DNA of 64,000 nucleotides from Bacteroidota bacterium. GTDB taxonomy: Bacteria > Bacteroidota > Bacteroidia > CAILMK01 > JACPUW01. The stretch lies in assembly GCA_016192035.1 (NCBI GenBank), contig JACPUW010000033.1, positions 124,001 to 188,000 of the forward strand. The letters are read 5' to 3'. The notes beneath the pieces were generated by a model, which did no database searches, was not told where the DNA came from, and saw only the letters and a program-made list of their open reading frames with translations. This document shows positions 1 through 64,000 of the stretch, piece after piece. The position numbers and the translations under genes are program-made. The stretch's first letter is position 1. Each line of letters starts with the position of its first letter.

Positions 1-1346
1 CGCCTATAGACCACCTCTTCCATCGTGGCAAAGTCATCTATCTGGCCTACAGTTTTCACATTAAAAATCCGGTAATCTGATTTTGAAGGTTTTCCGTCTT
101 TGAAAACCACGCAACTCGATACCGGGTAGCTTCCCTGCATGTTGCTGTTGTCAAAGCACTCTATATGTTTGGGCAATGCCTTGAGCCCCAAGTCAGATTT
201 CATCCTTTCCATTAGCTCCATGCTGCGTTTCATGGGGTTACGCAGTTCTATGGCCTTTAGCTTCTGCTGGGCATAGGCCATGGCGTTTCTTTTCGATAAA
301 TCCAAGAGTTTGTGCTTGTCGCCTATCTTGGGGCATACAAAGTGGAGGTCACCCCCGGCGTACTCCACCTCCATGGGCAGGATGATTTCAGTAGAGGTGC
401 TTTTGTACTTGTTGCGTATATCGGTGAGCGCGTAGAGCAACAGGTCTTCTGGGTCTTCGTCCACCAGGTTTCTAAACTCCACGGTATGGGTTTGCACTAC
501 GGTGCCTTCTACCACCTTGAGGTAGTTTACAAAGAAATACCTGTTGTACGTGTAGTAGTTACATACATCCACATTGTGTATTGCCGGGTTTACCACCGTT
601 GATTTATGGGTGTAGTGCTGAAGCAATTCCAGTTTTTCCCTCCATTGTTCGGCTCGTTCAAACTGAAGCTGCGCCGAGGCGGCATCCATCTGTACTTTCA
701 GGTAATCAATTACCTGGCGGTGGTTTCCGCGCAGTATGTGGCGTACTTGTTTAATTGATTCATTATAGGCTATTTCTGACTGCAAACCTTCACATGGCCC
801 CAGGCATAGGCCTATTTGGTATTCAAGGCATACCTTAAACTTGCCTGCGTCTATGGCCGCTTGGCCCAGGGCCAGGTTGCAGGTGCGCAAGGGAAACAAT
901 TTGCGCAACACATCCAGGATGATGCGCATCCTGGAAATGGACGAATAGGGTCCATAGTACTCACTACCATCATCCACCCGGTTTCGCATGGCAAACACCC
1001 TGGGGAAGCGTTCTTTTTTGATGGTGATAAAAGGATAGGTTTTGCCATCCTTTAGATTGATATTATACTTGGGTTGGTGCTGTTTTATAAGGGAGTTTTC
1101 AAGCAGTAGGGCTTCAAATTCGGTTCCCACCACGGAGTACTCTATGGTTCTTACCTTACTGGCCATGACCTGAATACGGGCCGATACCTGGATACCTTTG
1201 GTAAAATACGAAGAAACCCTTTTTCGCAGGTTTTTGGCCTTGCCTATGTAGAGTAGCTGATTGTCTTGATCATAGTATCTGTACACCCCAGGATTTTCGG
1301 GGAGGGTGCGCACGATTTCTTCTATGGCTTGGGTGGGGTACGGCAA
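1..1346 (-). CDS. uvrC: UvrABC system protein C (excinuclease subunit), 3' end cut off by window edge
   Basis: UvrC makes both incisions around a UvrAB-bound DNA lesion in nucleotide excision repair. About 448 codons are visible. The N-terminus carries a GIY-YIG nuclease domain (GVYRYYD, then YIGKAKNLRKRV), followed by the conserved GPYSS segment, a cysteine-rich stretch (CLEYQIGLCLGPC), a UVR-type helical region, and the start of the RNase H-like nuclease domain; the C-terminal nuclease remainder and HhH domain lie beyond position 1. The start is unusual: an in-frame TAG lies at 1377-1379 and there is no ATG before the GIY-YIG domain. TTG at 1346 is the best start, 17 bases after a perfect TATCTTTG box; ATT at 1349 or GTG at 1313 are alternatives. 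Confidence 0.93.
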   Translation of the reverse strand, partial: MPYPTQAIEEIVRTLPENPGVYRYYDQDNQLLYIGKAKNLRKRVSSYFTKGIQVSARIQVMASKVRTIEYSVVGTEFEALLLENSLIKQHQPKYNINLKDGKTYPFITIKKERFPRVFAMRNRVDDGSEYYGPYSSISRMRIILDVLRKLFPLRTCNLALGQAAIDAGKFKVCLEYQIGLCLGPCEGLQSEIAYNESIKQVRHILRGNHRQVIDYLKVQMDAASAQLQFERAEQWREKLELLQHYTHKSTVVNPAIHNVDVCNYYTYNRYFFVNYLKVVEGTVVQTHTVEFRNLVDEDPEDLLLYALTDIRNKYKSTSTEIILPMEVEYAGGDLHFVCPKIGDKHKLLDLSKRNAMAYAQQKLKAIELRNPMKRSMELMERMKSDLGLKALPKHIECFDNSNMQGSYPVSSCVVFKDGKPSKSDYRIFNVKTVGQIDDFATMEEVVYR

Positions 1347-1363
1347 AATGGCTATGGTTAGCT

Positions 1364-1371
1364 CAAAGATA
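1364..1371 (-). promoter_or_regulatory. Bacteroidota -7 box TATCTTTG for uvrC
   Basis: TATCTTTG read on the minus strand is an exact match to the Bacteroidota consensus TAnnTTTG. A TTTG (-33-like) lies 15 bases upstream, in the same arrangement as at atpB. Transcription would begin about 12 bases before the TTG start codon, which helps to choose that start. Confidence 0.55.
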
Positions 1372-1485
1372 TGCCCCTATCCAGCCCAAAGGGAACCGGA
1401 AGTAGGCTGGGCCGACTTGTCAATTCGACAACTGAATATATTGACCAACAAGCAATTGTAATTCTTGGATGCGATAGGGGAGGGG

Positions 1486-3882
1486 CTATCCCCTAAGTTG
1501 TCGGTCGTCTTCGCCTTCATCTTTGGTAGGGTCGTATTTGTAAAATTCACAATCCAAGTCCGGGATGTTGGCCGAGTTGGGCTTGGGGAAATCCTTGGCA
1601 TTGTCACCAAAAGGCAATCGGGCATCGGCATTTACCGCATTGAGGAAATCACCAAATATGGGCATGGCGAGTCGCGCTCCTTGCCCCAAGTTCATATCCC
1701 TAAATGCTATTTTGCGCTCCTCGCCGCCTACCCAAACCCCTGCGGTTAGCCCGGTTTGAAACCCTATGAACCACCCGTCGGCCCCTTCTTGGGTAGTGCC
1801 TGTTTTTCCGGCAAGGGGGGTGCCTATATTGTAATAGTTTGATGAAATAAGCCGCATGGCGGTGCCCCTGCGCACCACTGCCTGGAGCATCTTTACCATG
1901 GTGTAGTTGGAAACGGGGTCGGTGGCTTCCTTTGAAACCGGTACAAAACTCTCAATCACATTGCCAAACTGGTCTTCTATGTGGGTGATGAATATGGGTT
2001 TTACCCATAGACCATTGTTGTTAAAAGCATTGAAAGCCCCTACCATTTCATACACAGAAATATCATAAACCCCCAAGCAAATGGCCGGATAGGGTTCTAG
2101 GTGGCTGGTAATGCCGAAACGCTTGGCCATATCCACTACCGATTGGGCGCCTACTTGTTTGAGCACCCAGGCAGTTATGGTATTGGTAGAAGTGGCCATG
2201 CCCTGCATAAGGCTCATTTGGCCCCCGTAGTTGCCATCTGAATTGCGGGCGTCCCAGGTGCCGTATATCGGTTTGTTGTCCTTATCGTACCCGGTGATAA
2301 TGTCATCAAAAACCACGCGAATGTTCGGGGCGGTGATACAGGGCATATACCCGGCCTCTAGTCCTGACAGGTACACAAAGGGCTTAAACGTGGAGCCTAC
2401 CTGCCTTTTCGACTTCTTGTTTACGTGGTCATACTTGAAATGGGTGTGGTTTATACCGCCTACCCATGCCAAAATGTGACCAGTGGACGGTTCGGTGGCC
2501 ATCATGCCGCATTGCAGGAAGTGTTTGTAGTAGGTCACACTGTCTAAAGGACTTAGGGTGGTATCTATCTCTCCACGGTATGAAAACACGCGCATAGCCC
2601 TGGGCTGGGTAAAGTCCTTTTTTATGTCTTCGTCATTTGGTTTTCGCCCATATTTTTTTTGGCACCTGTTTATTAGCCAGTTGTATCGGCTGCTCCAGCG
2701 CACTTGTTGTTCCAGTGTCATGTCACTTACCCAGGGCAGTTTTCTGCCTTTCCAGTGTTTAAAAAACTCTTTTTGCAAGTATTTCATGTGGTTGGCCATG
2801 GCGGTTTCGGCATGTTCCTGCACCCGCGAATCAATGGTGGTAAACACCCTTAACCCATCGCGGTAAATATCATATCCGGTGGAATCCTGCCAACGGGTAA
2901 GAAAAAGCCGGAGCTGCTCCCTGAAGTAAGGAGCTGGGCCGGTATTGTGGTCTTCAAGGCTAAGATTTAGGTGAAGATCCAGCGCACAAAGGGAATCAAA
3001 TTGTTGTTCAGTAATATAGCCATTCCGGCGCATTTGCATGAATACGGTAGCCCTTCGGTCTTTGTTGTTTTGTGGGTTTGATTTGGGGTTGTAGAGATAG
3101 GTAGCCTTGAGCATGCCCACCAGGGCCGCTGCTTCCACCATGTCCAAATCCTTAGGTACTTTGTTGAAATAGGTTTTGGCGGCGGCATGCACGCCAAAGG
3201 AGTTGTTGAGAAATTCTACCGTGTTGAGGTACATGGTGAGAATTTCCTCTTTGGTGTATTTGGATTCTAACTGAACTGCGATGACCCATTCCTGCATTTT
3301 TTTGATAACCATTGGATTGTCAGGCAAATCCTTGCGCAGTTTAAACAGGTTTTTGGCCAACTGTTGGGTAATGGTGCTTCCCCCGCCTGATGACGCGCTA
3401 CCACCCAAAACGGTTTTGACCGCCACCCTGAGCAGGGCTTCAATATCAATCCCGGCGTGTTCGTGAAAACGTTCGTCTTCTGTGGCTATCAGTGCTTTTA
3501 CCAGGTATGGGCTTAGCTCGTTATACAGCACATTGGTGCGGTTCTCGGTAAAGTACTTGCCCAGCACCACACCGTCGGCAGTAAAAACCGTGGTAGCCAA
3601 AGGATTGTCGGGTTTTTCAATGAGGTCAGCGGTGGGCAGGTCGCCAAAAGCCCCGTTTTTTATCCGGGATATCAATACCCATAAGGTAATAAAAGCTGCC
3701 AAGAACCCAACCCAAGCCATGATGGAGAGCCATACCCATATTTTCCGCTTGTTTTTTGCTATCCCTGGAGCGATGGCAGTGGGTTTGCCGCCGGCAAACA
3801 TTTCATTCACAAATTTTTCGTGCTCCAATTGCCTATTGGTTTCCTCTTCTGACAGTGGATTCTGTTGGTTGGTATCGGTCAT
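1486..3882 (-). CDS. class A penicillin-binding protein 1A (glycosyltransferase/transpeptidase)
   Basis: A bifunctional peptidoglycan synthase of 798 residues, acting at the outer face of the inner membrane. A cytoplasmic tail of about 50 residues is followed by one transmembrane helix (about 50-72). The GT51 glycosyltransferase domain (about 90-270) has the catalytic glutamate in ATEDERFHEH and the SSGGGSTITQQLAKN motif. The transpeptidase domain (about 430-720) shows all three penicillin-binding motifs: STFK in VGSTFKPF, STN in ATSTNTIT, and KTG in LAGKTGTTQ. The tail is acidic and polar, without an extra domain. It starts 2 bases after the stop of the porW/sprE-like gene, so the two are probably co-transcribed. 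Assignment as PBP1A-type is firm; the exact paralogue name is not. Confidence 0.95.
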   Translation of the reverse strand: MTDTNQQNPLSEEETNRQLEHEKFVNEMFAGGKPTAIAPGIAKNKRKIWVWLSIMAWVGFLAAFITLWVLISRIKNGAFGDLPTADLIEKPDNPLATTVFTADGVVLGKYFTENRTNVLYNELSPYLVKALIATEDERFHEHAGIDIEALLRVAVKTVLGGSASSGGGSTITQQLAKNLFKLRKDLPDNPMVIKKMQEWVIAVQLESKYTKEEILTMYLNTVEFLNNSFGVHAAAKTYFNKVPKDLDMVEAAALVGMLKATYLYNPKSNPQNNKDRRATVFMQMRRNGYITEQQFDSLCALDLHLNLSLEDHNTGPAPYFREQLRLFLTRWQDSTGYDIYRDGLRVFTTIDSRVQEHAETAMANHMKYLQKEFFKHWKGRKLPWVSDMTLEQQVRWSSRYNWLINRCQKKYGRKPNDEDIKKDFTQPRAMRVFSYRGEIDTTLSPLDSVTYYKHFLQCGMMATEPSTGHILAWVGGINHTHFKYDHVNKKSKRQVGSTFKPFVYLSGLEAGYMPCITAPNIRVVFDDIITGYDKDNKPIYGTWDARNSDGNYGGQMSLMQGMATSTNTITAWVLKQVGAQSVVDMAKRFGITSHLEPYPAICLGVYDISVYEMVGAFNAFNNNGLWVKPIFITHIEDQFGNVIESFVPVSKEATDPVSNYTMVKMLQAVVRRGTAMRLISSNYYNIGTPLAGKTGTTQEGADGWFIGFQTGLTAGVWVGGEERKIAFRDMNLGQGARLAMPIFGDFLNAVNADARLPFGDNAKDFPKPNSANIPDLDCEFYKYDPTKDEGEDDRQLRG

Positions 3883-3884
3883 GT

Positions 3885-6560
3885 CTAGTTGTCTTTAATT
3901 AGAATATGCTTTTCAAAGAACTCATAGTATTCAGCCGATTGCTGTTCTGTTATCAACAGCTTGAAGTTGGCTGCCGATATGTAGAACATAATGGGTGGTT
4001 GGCCTGAGGCCGTGTTGGAAAAAGTGGAGTCTGACACAATACCGCGATGGTATTTCTGCGCTTCGGCCACCGAAGAAAATGTCTTGACCCAGAATAACAA
4101 TTCCCCATCGCCAAACTCCAGGGAGCGCACATTTAAGGCTTGAGACCTATGGTATGCGGTGTTGTAATTGGCCAAATCACTTTTTATACGCTCTACTTTG
4201 GTCCCTGTTTTGGGCATGGTGAGTATAAAGTAAAACTCCCCTTCCAGCGACTTGTCAAAGATATAGGCCTTTTCTTCTTCAATTTTGGTATTGGTTTCAT
4301 TATCAACGCCTATGTCAGTTGATTCTTCGCTATCGGCTTTTTTTTGTTTTAGGAACCGCAGCAGGTTGCGGGCCTCAGAAGCCGCGTCGCCTGTGGTGAA
4401 CACCTGCAAATACTCCTCAAGCGACAAGATAAAGGAGTCCATGGGAAGGCTGCGCCCAAGGCACAGGGTGGACAATAGCTCAAACTTGTCTTTTAGGTAG
4501 TTTGAGGTAACTTGTTGTTCGGCATTTAGGTAGGCCTTGTCAATAGAATCGCATGCCCCGGCCCCATAGGCGCGGTAGGCTTGGGCATAGTACCGCTCCA
4601 GTACGGGGTCATTTTTGATTACCGGATCCTTTATGCCTAAAATGAGGTTGGCATATTGGGTTGATCCATAATTGTCTAGAATAAATTTCTTGTGTTTTTC
4701 GGCGGTAGCCTCATCCTTTTTATCAAGGGCTATTTTATACAAATAGTAATGTGCCGCAGCCTCAAACTTGTTGCCAGGGTAAGATTCTATAAGCCTGGTA
4801 AATGTGGCATGTGCCGAAGTGCCATCGCCCAACTGTTCATAGTATATCAGCCCGTTGTCATATAGGGCTTCGATGATAAGATTTTCAGAAGCCCGCTTTT
4901 GTGTGGGCAAAAAAGGTATGTTGGTTATGTATTGCCGCTTTGACTCGTCAAGGTTGGCCAGTTGCTCGGCCATATCGGGCGGCAATTCCAAGTTTTCTTC
5001 CTCCCGGGCCACGCTGTTGGAGTCTAAAGGCTCCATGCTTGTGGTATCGTCAGTGGTAATGTCGTTAAAAACATAGGCCTTTTCGCTCCTTCGCCAGTTG
5101 TCTTCGAGCAATCTGTTGCCCCACAATGTCTTAAAATCAGAAGCTCCTTTGCCAAGGGCTACAGGGTTGTAGAAATACCAGGCACCGGCCTCACTGCGCA
5201 TGTTCGGTGCATTGGCTATGCTGCTCTCATTCAATTCTTCCCTTACGTTTTCCCTTTCTTTCTTTATGGCCTCCTTTTCCGCTTCCTTTTCCGCCTTGAT
5301 CGCTTCATTTGCTATGTATTGGTCTATGCGCCGCTCTATTTCTGCTATATCCAGTGTAGAAAGCTGTATGAGGCTGTCTTGCACTTTTATGGTGTTTAGG
5401 TTGGCAATAAGTCTTCCCAGTACTTGCTGTTGTTTGAGAATGTCATCGTACTCAGGGTGCGTTTTGGGTACCACATTGGCGCAGCTATCGTAGTAAGCAC
5501 CTGCTGTTTCAAAAATTTCATCGGCAAAGTACAGATCGGCCAGGGTCAGGTAGGTGTTGGCCCGTTGAGATGGGTTCTTCTCCCCAAGCCAAGCGGCTAT
5601 TTTATAGTGTCTTATGGCTTTTTCCTTATTTCGGCCATTGAGATACACGTTGGCGATTTCAAAGTGGATTTGGTCAAAAAACTCCCGGTTGTTGTCGTCG
5701 CGTAAGAGGCGCTTAAAACTGCGCGCTACTTTCTCGGTGGTTCCCTTTTGCTGAAAGTTGGTGTATTTGGCCACTTTAAGCCTGGTTTGAAATTGAAATT
5801 CGTAGGCCATGTTCTTTCGCATGAGCTTGGCGTACATGTCTGAAGCCTTGCGCGCATTCCCAAGGTTTTCATACAATTGGGCCAAAATAAACATGGCCCT
5901 GTATTTCAATTCTTTGTCTTTGACAGAAGGAATGGCCTTTTCTAGGCTTAAAATGGCATCAGTATAGTTAAGTGCCTTGATTTTAAGGTGGGCATTGATG
6001 AGTTCTACCTCTGTGTAGAAGGACTCAAACTTCTTGCGGTTATTCCTTATGTCGGTGATATAGGCTTGGGCTTCCACTTCTTTGCCCATCTGAAGGTAGC
6101 ATATCACTATCCATAGCCTGGACCGTAGTTCGGTATCACCGTTTTTGGAATCATTTGCCAGGAACTTGAACAGGTCTATGGCTGCGTAGTATTCCGATTT
6201 GTAGAAATACGCCCTGGCTACTGTAAAATAAGCATCATCAATCCATTTGCTGCCTTCATGCTCACCAATTACCTTGCTGCACTTTTCTATGGCCTTGTCC
6301 ATAGGCCCGGCCTGTGTCTTCCCTGTGGCTTCATTGCCCCATCGGTGTACATCCAGGATTTGAGTAAAATCATCAATATGAGCTGACTGGACATCTTTTT
6401 CAGCCTTTAGCACGAGTTCCTTTGCATTGAAATAGCCATTATATCTCGCGGTAACGTCGTTGTAGAATTTGCCTAGTTTGGAGTTACGAAGGGAAGCACA
6501 GCCGCCCATTAACCACAGTATAACAAAGGTGTAAACGAATAGGGGTTGTCTTCTTGCCAA
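3885..6560 (-). CDS. PorW/SprE-like type IX secretion and gliding motility TPR lipoprotein
   Basis: The open frame runs to 6839, but its upstream part overlaps the divergent M23 peptidase gene. TTG at 6560 gives a clean lipoprotein signal peptide (MARRQPLFVYTF..., lipobox LMGGC, Cys at residue 21) and 891 residues, close to the size of SprE. The mature N-terminus (KFYNDVTARYNGYFNAKE) is followed by many TPR helices, a charged coiled stretch near 430-460, and further TPR-like repeats. The family (SprE in Flavobacterium, PorW in Porphyromonas) is needed for T9SS secretion and links the outer-membrane translocon to the motor. The large T9SS cargo at 32868-38450 supports this. Identity rests on recognised sequence features, not on a search. 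Confidence 0.78.
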   Translation of the reverse strand: MARRQPLFVYTFVILWLMGGCASLRNSKLGKFYNDVTARYNGYFNAKELVLKAEKDVQSAHIDDFTQILDVHRWGNEATGKTQAGPMDKAIEKCSKVIGEHEGSKWIDDAYFTVARAYFYKSEYYAAIDLFKFLANDSKNGDTELRSRLWIVICYLQMGKEVEAQAYITDIRNNRKKFESFYTEVELINAHLKIKALNYTDAILSLEKAIPSVKDKELKYRAMFILAQLYENLGNARKASDMYAKLMRKNMAYEFQFQTRLKVAKYTNFQQKGTTEKVARSFKRLLRDDNNREFFDQIHFEIANVYLNGRNKEKAIRHYKIAAWLGEKNPSQRANTYLTLADLYFADEIFETAGAYYDSCANVVPKTHPEYDDILKQQQVLGRLIANLNTIKVQDSLIQLSTLDIAEIERRIDQYIANEAIKAEKEAEKEAIKKERENVREELNESSIANAPNMRSEAGAWYFYNPVALGKGASDFKTLWGNRLLEDNWRRSEKAYVFNDITTDDTTSMEPLDSNSVAREEENLELPPDMAEQLANLDESKRQYITNIPFLPTQKRASENLIIEALYDNGLIYYEQLGDGTSAHATFTRLIESYPGNKFEAAAHYYLYKIALDKKDEATAEKHKKFILDNYGSTQYANLILGIKDPVIKNDPVLERYYAQAYRAYGAGACDSIDKAYLNAEQQVTSNYLKDKFELLSTLCLGRSLPMDSFILSLEEYLQVFTTGDAASEARNLLRFLKQKKADSEESTDIGVDNETNTKIEEEKAYIFDKSLEGEFYFILTMPKTGTKVERIKSDLANYNTAYHRSQALNVRSLEFGDGELLFWVKTFSSVAEAQKYHRGIVSDSTFSNTASGQPPIMFYISAANFKLLITEQQSAEYYEFFEKHILIKDN

Positions 6561-6606
6561 AATGCGCTGGATAATGGATAAAGGGCTATAAACTACTTTT
6601 GCTAGG

Positions 6607-6614
6607 CAAAAGTA
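6607..6614 (-). promoter_or_regulatory. -7 box TACTTTTG upstream of the porW/sprE-like gene
   Basis: TACTTTTG on the minus strand matches TAnnTTTG and lies 46 bases before the proposed TTG start. It lies in the 112-bp gap to the divergent M23 gene and argues that the upstream part of the open frame is not translated. Confidence 0.45.
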
Positions 6615-6672
6615 TTTTTTCAAGGCCCATTTAGGGCTTGGCCCTAGCGCCAATTCACCGTTTGCCCTCCTC

Positions 6673-7533
6673 ATGGACAAAAAGAAAACCAGTTTACTAT
6701 CAAGGCTCAATGACAAGTATAGGGTCAACATTATCAATCCTGACAACTTTGAGGAGATTTCCAGTTTTACGGCATCATGGACCCTGGTGCTCATGGCAGC
6801 AAGTGTTATCTTCCTGTTTAGTTTTGTGTTATGTGTCATGCTTTTGGCCTACACACCACTGGTCAACTACTTTGACAAACCTGTAGATCAGGTAGTGCAG
6901 GGAGAAACCCTGCGCTTAACCCAGTTGGCCGATTCGCTCAGTGAAGTGCTTAACGTACAAACCAGATACATAGACAATCATTTAAGGATACTAAAAGGCG
7001 AGGACGAAATGTATGCGGAGGAAGCCAACAAGGAGGTGCCCCCGCCACAGAAAGAGGTTGATGAGGCCAGCCTTTTTTATGTGTCGCCCCAGGATAGCAG
7101 CTTGCGCAGGGAACTTCAGGGAGGGCAATATAACCTAGGCGATGGACGGACCAAGAGGAATGAAGCCTTACACTTTTATTCTCCTGTGGATGGTTTGGTC
7201 AATAGTGGATTTGACCCGGCCATTGGGCACTATGCGGTGGATTTGATTGCCTCACGCGATGCACCGGTAAAGGCCACCCTTGATGGCACCGTCGTTTTTT
7301 CCGAGTTTTCATCCACCACGGGGCACGTTATAGTACTGCAACACCTCAACAACTATATATCCATTTACAAGCACAATTCGGTATTGTTGAAGCAAGTCGG
7401 TAATTTTGTCCACGCAGGCGAACCTATTGCCGTAATAGGCAACAGTGGAGAGATGACCACCGGCCCCCACCTTCATTTTGAATTGTGGCTTAATGGCCGG
7501 CCCATTGACCCTGAGAATTTTATCATTTTCTAA
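6673..7533 (+). CDS. M23 family metallopeptidase (LytM-type peptidoglycan endopeptidase)
   Basis: A 286-residue membrane-anchored protein: short basic N-terminus, one transmembrane helix at about 37-58, a periplasmic linker, and a C-terminal LytM/M23 domain (about 165-280). Zinc ligands are visible as the HxxxD motif in GHYAVDL and the HxH motif in PHLHFELW. M23 enzymes cut peptide cross-bridges of peptidoglycan or serve as amidase activators; this form, with a conserved basic head and one helix, is common in Bacteroidota beside bactofilin genes. The bactofilin gene follows after 11 bases, and the pair likely forms a cell-shape module. Divergent from the porW/sprE-like gene. Confidence 0.9.
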   Translation: MDKKKTSLLSRLNDKYRVNIINPDNFEEISSFTASWTLVLMAASVIFLFSFVLCVMLLAYTPLVNYFDKPVDQVVQGETLRLTQLADSLSEVLNVQTRYIDNHLRILKGEDEMYAEEANKEVPPPQKEVDEASLFYVSPQDSSLRRELQGGQYNLGDGRTKRNEALHFYSPVDGLVNSGFDPAIGHYAVDLIASRDAPVKATLDGTVVFSEFSSTTGHVIVLQHLNNYISIYKHNSVLLKQVGNFVHAGEPIAVIGNSGEMTTGPHLHFELWLNGRPIDPENFIIF

Positions 7534-7544
7534 ACGGAAACGGT

Positions 7545-7967
7545 ATGTTTAGCAACAAGAAGAAAGAAAACAGCGAGGCACTGGATGCAAGAAACCACGT
7601 GGCCCAAGGCACCTTGATGAAAGGCACGCTCACTTCACAGGGCGGCCTGAGGATAGACGGCAAGGTAGAAGGCGATATTGAAGCCATAGGCAAATTGGTG
7701 ATAGGCGAGAAAGGGGAAGTGATAGGAAATATCACCTGCAAGGATGCAGAAATAGAGGGCAAAGTGAGCGGTACCATCAATTCATCAGGCCTTATTTACT
7801 TTAAGCCTACCGCTACTATGGAGGGAGAGCTTTCAGCCCATTCCATGAAAATGGATCCGGGAGCCGTGTATATAGGCTCCCTTGATATGCGCTCGGCCAA
7901 GCAAAACGCTGCCCAACTAAATGGAAAAGCCGACAGGGTCCCCGAAAAGGGAAAAGTCGCCCACTAA
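7545..7967 (+). CDS. bactofilin (polymer-forming cytoskeletal protein)
   Basis: A 140-residue bactofilin. The core (about 25-115) is the short right-handed beta-helix repeat with alternating glycine and hydrophobic residues (RIDGKVEGDIEAIGKLVIGEKG and following); flanking tails are polar. Bactofilins self-assemble into filaments without nucleotide and recruit peptidoglycan enzymes; the M23 peptidase directly upstream is a typical partner. The last 47 bases overlap the start of the AtpZ-like gene in another reading frame, so translation of the cell-shape module and the ATP synthase genes is physically linked. Confidence 0.93.
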   Translation: MFSNKKKENSEALDARNHVAQGTLMKGTLTSQGGLRIDGKVEGDIEAIGKLVIGEKGEVIGNITCKDAEIEGKVSGTINSSGLIYFKPTATMEGELSAHSMKMDPGAVYIGSLDMRSAKQNAAQLNGKADRVPEKGKVAH

Positions 7968-8157
7968 GATTGCCGCTTATACAGGCATGGGCATTCAAAT
8001 GGCCGCAGTAATTGGAGGGACTGTTTGGCTTGGCCAATTTATAGACAACAGACAAGGGTACCCGCAGCCTTGGTTTACCATTGGGCTGGGTTTGGTGGGG
8101 GTATTTGTGGGTATATATATTGCCGTCAAACCCTTACTCTACCAAGATAAGGAATGA
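7921..8157 (+). CDS. AtpZ/AtpI-family F0F1 ATP synthase assembly protein
   Basis: A 78-residue protein with two transmembrane helices (about 22-42 and 51-71) and a polar KREKSPTK head, with GQFIDNRQGYPQPWFT between the helices as in AtpZ-like proteins. This family precedes F-type ATP synthase subunit a genes and helps c-ring assembly or Mg2+ handling. ATG at 7921 lies 47 bases inside the bactofilin gene; a later Met (MGIQMAAVIGG) would remove the overlap but also the usual polar head. Its stop overlaps the next start (ATGA). Confidence 0.8.
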   Translation: MEKPTGSPKREKSPTKIAAYTGMGIQMAAVIGGTVWLGQFIDNRQGYPQPWFTIGLGLVGVFVGIYIAVKPLLYQDKE

Positions 8158-8534
8158 AGAAACCCTTCTTTGTTAGCCTGGCCTTATGGGGATGGCCGTG
8201 CCTGGCACACCCAGGGTGCAATGCAGTACTTGCAGTAGGCTGGACTATAGACATGTACGTGTTATTGGGCATATACCTCTATATGAGCGTGCTATTCATG
8301 GGTTCCACCCGGCTCTTGCGCCATAGCCAGATGCACAAGCCTGGGCAAGTAGGTAAGTGGTTTCTAATCCTGTCGGGAACCAAGGTGTTCCTTTCGGTGG
8401 TGTTTCTGGCCATGGTGTTGAGGGTTACACCTATGGATGCCAGGGTGCTTGTCCTTCATTTCATGTTGCCATATTTGTACTTTCAACATTTACAACTGTT
8501 TGTGTTGCTTAAGCGGCAAAAACCAAAAAGTTGA
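8154..8534 (+). CDS. small multi-pass membrane protein of the ATP synthase operon, function unknown
   Basis: 126 residues with about four hydrophobic segments (near 5-20, 30-50, 70-90 and 95-115) and a basic tail (LLKRQKPKS). I do not recognise a named domain. Its position between the AtpZ-like gene and atpB, with an ATGA overlap upstream, matches the slot where other bacteria carry AtpI, so a role in assembly of the F0 part is plausible but inferred from position only. Confidence 0.7.
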   Translation: MKKPFFVSLALWGWPCLAHPGCNAVLAVGWTIDMYVLLGIYLYMSVLFMGSTRLLRHSQMHKPGQVGKWFLILSGTKVFLSVVFLAMVLRVTPMDARVLVLHFMLPYLYFQHLQLFVLLKRQKPKS

Positions 8535-8595
8535 ATGCCTGGCTCCGGTTGTTGACAAATCACATGGCTAAATCCATTTGTATTGGAAAAAGCCC

Positions 8596-8603
8596 TACAT
8601 TTG
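8596..8603 (+). promoter_or_regulatory. internal -7 box TACATTTG upstream of atpB
   Basis: TACATTTG with TTTG 15 bases upstream (8577-8580), the same spacing as at uvrC. It lies in the 106-bp gap before the chosen atpB start, inside a longer TTG-initiated open frame, and suggests a second promoter giving the F0F1 genes expression independent of bactofilin. Confidence 0.5.
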
Positions 8604-8640
8604 CACCGATTTTTCCAAAAAAAGTAAACCAACGCATCAG

Positions 8641-9816
8641 GTGAACATTGGTTTTTGTCATAAGCAATTGTCAGTAAGCGTGTTTTTTACCGCAATGCTG
8701 ATGTGGTTTGCACCCGTGGTGGCAAATACAGGGCATGAAAAGGCAGTTCATAACGAAAAGGACACCACACAAGGGCAACATGGCAGCAATGATGAGGTAG
8801 ATGTGACCGCTACCATTATGCACCACATCATGGATGCCCATGACTGGCATGTAATGGATTTAAATGGCCACCCCGTATCCGTACCGCTACCCATTATTTT
8901 GTACACTGACAACGGTTTTGTGTTTGGGCTATCCTCTGCCTTTCACCATGATGACCACGGTAGCCATGTGGCCAACATAGGTGGACAACGATTTGTGAAA
9001 AACCATGGGCACATTTACTATGCTGCCGAAATTGCTGATGCCGGTGGCCGATACTTGAACATTACCCATGACGCAGCAACAGGAGATGAACAAATCCTGA
9101 ATGGTTTACCACTAGACCTATCATTGACCAAGAATGCTGTTTCCCTTATTATATGTGCAATGATTATCTTGCTAATAGGCTTTTCAGCCGCTAGGGCCTA
9201 TCGAAAAAAATCGGTACCATCGGGCATTGCATCATTCGTAGAGCCCATTGTGGTGTTTATTAGAGATGAAGTGGCAAGGCCCAATATCGGTGATAAGCGG
9301 TATAAGGCGTTCATGCCCTATCTATTAACCCTGTTCTTTTTTATCTGGATCAATAATATGCTGGGCCTGGTTCCATTCCTGCCAGGCGGGGCAAATACCA
9401 CTGGCAATATTGCGGTGACCATGGTGTTGGCCGTTTGTACGTTGGTACTTATAGTCTTCAATGGAAACAAACACTTTTGGCAACACATCTTCTGGATGCC
9501 CGGCGTTCCGGTGCCCGTACGAATCATGTTGGCTCCCATAGAGCTGGTTGGTGTTTTCACCAAACCATTTGCACTTATGATAAGGCTTTTTGCCAATATG
9601 ACGGCAGGCCACATAGTGATTCTGAGCCTAGTTTCACTTATATTCATCTTCAAGACTAGTTTTATGGCCATTGCATCCGTGCCGCTCACCTTGTTCATTT
9701 ATCTTATCAAGGTGTTGGTGGCCTTGTTGCAGGCATATATATTCACCTTGTTAACTGCCTTGTTCATAGGCCAGGCCGTAGAAGATCATGGTCATGGACA
9801 AGAGCACCATCATTAG
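8641..9816 (+). CDS. atpB: F0F1 ATP synthase subunit a
   Basis: Subunit a forms the proton half-channels against the c-ring. The C-terminal half (from about residue 165) has the five to six helices of the family, with the essential arginine in MIRLFANMTAGH. The N-terminus has a signal-peptide-like segment (ending near FAPVVANT) and an unusual histidine- and acid-rich periplasmic extension of about 130 residues, as seen in other Bacteroidota; the C-terminus is also His-rich (EDHGHGQEHHH). Start: the frame opens at TTG 8578, but that codon is part of a promoter-like element, so GTG 8641 (391 residues) is preferred; TTG 8668 or ATG 8695 remain possible. Confidence 0.95.
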   Translation: MNIGFCHKQLSVSVFFTAMLMWFAPVVANTGHEKAVHNEKDTTQGQHGSNDEVDVTATIMHHIMDAHDWHVMDLNGHPVSVPLPIILYTDNGFVFGLSSAFHHDDHGSHVANIGGQRFVKNHGHIYYAAEIADAGGRYLNITHDAATGDEQILNGLPLDLSLTKNAVSLIICAMIILLIGFSAARAYRKKSVPSGIASFVEPIVVFIRDEVARPNIGDKRYKAFMPYLLTLFFFIWINNMLGLVPFLPGGANTTGNIAVTMVLAVCTLVLIVFNGNKHFWQHIFWMPGVPVPVRIMLAPIELVGVFTKPFALMIRLFANMTAGHIVILSLVSLIFIFKTSFMAIASVPLTLFIYLIKVLVALLQAYIFTLLTALFIGQAVEDHGHGQEHHH

Positions 9817-9846
9817 ATACTAAATCGTTTATAAACAACACTTTAA

Positions 9847-10065
<219 letters not shown>

Positions 10066-10078
10066 GAAGTACACAATC

Positions 10079-10119
10079 AAAAGACGACCCGATCAACGAT
10101 TGGTTGCGGGTTGTCTTTT
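10079..10119 (+). terminator. strong hairpin between atpE and atpF (attenuator or processing site)
   Basis: AAAAGACGACCCG (10079-10091) pairs with CGGGTTGTCTTTT (10107-10119) over 13 bp with one G-U pair; inside, CAAC/GTTG adds 4 bp. The 3' arm ends in TTTTC. It looks like an intrinsic terminator but sits within the operon, 14 bases after the atpE stop. Partial termination or 3'-end protection would raise c-subunit output over the downstream subunits. Confidence 0.6.
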
Positions 10120-10147
10120 CTTATCAAACATCTAATAACACTCAATC

Positions 10148-10642
10148 ATGGAATTGGTAACCCCAGGTTTTGGACTTATATTTTGGTCAACCATCACCTT
10201 CTTGCTCTTGGTGTTTATTTTGGGCAAGTTTGCTTGGAAACCCATACTTTCAGCGATACATGAGCGCGAAAAAAGCATAGAAGAGGCCCTTCACGCGGCC
10301 GAACGGGCGAGGGATGACATGAAAAACCTTCAAAGTGAGCATGAAAAACTGCTGAGGCAAGCCAAAGCCGAGCGTGACTTGATCCTGAAAGAAGCCAAGG
10401 AAACCAGGGATAAGGTGGTATCGGATGCGCAAAAAACAGCCATAACCGAGGCCAATGCTATAATGGCCAGGGCAAACGAAGAAATAAAGCGCGAACGCGA
10501 ACAAGCGTTTAAGGAACTTAGGAAGGAGGTAGCTGAGATTGCCGTACAGGCTGCTACGATCATACTGAAAGGCCAGCTTTCAGATAAAGAAAAACAAGGC
10601 GCACTGGTAGATGCCTATATAAAAGAGACAAAACTCAACTAA
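10148..10642 (+). CDS. atpF: F0F1 ATP synthase subunit b
   Basis: The peripheral stalk subunit, 164 residues: a short N-terminal segment with one transmembrane helix (about 9-28) followed by a long charged coiled coil rich in Glu, Lys, Arg and Ala (from about 35 to the end). PGFGLIFWSTITFLLLVFIL is typical of Bacteroidota subunit b. Nine bases separate it from atpH. Confidence 0.96.
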   Translation: MELVTPGFGLIFWSTITFLLLVFILGKFAWKPILSAIHEREKSIEEALHAAERARDDMKNLQSEHEKLLRQAKAERDLILKEAKETRDKVVSDAQKTAITEANAIMARANEEIKREREQAFKELRKEVAEIAVQAATIILKGQLSDKEKQGALVDAYIKETKLN

Positions 10643-10651
10643 GTCCCGGGC

Positions 10652-11188
10652 ATGTCAAATTACCGAATCACTTCTCGCTATGCCAAAGCCCTGCTGGACT
10701 TGAGCATAGAAAGAAACGAACTACAAAACGTTCAGGGCGATGTGTCACTTATCGTGGAAACGTTAGCTGGCAGTCGCCAACTGGTGGTTTTTTTGGCCAA
10801 TCCCGTAGTGCTGCCTCAAAAGAAGTTGGCTGTTCTCACGGCCCTTTTCAAAGAGCGGATATCTAAGACAACCTTCAAGTTTATTGAAGTAATGGTGAGG
10901 AAAAACCGCTCAGCATTGATTTATGAAATACTGGAGGCCTTTTTAGTTCAATTTAAAGCCCATGAGCACATAGCCGATGCCACGCTGGTAACAGCTGTAG
11001 CGGCTGCAAACAGGGTCAAGGAGGAAGTTATCCGTATGTTGGAATCGGCCATCAGTGAAAAAGTAGTACTTACCAATGTGGTTAATGAAGCCATACTGGG
11101 AGGATTTCAAATTCGGTACAAGGATAAACTATTGGATGCAAGTGTGTCATCCAAACTCAATATATTGAGAAAGAGATTAATAGATTAA
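10652..11188 (+). CDS. atpH: F0F1 ATP synthase subunit delta
   Basis: The stalk cap (OSCP-like) subunit of 178 residues joining subunit b to the alpha3beta3 head. The N-terminal helical domain starts RITSRYAKALLDLSIERN, and the conserved C-terminal block GGFQIRYKDKLLDASV is present near 150. Normal length for the family. It is followed by atpA after 24 bases. Confidence 0.95.
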   Translation: MSNYRITSRYAKALLDLSIERNELQNVQGDVSLIVETLAGSRQLVVFLANPVVLPQKKLAVLTALFKERISKTTFKFIEVMVRKNRSALIYEILEAFLVQFKAHEHIADATLVTAVAAANRVKEEVIRMLESAISEKVVLTNVVNEAILGGFQIRYKDKLLDASVSSKLNILRKRLID

Positions 11189-11212
11189 TAAACATTTATC
11201 ACAGACCGCATT

Positions 11213-12793
11213 ATGGCAAGTGTAAGACCCGACGAGGTATCAGCAATCATCAGACAGGAGCTAGCCGACTTTAGGTCGGAAACTGAACTGCAAGAGGTAG
11301 GCACCGTACTGCAGGTGGGCGATGGAATAGCCCGCATCTACGGACTGAACAGTGTGCAGGCCGGTGAACTCATTGAGTTTGAAAACGGTGTGAAAGGCAT
11401 TGTACTGAACCTGGAAGAGGATAACGTGGGCGCGGTGCTCATGGGGGCTTCGGGTAACATCAAGGAAGGCGACAATGTAAAGCGCACCAAGCAGATAGCT
11501 TCAATAAATGTAGGAGAGGGCATGTTGGGCCGCGTGGTCAATGCCCTTGGAGAAGCCATAGATGGCGAGGGTCCCCTCACCGGAGAACTCTATGAAATGC
11601 CCCTGGAGCGTAAGGCCCCGGGCGTACTCTTTAGGGAACCGGTAAAAGAGCCGCTGCAAACGGGAATTAAGGCCATAGACGCCATGATACCGATAGGCAG
11701 GGGTCAGCGCGAACTCATTATTGGCGACAGGCAAACGGGTAAGTCAACCATAGCCATTGACACCATCATCAACCAGAAAGAATTCTACGATAGGGGCGAG
11801 CCGGTTTATTGTATTTATGTGGCATCGGGGCAAAAGGCTTCCACCATTGCATCTACCGTGCAGACACTCAAGAAGTATGGTGCCATGGATTACACCGTGG
11901 TAGTGGCGGCATCAGCATCAGACCCTGCGCCGCAGCAATTCTATGCCCCTTTTGCAGGTTGTGCCATAGGTGAGTTTTTTAGGGATACTGGACGACCAGC
12001 CTTGATCATCTACGACGATTTGTCAAAACAGGCCGTGGCTTACCGTGAAGTGTCATTGCTGCTCAGGCGCCCTCCCGGACGTGAGGCGTATCCTGGAGAC
12101 GTGTTCTACCTTCACTCCCGTTTGCTTGAACGGGCCGCCAAGGTGATCAATGACAACAATATTGTTAAAACAATGAACGACCTCCCCGAAAGCATCAGGA
12201 GTATGGTGAAGGGTGGAGGATCACTAACCGCGCTTCCAATTATCGAAACCCAAGCGGGTGACGTGTCGGCCTATATTCCTACCAACGTTATTTCTATTAC
12301 CGACGGACAGATATTCCTTGAGTCTGACTTGTTTAACTCAGGAGTACGCCCGGCCATCAACGTGGGTATTTCGGTGTCGAGGGTGGGCGGAAACGCACAA
12401 ATTAAATCCATGAAGAAGGTAGCAGGTACCTTGAAGCTGGACCAAGCTCAGTACCGGGAGTTGGAGGCATTCTCCAAGTTTGGTTCTGACTTGGATGCCG
12501 CCACCAAGGCCGTACTTGACAAAGGCGCCCGCAACGTGGAGGTATTGAAGCAAAATCAGTTTAGCCCTGTGAGCGTAGAAAAACAGGTGGCCATTATATA
12601 TGCCGGCACTAAAGGTTTGCTGCGCAATGTGCCCATCCAGAAGGTAAAGGAATTTGAAGCCGAACTCATGGGATTCATGGAATTAAACCACTCGGATATT
12701 TTGGCTGCTTTCAAAGCCGGGAAGTTGGACAACGAACACCTTTCCAAACTGGAACAAGCGTGCAACGACTTGTCGGCCAAATATAAAAGCTAG
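11213..12793 (+). CDS. atpA: F0F1 ATP synthase subunit alpha
   Basis: A 526-residue non-catalytic nucleotide-binding subunit of the F1 head. The N-terminal beta-barrel (about 25-95) is followed by the Rossmann-type domain with the P-loop [13 protein letters not shown] (about 171-183) and [18 protein letters not shown]; the C-terminal helical domain runs from about 380. The R-Q-T-G-K-S form of the P-loop distinguishes alpha from beta. The expected atpD and atpC genes are absent from this window, consistent with a separate atpDC locus in Bacteroidota. Confidence 0.98.
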
Positions 12794-12796
12794 ATT

Positions 12797-13681
12797 ATGG
12801 CGAGCCTAAAGGAGGTCCGTAACCGGATCACATCGGTTAAGTCAACCCAGCAAATAACCAAAGCCATGAAAATGGTGGCGGCAGCCAAACTGCGCCGCGC
12901 CCAGGACAAAATAGTCCAAATGCGTCCATATGCAATGAAAATGAGCGAAATGCTTGGCAATCTGGGCGACAACCTATCTGGAAGTGCAGCACAGAAGTAT
13001 TTTTCGGCTGAGGAAAGTGCAAAAACCTTGTTCGTTTTGGTAACATCTGACAGAGGCCTGTGCGGTGCATTTAATTCCAGTTTGTTCAAGGAATTGCGGC
13101 ATCGTTTTGAACACGGGCTGAAAGGCGAGGTAGCTGCCGGACATATAGACCTGTACTGCATAGGCAAGAAGGGCCGAGAGCTCATGCAGCGGTATGGTGC
13201 CAATGTGATAGCCAAGCACGATGGTTTCTTCCAAGCATTTTCTTACGGCGATTGCGAAAAAATAGCCAATGAATTGATGGGCCTTTACAGCAGCGGAGAG
13301 TACAGCAAAATCTACTTGGTTTATAATCAATTTAAAAATGCTGCAACCTATTTAGGTCAAGTAGAGCAGTGGTTGCCTTTGGTTTCCACTGGCATGGAAG
13401 GTGTCCAGACAGTGCAGGCCGATTACATCTTTGAACCGGGCAAAGCCGAAATTTTGGATGAATTGGTGCCCAAATCACTGCGTATGTCTGTGTACAAGGC
13501 CGTATTGGATTCCAACGCGTCAGAGCATGGGGCCAGGATGACCGCCATGGATAGTGCCACTGAAAACGCGCAAGAAATGTTGCGCAACCTGTCAATAGAA
13601 TACAACAAGGCGCGCCAAGCCGCTATTACCACGGAAATCTTGGAAATAGTTGGCGGAGCGGAGGCCTTGGCAAATGGTTAA
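12797..13681 (+). CDS. atpG: F0F1 ATP synthase subunit gamma
   Basis: The 294-residue central shaft subunit. The N-terminal helix MASLKEVRNRITSVKSTQQI and the C-terminal helix containing ENAQEMLRNLSIEYNKARQA form the coiled coil that rotates in the head; the middle part is the Rossmann-like domain with SDRGLCGAFN. It starts 3 bases after the atpA stop and is the last gene of the operon, followed by a strong terminator. Confidence 0.97.
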   Translation: MASLKEVRNRITSVKSTQQITKAMKMVAAAKLRRAQDKIVQMRPYAMKMSEMLGNLGDNLSGSAAQKYFSAEESAKTLFVLVTSDRGLCGAFNSSLFKELRHRFEHGLKGEVAAGHIDLYCIGKKGRELMQRYGANVIAKHDGFFQAFSYGDCEKIANELMGLYSSGEYSKIYLVYNQFKNAATYLGQVEQWLPLVSTGMEGVQTVQADYIFEPGKAEILDELVPKSLRMSVYKAVLDSNASEHGARMTAMDSATENAQEMLRNLSIEYNKARQAAITTEILEIVGGAEALANG

Positions 13682-13696
13682 CGCGATAAGACTTAG

Positions 13697-13727
13697 CCAA
13701 CAAGGGAGCCCAAGGCTCCCTTGTTGG
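13697..13727 (+). terminator. intrinsic terminator of the atp operon
   Basis: A perfect 14-bp inverted repeat, CCAACAAGGGAGCC and GGCTCCCTTGTTGG, with a CAA loop (13711-13713), 15 bases after atpG. The trailing T-run is short (TTTCTG). The hairpin also separates the operon from typA. Confidence 0.85.
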
Positions 13728-13857
13728 TTTCTGAACATACTGGGCGTTTCATTAGTTATTCATCCCTTAACAGCAAAGCCATCCGGAAACGGAAACTTTG
13801 CACCCTGAAAGAGACTACCCATTCTTTACATTAACACACTGTTTTTCAATTAGTATT

Positions 13858-15621
13858 ATGCAATCCATTCGCAACGTAGCTATTATAGCACACGTGGACC
13901 ATGGTAAGACTACCCTGGTGGACAAGATTATTTATGCTTGCCAAGTACTTGATAGCCGCAAGGAACAAGTTGAACTGCTTTTGGACAACAATGAATTGGA
14001 GCGGGAACGGGGTATTACCATATTGTCAAAAAACGTTTCGGTAACCTATAAAGGGGTAAAGGTCAATATCATTGATACGCCGGGTCACGCTGATTTTGGC
14101 GGTGAGGTAGAACGGGTATTAAAAATGGCCGACGGGGTCATTTTACTGGTAGATGCCTTTGAGGGCCCTATGCCGCAAACCAGGTTTGTACTGGCCAAAG
14201 CACTTGAGCTCCAGCTTAAGCCCATAGTGGTAATCAATAAAGTGGACAAGCCAAATTGTCGCCCCGAAGAGGTTCTTGAGTCGGTATTTGAACTTATGTT
14301 TAACCTTGATGCTACCGAAGAACAGTTGGATTTTACCACCTTATACGGTTCATCCAAGCATGGTTGGATGGGCTATGACTGGAAACAGCCGGGTAAGGAT
14401 ATCACGCCTTTACTGGATGCCATTATAGACCACATACCGGTGGCCAAATCGGTGGAAGGTGGTGTACAGATGCAGGTTACTTCACTGGATTTCAGTAGTT
14501 TTTTGGGCAGGATAGCGATTGGAAAGATTTATAGGGGCTGCCTAAAGGAAAACACAGACTATAAACTCTGCCAGCGGGATGGCCACACCCAGAAGGTTCG
14601 CATAAAGGAATTGTACGTGTTTGAAGGAATGGGAAGGCGCAGGGTGCCTGAGGTAAAATCGGGAGACTTGTGTGCGGTAACCGGAATTGAGAATTTTGAG
14701 ATTGGTGACACGCTGGCCGACGCCGTACAACCCGAAGCCCTGGCCCGCATAGCGGTAGATGAACCTACCATGAGCATGTTGTTTGCCATCAATACTTCGC
14801 CATTCTATGGCAAGGAAGGCAAGTTTGTTACATCCAGGCATTTGCGTGACAGGTTGTTTAAGGAAACAGAAAAAAACCTAGCCCTAAGGGTGGAAGAGAC
14901 TGACCGGGAAGACCGATTTAATGTGTTTGGCAGGGGGGTGCTTCACCTATCCATACTCATAGAAACCATGCGCCGGGAGGGATATGAACTTCAGGTGGGC
15001 AAACCTCAGGTACTCTTCAAAATGATTGATGGCCAGCGGTGTGAGCCAATAGAGACCCTGGTAGTTGATGTGCCGGACAATTTTGCCGGTAAGGTCATAG
15101 AAATGGCCACCCAGCGAAAGGGCGAATTGCTGGTGATGGAGCCAAAGGGCGATCTGCAGCATCTGGAATTTAGGATACCTTCTAGGGGGCTAATCGGGTT
15201 GAGAAACAATATATTGACCCAGACTTCGGGGCAGGCCATCATGAACCATAGGTTTGTGGGGTATGAAGGATATAAGGGCGAAATAGCCGGCAGGTTTAAC
15301 GGCGCATTGGTGTCAATGGAAACGGGCCAAGCATTGGCCTACGCCATAGACCGCCTACAAGACCGGGGCCGTTTTTTCATAGACCCTAACGATCAGGTAT
15401 ATAAAGGACAGGTAGTGGGCGAACACAACAGGGACAATGATTTGGATGTGAACCTGATAAAAGGGAAAAAGCTCACCAATATGCGGGCAACAGGCACCGA
15501 TGAGGCCATGCGCATTGCGCCAAAGATCAATTTTTCACTTGAAGAGGCCATGGAGTACATTGGCGATGATGAGCTGCTGGAAGTGACACCGCTGAGCTTG
15601 CGCATGCGCAAGAACAAGTAG
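13858..15621 (+). CDS. typA: translational GTPase TypA/BipA
   Basis: A ribosome-binding GTPase of 587 residues related to EF-G, involved in ribosome assembly and stress adaptation. The GTP-binding motifs are clear: HVDHGKTT (P-loop), ERERGITI (switch I), DTPGHADFGGE (G3) and NKVDKPNC (G4); domain II, the two alpha-beta domains and the BipA C-terminal domain (about 480-587, with GFEGYKGE-like and MRKN end) follow. An open frame extends upstream to 13798, but ATG at 13858 gives the standard start MQSIRNVAIIAHVDHG. An AAACTTTG element at 13788-13795 may be the promoter. Confidence 0.96.
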   Translation: MQSIRNVAIIAHVDHGKTTLVDKIIYACQVLDSRKEQVELLLDNNELERERGITILSKNVSVTYKGVKVNIIDTPGHADFGGEVERVLKMADGVILLVDAFEGPMPQTRFVLAKALELQLKPIVVINKVDKPNCRPEEVLESVFELMFNLDATEEQLDFTTLYGSSKHGWMGYDWKQPGKDITPLLDAIIDHIPVAKSVEGGVQMQVTSLDFSSFLGRIAIGKIYRGCLKENTDYKLCQRDGHTQKVRIKELYVFEGMGRRRVPEVKSGDLCAVTGIENFEIGDTLADAVQPEALARIAVDEPTMSMLFAINTSPFYGKEGKFVTSRHLRDRLFKETEKNLALRVEETDREDRFNVFGRGVLHLSILIETMRREGYELQVGKPQVLFKMIDGQRCEPIETLVVDVPDNFAGKVIEMATQRKGELLVMEPKGDLQHLEFRIPSRGLIGLRNNILTQTSGQAIMNHRFVGYEGYKGEIAGRFNGALVSMETGQALAYAIDRLQDRGRFFIDPNDQVYKGQVVGEHNRDNDLDVNLIKGKKLTNMRATGTDEAMRIAPKINFSLEEAMEYIGDDELLEVTPLSLRMRKNK

Positions 15622-15641
15622 GCCACAACTTATGGTTATGT

Positions 15642-18600
15642 TCAATAGTCGTAATACGAGTCATAGTAGGAGTCACCCGCTTCAAACACGCGTTTGTGTT
15701 CTATTATGGCAAACCACTTGACCAGATCATCCATTTTCTTTTTCATGCCTTTTTTATCCTTTTCGTAGAAGGAAATGCCCGTGTCGGCATAGTCATACCC
15801 TGCCTTCACCGCTAGGCTGTCGGTGGCGCTAAAAGCCACCACCGCCATGCTCCATTCTTTTTCGTCATGTTCTTTATGCTTAAAGAAATAGGCGTGTCCA
15901 TGCTGGCCTTCATCCGTAATGTAGTACCGCATGGTCAAAAAGTCGATGGAGTCTTTAGGGTCATCAAACCCATCTTCAAACAAGCGCCCTTTGGCCATGA
16001 GATACTGGGTTTTGCGCTCCGCTATTAACAAATCAAGCCTGTTGGCCTTCTTAAGCTCTTCAAAAAGCACGGGCAAATCCTTGTCTTCTTTTGATAAACG
16101 TTCCCACACGTCGGCGGGAGGGTTTTTGCCAGCCTTAATATGCTGGATAGCCAGCCTGAGCAACAACTTGTTATCCTTGATTTTCCACATGCTTTCCAGC
16201 AGGGGGGCAACTTCTGGGCGATGCGCGAATGGAAGGAGTATGGCGCAGAGGTATGACAGTTCGTGCCGCGTCCACCTGGTAGGGGAGTAGTAGGAGGTAA
16301 AATAGTCCTCATATTCATTGCTTTCCACTTCCGATTGGTCGTGGCTCTGTTGTCTTTTTAGGGCATAGCGGGTTTCCTTAATAAGTACGTCCAGTTTGGC
16401 CGTGTAGGTGTCGCCACTCACCAAGCCACTGTCAACCAGGGTTGCCAGTAGCTGGAGCACCCTGGGGCGGTATTCTTCAAATGATAGGAGATTGAGCAAA
16501 TCAGGAAAGAGTGATGCCGACAGTTCCAGGGAATCGTCGAGCCTGTAAAAGATATACAAGATCTCATCGCCTTGAGAAAGGGGAGGGTCGCTAATAACCA
16601 ATCTTTTAAATACATCGAGTGCCTTTTTGTTGTCTAGGTCGGCCAGCGCTTGCAGGGCAGAAAACTGCAAATCGGGGCGGTCTTCGCTTGATTCCCTGAA
16701 TGTTTTCTCCAGGTATGGTATCACTTTATCGGCTATTTCTTCCAGTGAGCCCAATTCTTCCACCATTTGGGCTTGATATTTATAGGTCTTGTCTGTAAAT
16801 GCAAAAGAGTCAATAGTATTGCATAGTTTTTCAAAGTCGCTGTCATCAAAGGTTACGTAACTATAGAGTGACTCAAAGGCATGGTTTTGCTTAGCCGTAT
16901 CGGTTAGCTGGAGTTGATGGAGAAAATGGAACCCCTTGTCTTTAAATATATCTATTCCAATGGGTTTATTGCCCTGATTCGGTTCAAAGGTCTCCAAGAA
17001 GTTTTTCTGAAATTCAGAAAGGCCAGCAATGGATGAGTATTTGGTTTTTAAGGAATAGGAAACCCCTTCCTTGAAAACGTATATACCGGCCACACGCTGG
17101 TGGCTAAAACTATCGGCCAGGTCTAAAGATAGTTTAACACAACCTTCGGCAGGAACCTCTTCAAAACGGTTCAGGTAAAGTCCTTTGAAATCTTCATTCA
17201 GAATGTTGTTCTTGAGTCGTTTAAAGTGTTCCTCCTTATCGCCCGCCGAAGCAAAGTCATTGAACTTATAGTACTCAAAAAACACCAATTCATCACTTTC
17301 CACGCATATCATGTCCCTGTCATTTGTTTCAGACTGGTATTTCTTGTTCCGGTCGCTGCTTTGGTAATTACTGTACTCATTGCGGTATCGTCGTTCGAGC
17401 AGGGGCCTAAATACATCGCCTGGCTGAGGTAGTGTTTTTACCACGTATTTAAGCGAAGTATCAGGATAGTTTATAAATGGTGAGGAATACACCGGTTTGG
17501 TTAGTATGAAAGATGCAAAAAACGATTCGGCTTGGCTTGGGCTGGGTGTTCGGGCAAAAAGTGCGTAGTAGTGAGGGCCGGCTATGATGTACATGGCGTA
17601 AATGATTCCAGACTTATCGCTTTCGTACACGGCCTTCACCATAGGATGGCCATCTTCCAGTTGGCCAAGCTCCATTGAGTTGACCTTCCACTTACGCTCG
17701 TCGGCCAGCTCATTTACCAGTTGTTTTAGTTCAAATTCATCATTTTCCATGTATTTCATGTCGTGTATAGAGCGTTTGGCCATGAAGTAGTGTTGTTGCC
17801 CGGTAGGTATGTAGCCTTCGGCCAGTATGTGATAATTGCCAATAAGCGCACCGTATTGAGCGTTTCCTTTGGCTATGCGCTGAGTGGGCATAAGTACCTT
17901 GAAACCAGGGCCACGGTAGGGTGTTAAGGGATTGGCGGGCGACTGCTGGCGCAGGAACAGAATGGAACCAAAGAACTCTTCGACCTGAGGCATTTTTTTC
18001 ACAAAGTCACCTCTCCCTGCGGCTTTGAATACTATGATTTCCAGTGGGGTTATATAGATTTGGTAGCGCTGCATGTCATTGGCAGCCGTTCGGTTCACTA
18101 TATCATAGACAGTATATCCAAACTTAGTTAGTTTGCTCTTTTTCAGTATGTTTCCGGGTATGTTTTCATAAAACAAGCTGTCTATGCGTTTCTCCATATT
18201 GCCTTCGTCATTGTTGTCCAAAAAGGCGTAGGTATTGAGCCGGGTAATGGCATAATATGCTCCATTGGCCATGTCAGAATATAGGTAGTCGTTTCTGCCG
18301 TCGCCACTGGGCATTTCAAGCATGAAACCGGGTACTTTAACCCTGAACGCGGAATCGTTAGTGGTAAAAAAGGTATCGAGCGGGTTGGGCACGAATTTTT
18401 CTTCCACGTTTCGCCATAGTTTGTGTTTGAATGTCACCTTGTTGCCATTCATGGGGCGCAGTTTGTATCCTTTGGCCCTTAGCAGTTCTATCATGCCAGA
18501 GTCACCAGGCAAATGGGCAGCCCCCACACCGGCAAACACTTCTTGTGATAGGCGCAACAATGAATCAAGCCTATGGGCCATGATCTTGTTGCGCTTGTGA

Positions 18601-19334
18601 ATAAATATCATTTTGTACCTGCGGCTAGAGGTAAGTGCGGTCACGGAGTCAATGGTGTTAAGATTGCCGCGTCGGTAGGCGTCCTGCATCATTTCATAGG
18701 GGTTTTTGCCCTTGTCGCGCAGTTCTGAGAGTTTATAGTAGCGTACTTGCTCCAGTGTTTCATCTTTTCTATCGCCCACCTGTGCCTTAAGCCCAAGCAT
18801 GAAACTCTGCCTATATCCTTCAAGATGCACTATTTTCTTTCCTTGTTTGGCCCCAGCTTGGTAAAGGAACAAATCCAGGTAGGTACTTTCTGAGTAGTCT
18901 TCTTCACCCATGGTCAGGCGGCTCAGTAGGGGATTTACCATGTTGTTGTCTTGGGCAAGCAAGCCGCCCAGTTCTTCATTGGTGGGTGATTTGAAATTGA
19001 ATGCATAGCGGTAAAACCCATTTGACGGCACGTCAATGTCAGGTATATACTCCTTGAAAAGGCCAATTTTTTCCATTTCGCGCAGCCATTTCTGCGGGTT
19101 GGACTCCAGGGCCACTATATCAGCATTCTTTACGGCCATGAAGAAAGTGTCGGTGAGATGAAAGGCCACCTTGTTGCTCACGTGCATGGTGCCGTATAGG
19201 TAAGAGGGTGATTTGAGCCCGTTTCCCGAAATCTGCCAAAGCAAGCCTTGATAGGTTTTCTGCGCCATTGCCCTTGGTAAGGATATTAGGTGAAGGAGAG
19301 CTAAGCTAAAGATTAATAAGTTTTTGCGCAACAT
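15642..19334 (-). CDS. giant TraB/GumN family protein with repeated modules and HEAT-like tail
   Basis: 1230 residues with a signal peptide (cleavage near AMAQ). Residues about 27-300 form a TraB/GumN (TIKI-like) domain, seen from LWQISGNGLKSPSYLYGTMH, ALESNP and the late VGAAHLPGDSG block; TIKI relatives are metal-dependent peptidases. Residues about 320-830 contain three related alpha-beta modules, each opening with a hydrophobic strand such as FRVKVPGFMLEMP or GFKVLMPTQ. The last 370 residues are helical HEAT-like repeats, ending in an odd DSYYDSYYDY tail. TraB proteins are usually near 300 residues, so this is a fourfold extended form. Probably periplasmic or secreted; activity is not known. 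It converges on typA with a 20-base gap. Confidence 0.75.
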   Translation of the reverse strand: MLRKNLLIFSLALLHLISLPRAMAQKTYQGLLWQISGNGLKSPSYLYGTMHVSNKVAFHLTDTFFMAVKNADIVALESNPQKWLREMEKIGLFKEYIPDIDVPSNGFYRYAFNFKSPTNEELGGLLAQDNNMVNPLLSRLTMGEEDYSESTYLDLFLYQAGAKQGKKIVHLEGYRQSFMLGLKAQVGDRKDETLEQVRYYKLSELRDKGKNPYEMMQDAYRRGNLNTIDSVTALTSSRRYKMIFIHKRNKIMAHRLDSLLRLSQEVFAGVGAAHLPGDSGMIELLRAKGYKLRPMNGNKVTFKHKLWRNVEEKFVPNPLDTFFTTNDSAFRVKVPGFMLEMPSGDGRNDYLYSDMANGAYYAITRLNTYAFLDNNDEGNMEKRIDSLFYENIPGNILKKSKLTKFGYTVYDIVNRTAANDMQRYQIYITPLEIIVFKAAGRGDFVKKMPQVEEFFGSILFLRQQSPANPLTPYRGPGFKVLMPTQRIAKGNAQYGALIGNYHILAEGYIPTGQQHYFMAKRSIHDMKYMENDEFELKQLVNELADERKWKVNSMELGQLEDGHPMVKAVYESDKSGIIYAMYIIAGPHYYALFARTPSPSQAESFFASFILTKPVYSSPFINYPDTSLKYVVKTLPQPGDVFRPLLERRYRNEYSNYQSSDRNKKYQSETNDRDMICVESDELVFFEYYKFNDFASAGDKEEHFKRLKNNILNEDFKGLYLNRFEEVPAEGCVKLSLDLADSFSHQRVAGIYVFKEGVSYSLKTKYSSIAGLSEFQKNFLETFEPNQGNKPIGIDIFKDKGFHFLHQLQLTDTAKQNHAFESLYSYVTFDDSDFEKLCNTIDSFAFTDKTYKYQAQMVEELGSLEEIADKVIPYLEKTFRESSEDRPDLQFSALQALADLDNKKALDVFKRLVISDPPLSQGDEILYIFYRLDDSLELSASLFPDLLNLLSFEEYRPRVLQLLATLVDSGLVSGDTYTAKLDVLIKETRYALKRQQSHDQSEVESNEYEDYFTSYYSPTRWTRHELSYLCAILLPFAHRPEVAPLLESMWKIKDNKLLLRLAIQHIKAGKNPPADVWERLSKEDKDLPVLFEELKKANRLDLLIAERKTQYLMAKGRLFEDGFDDPKDSIDFLTMRYYITDEGQHGHAYFFKHKEHDEKEWSMAVVAFSATDSLAVKAGYDYADTGISFYEKDKKGMKKKMDDLVKWFAIIEHKRVFEAGDSYYDSYYDY

Positions 19335-19531
19335 TTTGGTGGTTTTATTCGGTTTGCAATAATACTAAGCCTGCGGATGGTAGTAGCTAGGGAGCTTCTG
19401 GGCAGACAAACTAAGGAAATGTCCGAAAATTATGTAGATCACACACTGAAAATTTATATTCATCCATATTTCGGCCCTCTGGTGGGAATAAATTAATGCC
19501 CATCGTCTTTACTAAGCCAAATTTCATGCGC

Positions 19532-19539
19532 TACCTTTG
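19532..19539 (+). promoter_or_regulatory. promoter of the cold-shock-domain gene (TACCTTTG)
   Basis: TACCTTTG preceded by TTTA at 19508-19511 with a 20-base spacer; a good Bacteroidota-type promoter 36 bases upstream of the ATG at 19576. Confidence 0.55.
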
Positions 19540-19546
19540 ATGCGGC

Positions 19547-19565
19547 TGCGGTGATAATGACCGCA
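19547..19565 (+). promoter_or_regulatory. hairpin in the 5' leader of the cold-shock-domain gene
   Basis: TGCGGT (19547-19552) and ACCGCA (19560-19565) form a 6-bp stem with a 7-base loop, located at the very start of the predicted transcript and 10 bases before the start codon. It could control translation with temperature or simply stabilise the mRNA. Confidence 0.35.
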
Positions 19566-19575
19566 GGATATATTC

Positions 19576-20028
19576 ATGGCAAAATCGCAACAAACGTTTA
19601 GTAAAAAGGAAAAAGAGCAAAAAAGGTTAAAGAAACGCAAGGATAAGCTGCAGAAAAAGGAAGAAAGGAAAGCTTATGCTGTAGAGGGAAAATTGGAGAA
19701 CATGTTGGCGTATGTGGATGAGAATGGGAATATTAGCGATAGCCCACCAGACCCTGAAAGAAAAAGGAAGGAAATTGACCATTCATCCATAGCACTTGGA
19801 GCTACCAAGCGGCCTGAGGAAGACGGAGAAGAATTGGTAAACAAGGGGAAAGTGAGTTTTTTCAATGATTCAAAGGGATTTGGGTTTATAAAAGAACAGA
19901 GTGGTATGGACGTATTTGTGCATGTACACGCGCTAAACGGGCTAACCATAAAAGAAGGCGACAAGGTGAGCTTCAAATTGGAACGTGGGCCAAAAGGCTG
20001 GAATGCCATCAATGTGAAGAAGTTGTAA
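19576..20028 (+). CDS. cold-shock domain protein with basic N-terminal extension
   Basis: 150 residues. The C-terminal 65 residues are a cold-shock domain: KGKVSFFNDSKGFGFIKEQ carries the RNP1-type motif (KGFGFI) and DVFVHVHAL carries the RNP2-type motif, both binding single-stranded RNA or DNA. The N-terminal 50 residues are nearly all Lys, Glu and Arg (KKEKEQKRLKKRKDKLQKK) and likely form a charged helix, followed by a conserved ENMLAYVDENGNISD stretch. This extended form is common in Bacteroidota and is expected to act as an RNA chaperone. Confidence 0.92.
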   Translation: MAKSQQTFSKKEKEQKRLKKRKDKLQKKEERKAYAVEGKLENMLAYVDENGNISDSPPDPERKRKEIDHSSIALGATKRPEEDGEELVNKGKVSFFNDSKGFGFIKEQSGMDVFVHVHALNGLTIKEGDKVSFKLERGPKGWNAINVKKL

Positions 20029-20126
20029 TTGACGCGCTTGGATGATGGCTTTTTTCTAATTGCCCCTTTTGTTATATAATTTACATTATGTTAAGTAGGG
20101 AAATCGGCTATACTGCGCTACCCTAA

Positions 20127-20249
20127 CCCTGCGGCAATCATACTTCCCATCCCTTACTACCCTGCGGCAATCATACTTCCCATCCCTTACTACCCTGCGG
20201 CAATCATACTTGCCATCCCTTACTACCCTGCGGCAATCATACTTGCCAT
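20127..20249. repeat. 33-bp tandem repeat, 3 full copies plus a partial fourth
   Basis: Units at 20127-20159, 20160-20192, 20193-20225 and 20226-20249 (24 bases). Each starts CCCTGCGGCAATCATACTT. Units 1 and 2 differ from units 3 and 4 at one position (TTCCC versus TTGCC); otherwise the full copies are identical. The unit length is a multiple of three and reads DGKYDCRRVVR on the minus strand. No spacers, so not a CRISPR array. Confidence 0.95.
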
Positions 20250-20436
20250 TCTTTGGTGTGAAGATGCCATAGTTGAGATAATCCTGAACCTTGTCTTTTG
20301 GAAGCTTAATCACCTAGCCCTTTGTGACTACTTGAATTGTTCCTTTTTCAACATTGGGGTTGTCTATGGGTTAATAGCGCAAAAATCATTTTGATTTAGT
20401 GCTTGTTAATCAAGTATTTAGTATTAAAACAAAAAA

Positions 20437-20453
20437 GGCGGCCAATGGCCGCC
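20437..20453 (-). terminator. intrinsic terminator of the TPR gene
   Basis: On the minus strand GGCGGCC-ATT-GGCCGCC followed by TTTTTTG: a 7-bp GC stem, 3-base loop and T-run, 24 bases after the stop codon at 20478. Confidence 0.9.
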
Positions 20454-20477
20454 CTTTCGTCATTTTCTAGGTTCAGG

Positions 20478-21860
20478 CTATCCTTCCAACTCTTTCAGGC
20501 GGTTTTTGTATTCCATGCTTTTGGCCAAATCGCCATTCCATATGTGGATTTTGGATAGGTATTCTAATGCAGCCTTGTTTTTGTCGTCCACTTCTAGTCC
20601 TTTTTCAAACTGCACCTGCGCCTTGGCAAATGATGCCCGGTATTTTTCGGTGAGGACTTTGCCTTTGGCAAGGTCGCTTTTTGATGAAGTGAGCCGCTGG
20701 TTCTGATTGTATGCCACCAAACCCTCAGAAAGGTATAAGCTGCCCAATTGGGTGAAATTGGTAGGCTCCTTTGCATCAAGTTCTTGGGCTTTTAACAACA
20801 ACTTTTCGGCATCGGCAAACATGGTGGTGTACACATCATCTTGAAGCTTTTTGGTTTGGTCAGCGGTTTCATCGCTTAAAGCATTGTTATGGTCCACAAT
20901 CTTTTGCGTATAAATTCCACCCAGTACGTTGTACAAACTGGCATTGGTGGGGTCAAGATTTATGGCATCGCGCAGTTTCTCAATCAGCACTTCCAGTTCC
21001 CCTATTTCCTGGTAAAAGACGGCTTCTTCCAGGGCCAGCGATCGGCCCAATTCGGTTGAGCCATCAAAGTTGTCGGTTGCTTGGTTCCATAGTGCCCTAA
21101 GTGCATCCATATCATTTCTTTGCTTGTATATGTACGATAAATTTCGGTACACCATGAACTCCTGAAGTTTCACTTGAACCAATGCCTGATACTCCTTTTC
21201 GGCAAGGTCCCAACTTTCGGCGTTAAAGGCTGCATTGGCCATATTAAATCTCACCAGGTGTAGATCTGCATCCAGGCCGGCATCCTTTGCCAAGTTTTGC
21301 ATAAAAACCAGACTGGACGACTCAATCATTAAGTCAATGATTTTGTACAGGTTGTTGTACTCTTCATATGCCTTCATAAGATATTCCTTGTTCACCACTT
21401 CTGATTCAAGTCCTTTCTGGAAATTGATTCCTCCAAGGTTAAAGGCCATATAGCCAAGTACATCCCTCAGGTTGTCATCTACTTTTCTATTCCACTTTTG
21501 TTTTAAATCCAGTTCCAGGCATTTCTCATATGATGTAATGGCCACGCCTACCGGGTCATTGGTAAGGGTAAGAAAGGTCTTCACATCGTCCTCGGTTATG
21601 CCGTTTACCGGATTGAAATAGTATCCACTTGGATTTACCATAATCTGGGCCAGGTTTTGGTAAATAAACCCCCTGTAAAACCAAGCCTTGGGGTCTATCA
21701 TGGTTTTCTCATTGAGTACCACTTGGTCAATGAGTTCTTTGGCTTTTACATAATCGTCGGCATCCCTAGCCAGAATGGCTGTGGTCAAGGATGTTTTCTG
21801 CGCCTCTACCTGTATGGCGCAGTTGGTAGTGACAAGGAATAAAAGCAGGGTCAATCTCAT
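20478..21860 (-). CDS. exported tetratricopeptide-repeat protein
   Basis: 460 residues with a signal peptide (MRLTLLLFLVTTNCAIQVEAQ); a Cys at 14 is not in a good lipobox, so a soluble periplasmic protein is more likely. The rest is built from TPR-like helix pairs, e.g. AKELIDQVVLNEKTMIDPKAWFYRG near the start, DPTNASLYNVLGGIYTQK in the middle and VDDKNKAALEYLSKIH near the end. No enzymatic domain is visible; TPR proteins of this type act as scaffolds for protein complexes. It follows gyrA by 101 bases and has its own promoter-like box. Confidence 0.85.
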   Translation of the reverse strand: MRLTLLLFLVTTNCAIQVEAQKTSLTTAILARDADDYVKAKELIDQVVLNEKTMIDPKAWFYRGFIYQNLAQIMVNPSGYYFNPVNGITEDDVKTFLTLTNDPVGVAITSYEKCLELDLKQKWNRKVDDNLRDVLGYMAFNLGGINFQKGLESEVVNKEYLMKAYEEYNNLYKIIDLMIESSSLVFMQNLAKDAGLDADLHLVRFNMANAAFNAESWDLAEKEYQALVQVKLQEFMVYRNLSYIYKQRNDMDALRALWNQATDNFDGSTELGRSLALEEAVFYQEIGELEVLIEKLRDAINLDPTNASLYNVLGGIYTQKIVDHNNALSDETADQTKKLQDDVYTTMFADAEKLLLKAQELDAKEPTNFTQLGSLYLSEGLVAYNQNQRLTSSKSDLAKGKVLTEKYRASFAKAQVQFEKGLEVDDKNKAALEYLSKIHIWNGDLAKSMEYKNRLKELEG

Positions 21861-21883
21861 TGTTGTTCAATTAAAGTGAGTGG

Positions 21884-21891
21884 CAAAAGTA
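21884..21891 (-). promoter_or_regulatory. -7 box TACTTTTG upstream of the TPR gene
   Basis: TACTTTTG on the minus strand, 23 bases before the ATG at 21860 and located in the 101-base gap after gyrA. Confidence 0.5.
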
Positions 21892-21961
21892 AAAATGCGC
21901 AGGCCTTAACAAAGGGGTACTGTGTCATATTACCTATTTTTTATATATCTGGGCTTGCTCG

Positions 21962-24478
21962 TTATTCATCACCGGCTAGATCGTCAATTGGGCCATCCTC
22001 TGCTCCCCCATCCAGCGGATCAACAGCTTCTTCCTTTTCGCCGGGCACCCGGGTGATTGATGAAATAGAATCGCCGTTTTTAAGACTTATGAGCCTTACT
22101 CCTTGAGTATTGCGCCCTGCCACACGAATGTCGTTCACACGCAGCCGAATGGTAACCCCTGATTGGTTAATGATCATTAAGTCGTCATCGTCCTTAACAT
22201 TAACTACACCGATAAGGCTACCGGTTTTTTCAGTGATGTTAATGGTTTTGACACCTTTACCTCCCCTATTGGTGATTCGGTAATCCTCAATGGACGATCG
22301 TTTTCCGTATCCATTTTCTGAAACCACCATTACCGTTTCAGTTTGTTCCTGTACGCAGATCATACCCACCACTTCGTTGGTGGGGTTATCGCCCAGGCGC
22401 ACTCCCCTTACCCCTGTGGCAGTGCGGCCCATAGCGCGTACGGTTTCCTCAGGAAAGTGAATGGCTTGCCCTTCTCGGGTGGCAATCATGATGTGCGATT
22501 CTCCATTGGTTAGGCACACCGACAACAATTGGTCGTCGTCATTAATGGAAATGGCATTGATGCCATTGGCCCTGGGCCTGGAGTACGCTTCCAAAGTGGT
22601 TTTCTTAATTACCCCTTTCTTGGTACAAAATACTACAAAGTTATTGTTTAGGTAATCTTCATCGTTAATTTGATTAACAGCGAGATATGTTCGTATTTTG
22701 TCGTCGGGTGCTATCTGTATTAGGTTCTGTACGGCCCGTCCTTTGGTGGTTTTATTGCCTTCTGGTATTTCATAGATTCGGAGCCAAAAACAACGCCCTT
22801 TTTCTGTAAACACCAACAAATAGTCGTGTGTAAAGGCCGTAAATATGTGCTCTATGAAGTCGGCATCCCTGGAAGCCGCTCCTTTGCTGCCTTTGCCTCC
22901 ACGTCCTTGAGTTCTAAATTCTGTTAGCAGGGTGCGCTTCACGTATCCCAAGTGGCTAATGGTTACCACTACCTCCTCATTATTGATGAGATCCTCAATT
23001 GAAATCTCGTCGCTGGCCATTTCAATTGAGGTGCGCCTATCATCGCCGTATTTCTCCTTTATCTCAGTAAGTTCATCGGTAATGATTTTCATCCGCAGCG
23101 CTTCATTGGCCAATATTTCCCGGTAGTACGCGATTCTACCCATAAGTTCGTCATACTCGGCCTTAATCTTGTCACGCTCCAAACCGGTGAGCTTTTGTAG
23201 CCGCATGTCAAGAATGGCCCTCGCCTGGAGCTCGCTCAGCGCAAATCGTTCCATAAGCCCGGTCCTTGCCTCCTCAACGGTATTTGATGCGCGGATAAGC
23301 GCGATGACCTCGTCTAAATGGTCTAATGCTATAAGAAGTCCCTCAAGGATATGGGCCCTTTTAAGCGCTTCTTCCAAATCAAACTGTGTGCGCCTAACCA
23401 CTACCTCATGGCGGTGCTTAACGTAATATTTGATTAGGTCTTTAAGGTTTAATGTATATGGCTTACCATCTACCAAAGCCACATTATTGACTGAGAAACT
23501 GCCTTGTAGTTGTGTGTATTTATACAGTTTATTTAAGACAACCGAGGCCATGGCATCCCTTTTCAGCTCTATAACCACGCGCATGCCTCTCCTATCCGAC
23601 TCGTCACGGATTTCACTAATCCCCTCTATCACCTTCTCATTCACCAACTCAGCCATTTTTTGCTGCATTATGGCTTTGTTTACCAAATACGGTATCTCGG
23701 TGATAATGATGCGCTCCCTGCCCGCTTTGTCTGTTTCTATTTCAGCCTTGCCCCGCACATTCACGCTTCCCCTCCCCGTGTGGAATGCCTTTCTCACACC
23801 GTCAATGCCAAAAATGGTACCTCCAGTGGGGAAATCGGGGCCTTTGATATACTGCATAAGTTCATCTATGCTTATATCCTTGTTTTGGATAAAGGCGATT
23901 GTTGCATCGACTACCTCACGCAGGTTGTGCGGCGGCATGTTGGTAGCCATGCCAACGGCAATTCCGGCAGCGCCATTGAGCAGTAGGTTGGGAACTTTGG
24001 CCGGAAGCACGGTTGGCTCCTTAAGCGAGTCGTCAAAATTTGGGCGGTAATCAACCGTGTTTTTGTCAATATCGACAAGCATTTCTTCCGCAATCTTGGT
24101 GAGCCGGGCTTCTGTATATCGCATGGCCGCAGGAGGGTCGCCATCCACAGATCCAAAATTTCCTTGACCGTCCACCAGTGTGTAGCGCATTGACCAGTCT
24201 TGGGCCAGGCGCACCATTGTGTCATATACCGATGAATCGCCGTGCGGGTGATACTTACCCAACACTTCTCCCACTATCCTTGCCGACTTCTTGTACGGGC
24301 GGTTGTGAGCCAGACCTAAATCTGTCATACCGTAGAGAACCCGCCTATGCACAGGCTTAAGGCCGTCCCGCACATCGGGCAATGCCCTGGAAACAATTAC
24401 CGACATGGAGTAGTCGATATAGGCAGTCTTCATTTCGTCCTCAATATTTATTGGGACAATCTGTTCACGTTCAATCAT
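21962..24478 (-). CDS. gyrA: DNA gyrase subunit A
   Basis: The 838-residue breakage-reunion subunit of type II topoisomerase that supercoils DNA. The catalytic tyrosine is in [10 protein letters not shown]. The quinolone-resistance region reads [11 protein letters not shown], so the positions equal to E. coli S83 and D87 keep their wild-type Ser and Asp. The C-terminal half contains the beta-pinwheel repeats, and the gyrase box-like segment [11 protein letters not shown] (near 540) distinguishes it from topoisomerase IV subunit A. The tail is acidic. A TACCTTTA box lies at 24511-24518. Confidence 0.97.
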
Positions 24479-24510
24479 CTATTTACGAACTTGTGGTTTG
24501 CATTAAGGGG

Positions 24511-24518
24511 TAAAGGTA
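24511..24518 (-). promoter_or_regulatory. -7-like box TACCTTTA upstream of gyrA
   Basis: One mismatch to TAnnTTTG, 33 bases before the gyrA ATG on the minus strand, in the gap to the small lipoprotein gene. Confidence 0.35.
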
Positions 24519-24601
24519 CTTGGGGGCATAGGTGTAAGGAGCCAATTGAAGGCCGCATTTATACACAGGTACCACCAAGTGCCTGCACGTTATTGGTTTT
24601 C

Positions 24602-24841
24602 CTAGTTGTCTTCGCAGAGGTAGGTTATATCGCTATCAGGATACACCGTGGACCAAATGTTCTCCACATCTTCCTTCTCTTTCTTAACGGCTTCATAGTC
24701 ATCACCGCACGCCTCCTCTGTCCGGGTATCGGGTTCTTCTTGTCCATCTACCGCCACATAACAGGTGCCGCATTTTTTACAAGAAACTGTGAAACAAGAA
24801 ATTACAACAAAAATCACAAAAGGAATCAAATTACGTGACAT
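24602..24841 (-). CDS. small cysteine-rich lipoprotein, function unknown
   Basis: 79 residues: a lipoprotein signal peptide (MSRNLIPFVIFVVISCFTVSC, Cys at 21) and a short acidic mature part with further cysteines (KKCGTCYVAV, EEACGDDYEAV, YLCEDN). The even spread of cysteines suggests disulfides in the periplasm. No named family recognised. It has its own TACCTTTG box, which supports a real gene despite the size. Confidence 0.75.
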   Translation of the reverse strand: MSRNLIPFVIFVVISCFTVSCKKCGTCYVAVDGQEEPDTRTEEACGDDYEAVKKEKEDVENIWSTVYPDSDITYLCEDN

Positions 24842-24869
24842 AGGGGTTTCAATAAAAAGTATTCAAATC

Positions 24870-24877
24870 CAAAGGTA
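24870..24877 (-). promoter_or_regulatory. -7 box TACCTTTG upstream of the small lipoprotein gene
   Basis: Exact match to TAnnTTTG on the minus strand, 28 bases before the ATG at 24841. Confidence 0.55.
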
Positions 24878-24904
24878 CTTATGCCCGCATTAACCACATA
24901 AAAC

Positions 24905-24935
24905 AACCACACCTGCCGCAAGGACAGGTGTGGTT
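24905..24935 (-). terminator. terminator after tRNA-Thr
   Basis: On the minus strand AACCACACCTG and CAGGTGTGGTT form an 11-bp stem with a 9-base loop, followed by GTTTTATG. It begins 3 bases after the tRNA 3' end. Confidence 0.85.
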
Positions 24936-24938
24936 ATG

Positions 24939-25012
24939 AGCCCCCAGTCGGATTCGAACCAACGACCCCGAGATTACAAATCACGTGCTCTAGCCAGCTG
25001 AGCTATGGAGGC
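24939..25012 (-). tRNA. tRNA-Thr (anticodon TGT)
   Basis: A complete 74-base cloverleaf: acceptor GCCTCCA with TGGGGGC, D stem GCTC/GAGC, anticodon stem CGTGA/TCACG with loop TTTGTAA (anticodon TGT, reading ACA), and T arm GTTGG-TTCGAAT-CCGAC, discriminator T. CCA is not encoded. Confidence 0.97.
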
Positions 25013-25024
25013 GAATTGGGGCTG

Positions 25025-25032
25025 CAATATTA
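25025..25032 (-). promoter_or_regulatory. -7 box TAATATTG of tRNA-Thr
   Basis: TAATATTG on the minus strand, 12 bases before the mature tRNA 5' end; one mismatch to TAnnTTTG. Confidence 0.45.
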
Positions 25033-25054
25033 CGCAACCACCCAATATGGGCCA

Positions 25055-25513
25055 TTATTTTTGAGAAGGCTGATAAATTTCAAAGGTGCCGTCAGAGTAA
25101 ATCAGTATGGTTTTGATCACGCTGCGCTGCACCCTGGCAGGCAGCGGACTGGCATTTGAGCCCGCTTCATCACCTTTGGTGAAAAGGCTTGCTTGTTGAT
25201 ACTGTCGCTGGATTTCTTTGTTTTCATTTCCCGGAAGGATTTCCTTGGGTTTTTCAGGTGACTTGTAACTCGCCGTGCTGTTAGCATCAGTAGCGGAGCG
25301 TTGTTGCGTTCGCTTGGGCTTTTCAAATACCAGCCAATCAAAGTCCCAATGAGGGTAAGAACGCTGAATTTTTTGGATAAAGTCATAACCCGGTTTATTC
25401 CGGTCATTCATCACATGGCTCACGGCTGACCGGTTCACCCCGATGGTATCGGCAAACTGGGCCGGGCTAACGGCCTCCTCATCTAAAGCTTGTTTTAATC
25501 GATCGCCAAACAT
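25055..25513 (-). CDS. XRE-family helix-turn-helix transcriptional regulator
   Basis: 152 residues from ATG 25513. The N-terminal 65 residues are an XRE/Cro-type DNA-binding domain: LKQALDEEAVSPAQFADTIG, then recognition helix VNRSAVSHVMNDRNKP. The C-terminal half is polar and low in predicted structure, ending in a short strand-like block (IKTILIYSDGTFEIYQ). The open frame reaches 25549, but that part overlaps the promoter. A TAGATTTG box ends 5 bases before the ATG, so the mRNA is probably leaderless. Two direct repeats upstream could be its own operator. Confidence 0.88.
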   Translation of the reverse strand: MFGDRLKQALDEEAVSPAQFADTIGVNRSAVSHVMNDRNKPGYDFIQKIQRSYPHWDFDWLVFEKPKRTQQRSATDANSTASYKSPEKPKEILPGNENKEIQRQYQQASLFTKGDEAGSNASPLPARVQRSVIKTILIYSDGTFEIYQPSQK

Positions 25514-25518
25514 GTTTA

Positions 25519-25526
25519 CAAATCTA
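25519..25526 (-). promoter_or_regulatory. promoter TTG-N20-TAGATTTG of the XRE regulator
   Basis: Exact TAnnTTTG on the minus strand with TTG (25547-25549) 20 bases upstream. Only TAAAC separates the box from the ATG at 25513. Confidence 0.6.
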
Positions 25527-25567
25527 CATGACCGTGCAATTCTCATCAAGCCATTGATAGTTTAGAT

Positions 25568-25606
25568 ATGTAACCAAGCGGCAAAACAAAGTAACACATG
25601 TAACCA
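25568..25606. promoter_or_regulatory. paired direct repeats ATGTAACCA, possible operator
   Basis: ATGTAACCA at 25568-25576 and 25598-25606, start to start 30 bp, about three helical turns. They lie just upstream of the -33 region of the XRE gene, a usual place for an autoregulatory site. Confidence 0.35.
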
Positions 25607-25812
25607 TGTACTAAATTTGGCACAAGGATACATGGCGATTGGTGGCGATTTTTTCAATTAGAATAATGATTTGAATGAATGCATAAACATTACATTATCA
25701 AATAAATATGTCATTATAGGGAATAAATTTTCGTGTAAATGGAAGTGCCAAGTAAGGGGGTAAATGTCACTTAAACAAGTGGAGTGTTACTGATGAAACC
25801 CGCAGCAATTAG

Positions 25813-25820
25813 TAAAATTG
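25813..25820 (+). promoter_or_regulatory. -7-like box TAAAATTG directly before the DUF6580 gene
   Basis: One mismatch to TAnnTTTG; only TGGC lies between the box and the ATG at 25825, which implies a leaderless transcript. Confidence 0.4.
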
Positions 25821-25824
25821 TGGC

Positions 25825-26424
25825 ATGAACACGAACAGCACAAAATGGTCATTGCCTATGGCGCTGACAATAATAGTTTTAGGAGCAGTCCTCCGATTGA
25901 TTCCCCATGAAGTGTATAATTTCACCCCAGTAGGTGCAATTGCCATCTTTTCTGGGGCAATACTTGGCAAGAAACGCTATATGTGGCTTTTACCTGTATT
26001 GGTAATGATATTGTCTGACTTGGCCTTGGAGTTGAGCGGAAAGGTGGGTTTCCACAAGGAAATGCCCTTTGTTTACGGTTCCTTCATTGCCATGTTCTTT
26101 ATTAGCCGGATTGGACTTGCTGTTAATAGAACTTGGTCAAGGGTTATTGGCACATCACTCCTGGGCTCACTTCTCTTCTTTTTGGTGACAAATTTTGGTG
26201 CTTGGGTCAATAGCCCTGCTTATACCAAGGATTTTGCCGGTTTGATGACTTCCTACGCTGCGGGTATCCCTTTCTATCGGTCAGGCGATTGGTTGTCATC
26301 TTTTGCCCTTAATGGCTTCATGGGAGACCTATTTTTTACCTCAGTATTTTTTGCCGTGTACGCCCTAGCCTATCACAGAACCGAAAAATCCAACTTTTTA
26401 TCCAAAGAAAGGATAAGGGCCTAG
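25825..26424 (+). CDS. DUF6580-family integral membrane protein, putative transporter component
   Basis: 199 residues with five to six transmembrane helices (near 12-30, 38-55, 60-78, 83-100, 110-130 and 160-185). The conserved N-terminal part (RLIPHEVYNFTPVGAIAIF, then GKKRY) and the internal SGDWLSSFALNGFMGDLFF fit DUF6580, a family that resembles substrate-binding subunits of energy-coupling factor transporters. The substrate is not known. No transporter ATPase is nearby, and I see no riboswitch upstream. Confidence 0.8.
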   Translation: MNTNSTKWSLPMALTIIVLGAVLRLIPHEVYNFTPVGAIAIFSGAILGKKRYMWLLPVLVMILSDLALELSGKVGFHKEMPFVYGSFIAMFFISRIGLAVNRTWSRVIGTSLLGSLLFFLVTNFGAWVNSPAYTKDFAGLMTSYAAGIPFYRSGDWLSSFALNGFMGDLFFTSVFFAVYALAYHRTEKSNFLSKERIRA

Positions 26425-26474
26425 GGGCGCGTCTTTCAAGTGTTGGCGGGGTTATGCCAATTTGCTTTCCGGGT

Positions 26475-27398
26475 TTATTTACCCCAATTTAACTGCTTGA
26501 CGGCAAGATCAATATGTGGGTATTTCCAGGTATAATTTGACCGCTCCAATTTATTGGGCACTACATGCAAGCTTCCCAAAAGGGAATGGGCAAATTCACC
26601 CAGCACCAATTTTAATAAAATTCCGGGAACACGGGGCATGAGAACAGGCTTGTTAAGGGAGTTTGCAATAGAACCAATTAACCTACTATTCTTCACTGGA
26701 TTAGGACTTGTCATGTTGATAGGCCCGTTGAGATTCTCCTGGTTAATTATATGATATATAGCGCTTAACATATCGTCCATGTGTATCCAGGGTACCCATT
26801 GATGTCCATTTCCAAGGGCTGATCCCAAACCTAAAAGTACGGGTGTTTTTAAGGATTTATATGCCCCACCGGCGTTATCGAGCACTATTCCGGTTCTCAG
26901 GCTTATGCACCTGCCACCTTCAAATTTTTCTGATTCCTTTTCCCAAGCCTTGCATAGCTCGGCCATAAATCCAGTGCCGTGTGGAGCATCCTCGCTCAGT
27001 GGCTCATCACCTCGGTCATAACCATAGAAACCTATTGCCGATGCGTTTATTAACAGATTACAAATGTTATCGGCGTGGTTTAGATATGTAACCAATCGAT
27101 TGGTCACATCCACCCTGCTCTTGTAAACTTCTTTCTTAAAGCCCGTGGTCAGCCTTTTGTCGCCAATGGAGCGTCCTGCCAGGTTTATCACTACCTGCGA
27201 TGTGGATAAGGCATCATGAGGCCAAATTTGTTTTTCGGGGTCACAATGCCTGTATTCAATTCCGTCTCCTTGTTCACCCTGACTGATACTCCTGCGGCCA
27301 AGCACATATACCCTCCACCCCATTCCTACTAGGTGTTTGGCAAGTTTAGAACCGATTAGTCCTGTTCCACCGATTATACTAACTTTATTCATATTCAT
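26475..27398 (-). CDS. TIGR01777-family NAD(P)-dependent epimerase-like protein (YfcH/SulA type)
   Basis: A Rossmann-fold protein of about 307 residues related to extended short-chain dehydrogenases. The nucleotide-binding motif GGTGLIGSKLAKHL lies at the N-terminus; NLAGRSIGDKRLT, INASAIGFYGYDRG and the C-terminal VPGILLKLVLGEFAHSLLGS block are hallmarks of the family. Its substrate is unknown. The frame opens at 27512 on the start of divergent sucC, so ATG 27398 or 27392 is taken instead. A TAGCTTTG box lies at 27455-27462. Confidence 0.9.
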   Translation of the reverse strand: MNMNKVSIIGGTGLIGSKLAKHLVGMGWRVYVLGRRSISQGEQGDGIEYRHCDPEKQIWPHDALSTSQVVINLAGRSIGDKRLTTGFKKEVYKSRVDVTNRLVTYLNHADNICNLLINASAIGFYGYDRGDEPLSEDAPHGTGFMAELCKAWEKESEKFEGGRCISLRTGIVLDNAGGAYKSLKTPVLLGLGSALGNGHQWVPWIHMDDMLSAIYHIINQENLNGPINMTSPNPVKNSRLIGSIANSLNKPVLMPRVPGILLKLVLGEFAHSLLGSLHVVPNKLERSNYTWKYPHIDLAVKQLNWGK

Positions 27399-27454
27399 TA
27401 ACTTATTCTGATGGCAAACCAGATTCAGGGCAAAAAGTTTGTAGCTATTTGGAG

Positions 27455-27492
27455 CAAAGCTATCCGCTAGCGCCTGGGTGGGGCTAGCTTTG
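27455..27492. promoter_or_regulatory. divergent promoters formed by inverted TAGCTTTG boxes
   Basis: CAAAGCTA (27455-27462; TAGCTTTG on the minus strand) serves the epimerase-like gene, and TAGCTTTG (27485-27492) serves sucC. The two identical boxes form an 8-bp inverted repeat with 22 bases between them, so the promoters are back to back. Confidence 0.55.
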
Positions 27493-27511
27493 GGCCGCCA
27501 AATCATAAGCA

Positions 27512-28723
27512 ATGAACATACACGAGTTTCAAGGCAAAGCCATTTTAAAAAACTATGGAGTTCCGGTTCAAGAAGGCCTAGTGGCCTATAGCGTAGCTGA
27601 ATCTATTGACAAGGCAAAGCAACTTCAGCAAGAAACAAGCACTGGTTGGTTTGTGATCAAAGCTCAAATACATGCTGGTGGAAGAGGAAAAGGAACCATA
27701 AAGGAAACCGGTTCACGAGGAGTGGTTCTGGCCAAGTCGCTTGAACAAGTACCCGACAAGGTAAAAGATATTTTGGGTGGAACATTAGTGACCATACAAA
27801 CGGGCGCGGCGGGCAAAAAGGTGAATCAGGTATTGATAGCACAAGATGTGTACTACCCAGGAAAAAGCGAACCTAAAGAGTTTTATATTAGTGTGTTGCT
27901 GGATAGGGGAACAGGAAAGAACGTGATAATGTATTCCACCGAAGGAGGCATGGACATAGAGCATGTGGCTGAAACCAGTCCCGAGAAAATTTTCAAGGAA
28001 TACATAGAACCTGGCCAAGGGCTACAGGCTTTCCAGGCTAGGAAAATTGCCTTTAACTTAGGCTTAAGCGGCAATGCTTTTAAATCCATGATAGCATTTG
28101 TGAATGCCCTGTATAATGCATATGCTGATACCGATGCGGCCATGTTTGAGATTAACCCCGTGCTCAAAACATCAGACGATAAGATAATTGCGGTGGATGC
28201 GAAGGTGAATTTGGAGGACAACGCCTTGTTTCGACATCCTGATTTTGACCAACTGTGCGATGATAGCGAGGAAGATCCGCTTGAAGTGGAAGCCAAGAAG
28301 CACAATCTCAACTATGTGAAATTGGACGGCAACGTGGGTTGCATGGTAAATGGTGCTGGCTTGGCCATGGCCACAATGGACATGATTAAACTTTCAGGTG
28401 GGAATCCTGCCAATTTCTTGGACGTAGGGGGAACTGCCAATGCCCAGACTGTGGAAGCGGGCTTTAGGCTGATTCTGCAAGATCCGAATGTTAAAGCTAT
28501 ATTGGTCAATATTTTTGGTGGTATTGTGCGCTGCGACCGGGTGGCACAGGGAATAGTAGATGCCTACAACAACATAGGTGATATACCGGTGCCCATCATT
28601 GTCCGGCTCCAGGGGACCAATGCCGAAGAAGCCAAAAAAATCATAGACAATTCAGGGTTAAAAGTTTATCCCGCCACACCACTGGAAGAAGCTGCCGAAT
28701 TGGTAAAGAAAGTTCTGGCTTAG
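27512..28723 (+). CDS. sucC: succinyl-CoA synthetase (ADP-forming) beta subunit
   Basis: A 403-residue TCA-cycle enzyme subunit that makes nucleoside triphosphate from succinyl-CoA. The N-terminal ATP-grasp domain starts MNIHEFQGKAILKNYGVPVQEG and includes VIKAQIHAGGRGKGT; the C-terminal ligase-CoA domain has GCMVNGAGLAMATMD, LDVGGTANA and VNIFGGIVRCDRVA. sucD is not adjacent, as often in Bacteroidota. Confidence 0.96.
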   Translation: MNIHEFQGKAILKNYGVPVQEGLVAYSVAESIDKAKQLQQETSTGWFVIKAQIHAGGRGKGTIKETGSRGVVLAKSLEQVPDKVKDILGGTLVTIQTGAAGKKVNQVLIAQDVYYPGKSEPKEFYISVLLDRGTGKNVIMYSTEGGMDIEHVAETSPEKIFKEYIEPGQGLQAFQARKIAFNLGLSGNAFKSMIAFVNALYNAYADTDAAMFEINPVLKTSDDKIIAVDAKVNLEDNALFRHPDFDQLCDDSEEDPLEVEAKKHNLNYVKLDGNVGCMVNGAGLAMATMDMIKLSGGNPANFLDVGGTANAQTVEAGFRLILQDPNVKAILVNIFGGIVRCDRVAQGIVDAYNNIGDIPVPIIVRLQGTNAEEAKKIIDNSGLKVYPATPLEEAAELVKKVLA

Positions 28724-28732
28724 GCCCAGCGT

Positions 28733-28782
28733 AAGCGGAATTTTCCCTACATTTCTCACCTAATCTTAAATGGGAACCGCTT
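28733..28782. promoter_or_regulatory. bulged inverted repeat directly before the Sua5/YrdC start codon
   Basis: AAGCGG (28733-28738) and TTCCC (28743-28747) pair with GGGAA (28772-28776) and CCGCTT (28777-28782), an 11-bp stem with a 4-base bulge and a 24-base interior. The 3' arm ends at the base before the ATG. A TACATTTC (-7-like) box lies in the interior at 28748-28755, so the structure may act at the DNA level or as a terminator for sucC. Confidence 0.35.
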
Positions 28783-29403
28783 ATGTTAATCAAAATCTAT
28801 CCCCAGAACCCAGCCCCTCGACACGTGAGCTTGGTAGTTGACGTACTTCGAAAAGGTGGCCTTATTATTTACCCAACCGATTCGGTATATGCCATTGGTT
28901 GTGATATGCTTAACCAAGATGCAATCGACCGGCTTTGCCAGGTAATCAACAAGAAACCCGAACAAGCCAATTTATCATTGATTTGCAGTGATTTAAAGAA
29001 CCTATCGGAATACTCGCTCCCCATCTCAAATTCAGTGTACAAGCTCATGAAGAGTTCTTTGCCAGGGGCTTACACTTTTATTCTTAAAGCAAACAACAAA
29101 GTACCCAAGCTTTTCAAGAATAAGAAAAAGGAAATAGGGATTCGCGTGCCGGATAACAACATTCCCCGGGACATAGTAAAGGAACTTGGAAACCCAATAG
29201 TTACGGCCAGTATAAAAATGAAGGATGAATTTTCTGAATACCCTACCGACCCAGAGTTGATTTATGATGAGTATAAACACCTTGTGGACTTGGTGATAGA
29301 TGGGGGGCGTGGCGCTACGGAACATAGCACCGTGCTTGACTGTACCGGTGAAGATGTGGTCCTCATCCGCGAGGGAAAAGGCGAAGTGGCGCTGGCCGAG
29401 TAA
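28783..29403 (+). CDS. L-threonylcarbamoyladenylate synthase (Sua5/YrdC/YwlC family)
   Basis: 206 residues. The enzyme uses threonine, bicarbonate and ATP to make the activated intermediate for the t6A modification at A37 of tRNAs reading ANN codons. The YrdC fold is seen from GGLIIYPTDSVYAIGCD, NKKPEQANLSLIC, LPGAYTFILKAN and IGIRVPDN. It lacks the Sua5 C-terminal domain; the length matches the short YrdC/YciO type. Converges with the membrane-protein gene, leaving 2 bases. Confidence 0.9.
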   Translation: MLIKIYPQNPAPRHVSLVVDVLRKGGLIIYPTDSVYAIGCDMLNQDAIDRLCQVINKKPEQANLSLICSDLKNLSEYSLPISNSVYKLMKSSLPGAYTFILKANNKVPKLFKNKKKEIGIRVPDNNIPRDIVKELGNPIVTASIKMKDEFSEYPTDPELIYDEYKHLVDLVIDGGRGATEHSTVLDCTGEDVVLIREGKGEVALAE

Positions 29404-29405
29404 CC

Positions 29406-31271
29406 TTATATATTGTCCAAGATGGACTGGACAGTTTTACTGTCTTCAGGAAAGCGTTTCAGATGGTCAATACAGGCCTTCTGAAGCGCTTTTTTCATGC
29501 CCATACCGTGATAGTAGTTAATGAGCAATTGGTGGTGTTCCCTAACATCAGGCGCAACAGCCTGTAAATGTTCCACCAGGGGAAAAGATTCTCGATAATC
29601 ACCCCGTTTTTGGAGTATGATGGCGGCACCTTTGAGCGCGGGCACATAATCACCATATGCACTTATGGCTTTGCCTAGATATTCAAGGGCCTCATTGGTT
29701 GCTCCCATTCCTTCGTCCATCCACAATCCGGTTTGGGTGCATGCATGTGCCAACTCCATATCAGGGTACTCGGTAGAATGGGCTATACTTCGATTCATGA
29801 TTTTATCTATAAAGCCTATGTCGTCCTTATAGAGTTTTTTAACTCCTTTAGAAAACAAAACAGATGAACCGACATGGTAGGATTGATGTACCCAAGAACC
29901 CAAGACGAGCAAACGACGACCCGCCAGGGTAGATTGGTATTCAACCACATAGCGCGGAATGGTGAAAAGGGCAAACCCTAACCAAATTATATGCAGGGTG
30001 TTAACCTGCGTATTTGTTGTTAGGCGAGAAAATACCAAGGTAACCATAAGCAGAAGAATGGGGCTGCCTACTGATAGAAGATCCCAATCCCTGGGTGCGC
30101 TTAGCAATGGATTAACGACAAAAGACATAGCCATATAGGCCAATAGTGCGAACACAATAACCGACTCTACTGGCAGCCAAGTCTCTTTACCTTTCCCGTT
30201 TAGCCACCCATGGGCCAGTAAGCCCCAGGCTAATGGCGACCACATGAACAATATCACCAGCCAATCAAGTATGTGGTATGGATGCAACATGCCATAATGC
30301 AATAACCCTTGATTGGTAAAAATGGGCAGAAAGACATTGTTTATCAGTTCTTTTCCTCGGTAGGAATAGTCGCCTGACTGTGCCTGAAAAATGAAAAAGT
30401 AGGCCAAAGCAAAACCCATAAGCCCCGAAAAGAAACTCACCACGGCATTTCGGAATGTGTAGAAACGAATGGTAGATGGAATGAAGAATAGTATGGCACC
30501 CGCCATTAATGGAACTACCAAGACCATATGGACGAAGTGGGACTTTAGTGCAAAAAAACATGAAAGAAATAGCCAAAACAGGCTCCATAAACTATTGCGT
30601 TGAAAATGTGCAATTAGTGCAACGCCAAAAAGGAGCAATAGGCCAAATCCGGGGGCATATACTTCGGCATGACCTGCAAACAACATCATGCCGTTCATGG
30701 ATACAAAGACCAAATAGGGTGCTATCTTCCTTTCCAGGTGAAGTTTATAAAGGAGGAAAACAAAAGCCAAGGCCGAAACGAATGCCCATAGCGCTCCATA
30801 GAGTGCAAATGCACTTGTGAGTGATAGGCCAGAGAACCTCATTAGCAGGTATAAACTGTTGAACGTGAATCGCTCACCATTATGGAGGTTAAAAATATCA
30901 AGGTCCACCAGTGCCAATAATGGTTGGACTATTCCCCGCTGCTGGTTGAAAAAGTCGCCATAGTTCTTTAAAATTGAGTAAGAATCGCCATACGCATCAG
31001 TGGCTAGTGGCAAGGCAAGGCTGATCACGACCACTACAAGTATAAAAATTGCCGGCAGGGCCAAACGTTTATAAATCACATCAACATTGGTAAGTCTGCC
31101 CGAATGGACCAACCAATACACAAGAAACGCCAATAAAATCAATAAGATACTTGGACCCAAAGGCAACATGGAGGCATGGTTTATGCCCCAAGCTGCGTAT
31201 GGATGTACATACTGAAAAGCAAATATGAGTAGTAAGACAATCAGTACTTTATTCTTGCCAGCTTTAAACAT
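29406..31271 (-). CDS. multi-pass membrane protein, GT-C-like, with C-terminal TPR region
   Basis: About 621 residues with 11-13 transmembrane helices to about residue 460. A short acidic segment after the second or third helix (LATDAYGDSYSILKNYG) and the late loop SAPRDWDLLSVGSP resemble GT-C glycosyltransferases that use lipid-linked sugars. The last 150 residues are soluble TPR-like helices (EALEYLGKAISAYGDYVPALKG and following). It follows the aminotransferase gene directly: ATG at 31271 gives a 5-base gap, while TTG 31280 would give a TTGA overlap. Substrate and acceptor are unknown; the class is inferred from topology and motif. Confidence 0.65.
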   Translation of the reverse strand: MFKAGKNKVLIVLLLIFAFQYVHPYAAWGINHASMLPLGPSILLILLAFLVYWLVHSGRLTNVDVIYKRLALPAIFILVVVVISLALPLATDAYGDSYSILKNYGDFFNQQRGIVQPLLALVDLDIFNLHNGERFTFNSLYLLMRFSGLSLTSAFALYGALWAFVSALAFVFLLYKLHLERKIAPYLVFVSMNGMMLFAGHAEVYAPGFGLLLLFGVALIAHFQRNSLWSLFWLFLSCFFALKSHFVHMVLVVPLMAGAILFFIPSTIRFYTFRNAVVSFFSGLMGFALAYFFIFQAQSGDYSYRGKELINNVFLPIFTNQGLLHYGMLHPYHILDWLVILFMWSPLAWGLLAHGWLNGKGKETWLPVESVIVFALLAYMAMSFVVNPLLSAPRDWDLLSVGSPILLLMVTLVFSRLTTNTQVNTLHIIWLGFALFTIPRYVVEYQSTLAGRRLLVLGSWVHQSYHVGSSVLFSKGVKKLYKDDIGFIDKIMNRSIAHSTEYPDMELAHACTQTGLWMDEGMGATNEALEYLGKAISAYGDYVPALKGAAIILQKRGDYRESFPLVEHLQAVAPDVREHHQLLINYYHGMGMKKALQKACIDHLKRFPEDSKTVQSILDNI

Positions 31272-31276
31272 TTCTT

Positions 31277-32578
31277 TCAATTGGCCAGGTGTTTAATGGC
31301 TTCCACCAGTTTATCCAATTCCCATAACTGGGTGTACAAGTGTGGAGTAACCCTCACCCCCTTAACCTCTGGATTGTCTATAGCTACCGTGAAAATTCCA
31401 AATTCGTTGAATAGCCTATCGCAGACATCTTTTGGAGATTTGCCTTGAATGGAAAAGTTGCCAATACCACCAGACCGAGTGGATGCAAATGGTGTATTGA
31501 TGTTAACCCCATGCGCATCAACCACTTTAGTAGTCCAATATTGTTTCAAATAATACAACCTTTTGTGTATCAATTCGGTGCCTAACGATTTGTGAAAATC
31601 AATTGCCGCCCTTATACCACTGTATGCCCACACCGGGCGTGTTCCCCAGTGCTCAAACTTGCGTATATCGTCTATAGGAAAGCTGTCATCGCCAAAAAGT
31701 GGCCACACCTCGGCTATCAAACTTGGTTTCATATACAGCATACCACTGCCCAGAGGGCTGCATAGCCATTTGTGTAGGCTTGTACCCATAAAATCAGGGT
31801 CAAGGTCTTTCACTGAAAAAGGCAAATGCGCAAATGCGTGTGCCGAATCCAAAAGTGCCAATGCGCCTGCCCCATGCACCATCTTAATTAATTCCTTAAC
31901 TGGCAATACCTGTCCGGTAAGATTGATCATGTGTGTGAGCAAGACCAGACGGGTTTTTGCTGTTATCTTTGATTGATAGGCATGTATGACTTCTTCATCC
32001 GAACCTGGACGAAGGGGCAGCTCCACGTAGGAAAGCACCAAGCCTGTGCGCTTGGATTCCTGCCTTAGGGCTTCTTGCATGCTCCCATAGTCCTGGAGGC
32101 TTAGCACTACTTCATCCCCCTTTTGCCAGTTTAACCCATGTATTACGGTATCAAGGGCTTCGGTAGTGTTTCTGCAAATCACAAATTCTTTGGTATCCAA
32201 TCCAGCAAAATCTCCAATGGCTTGCTTGGTGAGGGCGTATTCACTTTCTAGCTCTTGGCGCATAAAGTATGAGCTCAGCGTGTTGACTCGCTGCATGGCA
32301 TCCTGCGTGGCCCCAAGAGTGCCCAATGGTTGGGCACTGAAATACCCGTTTTCCAGGTTAATAAACTTCTCCTGAACTGGAAACATGTCGCGCACAACCG
32401 CCCAAAATGATTCGTCTGTCTCTAGGTTTGATTCAAGGCCGGCTATTTTAGAATGAGTTAACAGGCTTTGCCCTATGTCAGACATGGCCCTTGAAATAGT
32501 CGTTCCTCCTATGGCCTGGGCCATGTAAAGACCTGTGAAGGCTGTTGATTTCTTTATAAAATCCCTCCTAGAGTGCAT
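31277..32578 (-). CDS. Tat-exported class V aminotransferase (PLP-dependent, isopenicillin-N-epimerase/cysteine-desulfurase-like)
   Basis: ATG 32578 gives 433 residues starting MHSRRDFIKKSTAFTG, a twin-arginine signal. The fold-type I core follows: NTTEALDTVIHGLNW, the PLP-binding Asp region LALLDSAHAFAHLP, and the Schiff-base lysine in TSLHKWLCSPLG. Class V enzymes of this shape include epimerases and desulfurases; the reaction here cannot be told. Export through Tat implies folding with PLP in the cytoplasm. The open frame extends to 32629, but the twin-arginine start is preferred. Coupled to the downstream membrane protein. Confidence 0.87.
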   Translation of the reverse strand: MHSRRDFIKKSTAFTGLYMAQAIGGTTISRAMSDIGQSLLTHSKIAGLESNLETDESFWAVVRDMFPVQEKFINLENGYFSAQPLGTLGATQDAMQRVNTLSSYFMRQELESEYALTKQAIGDFAGLDTKEFVICRNTTEALDTVIHGLNWQKGDEVVLSLQDYGSMQEALRQESKRTGLVLSYVELPLRPGSDEEVIHAYQSKITAKTRLVLLTHMINLTGQVLPVKELIKMVHGAGALALLDSAHAFAHLPFSVKDLDPDFMGTSLHKWLCSPLGSGMLYMKPSLIAEVWPLFGDDSFPIDDIRKFEHWGTRPVWAYSGIRAAIDFHKSLGTELIHKRLYYLKQYWTTKVVDAHGVNINTPFASTRSGGIGNFSIQGKSPKDVCDRLFNEFGIFTVAIDNPEVKGVRVTPHLYTQLWELDKLVEAIKHLAN

Positions 32579-32735
32579 TTGAAAATACTCAAGTGTTCGC
32601 GTAAACCTCTGGAATTGGCTTGTGTCCAATGCCGTTGTGTTGCCTTAAATACATGTTGCCCAAACTGCGCCGAAGCCTAGTGCCGTTGAACTGCCCAAAT
32701 ATAGGTAGGTTACCGGTCATGAAACCTGCCTGTCC

Positions 32736-32758
32736 ACCCTATTCCACAGCAATAGGGT
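32736..32758. promoter_or_regulatory. inverted repeat in the divergent region before the T9SS protein
   Basis: ACCCTATT (32736-32743) and AATAGGGT (32751-32758), a perfect 8-bp stem with a 7-base loop, in the 289-bp gap between the aminotransferase and the large secreted protein. May be an operator or a terminator. Nothing else recognisable is in the gap apart from CACCTTTG at 32831-32838, 29 bases before the ATG. Confidence 0.35.
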
Positions 32759-32867
32759 TTCTAGCCAACAATCAACTTTAACAAAGAGACCCAATAATCT
32801 TAAATGTGGCGCACTGTCTTTAATATTCAGCACCTTTGCTCACCCATTTACCCTTAACCGATTGTCC

Positions 32868-35800
32868 ATGAAACAGCTCATTACTCCTTCCCTATTTGTG
32901 CTACTTTTTTGTCATTTATCTATAGCACAGACCCTTCCTTTCTTTGAAGGGTTTGAGAATGTAGGCTCTACTACCACATTTACCTCCAGTAACACCTCTA
33001 TAAACGGACTGTCAGAGTGGTCATATGAAAAAACGAACCAAGGGCGCGTGCGTTTTTCCGCAGGAAGTGGGTTTTACCGTACCGGGGCGCATGCGGCTAC
33101 CCTAGATGCAAGTTCGTCTAACCAACAAAGCACCAACTATCTGATAATGACCCTAGACCTTAGTTCTTACAAGAGTTCCAAGTTTGAACTAAGCTTTTAC
33201 TACATGCACCATGGCGAAGAATCACACACCGCAGATAGGGTTTGGATACGAGGTAGCAGCAGCAATTCATGGATCACATTATATGACTGGTATGGCAACA
33301 GGGCAACGGCGGGACAATGGAAAAGGGTAGTTATTAAAAACTTAGACACCATTTTAGCCAATGCTAGCCAACAGCCCAGCGCCACTTTTCAAATACGCTT
33401 TGGACAGGCCGACAATTACCCCGCCCAAAGTACCACCACCGATGACGGTTTGACCATTGACGACATAAGTTTGATTGAAAGATTTGCCAATGATGGTGAA
33501 ATTAAGGCAATTGACCGCCTGTGCAGTGGAGACAATACCATTACCGCCACCTTGTACAATGATGGATTCGATTCATTGGGCAGTGCCTACATCAACTGGT
33601 GGCTCAATGGGGTAAAACAATCCCCGGTTTCATATAAGGGCTCGATCGATCAAGGACAAGGAAAAACCATTACCCTGGGCAAAGCCACATTGACAAGTGG
33701 TACCCATCAACTGGTTGCAGTGGTGGACTCAGTAAATGGCCAGCGCGATGCCGACCTAGACGATACCCTTAGGGTAAGCCTGGCAACCGGGCTATCAGGC
33801 AACTATACCGTTGGTTCATCAGGCGATTACACCACATTGGCCGACGCCATAGTGGCCTTGAATACTTTGGGTATTTGTGGCCCAGTTGTATTTACCATTG
33901 CACCAGGTACTTATACGGGATCCTTGGTTATAGGGGGCATTGTGGGAACCAATAAAACCAATACCATCACTTTTGACGGGCAAGACTCATCAAAAACCAC
34001 CATAACCCACAATGGTAGCAGTACCCGTTCTACCATAGAGCTGAACCAGGCACATAGAATAATATTCAAGAACCTAAAACTGGCTACCACCGCATCCAGT
34101 ACCGGATGGATTGTACATCTGTATAACAAGTGCTCGTATATCAACTTTGAAAATTGTTGGTTTTCCATGTCCACTAGCGGTACATCTCAAGACTTGTTCG
34201 CCATAGTGGCTTCCAATTCCAAAACCACCGAGACCGGGTCGGGCGCCAATGTGGAGTATCTCTATGTGGGCAATTGCCGGCTGGAAGGTGGTGAGAGAAG
34301 TATCCAACTCATGGGCAACACATCCAACAAATCCTCCGGCATTACCATAGTCAACAATGATTTTACCTCTTCATATTATTCATCCCTCGGACTATATGAC
34401 ATACAAGACCTGATTATTTCCAATAACCGATTTGCATCTTTTAGAAGCACGGGTGCCAATGCCTGTGTTTTTTATGATATTGATAATCTAAATTTTAAGG
34501 GTAATAATATCGTATCCCGTTCCTATGGCGTGTATGCCCAAGACATAAACATAGGTTTTAACAATACCAGCAGTTTTTCAAACAATATGGTTACTACCAG
34601 TGGCGTAGGCGTGTATTTTAACAATGTCCGAAATCTAATCGTGTGGCACAACAGCCTATTGGGAAACGCCGCACTAAGGTTTAATAGCCAACTGGATGTG
34701 GATGTAAGGAACAACCTGCTCTACGGATTGAACGGTCATGCCTTTTATAGCGCATCTGACAATGGGTACACATTTCTCGACTGGAACCTTTACTACAGCA
34801 CCAGCGCATCAAATAAGGCCTATTTTGATGGAACTAATTACAACAGCCTAAATGCTTGGACCAAAGACTTTGCTGCCTTCAATGCGGGTTCAGTGGAGGC
34901 AAGCCCTCCAATTAACAGCCAGTCCGACCTGCACCTTAGTAGCTCAAGTGCTGCCGAAAAGGCACCATATATTGGAATTGACCAGGATATTGACGGGGAT
35001 GCGCGATGCCTGATAGCCGTCACCATGGGTGCAGACGAATCCATATATCCAGACCCTAAACCCAAGGCGGCCTTTAAACTTGCCGACTCTTCTACCACAA
35101 ATGCCATTGTGTTGGCCTACAATAATGCCGACCCCACAGACTTGAATTCTTATGTGTGGTATGCCGATGGGGTGAAAGTAGATTCTGGAAGTTTTAACCT
35201 TGAGTATCAATTTAGTACCAAAGGCCGACATAAGGTCACATTAAAGACAGTCAATTGTGGGAGTTCGGATACTATTTCTAAATTCATAGTAATCAAGGAA
35301 CCCACGGCACCCGCAGTGGCCCGGTTTGACGTAAACAAAACCACCGTTAAGGTGGGCGAAGCCGTGCAACTGCTAAACAAAAGCCTGAACGGTCCGGCGA
35401 CCATAATTTGGACCATAAGCCCTTGGGAAGACTTGAGCAAAAACAAGACCTTCAGTTTTGGGCCTGGAAAGGATTCGTCATCTTACCACAATTCGGTAAC
35501 CTTTACCGTGCCTGGCGATTATACCATTTGCCTATATGCCAAGAACGCCCTGGGCAGCGACCTAAAATGCAAGACCAACGTAATTACCGTGCTGGATGGA
35601 GCTACCATGTGCGGCACCGCTACAGGGTCAACGGTGAGCAAAGGCATACTAAGAGATCCGGGCGGCACCAACAACTATCAAGGAAACAGCAAGTACAACT
35701 GCGCATTTACCATAGCTCCATGCGTAAAAAACCTTCGCCTAGACTTTACCGAATTTAGCCTGACGACTAACCGCGACTACTTGCGCATATATGAGGGCAC

Positions 35801-38450
35801 CGATTCTAAAGGAAAAGCCCTTCATGATTACCACACGGACTATTCAAATGGCCTTACGGGCAACTCATCATCATCAAATTTTAAGTCAACGTTATATGCG
35901 AAGACGGGCAAGGCATACTTTGAGTTTACCACCAACTGGTTTTTTGGCGCCCCTGGTTTTGAAATTGAATGGTCAGGCACCCCGATCAGTACATCCCCGC
36001 CTACCGCCGATTTCAATATTCCCGACACCATATGTGTGGGCACCGAGTTGGCCATAGAGAATCTTTCTTCAGGCCGTGGCAATCAGTATTTCTGGGAAAT
36101 TTCAAGCCCGGTAACCAATTCGGTATCTTACACAGATTCAGCAGTTAGCCATTTCTTCTTTTTCAATGGAACCTATGAGGTGCAACTGATAATTAAAAAC
36201 TGTGGCGGATATGACACCCTGACCAAGTCTATTAGAGTGGTAGATGCCAAGCAAAAACCCAAGGCCAAAATCCATGTGGATATTGAAAAACCCGATATTA
36301 ATCAGGTGGTTACCCTAAGTGACATTTCCACCGTAAAAGGGTTTCTATGTTCTGAATACCGTACCTGGACCATTACCCCAAAGTCATTTGCCTATGTTAC
36401 CGGATTTGGTGCCCAAGACCAGTACACCAAGGTGGTGTTTAAGGACACGGGTTGCTACAACATTAAACTGAACGTGAGCAATGCCGCAGGTTCTGACGAG
36501 GTGACCTTTACTTGTGCCGTTAGGGTGAAAAACACCTGTAAGCCCAAGGTGACCAACCTAGATGCCGATGTGGGTATAGCCCGTGTGGTGCTGGAGAAAA
36601 TAGACAATACCACTGGCACGGGCCTTTCTGCCTATACCGATTACCGCACCGACCACCGCACAAGCCTCACTTCGGGCCAGAACTATGAAATTTTTATTTA
36701 CAGGGCCAAGAACCCCAACTCAACCCTTAACCGGAAAGCTTGGATAGACTTTAATCAAGATGGTGATTTTGTGGATAAACTGGAAGAAATCGCTTCATCA
36801 TCCTCTCCCAACAATTCCCTTTTTGAATCTTTCATCTTTAGGGTACCAAACAATGCAATACGTGGGGCTACCACCCTACGGGTTGGTGTTAGCAGGGCCA
36901 ATTCATCAAATACCCCGTGCGGTACCAACATAACCGGAGAGTTTGAAGATTACAGGGTGGACATAACCAATGACCTGGAGGCTCCCATCATAACCCTACT
37001 GGGCGATAACCCATACTCCATAACCCAGTGCGGAAAATGGCAAGATCCTATGGGATACGCCATTGACAACGTAATCATAGATACCATTGCCCTAAGTGTG
37101 AGCGGTAAGGTATTGATTAAAACGGCGGGCAGCTATACGCTTACCTACACCGCCTCTGATTCTAGCGGAAACACAGCCATGGCATATCGAATCGTCACGG
37201 TGTTAGCTGACAATATGCCGCCCACCATAGCCCTACAGGGCAATGATACCATTTGGGTAGAAGCAAATACAAAATACACTGAACCAGGCTTTTCTTTCAC
37301 TGACAACTGCACCCTAAAGTCAGGCAGCGTACTAAACGAACCAGATACCACCAAGCTGGGGACCTATACCTTAGTGTATGAAGCGGTGGATAGCACGGGA
37401 AATAAGGCACAGGCTTACCGAACCGTAATAGTTAGGGACACCAAGGCTCCGTGGATATTGCAATTTATTGGTGGACAGATAATAGAACACCAAATCAATA
37501 CGTCATACACGGACCAGGGAATCACCTATATGGACAATTTTGACGTGGTGGCTGACATAAGCCTAAACGTGAAAGGCAGCATAAACGTGAATACCGCCGG
37601 CGACTACTATATCTGGTACGTGCTTAAAGACCAAAACGGCAACATAGACAGTGCCTACCGCTTGGTTAAGGTAGCCGACTATCTAACCCCTATTATTACA
37701 ATGATCGGAAATACAGAAGACACCATTGATGTGTTTGACAGCTATAACGATAAAGGGGTAACCTATGTGGACTACAATGGAGGTACCGCTGGCTTAGGTT
37801 TGGTAGTAACCGGGAGCTATGTAAGTGAATTTGGCTATAAACAGGCGGCTACCAAGCTCGGCACCTACACCATTGTATATACTGTTACCAATTCAAGGGG
37901 GGGCTTTTCGCAAAAGGTGCGGTATATAACCGTACTGGACCGTGAAGCCCCGGTCATAAGCCTTCTGGGAGACAATCCTGTGGAAATGAAAGAAAAGGAT
38001 ACCTATATGGAGCCCGGATGGACAGTGAAGGACAACTATTGGGGGGTGGCTGAAACCTGGGTTTATACCTATGGCTCCGTACAATCGCTTAAGCCTGATA
38101 CCTATTACGTGTATTACTATGCATCTGACTCATCAGGCAATGTTTCCACGGTTTATAGCCGCCAGGTTATTGTTACGCCCATCATTGGCCTAGGGCCAGA
38201 AACTGGCCAGGAAATAGCCATTTACCCCAATCCATCTGCGGGTCAAGTCTTTATACTAGGCTCAGAAAGTACCCCTATCATGGCTTACCGCATCATTGGC
38301 CCTATGGGCCAAATCATAGCCAATAAAGAAGAACATATTGGTAGCCAAAGAATTGCAATTGATTTAAGTGCTTATCCAGCAGGTTCATATATGCTGGAAT
38401 TGCACACCGATACCGGTGTGTGGCACAAACCCGTGCTGATTATCCGTTAG
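32868..38450 (+). CDS. giant multidomain secreted protein with T9SS type A sorting domain
   Basis: 1860 residues from ATG 32868. Order: signal peptide (to about 21); jelly-roll/MAM-like domain (about 24-200); CARDB-like Ig domain (about 208-305); right-handed parallel beta-helix (about 310-725); two PKD-like domains (about 735-905); CUB domain (about 913-1045, with four Cys and DYLRIYEGTDS); two further PKD-like domains (to about 1220); GEVED domain (about 1225-1370, KAWIDFNQDGDF); five HYR/DUF5011-type repeats (about 1372-1770, opening like PIITLLGDNP); and the C-terminal sorting domain (about 1774-1860, IAIYPNPSAGQ). The sorting domain predicts export by T9SS to the surface. Probably an adhesin or polysaccharide-binding protein; the beta-helix could be catalytic, but no catalytic site is seen. 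Confidence 0.92.
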   Translation: MKQLITPSLFVLLFCHLSIAQTLPFFEGFENVGSTTTFTSSNTSINGLSEWSYEKTNQGRVRFSAGSGFYRTGAHAATLDASSSNQQSTNYLIMTLDLSSYKSSKFELSFYYMHHGEESHTADRVWIRGSSSNSWITLYDWYGNRATAGQWKRVVIKNLDTILANASQQPSATFQIRFGQADNYPAQSTTTDDGLTIDDISLIERFANDGEIKAIDRLCSGDNTITATLYNDGFDSLGSAYINWWLNGVKQSPVSYKGSIDQGQGKTITLGKATLTSGTHQLVAVVDSVNGQRDADLDDTLRVSLATGLSGNYTVGSSGDYTTLADAIVALNTLGICGPVVFTIAPGTYTGSLVIGGIVGTNKTNTITFDGQDSSKTTITHNGSSTRSTIELNQAHRIIFKNLKLATTASSTGWIVHLYNKCSYINFENCWFSMSTSGTSQDLFAIVASNSKTTETGSGANVEYLYVGNCRLEGGERSIQLMGNTSNKSSGITIVNNDFTSSYYSSLGLYDIQDLIISNNRFASFRSTGANACVFYDIDNLNFKGNNIVSRSYGVYAQDINIGFNNTSSFSNNMVTTSGVGVYFNNVRNLIVWHNSLLGNAALRFNSQLDVDVRNNLLYGLNGHAFYSASDNGYTFLDWNLYYSTSASNKAYFDGTNYNSLNAWTKDFAAFNAGSVEASPPINSQSDLHLSSSSAAEKAPYIGIDQDIDGDARCLIAVTMGADESIYPDPKPKAAFKLADSSTTNAIVLAYNNADPTDLNSYVWYADGVKVDSGSFNLEYQFSTKGRHKVTLKTVNCGSSDTISKFIVIKEPTAPAVARFDVNKTTVKVGEAVQLLNKSLNGPATIIWTISPWEDLSKNKTFSFGPGKDSSSYHNSVTFTVPGDYTICLYAKNALGSDLKCKTNVITVLDGATMCGTATGSTVSKGILRDPGGTNNYQGNSKYNCAFTIAPCVKNLRLDFTEFSLTTNRDYLRIYEGTDSKGKALHDYHTDYSNGLTGNSSSSNFKSTLYAKTGKAYFEFTTNWFFGAPGFEIEWSGTPISTSPPTADFNIPDTICVGTELAIENLSSGRGNQYFWEISSPVTNSVSYTDSAVSHFFFFNGTYEVQLIIKNCGGYDTLTKSIRVVDAKQKPKAKIHVDIEKPDINQVVTLSDISTVKGFLCSEYRTWTITPKSFAYVTGFGAQDQYTKVVFKDTGCYNIKLNVSNAAGSDEVTFTCAVRVKNTCKPKVTNLDADVGIARVVLEKIDNTTGTGLSAYTDYRTDHRTSLTSGQNYEIFIYRAKNPNSTLNRKAWIDFNQDGDFVDKLEEIASSSSPNNSLFESFIFRVPNNAIRGATTLRVGVSRANSSNTPCGTNITGEFEDYRVDITNDLEAPIITLLGDNPYSITQCGKWQDPMGYAIDNVIIDTIALSVSGKVLIKTAGSYTLTYTASDSSGNTAMAYRIVTVLADNMPPTIALQGNDTIWVEANTKYTEPGFSFTDNCTLKSGSVLNEPDTTKLGTYTLVYEAVDSTGNKAQAYRTVIVRDTKAPWILQFIGGQIIEHQINTSYTDQGITYMDNFDVVADISLNVKGSINVNTAGDYYIWYVLKDQNGNIDSAYRLVKVADYLTPIITMIGNTEDTIDVFDSYNDKGVTYVDYNGGTAGLGLVVTGSYVSEFGYKQAATKLGTYTIVYTVTNSRGGFSQKVRYITVLDREAPVISLLGDNPVEMKEKDTYMEPGWTVKDNYWGVAETWVYTYGSVQSLKPDTYYVYYYASDSSGNVSTVYSRQVIVTPIIGLGPETGQEIAIYPNPSAGQVFILGSESTPIMAYRIIGPMGQIIANKEEHIGSQRIAIDLSAYPAGSYMLELHTDTGVWHKPVLIIR

Positions 38451-38456
38451 AGGTGC

Positions 38457-39050
38457 ATGCACAGCATGTATTGGTTGTCAATAGTATGTGCCATTGGGGC
38501 ATTGGCTACCCAAGGAAAGGCCCAAGATGGCTTTTCTTATCAATTGGCTGATTCTGCACTCAACCTAACTACCTATGATGTGACGTATGACCCTGGTTAT
38601 TATGTCATTGGCTTTCCTGGTGGGGATGTGCCCCGCAACCGAGGGGTCTGTACCGATGTGGTAATCCGGGCGTATCGATACCTGGGAATTGACCTTCAGG
38701 AACTTGTGCACCATGACATGCGGGGGCATTTTGATCAATACCCTAGGAATTGGGGCCTGACAAAACCTGACCCCAATATTGACCACCGCCGGGTACCCAA
38801 CCTCATGTGTTTCTTTGGCAGGCACGGTAAAACCTTGGCCATAAGCTCCAGTGCCAATGAGTACTTACCCGGCCACATCGTTTGCTGGAATTTGGGGGGC
38901 GGTGTCATGCACATTGGCTTGGTGTCGTCGGTGCGTTCTACCGATGGCAAGCGATACTGCATCATCCACAACATAGGCGCAGGGCAAGTGCTAGAAGATT
39001 GCCTTTTTTCCTATCAAATCATTGGGCACTACCAATATGGTTCAAACTAG
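38457..39050 (+). CDS. DUF1287 family exported protein (papain-like fold candidate)
   Basis: 197 residues with signal peptide (cut near KAQD). The family signature is clear: YDPGYYVIGFPGGDVP, RGVCTDVVIRAYRYLG, FDQYPRNWGL and GGGVMHIGLVS. Cys in GVCTDV and His in VMHIG sit where NlpC/P60-type hydrolases have their catalytic pair, so cell-wall hydrolysis is a reasonable inference, not proven. It begins 6 bases after the stop of the giant T9SS protein and is surely co-transcribed. Its stop codon shares CTAG with the convergent sulfur-enzyme gene. Confidence 0.88.
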   Translation: MHSMYWLSIVCAIGALATQGKAQDGFSYQLADSALNLTTYDVTYDPGYYVIGFPGGDVPRNRGVCTDVVIRAYRYLGIDLQELVHHDMRGHFDQYPRNWGLTKPDPNIDHRRVPNLMCFFGRHGKTLAISSSANEYLPGHIVCWNLGGGVMHIGLVSSVRSTDGKRYCIIHNIGAGQVLEDCLFSYQIIGHYQYGSN

Positions 39051-40309
39051 CCTGGTACAAAGGCCAGTGCTTGTTCAAGGTCCCAGATTAAGTCGTCGGG
39101 ATGTTCCACACCTACCGAGTACCGCACCATACTAGGTGTTAGGCCCAATCGGTCCTTATCTTCTTCGGCCACCCCTGCATGGGTCATGGAGTATGGGTGC
39201 TGTGCCAAACTCTCCGTACTGCCCAGGCTTACGGCCAGGTGTGCCAGTTTCAAGTTGTTTAGAAAGGCAAAGGCGCCAGCCTCCCCTCCCCTCACGTCAA
39301 AACTCAGCATGGCTCCCGGGCTGTGGTATTGCCGAACAAAGATATCGTATTGACTTGCATCGGTTTGTGGCGATAGAAAGCCCAGATAATACACCTTTTC
39401 CACTTTTGGGTGCCCACTTAAGAATTTGGCTAAAATGGCAGCTGAGGCAGCCTGGCGCTCCATGCGCAATTTTAGGGTTTCTAAGCTGCGCATAAGCAAC
39501 CAGCCAGTCCAAGGTCCAGCCATGCTGCCCAGATAGGTCCTAAGTTTTTTTACCCTGGCCAGGAGTGGTTTACTTCCCAGGACGGCCCCGGCAATCACGT
39601 CTGAATGCCCTCCTATGTATTTGGTGGCGGAGTACAGCACCAAGTCGGCACCCAGCTCTAGGGGATGGCACCATAGGGGGCCAAGATATGTATTGTCAAC
39701 TGCTACAAGCACTTGTTTTTCTCCGTTGCCCAATTTTTTGGCCAAGCCTACCGTAGCCGCAATATCAAATAGGGTATTGGTGGGGTTTGCCGGTGTTTCC
39801 AATAGCACCATGGCTACTTTATGCGCCAGGCCGTCTTGTTCAAGCCGCTCCTTCAGTTGGCCATATTCCTCTCCAGCGTGGAGTTCATATGATTGGATAT
39901 TAAAGCGTTGAAGTACATGCTTCACAAAATGGTCCGTACCCCCATAAAGTGGGCTGCTGTGTACCAACACATCGCCTGGAGATAAAAACTCAAATAAAGT
40001 AGTGGTAATGGCGCTCATACCACTTTCAAAAACCGCTGCCATTTCGGCCTTGTCCCAGAGGGCAAGACGGTCTTCCAGAATTTCCAGGTCAGGGTTATTG
40101 ATCCTGGAATATATAAGCCCCATATGTTCACCTTCTTCAAGTTTTCTACTGCCTTTGGCAATTTCAAAGAATGCCTTACCATCTTCGGCCTTCTTAAATG
40201 CAAAGGTGGAAGTTTGGAAAATGGGGCACTTTACCGCACCTTCTGAAAGTTGAGGGTCATACCCATAGCCCATCATTAGACTTTCGGGTGCTAAATCTTT
40301 GTTGTTCAT
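39047..40309 (-). CDS. cystathionine gamma-synthase / methionine gamma-lyase family PLP enzyme
   Basis: 420 residues, fold type I Cys/Met metabolism enzyme. Motifs: YSRINNPDLEILEDRLALW, ESGMSAITTTLFEFLSPGDV, Asp in VAVDNTYLGPL, and the PLP lysine in YSATKYIGGHSD. The C-terminal SVGVEHPDDLIWDLEQAL is typical. The enzymes of this group differ in reaction (synthase, beta-lyase or gamma-lyase) by few residues, so the substrate cannot be named. It overlaps the DUF1287 gene by 4 bases, both stops being TAG read from one CTAG. Confidence 0.92.
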   Translation of the reverse strand: MNNKDLAPESLMMGYGYDPQLSEGAVKCPIFQTSTFAFKKAEDGKAFFEIAKGSRKLEEGEHMGLIYSRINNPDLEILEDRLALWDKAEMAAVFESGMSAITTTLFEFLSPGDVLVHSSPLYGGTDHFVKHVLQRFNIQSYELHAGEEYGQLKERLEQDGLAHKVAMVLLETPANPTNTLFDIAATVGLAKKLGNGEKQVLVAVDNTYLGPLWCHPLELGADLVLYSATKYIGGHSDVIAGAVLGSKPLLARVKKLRTYLGSMAGPWTGWLLMRSLETLKLRMERQAASAAILAKFLSGHPKVEKVYYLGFLSPQTDASQYDIFVRQYHSPGAMLSFDVRGGEAGAFAFLNNLKLAHLAVSLGSTESLAQHPYSMTHAGVAEEDKDRLGLTPSMVRYSVGVEHPDDLIWDLEQALAFVPG

Positions 40310-40385
40310 TATTTTAATTTAAGAGAATGTACATACTGATCACCATTCCACTCATGGCCTCCGTTTGACATACAAGGAGTCCAAG

Positions 40386-40967
40386 TCATGCCTGCGAAAT
40401 ACCAAAGCTAGCTATAAGGTAACGCAAGCGTGGGATAACCTCTTGTGGAAACCAGGGATTTTGCTTGAGCCAAATGTTGTTGCGCGGTGATGGGTGAGGC
40501 AATACCAGATACGGGTCAGGTATCAATTTGTGCATACGTACGCACTGGGTGAGCGGGTACTTGCTTAATTGGGGCAAGTAAAACCTACATGCATGGTTCC
40601 CAACCAGTATGATGGCTTTTATATCTGCCATTTCTTGAAAAAGTCGATCGTGCCAAAGGGGCGCGCAGGATTTGGAAGGGGGCAAATCACCTGATTTACC
40701 CTTGCCGGGGTAACAAAATCCCATGGGTATCAGGGCAAAATTCTCCGTATTGTAAAAAGATGCATCATTTACCCCCAACCACAATCTAAGTCTTTGCCCA
40801 CTGGGATCGTTCCACGGTATCCCACTTTGGTGTACCGACAGTCCAGGCGCTTGGCCAACAATGGCCACCAAGCTTGAGCGTGAGGCGCGGACTACGGGGC
40901 GGGGGCCTAAAGGCAGGGTATCCTTACAGGCAGCGCATAGGGCAATTTGCTGCAATAGCCCATCCAT
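40386..40967 (-). CDS. Fe-S uracil-DNA glycosylase family protein (family 4-like)
   Basis: 193 residues. Motif A is VGQAPGLSVH and motif B is LPHPSPRNN, as in family 4/5 uracil-DNA glycosylases. Four cysteines in the right places (LCAACKD at 11 and 14; FCYPGKG and KSCAPLW, 16 residues between them) would hold a 4Fe-4S cluster. Catalytic role: removal of uracil from DNA. The gene ends the run outer-membrane protein, haem-binding protein, glycosylase, which looks like one transcription unit with gaps of 3 and 13 bases. Confidence 0.85.
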   Translation of the reverse strand: MDGLLQQIALCAACKDTLPLGPRPVVRASRSSLVAIVGQAPGLSVHQSGIPWNDPSGQRLRLWLGVNDASFYNTENFALIPMGFCYPGKGKSGDLPPSKSCAPLWHDRLFQEMADIKAIILVGNHACRFYLPQLSKYPLTQCVRMHKLIPDPYLVLPHPSPRNNIWLKQNPWFPQEVIPRLRYLIASFGISQA

Positions 40968-40980
40968 CAGCGGGTTATAG

Positions 40981-41484
40981 TTAGTGATGTTCGTGTTCCG
41001 AACCTTCGTCTGAATCTCCCTCGCTACCGGGATATCTGGTCATTATGGTTTGGAAGGCACTGATCATTTCAGACTTGGCCGCATCGCTCAAATTGGCTTC
41101 GCCATGCAGGAGCGCATATGGTTTCATCGGCATCTCTCCCTCCTCCGTTTCTTCAATGGCTTCTTCCAGTTTGTCACCCCTTTTTTCATTGCCGTATTTA
41201 CCCCACTCCGAAAAATTCAACTCTGCGCGTCCTTCCCTTATGTGCTTGGCCACCATCCATGATATAGGCGCCACATTGCTGTACCATGGATACTTGCTCT
41301 CATTTGAATGACAATCAAAGCATGCGGCGCGCAGGGATGCCATTACAGTGGCTGGAACTTCTTCTATGACATCAAATTGCTGTTCCTCCACAATTTCCGG
41401 GTTTGCCTTGTCAATCCTAAAAAATTGACCAATCACTAAAAAGGCGACTAGGGCTAGGCCAATCCACTTGATGATTTTCGTCAT
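40981..41484 (-). CDS. haem-binding domain protein (single CxxCH)
   Basis: 167 residues: a membrane-anchoring N-terminal helix (about 5-22), then a haem_bd (PF14376-like) domain with one CxxCH motif in ACFDCHSNES and the downstream motif KYPWYSNVAPISWMVAKHI conserved in the family. A methionine or histidine near the end may complete the iron ligands. Acts in the periplasm; redox partner unknown. The tail is acidic and His-rich (EGSEHEHH). Confidence 0.88.
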   Translation of the reverse strand: MTKIIKWIGLALVAFLVIGQFFRIDKANPEIVEEQQFDVIEEVPATVMASLRAACFDCHSNESKYPWYSNVAPISWMVAKHIREGRAELNFSEWGKYGNEKRGDKLEEAIEETEEGEMPMKPYALLHGEANLSDAAKSEMISAFQTIMTRYPGSEGDSDEGSEHEHH

Positions 41485-41487
41485 GTG

Positions 41488-42228
41488 TTATTGTTTTTGA
41501 GCAAAGTTGTAGCAAATACCTATACCAATGTATGAACCGCCATAAGAAAGTTGACCATTGGGTACTTGAAAATCTTCTAACACGGGCTCGGTGTAATAGT
41601 CTATGGTGAGTTTCTGCCGATTGAGCATGACAGCAGTAAGAAAAAGGTCAATCCCACTCCAATTACCCTGCAGGATCTGTTTGCCCAGATAGAAGCCCAC
41701 ACCATGCTGTATGCCTGAATAATCGCTTAAATTCCTGTTGATATACAAGTATTTGAAATTTGCCACATTGGGATTGATGGCTGCGTACTCCTGTTCAAAC
41801 CTGGCAGTGGTGTTTATGTGCAGGTGGGCCGATACCGACACAAACAAACCCCTGGAGAAGCGCCGCTTCAACTCTGCTTGGAAAATAAAATACGGGAGCA
41901 TGAAAACGGTCCGGTTGAAGTAAGATTTGGACGCCGGAAGCCTGGTCCTAAGTTTAAATGGTTGATATCCAACCCCGATCCCGGTGTTTATTCCCCACTT
42001 ATCACCAATTATATATTGGTAGCCCAACAAAATGTTGCCCACAGTTACCATGGGCGACTCCAAACCTGATGCGGTAGATGAATTCCGTCCACTATTGCTG
42101 CCCAGCAGGACAGATACATTAAAACTCCCTTTAACCAAGGCAAAGGAGTCAATTTCGTCCTGTCCATAAACTAGCTGGATATTGGATAACGGAGATTGGA
42201 GTACGCATAGGGCTATGATATGCTTCAT
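41488..42228 (-). CDS. outer-membrane beta-barrel protein, function unknown
   Basis: 246 residues with a short signal-like start (MKHIIALCVLQSPLS) and alternating hydrophobic/polar strands such as SFNVSVLLGSNSG, GNILLGYQYIIGDKWGI and the C-terminal GGSYIGIGICYNFAQ, which fits an 8-10-stranded barrel. No domain name recognised. Begins the operon with the haem protein and the glycosylase. Confidence 0.7.
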   Translation of the reverse strand: MKHIIALCVLQSPLSNIQLVYGQDEIDSFALVKGSFNVSVLLGSNSGRNSSTASGLESPMVTVGNILLGYQYIIGDKWGINTGIGVGYQPFKLRTRLPASKSYFNRTVFMLPYFIFQAELKRRFSRGLFVSVSAHLHINTTARFEQEYAAINPNVANFKYLYINRNLSDYSGIQHGVGFYLGKQILQGNWSGIDLFLTAVMLNRQKLTIDYYTEPVLEDFQVPNGQLSYGGSYIGIGICYNFAQKQ

Positions 42229-42298
42229 GTGAACAAAAGTGAACTATTAAAGGGAATCCTTAGCTGTTACCCATGTGCACAACAAAGCAGAAGCGGCG

Positions 42299-42994
42299 CT
42301 ATTTGAGCCTATCGGCGAATAGCTTTTTTAACTTTTCAATCTTGGGGCTTATCACCACTCGGCAATATCCTTGGTCTAGATTGTTGAGATAATAGTTATG
42401 GTGATAGTTTTCTGCCGGATAGAAACTACTTAACGCAACAATTTCCGTGGCCAATGGACTGGGCCAAATGCCTGATTTTCCCACCAATTCCTTAGACTGC
42501 CGGGCTATATGCTCCTGGTATTGGTTTCTAAAATAGATGCCACTTCGGTACTGCGTTCCCACATCGTTGCCCTGACGGTCTATTTGCGTAGGATCATGTA
42601 TGGCCCAAAAAACCTCTAATATGTCCCAAATTTTCACATCAATAGTGTCGAAAACTATTTGGGCCACTTCCACATGGCCTGTTTTACCTGAGCACACTTG
42701 TTGGTAGGTCGGTCGCGGTGTGTGGCCGTTTGCGTATCCGGGCATCACCGTGACTACACCTTTAAGGCGTTGGAACACTGCTTCTACGCACCAAAAGCAA
42801 CCAGCACCCAGGGTTATGGTGTCAATGTTTGCGTTTTCTAGACTTTGGGGGGCAATGGTACTTTCCATTGATAAGGGATTTAAGGTTTCTGAAGTGTGGG
42901 TTTGCTTGTTATTTACTTTTGTTTCACAGGCATAGGTGCCAAATGATAGCCCAATGGCAGCCCAGAATAAAACAGGTAGATGGAAAGGTTTCAT
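42299..42994 (-). CDS. msrA: peptide-methionine (S)-S-oxide reductase MsrA, lipoprotein form
   Basis: 231 residues from ATG 42994. The reductase that repairs S-epimers of methionine sulfoxide: the catalytic motif GAGCFWCVEAVFQR is near 62, and YHQ-like PAENYHHNYYLNN and the C-terminal segments are present. An N-terminal lipoprotein signal (lipobox GTYAC) and a linker of about 35 residues place it in the periplasm, so it repairs exported or envelope proteins. The open frame reaches GTG 43252 over the divergent gene, so the shorter start is used. MsrB is not adjacent. Confidence 0.92.
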   Translation of the reverse strand: MKPFHLPVLFWAAIGLSFGTYACETKVNNKQTHTSETLNPLSMESTIAPQSLENANIDTITLGAGCFWCVEAVFQRLKGVVTVMPGYANGHTPRPTYQQVCSGKTGHVEVAQIVFDTIDVKIWDILEVFWAIHDPTQIDRQGNDVGTQYRSGIYFRNQYQEHIARQSKELVGKSGIWPSPLATEIVALSSFYPAENYHHNYYLNNLDQGYCRVVISPKIEKLKKLFADRLK

Positions 42995-43069
42995 TTGCTT
43001 GTTGAAACAGGGATGCGCGGCAAAAGTTTGCGAAAGGATTTGGTTTCCATTTCCAAGATTGCCCGGCCG

Positions 43070-43098
43070 TTGCCCCGGAGTTTTGGGGCTTGGGGCAA
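43070..43098. promoter_or_regulatory. nested inverted repeats in the msrA-lipoprotein divergent gap
   Basis: TTGCCCC (43070-43076) can pair with GGGGCAA (43092-43098) or, by its last five bases, with GGGGC (43085-43089). Two exclusive stems in one 30-base stretch. The surrounding 208-bp gap holds no other clear element. Confidence 0.3.
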
Positions 43099-43202
43099 TT
43101 ATGATATGCCCCTCATTTTGAACAGGATGATAATTGTTTATATGGCCTTGTGGCAAAATGGAATATAATCTGTTCCTTTGTTTGCACCTAACAAAACCAG
43201 TC

Positions 43203-43970
43203 ATGAAGTACCAATACACCCCTTTATTTTTCATCTTAGCCCTTCTGTTCACCGCATGTGATCAATTGGGATTAAACCCTGACCTACAGGGAACAGATTG
43301 CCTAGACCAAGCCGATAAGGACAACTATGCCAATTTGATAGCAAATGAAAAAGGAGTTTCGGCTACCCTTACCCAGTATGGGTTTAATGTGGACAATGTG
43401 CCAGAAGCAGAAAGGCAAACCCTAAGTGATGACCTTAAGAACCTAAATGACCAACACGATACCTACAGGCATGGGTTTGACTGCCAGTATTGGGGTGAAG
43501 ACAATGATTTCCTGAATTTTATCTCACTTGAAAATGAGGATATTGATCCAGATTTCCTGGATCCCGCAGTATTCAAATCAAAGTTTATGGTTACCGATGA
43601 TGATGTGTTGGCCTCCATTGGGCAGTCGGATTGGACCGGAAAAGAAGTGTATGTGTTCCCCGGCATATCCAGGATACCTTGGGAAGATGCCAGCCAAGCC
43701 GCCAAAGAAGATGCTATAGAGAGGATAAATGGGGCCTACAACAAGATTAGGAGCGATGCAGGATTCACGGATGAAACGGAGTTATTTGATCCGGTTTTGG
43801 ACTACATTTTCCCACACGCCACTTACCACCAAGTGTATGTATCCAATTTTGCCAGTTTGCTGTCAAACATGGACAACACAGGCTTGCGCGACTTGGTAGC
43901 CAAAATGGAGTCGGTGGAGCACAACATCATAACAAAGTTTATAGACCGTGCGCCTGATACCATAGATTGA
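43203..43970 (+). CDS. lipoprotein, function unknown
   Basis: About 255 residues from ATG 43203, with a strong lipoprotein signal (FILALLFTACD, Cys near 18). The mature protein is acidic and largely helical, with segments such as ADKDNYANLIANEKG, FDPVLDYIFPHATYH and YVSNFASLLSNMDNTG. No family recognised. Upstream is a 208-bp gap to the divergent msrA; downstream it converges with the cyclophilin gene, leaving 1 base. Confidence 0.8.
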   Translation: MKYQYTPLFFILALLFTACDQLGLNPDLQGTDCLDQADKDNYANLIANEKGVSATLTQYGFNVDNVPEAERQTLSDDLKNLNDQHDTYRHGFDCQYWGEDNDFLNFISLENEDIDPDFLDPAVFKSKFMVTDDDVLASIGQSDWTGKEVYVFPGISRIPWEDASQAAKEDAIERINGAYNKIRSDAGFTDETELFDPVLDYIFPHATYHQVYVSNFASLLSNMDNTGLRDLVAKMESVEHNIITKFIDRAPDTID

Positions 43971-43971
43971 C

Positions 43972-44832
43972 CTATTCCAGGGGGATTTCGAAATCGAATT
44001 GCGCTTTTAACTCTTCGGCTGAGTACCAAACCAAATCTACTGTCATGGGTATGTCGGTAGTGGGTCGTGAATTTCCATCAACTGATTGAGAAGCAATTTT
44101 GGTAACCACATCATTGCCATACATCACAATACCAAAAACGGTGTGCAGACCATTTAATTGATGGGCACCAACTACGCCCTCCACCACATAAAACTGAGAG
44201 CCATTACTTGCCGTTTCGGTTGACTTTTTGGCAGCACCAATTGCGCCCTGCACATGCTTTAGGTTAGAATTGAGTTCGCGGGGTATGGTATATCCGGGCC
44301 CACCGGTGCCGTCGTTGTCAGGGTCGGCATCCTTTGACAGGGGGTCACCTCCTTGAATCACAAAATTTTTAATCACCCGGTGGAAGGTAGTGCCGTTGAG
44401 ATAGCCCTCCCTGGCCAGCTTTATCATATTGGCCTTGTGCTTGGGAGTGCTTTGGTACAGGTAGAATCCAAAAGTGCCTAAAGATGTCGTTACTTTAATG
44501 GTTTCAAATTGTTGCCCTACCACCAGCGTTCTCGTCCTGGTGTCGCTCACTTTATCCCCTTTTTCACCTTCCAATTCCACCATTAGTGACACGCTGAACG
44601 TGTCTTGACCAGAGAAGGTGTGCTCCACTACCGCTTCGGTATATGTCTGCCCCTCTATGGTCCACTCCAGGCGAGTGTAATCGGCGGTCAGTACGCTAAA
44701 CTTATAAGTATAGCCACCCACCAATTCATAGGAATAGTCGGCTACTACCTCCAGCTCCTCATTGCCACAGGAGGAAAATTGGCTGATTCCAAAAAACGCC
44801 AGAACGGTAATCGCCGAGCGTATAATGTTCAT
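43972..44832 (-). CDS. cyclophilin-type peptidylprolyl isomerase lipoprotein with Ig/PKD-like domain
   Basis: About 286 residues from ATG 44832. Lipoprotein signal (FGISQFSSCG), then a PKD-like beta-domain (about 30-110), then a cyclophilin domain (about 112-270) with LAREGYLNGTTFHRVIKNFVIQGGDP, GAIGAAKKS, GSQFYVVEG and LNGLHTVFGIV. FHRVI and FVIQGGD carry the expected active-site Arg and Gln. Likely assists folding of exported proteins at the membrane. Confidence 0.9.
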   Translation of the reverse strand: MNIIRSAITVLAFFGISQFSSCGNEELEVVADYSYELVGGYTYKFSVLTADYTRLEWTIEGQTYTEAVVEHTFSGQDTFSVSLMVELEGEKGDKVSDTRTRTLVVGQQFETIKVTTSLGTFGFYLYQSTPKHKANMIKLAREGYLNGTTFHRVIKNFVIQGGDPLSKDADPDNDGTGGPGYTIPRELNSNLKHVQGAIGAAKKSTETASNGSQFYVVEGVVGAHQLNGLHTVFGIVMYGNDVVTKIASQSVDGNSRPTTDIPMTVDLVWYSAEELKAQFDFEIPLE

Positions 44833-44935
44833 TTTTAATGAATAAGTTGATGTCATGGCGGTATAGGATTTTACGGTTAACCCACAAATCTAATGGCACT
44901 TTAGGTATTTATATTCTTTCCAATTGGAAAACAAT

Positions 44936-44943
44936 TACCTTTG
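44936..44943 (+). promoter_or_regulatory. -7 box TACCTTTG upstream of the DEAD-box helicase gene
   Basis: Exact TAnnTTTG match followed by CACC, 44 bases before the ATG at 44988. Confidence 0.55.
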
Positions 44944-44987
44944 CACCACTTTTTTAATACTGGCCTTGAAGGAGGCCTACAGATAGA

Positions 44988-46673
44988 ATGACTACTTTTG
45001 AAGACTTGGGTTTTAAACCCGAAATTCTCAAAGCCCTTTCAGAACTGGGATTTGAGACCCCCACCCCCATTCAGGAACAAACAGCCAAGGTATTGATTGA
45101 AACCGACCAAGATGTGGTAGGCTTGGCGCAGACCGGTACCGGAAAAACCGCAGCTTTTGGACTGCCAATAATTCACGATGTAGAGCCTGAAATAACACAT
45201 ATTCAGTCGCTTATCCTTACGCCTACACGGGAATTGTGTATTCAGGTAAGCAAGGACTTGGAAAAATATGCCAAATACCTGCGGGGTATTAAAGTGCTGG
45301 CCGTTTATGGCGGTACCGACATTAAGGCCCAAATAAAAAAGCTTACCGAAAATCCCCACATTTTGGTGGCCACGCCTGGTAGGCTCCTCGATTTGATTAA
45401 CAGGGGACGCGTAGATTTAAGCGAACTCGGCATTTTGGTCTTGGATGAAGCCGACGAAATGCTCAACATGGGATTTAAGGACGACATAGAAGAAATTCTT
45501 GGAAGGACCCCCGAAAACCGCAGGACACTCATGTTCTCGGCAACCATGCCCAAGGAGGTGAGTGCCATAGCAAAAAACTACCTCTACAATCCACTTGAAG
45601 TAACCATTGGCAAGAAAAACGAGAGTACCAACACGGTCTTTCATCACTACTACGTCACTACTTCCAGCAACCGTTTCAATGCCCTTCGCCGCATAGTTGA
45701 TGCACACCCCGATATTTATGGCATGGTGTTTTGCCGTACCAGGGCTGAAACCAAGGAGGTAGCTGAGCGATTGGTCAACCACGGCTACAATGCCGACGCA
45801 CTGCACGGTGACCTTAGCCAGGCCCAGCGCGACCTGGTAATGGACAAATTCCGCAAAAAGAATCTTCAACTCTTGGTCGCTACCGATGTGGCTGCCAGGG
45901 GTATAGATATTTATAACCTTACTCATGTCATTAACTACAATTTACCCGATGATGCCGAAAACTATACCCATAGAAGTGGGCGTACGGGCCGCGCGGGCAA
46001 GGAAGGTATTTCCATAGCAATCATACATTCAAGGGAATTCAACAAACTTCATGAAATAGAAAGGGTCATCAAGAAAACATTTGTTCAACAAATGATTCCC
46101 AACGGTTTGGAGATATGCCAAAGCCAATTGATGCACTATTTCAACAAAATTTCTGAGTTAAAGGCTGATAAAGAAGGGGTTTCCAAGTTTATGGATGAAG
46201 CCATGGAACGCTTGGGCGGCCTTAGCAAGGAGGAATTGATAGAAAAGATGGTGGCCTATGAGTTTCAACACTTGCTCAACGACTATAAAAATGCCCCAGA
46301 TCTAAACATAGAGCCGCCAAAGAAGGAGCAAAGGCGCCGCAATGATGGCGACAGCCAGGGCGGTAGGCAAGACCGCTGGGAGCGCGGTGGCGACAACAAC
46401 AAAGGACGGAACCGGCAGCGCGACAATAGAGGCGATGACGGAGGGAATTGGGAGCAGGTGAGCGTGAACATAGGCAACAACCGCAGGGTAAGCCCACCAC
46501 AGATCATTGCCATCATCAATAAGGCCCTGGGCAATAGAAGAGGGCAAATTGGCCGAATTAAAATCAATCAATCCAACAGTTTGGTGGAGCTCAGGGCACA
46601 GGATACCTCGGCTGTGCTGCAAGTGGGTTCTGTAAAGTTTGACGGCGAAGAAGTAAGGTTTGCCAAAGCCTAA
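44988..46673 (+). CDS. DEAD-box RNA helicase with DbpA-type RNA-binding domain
   Basis: 561 residues. Q motif region FKPEILKALSELGFETPTPIQEQ, Walker A AQTGTGKT, DEAD box VLDEADEM, SAT, and HRSGRTGRAGKEG cover the two RecA-like domains (about 1-360). A charged, Arg/Gly/Asp-rich linker (about 430-485) precedes a C-terminal DbpA-like RNA-binding domain (about 485-561). This layout matches DeaD/CsdA-type helicases that remodel rRNA and mRNA, often at low temperature. Confidence 0.95.
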   Translation: MTTFEDLGFKPEILKALSELGFETPTPIQEQTAKVLIETDQDVVGLAQTGTGKTAAFGLPIIHDVEPEITHIQSLILTPTRELCIQVSKDLEKYAKYLRGIKVLAVYGGTDIKAQIKKLTENPHILVATPGRLLDLINRGRVDLSELGILVLDEADEMLNMGFKDDIEEILGRTPENRRTLMFSATMPKEVSAIAKNYLYNPLEVTIGKKNESTNTVFHHYYVTTSSNRFNALRRIVDAHPDIYGMVFCRTRAETKEVAERLVNHGYNADALHGDLSQAQRDLVMDKFRKKNLQLLVATDVAARGIDIYNLTHVINYNLPDDAENYTHRSGRTGRAGKEGISIAIIHSREFNKLHEIERVIKKTFVQQMIPNGLEICQSQLMHYFNKISELKADKEGVSKFMDEAMERLGGLSKEELIEKMVAYEFQHLLNDYKNAPDLNIEPPKKEQRRRNDGDSQGGRQDRWERGGDNNKGRNRQRDNRGDDGGNWEQVSVNIGNNRRVSPPQIIAIINKALGNRRGQIGRIKINQSNSLVELRAQDTSAVLQVGSVKFDGEEVRFAKA

Positions 46674-46712
46674 TTAGGGAAAACCCAAAAGGGGGAACCT
46701 AACCGCCCAGCA

Positions 46713-47151
46713 TCAATGGCCTATGCCCCTGGCAATCAATACGGCCAGTAATGGAATAAACGCAAGCAGGATCAACTCCAGGTTTACTGCGCGTACCACC
46801 CCACTTGGGCAGGATTACGCTATCGTTGCCAATGCCTTCGCGCTGTCGCAGAAAAAATATGGTAGGGTACAGGCTGGCAATCCCCAAGGCGGAAAACAGC
46901 CCAATCTTGGCCCAAAATATGGGGTTGCCCGAGTAATAGGCCGCCCCCTTCCCTACCCCAAACCACAATGAGAATCCAACACTCACCTGCAACAGGCTAA
47001 CTAAACCGTATATGCCATCAATTTTGGCCAGTTGACCAATCTGCCGACGGGTCAGCATAGGGGCTAGCCGGATGCGTTCCAGTACCAAACAGCAAGCCAA
47101 TAACATGATCATCAAGAAGTGGAGGTAGCGAAGGAGTAGTTCAAGTGGCAT
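46713..47151 (-). pseudogene. DUF2214-family membrane protein gene with C-terminal frameshift
   Basis: Residues 1-110 (ATG 47151) show the DUF2214 pattern: LRYLHFLMIMLLACCLVLE, KIDGIYGLVSLLQVSVGFSLWF, NPIFWAKIGLFS and PTIFFLRQREG, with three transmembrane helices. After CTGCCCAAGTGG the frame goes off: continuing it gives a random tail ending at 46699. Dropping one G from the GGGG run (CCCC at 46799-46802) restores the family's last helix, LELILLAFIPLLAVLIARG, and a TGA stop at 46713-46715. Either a real frameshift or an assembly/sequencing indel in a homopolymer. Confidence 0.85.
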
Positions 47152-47240
47152 GGTACTGCTTTCTTTTTTGAATTCAAATTTGACGTATTAACAAACACTG
47201 AGGAAACCTTTTTACAATCCTGTGGGTAATTGGTCTCAAC

Positions 47241-47840
47241 ATGATGCGCAAACTACTATTGGGATTAAGTGCCGCAGCCTGCCTTTGTCTTGAAACACAG
47301 GCACAAACGGAGCTCTCATATTCATTATCCTTTCGGACTGATGCGCTTGGTTTTCATGTAGATGTGACCTTAGGAAAGGGAAGCACATGTTTTGGCATAA
47401 GCCTATACCACAGCACCGACCCTTCACAGGGATATGTGCAAGTACAGGATATAGCCGGAGTATGTGGAAGCAGCGATGCAGCCACCTATTACACCCTTGA
47501 CCACAGTAGCCCCTTACCTTTTGATTCAAACTATTACTACTTGGAATTCAATGGTTTTGGGCAGTCTTTGCCCTTTTCCCAATTTTATGTTCCATTTGAG
47601 CGGTCTCAAATTGCTACCCTCATAGACCACCAATGGATATGGGTATATAACCAGGATATGGGCTTCCGGGCTATGCGGGTGGACCTATACTCCATGCAAG
47701 GTCAAATACGCGCCTCTGCCACGTTTTCGTCAGGTAGGGCCAGCATTCCTGTTTTTTTGGCCAAGGGCCGCGCTTCCCTTATGGTTATTCAATTGGAAAA
47801 TGGACAATACATAACGACCAAGATCTATATTCCAGAATAA
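47241..47840 (+). CDS. small secreted protein with T9SS-like C-terminal domain
   Basis: 199 residues with signal peptide (cut near ETQAQ). The middle part is beta-rich (ELSYSLSFRTDALGFHVDVTL), and the last 65 residues look like a degenerate T9SS sorting domain: IWVYNQDMGFRAMRVDLYSMQGQIRAS, then a SIPVFLAKGRASLMVIQLENG block and ITTKIYI end. Function unknown; T9SS export is inferred from the C-terminus. Converges with the 92-residue gene at 47854. Confidence 0.7.
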   Translation: MMRKLLLGLSAAACLCLETQAQTELSYSLSFRTDALGFHVDVTLGKGSTCFGISLYHSTDPSQGYVQVQDIAGVCGSSDAATYYTLDHSSPLPFDSNYYYLEFNGFGQSLPFSQFYVPFERSQIATLIDHQWIWVYNQDMGFRAMRVDLYSMQGQIRASATFSSGRASIPVFLAKGRASLMVIQLENGQYITTKIYIPE

Positions 47841-47853
47841 CCCCAATGTGCGC

Positions 47854-48132
47854 CTAGACTATTTCAAACCGGGGTAGCTCAAACAAGGCATCGTCGCCAT
47901 AGCTAAAAAGCACCTTATAGATAAGTTGGGCTACCACAAAGGGCTCTGCAATCCGAACCAGTAGTTGTCCTCCCTCTTTTAATAATATCTCTACGGCCTG
48001 CCTCTGTTTGCTGGTGTACAGCACAAAAGAATCTATCTGCGCCCAAGGGATAAATGTCTGTTTGCCTTTTACATCAGATAGATAAACACCATCTGCGGCC
48101 AAATCTTCCATTTTTGCGTTTGCTTGTACCAT
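47854..48132 (-). CDS. small hypothetical protein
   Basis: About 92 residues from ATG 48132 (TTG 48135 precedes it). No signal peptide or transmembrane segment; sequence such as GVYLSDVKGKQTFIPWAQIDSFVLY suggests a small beta domain. Not recognised. Codon use resembles the neighbours. Confidence 0.6.
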   Translation of the reverse strand: MVQANAKMEDLAADGVYLSDVKGKQTFIPWAQIDSFVLYTSKQRQAVEILLKEGGQLLVRIAEPFVVAQLIYKVLFSYGDDALFELPRFEIV

Positions 48133-48219
48133 CAAGAGGAAAACAGTTCATGGCGCCTACCTTAAATGGGCAGCCAGTTTATCAATCTGCAAAACTTTGC
48201 TTGAAGTTTCTTAGCAAAT

Positions 48220-48233
48220 ATGACCACGGTCAT
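48220..48233. promoter_or_regulatory. 14-bp palindrome ATGACC-AC-GGTCAT upstream of the 48132 gene
   Basis: A perfect two-fold symmetric site in the 151-bp gap between the small hypothetical gene (start 48132) and the methyltransferase (stop 48284). A homodimeric regulator could bind it. Nothing else clear in the gap. Confidence 0.35.
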
Positions 48234-48283
48234 TTATTGAACAATTTTCACCTTGGCTCAATCATGGTCATTGCTTACTAAGG

Positions 48284-48985
48284 TTATGGCAGCGAAAGGG
48301 TAGCCAAAAAGCCCGCGTTCTTTTTGGCATAGTGCACCTTGTATGTCAATCCAGCTTTAGTTGCATGTTCACCCAGTGTGCGCTGGTCTATATACACCCA
48401 CGGAAACCAGGCGCCCTTCACCCCATTGTACTCAAACATAAAGTCCACTTCGCCCAGGTATTCCTTGTCCAACTCCAGGATTTCTTCCGCGTCCACATCA
48501 CCATATAGATGAAACACATCCGATGAATCGGTCACTATGCGTGCACCTGGAGCCAAAAGTGAAGTGAGTTTTCTAAGGAATTCGGGCAGCTTTTTGAGCC
48601 GGCCACACATACCTATTCCGTTCATCATGAGCAGAACGGTGTCATATTGGCCCTGGTGATCCCAAATGCTCTGGATTTGAACCTTTTCTATGCCCCTGGC
48701 CGATATCACTTCCGCGCAGCCAGGCGAAGAATCAATGGCCGTTACGTCTAATCCTTTTGATGTGAGATATACGCTATGACTTCCGGCCCCGGCGCCCACA
48801 TCCAGCACCCTGCCCTTGCATAGGCCCATGGCTTTTTGTTCTTGTGGAGGCATTTCTTCAAAACTCCTAAAAAAATAGGAAGCCTTGTACGCATCAGCCG
48901 ACACATCCTTGCTAAACACCTTCATTATTTGCTCATTGCCGGTATCCCAATAGGCCTTAAGCGCCATTCCCAGGGGGTCGTTCAT
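48284..48985 (-). CDS. class I SAM-dependent methyltransferase
   Basis: 233 residues with the SAM-binding core: motif I GRVLDVGAGAGSHSVYLTS, the acidic residue ending strand 2 in VTAIDSS, and VLLMMNGIGMCG at motif IV position. The N-terminal 60 residues form a helical cap. The C-terminal part (GAWFPWVYIDQRTL) is not typical of a named methyltransferase, so the substrate is unknown. The cupin gene lies 55 bases downstream of the start. Confidence 0.88.
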   Translation of the reverse strand: MNDPLGMALKAYWDTGNEQIMKVFSKDVSADAYKASYFFRSFEEMPPQEQKAMGLCKGRVLDVGAGAGSHSVYLTSKGLDVTAIDSSPGCAEVISARGIEKVQIQSIWDHQGQYDTVLLMMNGIGMCGRLKKLPEFLRKLTSLLAPGARIVTDSSDVFHLYGDVDAEEILELDKEYLGEVDFMFEYNGVKGAWFPWVYIDQRTLGEHATKAGLTYKVHYAKKNAGFLATLSLP

Positions 48986-49040
48986 GTATATGGTGACTTG
49001 TGGTGGGCGAATTAAGCCATTTGCAGGCTTATTCCCTGCC

Positions 49041-49424
49041 CTATTCTGGAGCTATATAGTATGTATCGGCCACGTGTTCTTCCAAACTGTTCATCTCCAG
49101 AAATAGCACGTCGCTAATTGCCAGTAGTTTATGCCATACATTGGGCTTGATGTGGATTTCTTGTGGCCCCATAAGCGTATGTTCGCTTTCCTCCAAGCTA
49201 TGTACATCTCTAAGGAAGATTTTCACTTCGCCCTGAAGCAATACCAATTTTTCGGGTGACTTATTGGGCTGTGCTCCTTTGTGGTAGTGACCCCCAAACC
49301 AGGCCCCTGCCTTACGCATGCCAAGCAATCCTTCTTGGCAGCCGTGCAATGGTATCCTATAGGTGCTTGCATGTTCATTTGTTGAAATAAGACGGAGCGG
49401 CATCCTTTGTACATCCTTTTCCAT
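49041..49424 (-). CDS. cupin-fold protein, function unknown
   Basis: 127 residues from ATG 49424 (a TTG at 49472 opens the frame). The double-stranded beta-helix is seen from GAWFGGHYHKGAQPNK, with an HYH pair plus a later His in PNVWHKLLA as possible metal ligands, and EVKIFLRDV and EIHIKPN as strands. WxcM-like sugar enzymes have this shape, but no active-site signature is certain. Divergent from the lipoprotein gene. Confidence 0.72.
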   Translation of the reverse strand: MEKDVQRMPLRLISTNEHASTYRIPLHGCQEGLLGMRKAGAWFGGHYHKGAQPNKSPEKLVLLQGEVKIFLRDVHSLEESEHTLMGPQEIHIKPNVWHKLLAISDVLFLEMNSLEEHVADTYYIAPE

Positions 49425-49526
49425 GGGCCAAAATTCGGCTTGTCCCGGGGGCCTTGGTTCATCAGGCTTCAAAATGGGCTGTTCGCTGGAATGCCTATTT
49501 TCGCCAACCCAACAAAAAATACCTTC

Positions 49527-49901
49527 ATGAAACCTACACTTATTGCCATTTTGGTCGCTTTGATTGGTCTTGGTGCCTGTGATCCAGGTGAAAATGAGCC
49601 AGAACCTGAAAAAGGAAAGGCAGCCCTCCTGGTGAAAGCAATTTTTGAAGACGGTACCCCAGCCCAGGGAGCACAGGTTGATTTGTACAAATCGGCAGTG
49701 GATTTCCAGGGCTTGACCAACAGCACCACCACCATAGAGGCCGATAATTTGGGCGAGGCCTTATTTAATGACTTAGACCTACAGCAATACTGGTTTAGGG
49801 TAGAACTGGAAGAATACAGCAATGCCACATCCACCAACTCTACCGGCAGGGCACTTGTAAAAGATGAGACCTTAGAAAAAATCACCCAATTAAGAAGATA
49901 G
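49527..49901 (+). CDS. small lipoprotein with Ig-like core
   Basis: 124 residues from ATG 49527: signal MKPTLIAILVALIGLGAC, Glu/Pro linker (DPGENEPEPEKG), and a beta-sandwich-like mature part (AALLVKAIFEDGTPAQGAQVDLY, LEEYSNATSTNS) resembling a carboxypeptidase-regulatory-like fold. One base before the S9 peptidase start, so co-transcribed. Function unknown. Confidence 0.78.
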   Translation: MKPTLIAILVALIGLGACDPGENEPEPEKGKAALLVKAIFEDGTPAQGAQVDLYKSAVDFQGLTNSTTTIEADNLGEALFNDLDLQQYWFRVELEEYSNATSTNSTGRALVKDETLEKITQLRR

Positions 49902-49902
49902 T

Positions 49903-51936
49903 ATGCGGTTTATACTCATTTTGTTGTTCGCTTGCACTGTCACGGTTGCGCTTACGCAGGGAAGGCTTACTCCCGAACTGCTATGGGAGATTGACCGGAT
50001 GGGCTCACCGGTGGCAAGTCCTGATGGCAAGTACTTGGCCTATACCCTATCTGACTATAACTGGCGGGAGAATAAAGGCAGGACCGACATATACTTGGTG
50101 CCCACCAAAGGTGGTACACCACAAAAACTTACTTCAGAAATGGCAGGTAGTAGCTGGCAGCCCGAATGGAGGCCCGATGGCAAATATTTGGCCTGCATAA
50201 GCACCAATGCTGGTGAGCCTCAGATGTTTGAAATCAATGTGTCGGTTCCGGGTGATTTTAGGCAGGTTACCAACCAAGAAGGTGGGATAACAGCCTTTCA
50301 CTACGCTAAGAATATGACCAAAGTAGTCTATGCCGCGCAGGTAAGGCTGGGCAGCACCACGGTGGACCGCTACCCCGACCTGCCCCTAACTACCGGACGG
50401 ATCATAGATGACTTGATGTATAGGCACTGGGATGAATGGGACGACAAATCCTTTAGCCATATTTTCTACCAAGAATACCGGGACGAAAGCCCCATGGGCC
50501 CGCACTTTGATATCATGACGGGTGAACCGTATGATGCACCTACCATGCCTTTTGGTGGCTCAGATGAGTTTGCCATAAGCCCCGATGGCAGTCGAATAGT
50601 TTATACCTGTAAGAAATCCACGGGTTTGGAGTATGCCAAAAGCACCAATACTGACATTTACATGCTTGATTTGGCTACGGGCGATTTTAGGAACCTATCA
50701 TTGGACAACCCAGGTTATGACCGATCTCCGGTTTTCTCTTCTGATGGCACCAAGCTGGCTTGGAACCGCATGTCAACCCCTGGCTACGAATCGGATAAAA
50801 ACACCATAGTAGTGTATGACATTATTGGCATGATGGTGACCGATGTGCTCAAAGAACATGATATAAGCGCAAGTGAGGTGACATGGGCGCAAAAGGATGA
50901 ACGCCTGTATTTTATAGCCGGCAAGAATGCTACCTATCATTTGTTTAGCTATGACCTTATCAAGTCGAAACTGGAACAAGTAACCAAAGGCCGCTGTGAT
51001 TTTAGCACCTATACTTTGGCAGGCAACAGTGCTTTTGCCCTGCGCAGCACCATGCAGGAACCCAATGCGCTGTATGAGATAAATATAAAGAAGGGAAGTT
51101 ATGCGCCTTTTATCAATCCCAACGCGCAGATTCTGTCCAATTTGCAAAAATCATCGGTGCGCAAACATTGGGTCAAAACATCTACCGGCGAACAAATGCT
51201 TACCTGGGTCATTCTCCCTCCGGGTTTTGACTCCACGCGGCAATATCCTACCCTACTGTATTGTCAAGGAGGCCCCCAATCGGCTATAAGCCAGTATTAC
51301 AGCTACAGGTGGAATTTTGAGCTCATGGCGGCAAACGATTATATCATCATAGCACCAAACCGTCACGGTGTACCCACCTTTGGCCAAGAGTACAACCTGC
51401 AGATAAGTGGCGACTGGGGAGGACAGGCCATGCGCGACTACAATACGGCTTTGGCCTTTGCCACCAAACTGCCATATGTAGATGCCAAAAATCTTGGTTG
51501 TGTAGGCGCCAGCTATGGCGGTTACTCGGTGTATTGGCTTGCCGGGCATAACGATGGGCGGTTTAAGTGTTTCGTGGCCCACTGCGGCCTGTTTAACCTA
51601 AACAGTTGGTATGCCTCTACCGAGGAGTTGTTCTTTGCCGACTTTGACCTACAGGGCGCTCCCTGGGACGGAAAAGCGCGTTTGAAATACGAGGCCTTTA
51701 ACCCTGCAAACTTTGTGAAGAACTGGGATGCACCCATCCTGGTCATTCATGGCGAGAAGGATTTTAGGGTACCCGTGGGCGAGGGCATGCAGGCGTTTAA
51801 TTCCGCAAAGCTCCTGGGACTACAAGCACGGTTCCTGTATTACCCCGATGAAGGCCACTGGGTGCTTAAGCCCCAAAACGGCATACTCTGGCATAGGGAA
51901 TACTTTAGGTGGCTTGATGAACACCTTAAAGAGTAG
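49903..51936 (+). CDS. S9 family serine peptidase (prolyl oligopeptidase/dipeptidyl-peptidase type), exported
   Basis: 677 residues with signal peptide (VALTQGR). The N-terminal half is a WD40-like beta-propeller (segments such as GSPVASPDGKYLAYTLS and SPDGSRIVYTCKKS). The C-terminal alpha/beta-hydrolase domain shows the nucleophile in VGASYGGYSVYW, the Asp in HGEKDFRVPVGEGM and the His in YYPDEGHWVLKP. It removes dipeptides or acyl residues from peptide N-termini in the periplasm. Likely part of peptide scavenging, together with PepT at 55971-57233. Confidence 0.94.
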   Translation: MRFILILLFACTVTVALTQGRLTPELLWEIDRMGSPVASPDGKYLAYTLSDYNWRENKGRTDIYLVPTKGGTPQKLTSEMAGSSWQPEWRPDGKYLACISTNAGEPQMFEINVSVPGDFRQVTNQEGGITAFHYAKNMTKVVYAAQVRLGSTTVDRYPDLPLTTGRIIDDLMYRHWDEWDDKSFSHIFYQEYRDESPMGPHFDIMTGEPYDAPTMPFGGSDEFAISPDGSRIVYTCKKSTGLEYAKSTNTDIYMLDLATGDFRNLSLDNPGYDRSPVFSSDGTKLAWNRMSTPGYESDKNTIVVYDIIGMMVTDVLKEHDISASEVTWAQKDERLYFIAGKNATYHLFSYDLIKSKLEQVTKGRCDFSTYTLAGNSAFALRSTMQEPNALYEINIKKGSYAPFINPNAQILSNLQKSSVRKHWVKTSTGEQMLTWVILPPGFDSTRQYPTLLYCQGGPQSAISQYYSYRWNFELMAANDYIIIAPNRHGVPTFGQEYNLQISGDWGGQAMRDYNTALAFATKLPYVDAKNLGCVGASYGGYSVYWLAGHNDGRFKCFVAHCGLFNLNSWYASTEELFFADFDLQGAPWDGKARLKYEAFNPANFVKNWDAPILVIHGEKDFRVPVGEGMQAFNSAKLLGLQARFLYYPDEGHWVLKPQNGILWHREYFRWLDEHLKE

Positions 51937-52016
51937 GTTTTAGAGGGCTTGTTTCCTCACCTCTCAAGCTCTATTGGCTACCTTCGCGGCCCTATAAAAA
52001 CCAGTTGTTGGCCCGT

Positions 52017-54635
52017 ATGACCGCGAATGAGATAAGGCAAGCTTTTTTGGATTTTTTTGAATCCAAAGGGCATAAAATAGTGCCATCGGCACCCATAGTG
52101 CTCAAGAATGATCCTACCCTGCTGTTTACCAATGCGGGTATGAACCAGTTTAAGGATTACTTCTTGGGCAACCAGTTAGCCCCCTACCCGCGCGTGGCCG
52201 ATACCCAAAAGTGCCTGCGGGCTAGCGGTAAGCACAATGATTTGGAAGATGTGGGAAAGGATACCTATCACCACACCATGTTTGAAATGCTGGGCAACTG
52301 GAGTTTTGGGGACTATTTCAAAAATGAGGCGTTGACCTGGGCCTGGGAACTCCTCTCCTCAGTGTATGGGCTTGACCCCAAACGCATGTATGCCACCGTT
52401 TTTGAAGGCGATGGCCAAGTACCTGCCGATGAAGATGCGGTCAACATCTGGAAACAATTCCTGCCCGAATCCCATATTCTTAAGTGCGGAAAAAAGGATA
52501 ATTTCTGGGAAATGGGCGATCAAGGCCCATGTGGCCCATGTTCTGAAATTCACTATGACCTGCGCAGCGATGCGGAACGGGCTCAGGTGCCTGGGCATGC
52601 GCTGGTTAACAGGGACAACCCCTTGGTTATAGAGATTTGGAACAATGTGTTTATACAGTACAACCGAAAGGCCGATGGAACACTGGAAACCCTTCCTGCC
52701 AAACACGTGGATACCGGAATGGGATTGGAGCGCCTGGCTGTGGTAATACAGGGTAAAAAGTCAAATTACGACACGGATGTTTTTGACTACCTCATCAATT
52801 TCGTTGAAATTAGGTTTGGGGTGAAGTATGGTGTGAATGCCGTCAATGACATAGCAATTAGGGTTATTGTGGACCACATACGGGCGATTGTTTTTTCCAT
52901 AGCCGATGGGCAAATGCCATCAAATAATGGCGCTGGATATGTGATACGGAGAATCTTGCGAAGGGCTGTGCGCTACGCCTATCGCCATTTTATGGCCAAT
53001 AGTCCATTTCTGTGCGACATGACTTTTCTTCTGGCAGACAGGTTTGCCGATATTTTCCCCGAAGTAAAAGCCCAGGCCGCTTTTATTTCAAGGGTTATCC
53101 GTGAGGAGGAAACGTCATTCTTAAAAACCCTGGGCAGCGGTACCCGCCGATTTGAACAGCACGTGACAGACCATCCGGGTAAAGACATCACAGGTGACTT
53201 TGCATTTGAATTGTTTGATACATATGGTTTTCCAATTGACCTTACCGAACTCATGGCGCAGGAGGCCAACCTTGTAGTGGATGTACAGGGGTTTAAGGCA
53301 TCACTGGACAAACAGCGCGAGCGCTCGAGGGCCGATGCCGACAAGGACCTGGGTGACTGGATAGAGGTACATCCAGGCATGGAGGTGCTTTTTGTTGGCT
53401 ATGACATGTTGGAATGCCAGTGCCGCATGCGCCGCTACCGGGCCATGGAAACAAAAGGCAAGGTTCAGTATCAATTGGTGCTGGACCAAACACCATTTTA
53501 CCCTGAAGGTGGAGGCCAAGTAGGCGATTCGGGTGTCCTTCAAATTGATGGGGAATCGGTGGAAGTGGTGGACACTAAAAAGGAAAACGAGCTTATCGTT
53601 CATATAGTCAATAGGTTACCTAAGAACCTTGATGGTGTATTTTGGGCTAGGGTACATGCCGACCGTAGGCGCAATACCGAACGCAACCACTCTGCCACCC
53701 ATTTGCTTCATGCGGCCCTCCGTCGTGTGCTCGGTCACCATGTAATGCAGAAAGGCTCATTGGTATCACCGGATTATTTGAGGTTTGACTTCTCGCATTT
53801 TGCAAAACTCAGCTCGGATGAATTGGAAGCTGTGGAACGAATAGTAAATGATAAAATACAGGAAAACATATTGTTGAACGAGGCGCGCTCCCTTTCCATG
53901 GCACAAGCCAAAGAAGCAGGGGCTATGATGCTCTTTGGAGAGAAATACGGTGAAGTAGTGCGAATGATCACGTTTGACCCCACGTACTCCAACGAACTAT
54001 GTGGTGGCACCCATGTGCTTGCCACAGGGTCTATGGGGCTGTTTAAGATAACCAATGAAACGGCCGTTGCAGCGGGCATTAGGCGCATAGAAGCACTTAC
54101 TGGCCATAAGGCAATTGCCTTTGTGGACCAGCAAATCAAGGAACTAGGGTCTATCAAGCAATTGCTAAAAACAAACAAGGACACCGCCAAGGCAATAGAG
54201 TCATTGCTGGATGACAAGAAGCACCTTGAATCCAAATTGGCATCCTTTAAGATGGACCGTTTGCGCCAACAGGCAATGGAACTGGCCAAAACCGGCGAAA
54301 TCATGCAAGGGATGGAGATAGTGGTGGCTTCTGCCCCTCTTGAAGAAGTAAGCGATGGAAAGGATTTGGCGTATCAAATAGCACAATTGCGTCCAGAAGC
54401 ACTGGTGGTCCTTACTGCGGTAATACAAGACAAACCCAATCTATGGGTTTATGTATCAAAGGGTTTAATTGCGGAACGACAGATTGATGCAAGGAACCTG
54501 ATAAAGACGGCAGCCCCGTATATACAGGGAGGCGGGGGCGGCCAAGATTTCTTTGCTTCGGCCGGTGGCAAACTGGCCAGCGGACTAGCCGATGCCATCA
54601 AGGCAATAATGGAAGGACTGCTTGGAAAAGTTTAG
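52017..54635 (+). CDS. alaS: alanyl-tRNA synthetase
   Basis: 872 residues from ATG 52017. Class II core with FTNAGMNQFKDYFLG, the R-containing RASGKHNDLEDVG, and DTGMGLERL; editing domain with HSATHLLHAAL and CGGTHVLATGS, which form the zinc site; coiled-coil linker, then DHHA1-type C-terminal domain with YIQGGGGGQDFFASAGG. Full length. The TTG at 52005 that opens the frame is not needed; a TACCTTCG box at 51979-51986 may be the promoter. Confidence 0.96.
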   Translation: MTANEIRQAFLDFFESKGHKIVPSAPIVLKNDPTLLFTNAGMNQFKDYFLGNQLAPYPRVADTQKCLRASGKHNDLEDVGKDTYHHTMFEMLGNWSFGDYFKNEALTWAWELLSSVYGLDPKRMYATVFEGDGQVPADEDAVNIWKQFLPESHILKCGKKDNFWEMGDQGPCGPCSEIHYDLRSDAERAQVPGHALVNRDNPLVIEIWNNVFIQYNRKADGTLETLPAKHVDTGMGLERLAVVIQGKKSNYDTDVFDYLINFVEIRFGVKYGVNAVNDIAIRVIVDHIRAIVFSIADGQMPSNNGAGYVIRRILRRAVRYAYRHFMANSPFLCDMTFLLADRFADIFPEVKAQAAFISRVIREEETSFLKTLGSGTRRFEQHVTDHPGKDITGDFAFELFDTYGFPIDLTELMAQEANLVVDVQGFKASLDKQRERSRADADKDLGDWIEVHPGMEVLFVGYDMLECQCRMRRYRAMETKGKVQYQLVLDQTPFYPEGGGQVGDSGVLQIDGESVEVVDTKKENELIVHIVNRLPKNLDGVFWARVHADRRRNTERNHSATHLLHAALRRVLGHHVMQKGSLVSPDYLRFDFSHFAKLSSDELEAVERIVNDKIQENILLNEARSLSMAQAKEAGAMMLFGEKYGEVVRMITFDPTYSNELCGGTHVLATGSMGLFKITNETAVAAGIRRIEALTGHKAIAFVDQQIKELGSIKQLLKTNKDTAKAIESLLDDKKHLESKLASFKMDRLRQQAMELAKTGEIMQGMEIVVASAPLEEVSDGKDLAYQIAQLRPEALVVLTAVIQDKPNLWVYVSKGLIAERQIDARNLIKTAAPYIQGGGGGQDFFASAGGKLASGLADAIKAIMEGLLGKV

Positions 54636-54739
54636 CCTAGGCAGTGATTCATTTGGCTTGTAGTCAATTCGTTATTTTAAACATCGCCCATTCTTGGCAT
54701 GGGTAAATGGCCTCCTGTAGGAGAAAAAATGGCCCCCTG

Positions 54740-55216
54740 TTAGTGGGCAACCCGGATATTGTCAGGATTGACCAAGTGTTTCTTAATGCGGGCTATGGGC
54801 CCGGTGCAAAAACTATTGTGGCAGGCAATACAGCTATTTATTACCAAATTGTGTTGATGGGCAAATGAATCTGCAGGCGTATGGTTCAGTGCTTCCACGT
54901 GGCGTAGAAAAACCTGGGCATATGAAACATAATCAGGTTCTTCCGTGATGCCCTCCTTGGTGGGCGAAGCAGTTAAAATGGACGTAAAATCAAGTTTCGC
55001 GGTAGGCTTTTGCCCCAATTTCATGGCTTTTTTTACTCCGGCCATTGACTTATCCATGTGCCGCATGAACGCTGCCAGTTCAGAGGATTCGCCCACCCCA
55101 AGTTCCCTTTTGGCTGTATCCGTACTGCACTGAGCACCGGTATCGCCCACACCTTTATCGGTTTGGCCACACGATGCAATGATTGAAACGCATAAGAGGC
55201 TTAAAAACAATTTCAT
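54740..55216 (-). CDS. cytochrome c-like lipoprotein (CxxCH)
   Basis: 158 residues from ATG 55216. Lipoprotein signal (LLCVSIIASCG), an acidic region, then a helical domain with one haem motif, SCIACHNSFCTG, near the C-terminus. HNLVIN before it and a Met in the central helix could give a distal ligand. Small soluble electron carrier or cytochrome c' like protein at the membrane; partner unknown. Its ATG overlaps the stop of the RluA gene (ATGA). Confidence 0.8.
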   Translation of the reverse strand: MKLFLSLLCVSIIASCGQTDKGVGDTGAQCSTDTAKRELGVGESSELAAFMRHMDKSMAGVKKAMKLGQKPTAKLDFTSILTASPTKEGITEEPDYVSYAQVFLRHVEALNHTPADSFAHQHNLVINSCIACHNSFCTGPIARIKKHLVNPDNIRVAH

Positions 55217-55893
55217 ATTACGATATCTACATCTTTGAACTGTGACCATACATCCCTATGAAATGGGGCAGGTGCGGTTACCTGCACGGGCGCTTTGGTG
55301 ATGGGATGCTCAAATTGAATTCTATGAGAAAACAAACATAGGCTGAAGTCATTTAGCCATTCAGTTTTGCCATACTTTTTATCACCAACCACGGGATGGC
55401 CCTTATAGGCCATTTGAGCCCGTATTTGGTGTGTGCGTCCGGTTATGGGCCTCACAGCCAGCAAACTCCTTTCATTTATGGTGCCCAGGACCTGGTAATA
55501 AAGTATGGCCGATTTCCCGCCTTCTATGGGTTCGTCATACATGCGCCATTTCTGGGCATTGGCCATTTTTTTTGTGTATTGCTCTAGGTGGCCTACACTT
55601 GGTTCGGGTACCCCTTCCACTATCACCAAATAGGTTTTATGTATTTGTTGGGCTATCTGCATGGCGCGCATGGCATTGCCCGCCCTTTTTGAGGTGGCCA
55701 GGGTGAGCAGTCCGCCGGCCATTCTGTCTAGCCGCTGCAGCATGACCCAAAAGTTCGGTTTCCCTAAGTACTCAAAGAGCAATTCGTTTATGCCGGGCTC
55801 CATCTTTTTGTCTATCTGCGACAACATGCCAAAAGGTTTGTTAACTATACAGATATACAAATCTTTATATAAAATTTCTGGTTGCCAATCCAT
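55213..55893 (-). CDS. RluA family pseudouridine synthase
   Basis: 226 residues. The catalytic aspartate is in MLQRLDRMAGGLLTLATS, and the late RPITGRTHQIRAQMAYKGHPVVGDKKYG block is typical for RluA/RluC/RluD. It isomerises uridine to pseudouridine in rRNA or tRNA; the exact site is not predictable. There is no S4 domain. The -7-like box lies 4 bases before the ATG. The cytochrome lipoprotein follows through an ATGA overlap. Confidence 0.93.
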   Translation of the reverse strand: MDWQPEILYKDLYICIVNKPFGMLSQIDKKMEPGINELLFEYLGKPNFWVMLQRLDRMAGGLLTLATSKRAGNAMRAMQIAQQIHKTYLVIVEGVPEPSVGHLEQYTKKMANAQKWRMYDEPIEGGKSAILYYQVLGTINERSLLAVRPITGRTHQIRAQMAYKGHPVVGDKKYGKTEWLNDFSLCLFSHRIQFEHPITKAPVQVTAPAPFHRDVWSQFKDVDIVI

Positions 55894-55897
55894 GTTG

Positions 55898-55906
55898 CAA
55901 AGTTTA
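55898..55906 (-). promoter_or_regulatory. -7-like box TAAACTTTG directly before the RluA gene
   Basis: On the minus strand TAAACTTTG followed by CAAC and the ATG at 55893. One extra base relative to TAnnTTTG. If used, the transcript would be leaderless. Confidence 0.4.
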
Positions 55907-55970
55907 GTTTGATATGGCCATTGACCTATTTTTTAGCACATTTTCGCATCACATCCCTCAATTTCGAGGC

Positions 55971-57233
55971 ATGAATGTACCTGCGTATAACTACTCTGTA
56001 CTCGAAAGGTTCATGCGCTACGTGCGCATTGACACCCAATCTGATCCAAACTCTCCTACCTGTCCATCTACCGAGAAGCAAAAAAACCTGGGCCGGCTGC
56101 TGGTGCAAGAATTGAAGGATTTGGGGATAGGCGATGCTGAAATGGATGAATGGGGTTACATATATGCCACATTGCCAAGCAATAGCACCAGGGAAGTGCC
56201 TGTGATTTGTTTGTGCAGCCATATGGATACTTCACCCGAAACTTCAGGCAAAGATGTAAGACCCGAGATTAAGCGCAATTACCAAGGCGGTGATATACCC
56301 TTGGGAACTAGTGGGATATCAATACTTGAAGGTGAACATCCGGAGCTCCGCCACTGCCTAGGCCACGATATAATATGTACCGATGGCACTACCCTTCTGG
56401 GCGCTGACGACAAAGCCGGTTTGGCTGAGATTATGGATGCCATTGCCTTTTTTCAGGCCAATCCACATATACCTCATGGGTCGGTAAGGATACTTTTCAC
56501 CCCCGATGAGGAAATTGGCCGTGGGGCCAATAAGGTAAACCTATCAAAACTGGGCGCCAAGTATGGCTATACGGTAGATGGGGAAAGCAGGGGGTCTATT
56601 GAAGATGAAACGTTTAGCGCCGACATGGCAAAAATTCGTTTCTTTGGCACCAATGTGCACCCGGGATATGCCAAAGGCCGGTTGGTGAATGCACTAAAGG
56701 TGGCCGGCACCTTCATTGACAGCCTGCCAAAGCAGGAATGGAGCCCTGAAACTACCTCTGGACGCCAGGGTTTTGTCCATCCATACGATATGCAAGGCGG
56801 GGTAGAAACAGCTACTATCACATTGATCCTTAGGTCATTTGATGATAAAGATCTGGCTGAATATGCCCACAGGCTTAGGGCCTTGGCGCAAGCGGCAGTA
56901 CAAGCTTATCCAGGTGCCAGGTTTGTAATAGAGCTAACGGAACAGTACAGAAATATGAAAAATGTGTTAAAGGACTGTCCAGAAGTGGTGGAATTTGCCG
57001 TGGAGGCCATATCAAGGGCTGGAATGAAACCGGATCTGGGAAGCATAAGAGGGGGTACTGATGGTTCTAGGTTGTCATTCATGGGCTTGCCCTGCCCCAA
57101 TCTCTTTGCCGGCGGACATAGCTTTCATTCTAAAACGGAATGGATAAGCGTGCAGGACATGCAGGCTGCGGTGGACATGTTGGTAGAGTTGGTGAAAATA
57201 TGGGATGAAAAGGCCCAGCAAGAAGTGGCATGA
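55971..57233 (+). CDS. pepT: peptidase T (tripeptide aminopeptidase)
   Basis: 420 residues from ATG 55971, starting MNVPAYNYSVLERFMRYV. An M20 family di-zinc aminopeptidase that releases the N-terminal residue of tripeptides in the cytoplasm. Metal ligands are seen in LCSHMDTSPE, LGADDKAGLAEIMD, TPDEEIGRGANKV, YTVDGESRGS and the last His in NLFAGGHSFHSKTEW. The frame opens at 55914, but the later ATG gives the family start. The following gene overlaps its stop. Confidence 0.95.
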   Translation: MNVPAYNYSVLERFMRYVRIDTQSDPNSPTCPSTEKQKNLGRLLVQELKDLGIGDAEMDEWGYIYATLPSNSTREVPVICLCSHMDTSPETSGKDVRPEIKRNYQGGDIPLGTSGISILEGEHPELRHCLGHDIICTDGTTLLGADDKAGLAEIMDAIAFFQANPHIPHGSVRILFTPDEEIGRGANKVNLSKLGAKYGYTVDGESRGSIEDETFSADMAKIRFFGTNVHPGYAKGRLVNALKVAGTFIDSLPKQEWSPETTSGRQGFVHPYDMQGGVETATITLILRSFDDKDLAEYAHRLRALAQAAVQAYPGARFVIELTEQYRNMKNVLKDCPEVVEFAVEAISRAGMKPDLGSIRGGTDGSRLSFMGLPCPNLFAGGHSFHSKTEWISVQDMQAAVDMLVELVKIWDEKAQQEVA

Positions 57234-57763
57234 TGTTAAGCACACGGAAGTGTATTCTCGTCTTTGTGCTCCTCACGGTATCTATGAGTGTTTTTGGCCA
57301 GGATTGGGATGCCTTTATATCGGCCTGGGGCAGTGAAGAAGTGTCGGCTGATACTTTTTTAATGGGCCCAGACGATTCCATGGAGTTGGCCGAGCTCACC
57401 TTTAGAAACTTATTTGCCAATAACAAAGGGGTGAAACCTAGAAAGAGCAAATACTACATTATAAGTTTCTTACACTGTGCCCCCCACAAGTATATTGACC
57501 CCGATGGCCCCTTTATGGCCACGCTGCAAGATGTACGCCCCAAGGTGAGGAAAGCTTCTTATTACTATGGCAATGAGGAAAAACTGTATGGCGAGGTGAT
57601 GTTCTTTTTTATAACCGAGATGCGGCTTACAGGAAAGGATTCAGCTGTGATAAAAGGTGGTTATTATCAGAATGATACTATCTGTGCTGGCCACCTGTAC
57701 CATATGCAGCGCATAGATGGCGTGTGGGACATACGCCGCGTATCGGTGGAATGGGTGCTATGA
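57230..57763 (+). CDS. small exported protein, function unknown
   Basis: 177 residues; signal peptide MMLSTRKCILVFVLLTVSMSVFGQ, then a mature domain with strands such as KYYIISFLHCAPHKYIDPDG, VMFFFITEMRLTGKDSAVIKGG and HLYHMQRIDGVWDIRRV. No family recognised. ATG 57230 overlaps the pepT stop (ATGA), so translation is coupled. Confidence 0.75.
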   Translation: MMLSTRKCILVFVLLTVSMSVFGQDWDAFISAWGSEEVSADTFLMGPDDSMELAELTFRNLFANNKGVKPRKSKYYIISFLHCAPHKYIDPDGPFMATLQDVRPKVRKASYYYGNEEKLYGEVMFFFITEMRLTGKDSAVIKGGYYQNDTICAGHLYHMQRIDGVWDIRRVSVEWVL

Positions 57764-57785
57764 TGCATACCCCAAAAAAAGAAAA

Positions 57786-57817
57786 CCGCAACTCACTGTT
57801 TTGTCAATGGGTTGCGG
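57786..57817 (-). terminator. terminator after tRNA-Leu
   Basis: On the minus strand CCGCAAC and GTTGCGG form a 7-bp stem with an 18-base loop, followed by TTTTCTTTTTTT. It begins 6 bases after the tRNA 3' end. Confidence 0.8.
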
Positions 57818-57822
57818 CTCAG

Positions 57823-57906
57823 TACCGAAGGTGGGAATCGAACCCACACTCTGTTGCCAGAACTGGATTTTGAATCCAGCGCGTCTACCAATTCCACCAC
57901 TTCGGC
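57823..57906 (-). tRNA. tRNA-Leu (anticodon CAA)
   Basis: 84 bases, complete: acceptor GCCGAAG with CTTCGGT (first pair G-U), anticodon stem CTGGA/TCCAG with loop TTCAAAA (anticodon CAA, reading UUG), the long variable arm of class II tRNAs, and T arm GTGGG-TTCGATT-CCCAC. Discriminator A. CCA is not encoded. A TAGTTTTG box at 57938-57945 may be the promoter. Confidence 0.97.
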
Positions 57907-57982
57907 AGGTATGGCCTGTATTGGCTTTTTGGGTGCGCAAAACTAGCCATTTTATTGCATTTGGTTAATACTCGCGCTATAT

Positions 57983-59299
57983 TTAGTTTACTATGGCTTG
58001 GTAAATGTCATTTCCAAATATGAGCACCATCAAGGTAAGCAATATGGCAAATCCTACCATTTGTGCACGCTCCAGTGCTTTGTCGCTCAGTGGTTTTCCC
58101 CTTACCATTTCTATTAGCAAAAAAAACACGTGGCCGCCATCAAGTGCAGGTATGGGCAGTATGTTCATGAAAGCCAGTATCATGGATAGCGCCCCCGTGA
58201 GTGACCAGAAACGCTCCCAGTCCCATACGGAGCCAAACATGGCCGCTATACCTATGGGCCCGCTCACGGTTTTGGCCGGATTTATTTCGCCAGAAAACAT
58301 CTTGCCGAATGCTTGTACGTTGACCACCAACAGGCTAAAGGCTGCCTTGCTACCCCTGGCCAGTGATTCGCCCAGGCCAAAATGCTGATACGAGAACTGC
58401 TCAAGGGGTTTAAACCCTATGGTACCCGCATTTTTCTTACCCTCTCCCACCACGTCTATTTCCAGTGTTTGTGTCCCGCCGGGTCGCTCCACCAACACCT
58501 GTACCCTCTCCCCTTTCCTGCGCTGCAAAAAGGGAACAACCTCATGAAAATAGGCTATGCTAGAATCGTTTATGGCTTTTATCACATCGCCTTTTTTCAA
58601 TCCCCCCTTCTCTGCATTGCTCCCGGCAATCACCGAATCTACTATCAAGGGAACCCTTAGCCCAATGAATCCTTCCTTGAGCCGCTCCACTAGGTTGTCT
58701 GGCAATACTATGTCCACTTGTGCACCATCCCGTTCCACCGTTATGGTGCTGGCATTCATCAGCACATCCGCCTTCAATAGGTCTTCAAAACGCTCGGGTT
58801 TTTGCCCATTCACTGCCACTACCACATCACCTGTCCTAAATCCTACTTCCTCACCCAGCGTAAAAGCGATTATGCCGTGTGAGGCACTTTCCATGGTGTG
58901 GTACTTTTCGCCATACACGAATTTGATACCCGAATAAATAAGCACGCCCAAGATTACGTTTACGGTAACTCCCCCTATCATTACCAATAGGCGCTGCCAA
59001 GCGGGTTTAGAGCGAAATTCATAGGATTTGGGGGCTTCCTTGAGAAATTCCTTGTCCATGGATTCATCAATCATTCCCGATATCTTAACATATCCACCAA
59101 GTGGAAGCCAACCTACTCCGTACTCAGTATCACCTTTTTTGAACTTAAACAGTCTTTTGCCCCAGGCATCAAAAAAGAGATAAAACTTCTCTACCTTAAT
59201 TCCAAACCAACGCGCCATTTGGAAATGCCCCCATTCATGCAGAACGATTAAAATGGAAAGTGCCAAGAGCACTTGGGCGATCATGGTTATTGTACCCAT
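57983..59299 (-). CDS. rseP: RseP-type site-2 intramembrane zinc protease
   Basis: 438 residues from ATG 59299. The zinc motif HEWGH lies in the first membrane helix (VLHEWGHF) and the second site motif LDGGH near the end (IPALDGGHVFF). Two periplasmic PDZ-like domains are between them (about 190-330, with AGSNAEKGGLKKGDVIKAIND). S2P enzymes cut anti-sigma factors or leader remnants in the membrane in response to envelope stress. TATCTTTG box at 59324-59331. Confidence 0.95.
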   Translation of the reverse strand: MGTITMIAQVLLALSILIVLHEWGHFQMARWFGIKVEKFYLFFDAWGKRLFKFKKGDTEYGVGWLPLGGYVKISGMIDESMDKEFLKEAPKSYEFRSKPAWQRLLVMIGGVTVNVILGVLIYSGIKFVYGEKYHTMESASHGIIAFTLGEEVGFRTGDVVVAVNGQKPERFEDLLKADVLMNASTITVERDGAQVDIVLPDNLVERLKEGFIGLRVPLIVDSVIAGSNAEKGGLKKGDVIKAINDSSIAYFHEVVPFLQRRKGERVQVLVERPGGTQTLEIDVVGEGKKNAGTIGFKPLEQFSYQHFGLGESLARGSKAAFSLLVVNVQAFGKMFSGEINPAKTVSGPIGIAAMFGSVWDWERFWSLTGALSMILAFMNILPIPALDGGHVFFLLIEMVRGKPLSDKALERAQMVGFAILLTLMVLIFGNDIYQAIVN

Positions 59300-59323
59300 T
59301 AAATATGTAAAATGATGAATGCA

Positions 59324-59331
59324 CAAAGATA
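59324..59331 (-). promoter_or_regulatory. -7 box TATCTTTG of rseP
   Basis: Exact TAnnTTTG match on the minus strand, 24 bases before the ATG at 59299. Confidence 0.55.
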
Positions 59332-59385
59332 GCCTTGCCCCATGCAGCATTAGGGTTTATTGGCCCGCTTTGGGTTAATCGGGTA

Positions 59386-60903
59386 TTAGGCCGTTTGACC
59401 GGGTGAAGGATCTAACGTCCATTTCTGCAGCTCATTTGCTATGGTCCTGTCGTTGGTGAGCACGGGCACTTTGTTTTGCCCTCCCAGTTTGCCTATGGAA
59501 TGCATATAGCCAGCAAAGGCCCCCGTACCCAGGGTGCGTACCACCAAAGGGCGCAGCACCTTACCTTCTATTAGGTCGCGGTAGTAGGTATTTTGAAGCC
59601 TTAATGCCTTATCGAGTGCCAATGTAAAACCGGCCATATCAGTAGGTGGTTTTCCAAATTCAATAAACCATTCGTGGTAGGGCAAACCTTGATGAGGGGT
59701 AACCTGCGGTGCTACCGTATATTCCACTACCAAGGCATTGAATTCTTGGGCGGCATTGGTTAGGGCTGCGGCAACTTCCTGGGCAATCACGTGCTCGCCA
59801 AATGCGGAAATAAAATGCTTGACCCTACCCAGTACCACTATTCGGTAAGGGTCGGTGGACAAAAAGCGCACGGTATCACCTATCACATATCCCCAAAGGC
59901 CGGCGTTGCTTGAAAGCACCAGGGCGTAGTCCTTACCCTTCTCCACTTGGCCCAGGTGCAACCTAGTAGGCTTAGGGTCAAAGAATTCGGGCAATGGAAT
60001 AAACTCAAAGAAAATACCCGAGTGCACATTGAGGTATAACCCATCTTGCCTATAATCATCCTGAAAGGCGATAAATCCTTCGGAGGCTGGATACGTTTCC
60101 AGTATATCCACTTCACGCCCAATAGTATCTATGAGCCGAGCCCGATAAGGGGCAAAGTTGACCCCGCCATGTACCAGGAGATTGAAATTGGGAAAGAGGT
60201 CGCCTACCGGTTTCCCTCCTTTGGCCGCCAGCTTGTCAAAATACATTTGCACCCAGGGGGGTATGCCGCTTATCAGGCGCATATCTTGGTGCAGGGTCTC
60301 ACCCACTATGGCGTCAACCTTCGCTTCCCAGTCTTCTATGCTGTTGGTAGCCAAGCTGGGTAAGCGGTTTCGCTGCAAATAGGCGGGTACATGGTGCGCT
60401 ACGATTCCTGACAGCCTTCCCGTGCGTACTTTTCCTTTTATCTGTAATGTGGGGCTGCCCTGCAAGAAAATCATTTTTCCAAGAAGCAATTTTGCTTCGC
60501 CCCTTAAAAATATGTAGCTGAGCAACATATTGCGGGCTGACTGGATATGGTTGGGAATGGAATCGCGGGTAATGGGTATGTATTTGGTGCCCGAGGTGGT
60601 GCCCGATGTTTTGGCAAAGTAGCTAGGAAAACCCGGCCAAAGCATGTTTTCTTCACCTGCTACGGCCCTATCTACATAGGGTTTCAAACTCTCATAGTCT
60701 CTCAAGGGCACCTGGGCCACAAAATCGTCATATGACCGAATTTGCCCAAAATGGTGGTCCCTGCCAAAGGCGGTGTGGCGGGCTTTATTGACTATGCCGT
60801 GTAAAATACTATGCTGAATATCTACCGCTTGGCTTGCATCCGACCGCAGCTTATTTGCTATGATGGAAGCCCAGGTTTTGGCTATGGTGGTGGTAATTGA
60901 CAT
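59386..60903 (-). CDS. GH3 auxin-responsive promoter family acyl-adenylate enzyme
   Basis: 505 residues from ATG 60903. The ATP/AMP-binding segments YFAKTSGTTSGTKYIPIT and the adenylation core (ETYPASEGFIAF, GDTVRFLS) match the ANL-related GH3 family, with the small C-terminal domain. In plants GH3 enzymes conjugate amino acids to acids such as jasmonate; bacterial members of unknown substrate are widespread in Bacteroidota. It is divergent from the DinB gene; CATCTTTG at 60913-60920 may be its promoter. Confidence 0.92.
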   Translation of the reverse strand: MSITTTIAKTWASIIANKLRSDASQAVDIQHSILHGIVNKARHTAFGRDHHFGQIRSYDDFVAQVPLRDYESLKPYVDRAVAGEENMLWPGFPSYFAKTSGTTSGTKYIPITRDSIPNHIQSARNMLLSYIFLRGEAKLLLGKMIFLQGSPTLQIKGKVRTGRLSGIVAHHVPAYLQRNRLPSLATNSIEDWEAKVDAIVGETLHQDMRLISGIPPWVQMYFDKLAAKGGKPVGDLFPNFNLLVHGGVNFAPYRARLIDTIGREVDILETYPASEGFIAFQDDYRQDGLYLNVHSGIFFEFIPLPEFFDPKPTRLHLGQVEKGKDYALVLSSNAGLWGYVIGDTVRFLSTDPYRIVVLGRVKHFISAFGEHVIAQEVAAALTNAAQEFNALVVEYTVAPQVTPHQGLPYHEWFIEFGKPPTDMAGFTLALDKALRLQNTYYRDLIEGKVLRPLVVRTLGTGAFAGYMHSIGKLGGQNKVPVLTNDRTIANELQKWTLDPSPGQTA

Positions 60904-60983
60904 ATGGGTCAACAAAGATGGGCAGGCCGGGAGGTTTGGGCGGTGGACTGGTCAATGGGTCCATAGGAAAGCGTTGGGGGGGA

Positions 60984-60991
60984 TACTTTTG
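60984..60991 (+). promoter_or_regulatory. -7 box TACTTTTG of the DinB gene
   Basis: TACTTTTG on the plus strand, 20 bases before the ATG at 61012, in the divergent gap to the GH3 gene. Confidence 0.5.
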
Positions 60992-61011
60992 GGCCTTAAT
61001 TGCAGCATACA

Positions 61012-61578
61012 ATGAATGTGGATAAAAGCATTCGCCAGTTGCACGAACGCCTAGATGCTTCACATGCATCATTTCAAGAATGTTTTGGCCATCTATCAGA
61101 GTTGGAACTGCTTATGAAACCCAATCCGTGTTCATGGAGCATAGGTCAAAATGTGGAGCACCTCATAGCGATCAATGAATCATATTACCCTACGCTACAG
61201 GCATTGCACCAGGGCAGCTATGATGTTCCATTTCATGGAAAGATTGGATTTGTGGTAAGGTTTATGGGCCGGGAAATTCTAAAATCGGTACAGGCTACCC
61301 ATACGCGCAGGTACAAAACGTTTCCCATATGGGAACCACGGAATGAATCTCTTGGCGCTGATTTACTTGAACGATTTGCCGATCATCATGATGTACTTAA
61401 AGCCAATATATTGGGTGCTAAGGTGTTTTTAGAACAGGATGTGGTAATAGCCTCTCCCGGGAGCCGCAAGGTGGTTTATACCCTGCGCACTGCCTTTGAC
61501 ATAGTGGTGGCCCATGAATTCAGGCACCTCGAACAAGCCAAACGGGTAATGGCCTATCTGGGCTTAAGTCGATCTTAA
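61012..61578 (+). CDS. DinB-family four-helix-bundle protein
   Basis: 188 residues from ATG 61012. DinB/YfiT fold with its metal-binding histidines in NVEHLIAINE, LERFADHHDVL and the C-terminal HEFRHLEQAKRVM; WSIGQNVEHL is typical. Members are thiol transferases (bacillithiol or mycothiol dependent) or metalloenzymes of unknown activity. No partner gene nearby. Confidence 0.9.
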   Translation: MNVDKSIRQLHERLDASHASFQECFGHLSELELLMKPNPCSWSIGQNVEHLIAINESYYPTLQALHQGSYDVPFHGKIGFVVRFMGREILKSVQATHTRRYKTFPIWEPRNESLGADLLERFADHHDVLKANILGAKVFLEQDVVIASPGSRKVVYTLRTAFDIVVAHEFRHLEQAKRVMAYLGLSRS

Positions 61579-61674
61579 ACAATTTTCTTCCAATTCCATA
61601 GCACATGCAATTGGATTAGATTGCCTTGATTGAGTGATAAATTCTTTGGGGATGCACCTTGGCTACTGCTAAGG

Positions 61675-62385
61675 TCAGTCGTCCATATTGCACATTTTTA
61701 CCAGTGCCTTATGGTCTTTGAGTACAATTTTTCTTCCCATTGACTCCACGATTCCCTCGTCCTTAAAATCGGAGAGCAGCCGTATTACCGTTTCTTTGGC
61801 AGTGCCTATCAAGTTGGCCAAATCTTCACGGGTAACATTGATAATGTTAGGGTTATCGTTTTCAAACCTAAACTTCTCCTGGAGCAATAACAAGGCCTCT
61901 GCCAAGCGTTCGCGCACAGATTTATAGGCTATGTCCACGGTTTCAGACTCAACAGCCGAAATATTGCGGCAGAGTAGCTGGGTAAACCTAAATGAAAGCT
62001 GGGCATCTGTGCTGAGCATGGCCAGAAAGTCAGACTTGGGTATGAAGCACACCCGGGTATCGTCAAGCGTGACCGCCGTGCCGGTAAAAGTGCCATTTCC
62101 CACTATGGCTTTGTAACCGAGCAGGTCGCCTGGCCCTGATAGCCTAATGATCTTTTCCTTGCCCTCACTACCCAGTTTCACCAGTTTTACCTTACCCCAG
62201 GTAATGCAGTACACCCCCGATGGCCGGTGCCCCTCCTGAAAAATCTCCTCGCCCTTTTTGAAAACCAAACTGGTCCGTACCTCGTCCAGCCTTTCGGTAG
62301 CCGGTATGGTGCACACATGAAAAATGCTGAGTGCACGTGCCCTGCACATGGCGCATTTCTCTGGTTCGGGAGGCAATTTACCCAT
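61675..62385 (-). CDS. Crp/Fnr family transcriptional regulator, FNR-like
   Basis: 236 residues: cyclic-nucleotide-binding-fold domain (about 28-145), dimer helix, and winged HTH (about 165-230; VTREDLANLIGTAKETVIRLL). Cysteines are at 11, 14, 25, 60 and 113. C14 to C113 is 99 residues, equal to C23 to C122 in E. coli FNR, and a CxxC pair precedes, so a 4Fe-4S oxygen sensor is plausible. The recognition helix keeps E and R (ETVIR) but has Ile where FNR has Ser212, so its site may differ from TTGAT-N4-ATCAA. Promoter at 62396-62425. Confidence 0.88.
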   Translation of the reverse strand: MGKLPPEPEKCAMCRARALSIFHVCTIPATERLDEVRTSLVFKKGEEIFQEGHRPSGVYCITWGKVKLVKLGSEGKEKIIRLSGPGDLLGYKAIVGNGTFTGTAVTLDDTRVCFIPKSDFLAMLSTDAQLSFRFTQLLCRNISAVESETVDIAYKSVRERLAEALLLLQEKFRFENDNPNIINVTREDLANLIGTAKETVIRLLSDFKDEGIVESMGRKIVLKDHKALVKMCNMDD

Positions 62386-62395
62386 GTCGATTGGT

Positions 62396-62425
62396 CAAAA
62401 ATAAAGAATACTGATTTTTGTCAAA
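62396..62425 (-). promoter_or_regulatory. promoter TTTG-N18-TATTTTTG of the FNR-like regulator
   Basis: On the minus strand TTTG (62422-62425), an 18-base spacer and TATTTTTG (62396-62403). The best full promoter in the window, ten bases before the ATG at 62385. Confidence 0.7.
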
Positions 62426-62433
62426 CGAAGATG

Positions 62434-63519
62434 TTAGCCGCCAACAACTTCGCCGGCTTTTAGTTTTTCGGCGTTTTCAGCCACCCTAAGTGCTTCTATC
62501 ACATCTTCTATCTCCCCGTTCATAAATGCGGGCAGGTTATAGATGGTGTAACCTATGCGGTGGTCTGTGATCCTTCCTTGTGGGTAATTGTAGGTGCGGA
62601 TCTTGGCGCTGCGGTCGCCGGTGGAAACCATGGTCTTGCGTTTAGCGGCTATTTCGGCCAGGCGTTTGGAATTCTCCATTTCATACAGCCTGGATCGCAG
62701 CACGGTAAGCGCTTGGTCATAGTTCTTATGCTGCGACCTGCCATCCTGGCATTCCACCACTATGCCTGTGGGCAAGTGGGTAAGTCTCACGGCAGACTCA
62801 GTCTTATTAATATGCTGTCCGCCTGCCCCGCTGGCCCTAAAGGTGTCCTTTTTTACATCGTTCATATTTAGTTCCACGTCCAGTTCTTCGGCTTCGGGCA
62901 GTACGGCCACCGTAGCTGCAGAGGTATGCACCCTTCCCTGCGATTCGGTTTGTGGTACCCGCTGCACGCGGTGAACCCCAGACTCATATTTCATAAAACC
63001 ATATACCCCAGGGCCCTCCAGGCTAAAAGATATTTCTTTAAACCCGCCGGAAGAACCCTCGTTAAAGCCTACCAATTCAAATGTCCAGCCCTTTATTTCA
63101 GCAAAACGCTGGTACATGCGGTACAGGTCGCCAGCAAAAATGGAGGCTTCATCACCACCGGTACCTGCCCTCACCTCCACTATGGCGCTCTTGTCGTCGT
63201 CAGGGTCAGGTGGTACCAACATCATTTTTAAGGCATCTTCCGTAGATTGGAGTTGTGGTTCAAGTGCTTGCAATTCAGTCTTGGCCATATCCAGCATCTC
63301 AGGGTCCTCCTCCGAAGCCAGAATCTTTTTGGCTTCTTCTAAATTGCTTACCAGCAACTTATAGGAGGCCAGTGCATCGCTTATTTCCTTAAGTTGGGTA
63401 TATTCCCTATTGAGTGATGCAAACTTCTTTACGTCAGAAGCCACCAAGGGATCCATTAGCTCTTTGCCTACTTCTTGAAATCGAAGATTGATGTCCTCCA
63501 GTTTATCTATAAGGTTCAT
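62434..63519 (-). CDS. prfA: peptide chain release factor 1
   Basis: 361 residues. The GGQ motif that triggers peptide release is in GAGGQHINKTES; the codon-recognition P-x-T motif reads PQT in VQRVPQTESQGR, where E. coli RF1 has PAT. N-terminal coiled domain and C-terminal helices are complete. It recognises UAA and UAG stops. The ATG overlaps the stop of the upstream gene (ATGA). Confidence 0.96.
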   Translation of the reverse strand: MNLIDKLEDINLRFQEVGKELMDPLVASDVKKFASLNREYTQLKEISDALASYKLLVSNLEEAKKILASEEDPEMLDMAKTELQALEPQLQSTEDALKMMLVPPDPDDDKSAIVEVRAGTGGDEASIFAGDLYRMYQRFAEIKGWTFELVGFNEGSSGGFKEISFSLEGPGVYGFMKYESGVHRVQRVPQTESQGRVHTSAATVAVLPEAEELDVELNMNDVKKDTFRASGAGGQHINKTESAVRLTHLPTGIVVECQDGRSQHKNYDQALTVLRSRLYEMENSKRLAEIAAKRKTMVSTGDRSAKIRTYNYPQGRITDHRIGYTIYNLPAFMNGEIEDVIEALRVAENAEKLKAGEVVGG

Positions 63520-64000
63520 ATGTCATTGATTCTAAAAACCAACAATTGGTTTGACATCCACACGTATATCCTTCCCAATTGGCAGTAATACATGGCTGGT
63601 GCGGTGTTTTGCCTATTTTGGCCGGGCAAAGGTAATTTTTGCCCTATGTTTTCGGTAGGTAGCCAAATTTGAAGGCCTTCCATACTTGGGGAATAGACCT
63701 TGCCCGACCATACTTGGAAGATGCCTTGGTAAGCGGATCCAGCCCCCAGGCCGCCTAGGTAGGTGCCATTAATGTCAAAAATGAGCACCCTGCCATCGGA
63801 AATGCCCATATACAACCGGGCATCCTGTTCGGTAAGCCCCACTACCTGTAGGTCACCTAAGTTGTTGGGTAGTTGTACACCTACCAATATGCCACCATCA
63901 TAGCCGTATCGGGCTAATTGCCGCTGCATGGGGTCAAATACCCACAATCCCCCCATTTTAGAGGTAGCCACCCTTACGCCCAGGCCATACACATCCATAG
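63516..64000 (-). CDS. beta-propeller-like protein, 5' part beyond the window
   Basis: At least 160 residues visible. Repeats of about 40-45 residues with strands such as GGLWVFDPMQRQLARYG, LYMGISDGRVLIFDINGTY and GKVYSPSMEGLQIWL suggest a six- or seven-bladed propeller, of which three or four blades are seen. No signal peptide can be judged. The stop overlaps the prfA start, so the two are probably one transcription unit. Function unknown. Confidence 0.7.
   Translation of the reverse strand, partial: MDVYGLGVRVATSKMGGLWVFDPMQRQLARYGYDGGILVGVQLPNNLGDLQVVGLTEQDARLYMGISDGRVLIFDINGTYLGGLGAGSAYQGIFQVWSGKVYSPSMEGLQIWLPTENIGQKLPLPGQNRQNTAPAMYYCQLGRIYVWMSNQLLVFRINDI

Follow-up and report, generated by a model that had tools for sequence, protein, structure and literature searches.

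A conserved pentaloop hairpin at the atpE-atpF junction suggests a dedicated, apparently undescribed control element in the ATP-synthase operon of most sampled Bacteroidia

Introduction

How one operon yields about ten c subunits for each single-copy subunit of the ATP synthase is a textbook question. In E. coli, where the same problem is posed by the roughly ten c subunits of each complex, c-subunit stoichiometry is set mainly by translation initiation, with a translational enhancer at atpE; the E. coli atp operon was reportedly treated by McCarthy in 1990. This answer is not simply transferable to bacteria without Shine-Dalgarno sequences.

Hairpins that lie inside operons and tune stoichiometry are a known kind of control. 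In Rhodobacter, the intercistronic stem-loop of the puf operon lies past the gene for a high-copy membrane subunit and gives rise to segmental mRNA abundance, and it acts through decay; we know of no conserved loop in it. In Clostridia, internal terminators set the stoichiometry of ABC transporters, with a hairpin and a U-rich tail separating a gene whose product is required in excess from genes with a lower requirement (PMC9045158). The mRNAs of Bacteroidota carry no Shine-Dalgarno sequences, according to the available part of a study of the phylum (PMC6847099).

Here we analyze a hairpin between atpE and atpF in a 64,000-nucleotide stretch of DNA from a Bacteroidota bacterium (the window), and compare it with the same junction in relatives. 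The phylum and the operon differ from those of the puf stem-loop. The hairpin and U-rich tail resemble those of the Clostridia terminators, but the loop is conserved over the class while the stem is not, whereas the term 'loop sequence' does not occur in the available text of the Clostridia study. We give a probability of roughly one half to the reading that this is a class-wide RNA element, which would act as a partial terminator or as a barrier at the 3' end and so keep atpE mRNA in excess, and whose loop would be read by a trans-acting factor.

Results

Pfam assignments gave the subunit order a, c, b, delta, alpha, gamma of an F0F1 operon (Table 1), in agreement with an earlier note, made from the sequence alone, which had placed the hairpin inside the ATP synthase operon just after the c-subunit gene. 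The hairpin starts 13 nt past the atpE stop codon and ends 28 nt before the atpF start. Past atpG, a 16-bp hairpin at 13693-13731 (-30 kcal/mol, with a short U-run) is probably the end of the operon; the Rfam matches there all lay far below their cut-offs. A further terminator-like hairpin, TACTTTTGCTAGGCAAAAGTA followed by six T, was seen at 6594-6614, shortly 5' of an open reading frame at 6673.

Table 1. Features of the atp operon around the hairpin (window coordinates)
Feature	Position	Strand	Remarks
atpB, a subunit (start codon uncertain)	8578..9816	+	Pfam ATP-synt_A, E 3.5e-58
atpE, c subunit, 68 aa plus stop	9859..10065	+	Pfam ATP-synt_C, E 1.2e-15
atpE stop codon	10063..10065	+	TAA
hairpin	10079..10119	+	13-bp outer stem (one G-U), 2-nt bulge, 4-bp upper stem, 5-nt loop
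hairpin bulge	10092..10093	+	2 nt
conserved apical loop and closing pair, C[GAUUG]G	10097..10103	+	loop GAUUG at 10098..10102; loop tallies, alignment A1
U-rich stretch UUUUCUUAUC	10116..10125	+	first four U paired in stem
leader, hairpin to atpF	10120..10147	+	28 nt; no TANNTTTG promoter-like box, no Shine-Dalgarno sequence visible
atpF, b subunit	10148..10642	+	Pfam ATP-synt_B, E 8.6e-30
atpH, atpA, atpG (delta, alpha, gamma), 3' of hairpin	10652..13681	+	Pfam OSCP, ATP-synt_ab, ATP-synt

Energy folding of positions 10070-10130 returned one hairpin with exactly the span given in Table 1, at -22.5 kcal/mol. Shuffled sequences averaged -9.0 kcal/mol (sd 2.4; z -5.6), and 0 of 200 folded as well. 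With this energy and z-score, and with its conserved pairing described below, it is a stable G+C-containing hairpin such as an intrinsic terminator would have. Folding thus bore out the 13-bp stem with a G-U pair and the T-rich end that the earlier note had reported, a description that holds for the outer stem and misses the bulge, the 4-bp upper stem and the GAUUG loop. The main feature overlooked is the conserved apical loop, which a plain terminator or stability hairpin does not need. At the 3' end of the hairpin, UUUU lies within the stem and is followed by CUUAUC. A generic terminator scan of the window did not list 10079-10119, probably because of the bulge. A covariance model that had been built with the window's own sequence included, run against the window with filters off, scored 10079-10119 on the + strand at 29.2 bits (E 5.4e-5; next best match, 17.2 bits).

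The stretch past atpE was read in 30 relatives and in 80 named genome records (110 loci). Four Planctomycetes and three duplicate hairpins are part of the named set, which overlaps the relatives' sets in part (L041 with G044, L052 with G192); two second matches, G022:C24 and G048:C16, were left out of the draw of relatives. Alignment A1 comprises 81 distinct hairpins, picked by loop pattern and gap-free, with loop columns that are invariant by construction. Its stem cells were paired in 90.1% of 1134 cases versus 52.3% in shuffles, and 476 cells had changed on both sides versus 146 in shuffles; structures slid along the alignment as a control gave 32 to 45% pairing. All 14 pairs covary through double changes. 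The earlier note had named a lack of conserved pairing in related genomes as one of two findings that would refute its idea, and this one is excluded by the strong conservation of pairing. The loop CGAUUGG is identical in L004, the one genome of the same genus, where almost the entire stem sequence differs. The covariation argues that the structure at the atpE-atpF junction is kept as RNA (or as a single strand) and not as DNA sequence.

Two tallies of the loop are free of any loop-based choice. Among the 110 loci, 68 have strong junction hairpins when these are picked by stem only, and 56 of these 68 bear the near-constant tip C[G(G/A)UUG]G; away from the junction in the same loci, none of the 172 strong hairpins (+ strand, 85; - strand, 87) carries the G[GA]UUG loop. 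It was likewise missing from all 210 strong hairpins of the window plus 200 kb each of its own genome and of G224, in a search with a finder that is blind to the window's own bulged hairpin.

We then classified junctions by energy folding, a procedure that prefers a strict hairpin whenever one folds. A first draw of 54 Bacteroidia genomes gave 31 with a strict loop (C-G or G-C closed), 5 with a relaxed R-NNN-G loop, 13 with another hairpin and 5 with none. A second draw held 61 same-class genomes, seven of them already in the first; of the other 54, G089, G142, G204 and G252 were left out, and the 50 that remained gave 35 strict, 9 relaxed and 6 other. A strict or relaxed loop is thus carried by 36/54 and 44/50 same-class genomes, and by 0/34 genomes of other classes of the phylum (0 strict, 0 relaxed), the latter being 34 junctions that cover 19 of 32 families and were taken from the better matches among 186 genomes. 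The 80 named records, four Planctomycetes among them, gave 62 strict, 6 relaxed and 12 other. As a string only, the loop pattern is present in 32 of the 55 sampled families of the class. In the other classes, L207 has U[GAUUG]G by one finder and not by energy folding, and L196 and L260 contain the string without the loop. The 18 of 54 broadly drawn class members with neither loop (5 of the 18 with no clear hairpin) count against our reading, since not all members of the class need the element.

The relaxed loops include GCAUG, GCUAG, GUUAG, AAUGG and ACUUG. Family f38 has a small loop closed by G-C (AAAGG, GAAGG, ACAGG) that sits on an internal loop; four of its members (L169, L209, L226, L228) show a larger apical region with the conserved inner loop GC-RNAGG-GC on that internal loop, and in f56 (L213) the inner loop CGC-AUUAG-GCG is also placed on an internal loop. 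These apical regions of f38 and f56 are lineage-specific forms of the element. Hymenobacter (L088, L091, L092, L094) and L150 have a much longer, G+C-rich junction hairpin; these are mutually alike and lack the pentaloop.

A covariance model built from A1 was used to search 60 genomes at E<=1, under filters that lose weak matches. It returned 35 matches in 27 genomes, 21 at atpE junctions and 14 elsewhere, and at E<0.001 17 of 18 matches lay at atpE; the 21 atpE sites recovered compare with 31 strict ones counted by energy folding. A search of 12 genomes at E<=5 gave 28 matches, 12 at atpE (one per genome, the top match in 11) and 16 elsewhere. We folded 23 distinct off-site matches (9 of the 14 from the 60-genome search and all 16 from the 12-genome search, two being identical). 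Six of the 23 (L132, L135, L136, L137, L272, L281) have a C[GRUUG]G tip, all on weak stems of -3.8 to -9.4 kcal/mol. Nine of the 23 reach a folding energy of -13 kcal/mol or better, and each of these nine has a different loop from the junction hairpin. The best off-site match in the window's own genome, on a different contig (G000:C23), outscored the atpE hairpin in the 12-genome search (27.7 versus 22.2 bits). This match, L270 (G000:C23:183275-183312), is a 15-bp palindrome with a GGUU loop directly before what was judged by eye to be a TetR-like gene, and is perhaps an operator. The six tips, though on weak stems, and this palindrome speak against our reading. Among the matches inspected, the element has one strong site, the atpE-atpF junction, and is found there on one strand. 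The idea of a repeat element was dismissed because the stems are not alike and no strong copies turned up at other sites.

These tallies and searches bear on the simplest alternative, an ordinary partial intrinsic terminator whose loop is conserved only as a favourable cap C(GRUUG)G, much as UUCG is a favourable hairpin cap in other bacteria. A hairpin with a U-rich tail is what such a terminator would consist of, and some genomes of other classes (L168, L259, L201, L205, L264) carry terminator-like hairpins with other loops at the same junction. A favourable cap should, however, recur in other strong hairpins, where we found it in neither the set of 172 nor that of 210, and the strong off-site matches to the model carry other loops. 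A generic terminator loop is therefore not supported, and we consider this alternative unlikely.

Within one of those other classes, the hairpins of L168 and L259 (family f62) are U-rich and stand directly past atpE with unrelated loops; the other two f62 genomes (L167, L258) have different hairpins. The terminator-like hairpins of the other classes suggest that a break past atpE is a wider habit, which may be older than the conserved loop, and that the loop is the novelty.

The tail of the hairpin was compared across relatives. Past the core stem, T occupies 5.53 of 9 positions versus 2.92 of 9 further downstream (103 hairpins, 14 having been dropped by the stem rule, the window's own included). 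In the same 103, A is enriched to almost the same degree ahead of the stem (5.15 of 9). An A-U stem of greater length would by itself produce this, which weighs against our reading. T after the stem nevertheless exceeds A before it (5.21 versus 4.49 of 8; n=107, the window's own hairpin dropped by the stem rule; Wilcoxon p 1e-4, relatedness not corrected), so that U seems to be kept beyond the demand of pairing. The U-tract is interrupted and partly within the stem in the window (UUUUCUUAUC), and in relatives, U-enriched as they are, it is often short or interrupted, a further point against our reading.

Strong hairpins are concentrated at one junction. With start codons called automatically, the named loci have one at atpE-atpF in 49/72 cases, at atpF-atpH in 3/71 and at atpH-atpA in 2/69; within 90 nt upstream of atpE one is present in 6/73. 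The median distance from loop to atpF is 51 nt. Of 123 motif loci, 6 have a promoter-like box (recognized by its -7 consensus) ahead of the atpF start, which was called automatically; the window's locus is not among them, and an internal promoter before atpF was rejected on this count. The short gap and the rarity of the box make it probable that the downstream genes need read-through and that termination cannot be complete; complete termination would probably silence atpF, atpH, atpA and atpG. Partial termination or mRNA protection would agree with three observations: the position after the gene for a subunit of about ten copies, the U enrichment, and the scarcity of such hairpins at the two junctions that follow.

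Protection could also be the whole function. As a decay barrier or processing element in the manner of Rhodobacter puf, the hairpin would protect the 3' end of atpE after a cut downstream, with no termination involved. A strong stem right past the most-needed gene and the weak U-tract of many tails would suit such a role, and intercistronic decay terminators offer a precedent, one having reportedly been described by Chen et al. in 1988. Against it, U is enriched somewhat beyond the need of pairing, and a barrier does not require a conserved loop. We hold this explanation to be rather improbable.

Known RNA-binding proteins were sought in 60 relatives. CsrA was found in 0/60, and Hfq in 0/60 over the cut-off, with one weak match below it. 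RRM proteins, the RbpB type of B. thetaiotaomicron (PMC11697453), are present in 34/60, and were not found for example in G050, G041, G024 and G016, all of which have a strict hairpin. CsrA, Hfq and RRM proteins are thus not supported as universal loop readers, none of them having been found throughout the hairpin-bearing genomes. That this search yielded no loop-binding protein counts against our reading; a putative reader could possibly be a part of RNA polymerase or of the ribosome, or an uncharacterised protein.

The loop might instead pair with RNA. If the 3' end of atpE were released as a small regulatory RNA, the loop could serve as a seed for pairing with other mRNAs: it is conserved, single-stranded and borne on a terminator-like hairpin, and intra-operonic and 3'-derived small RNAs have been reported in Bacteroides thetaiotaomicron (available parts of PMC7366714 and PMC10994844). 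Yet only five bases are exposed, the flanks of the stem have no further k-mer strongly in common apart from A/T-rich ones and the atpF start, and 'ATP synthase' does not occur in the main texts of those two reports as far as they are available, which leaves this idea very unlikely.

Pairing of the loop elsewhere in the same mRNA, as a long-range pseudoknot, would find two complements inside atpE. Many loci have CAACC some 120 nt before the atpE stop, and CAATC/CAATT, which could pair with GAUUG (and with GGUUG through a G-U pair), is found at an Ala-Ile codon pair in 16/22 GAUUG loci (the window included) versus 35/83 GGUUG loci, an excess that a second count also showed. However, CAACC encodes a Gln-Pro pair in AtpE and is equally common with GAUUG and GGUUG loops; the Ala-Ile site is coding as well, GCA being the commonest Ala codon in GAUUG loci, many of its carriers are related (Pedobacter), and L004, from the window's own genus, lacks it; and the complements of variant loops in eight records have no common place, so that no convincing partner was found, the Ala-Ile site is one weak lead, and we judge a pseudoknot to be the least probable of these explanations.

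Discussion

The hairpin described here suggests a dedicated control element in the ATP-synthase operon, carried by most sampled members of the class, and one that is apparently undescribed. Rfam 15 gave no match at E<=1 over 10079-10119, and a full-text literature search, with most subscription papers outside its scope, had no study of this hairpin among the matches listed. While tuning of stoichiometry by an intra-operonic hairpin is familiar, the class-wide form with a conserved loop and one strong site appears to be new.

On the reading that we favor, the mRNA, nascent or finished, would fold into a stem of any sequence topped by an R-NNN-G pentaloop (usually GGUUG or GAUUG) closed by C-G. 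The hairpin and its U-tract would halt part of the RNA polymerases, or make a protected 3' end, just past atpE. The atpB-atpE message would then be in excess over that of atpF, atpH, atpA and atpG, and the downstream genes would live on read-through. The conserved loop would be the recognition site of a putative trans-acting factor that tunes termination or protects the end. Matching c-subunit stoichiometry, the purpose that the earlier note had proposed, is plausible for such partial termination or protection.

An RNA-level solution is reasonable in a phylum whose mRNAs are without Shine-Dalgarno sequences, though the correlation is a single one, at a single deep branch. An SD-like tetramer precedes the automatically called atpF start in 6/174 class members versus 12/32 members of other classes.

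The presence of a conserved element at the exact atpE-atpF junction makes the stoichiometry question testable. The hairpin could be used as bait for the putative RNA-binding factor, its compact motif is one that Rfam lacks, and the lineage-specific loop variants offer natural experiments. More tentatively, and with the odds somewhat against so broad a claim, this may be a new single-target Bacteroidia element, in which a pentaloop hairpin and a putative factor would set, perhaps according to energy state, the flow of ATP-synthase mRNA past the c-subunit gene. If true, bacteria that abandoned Shine-Dalgarno signals would here have solved c-ring stoichiometry at the level of RNA.
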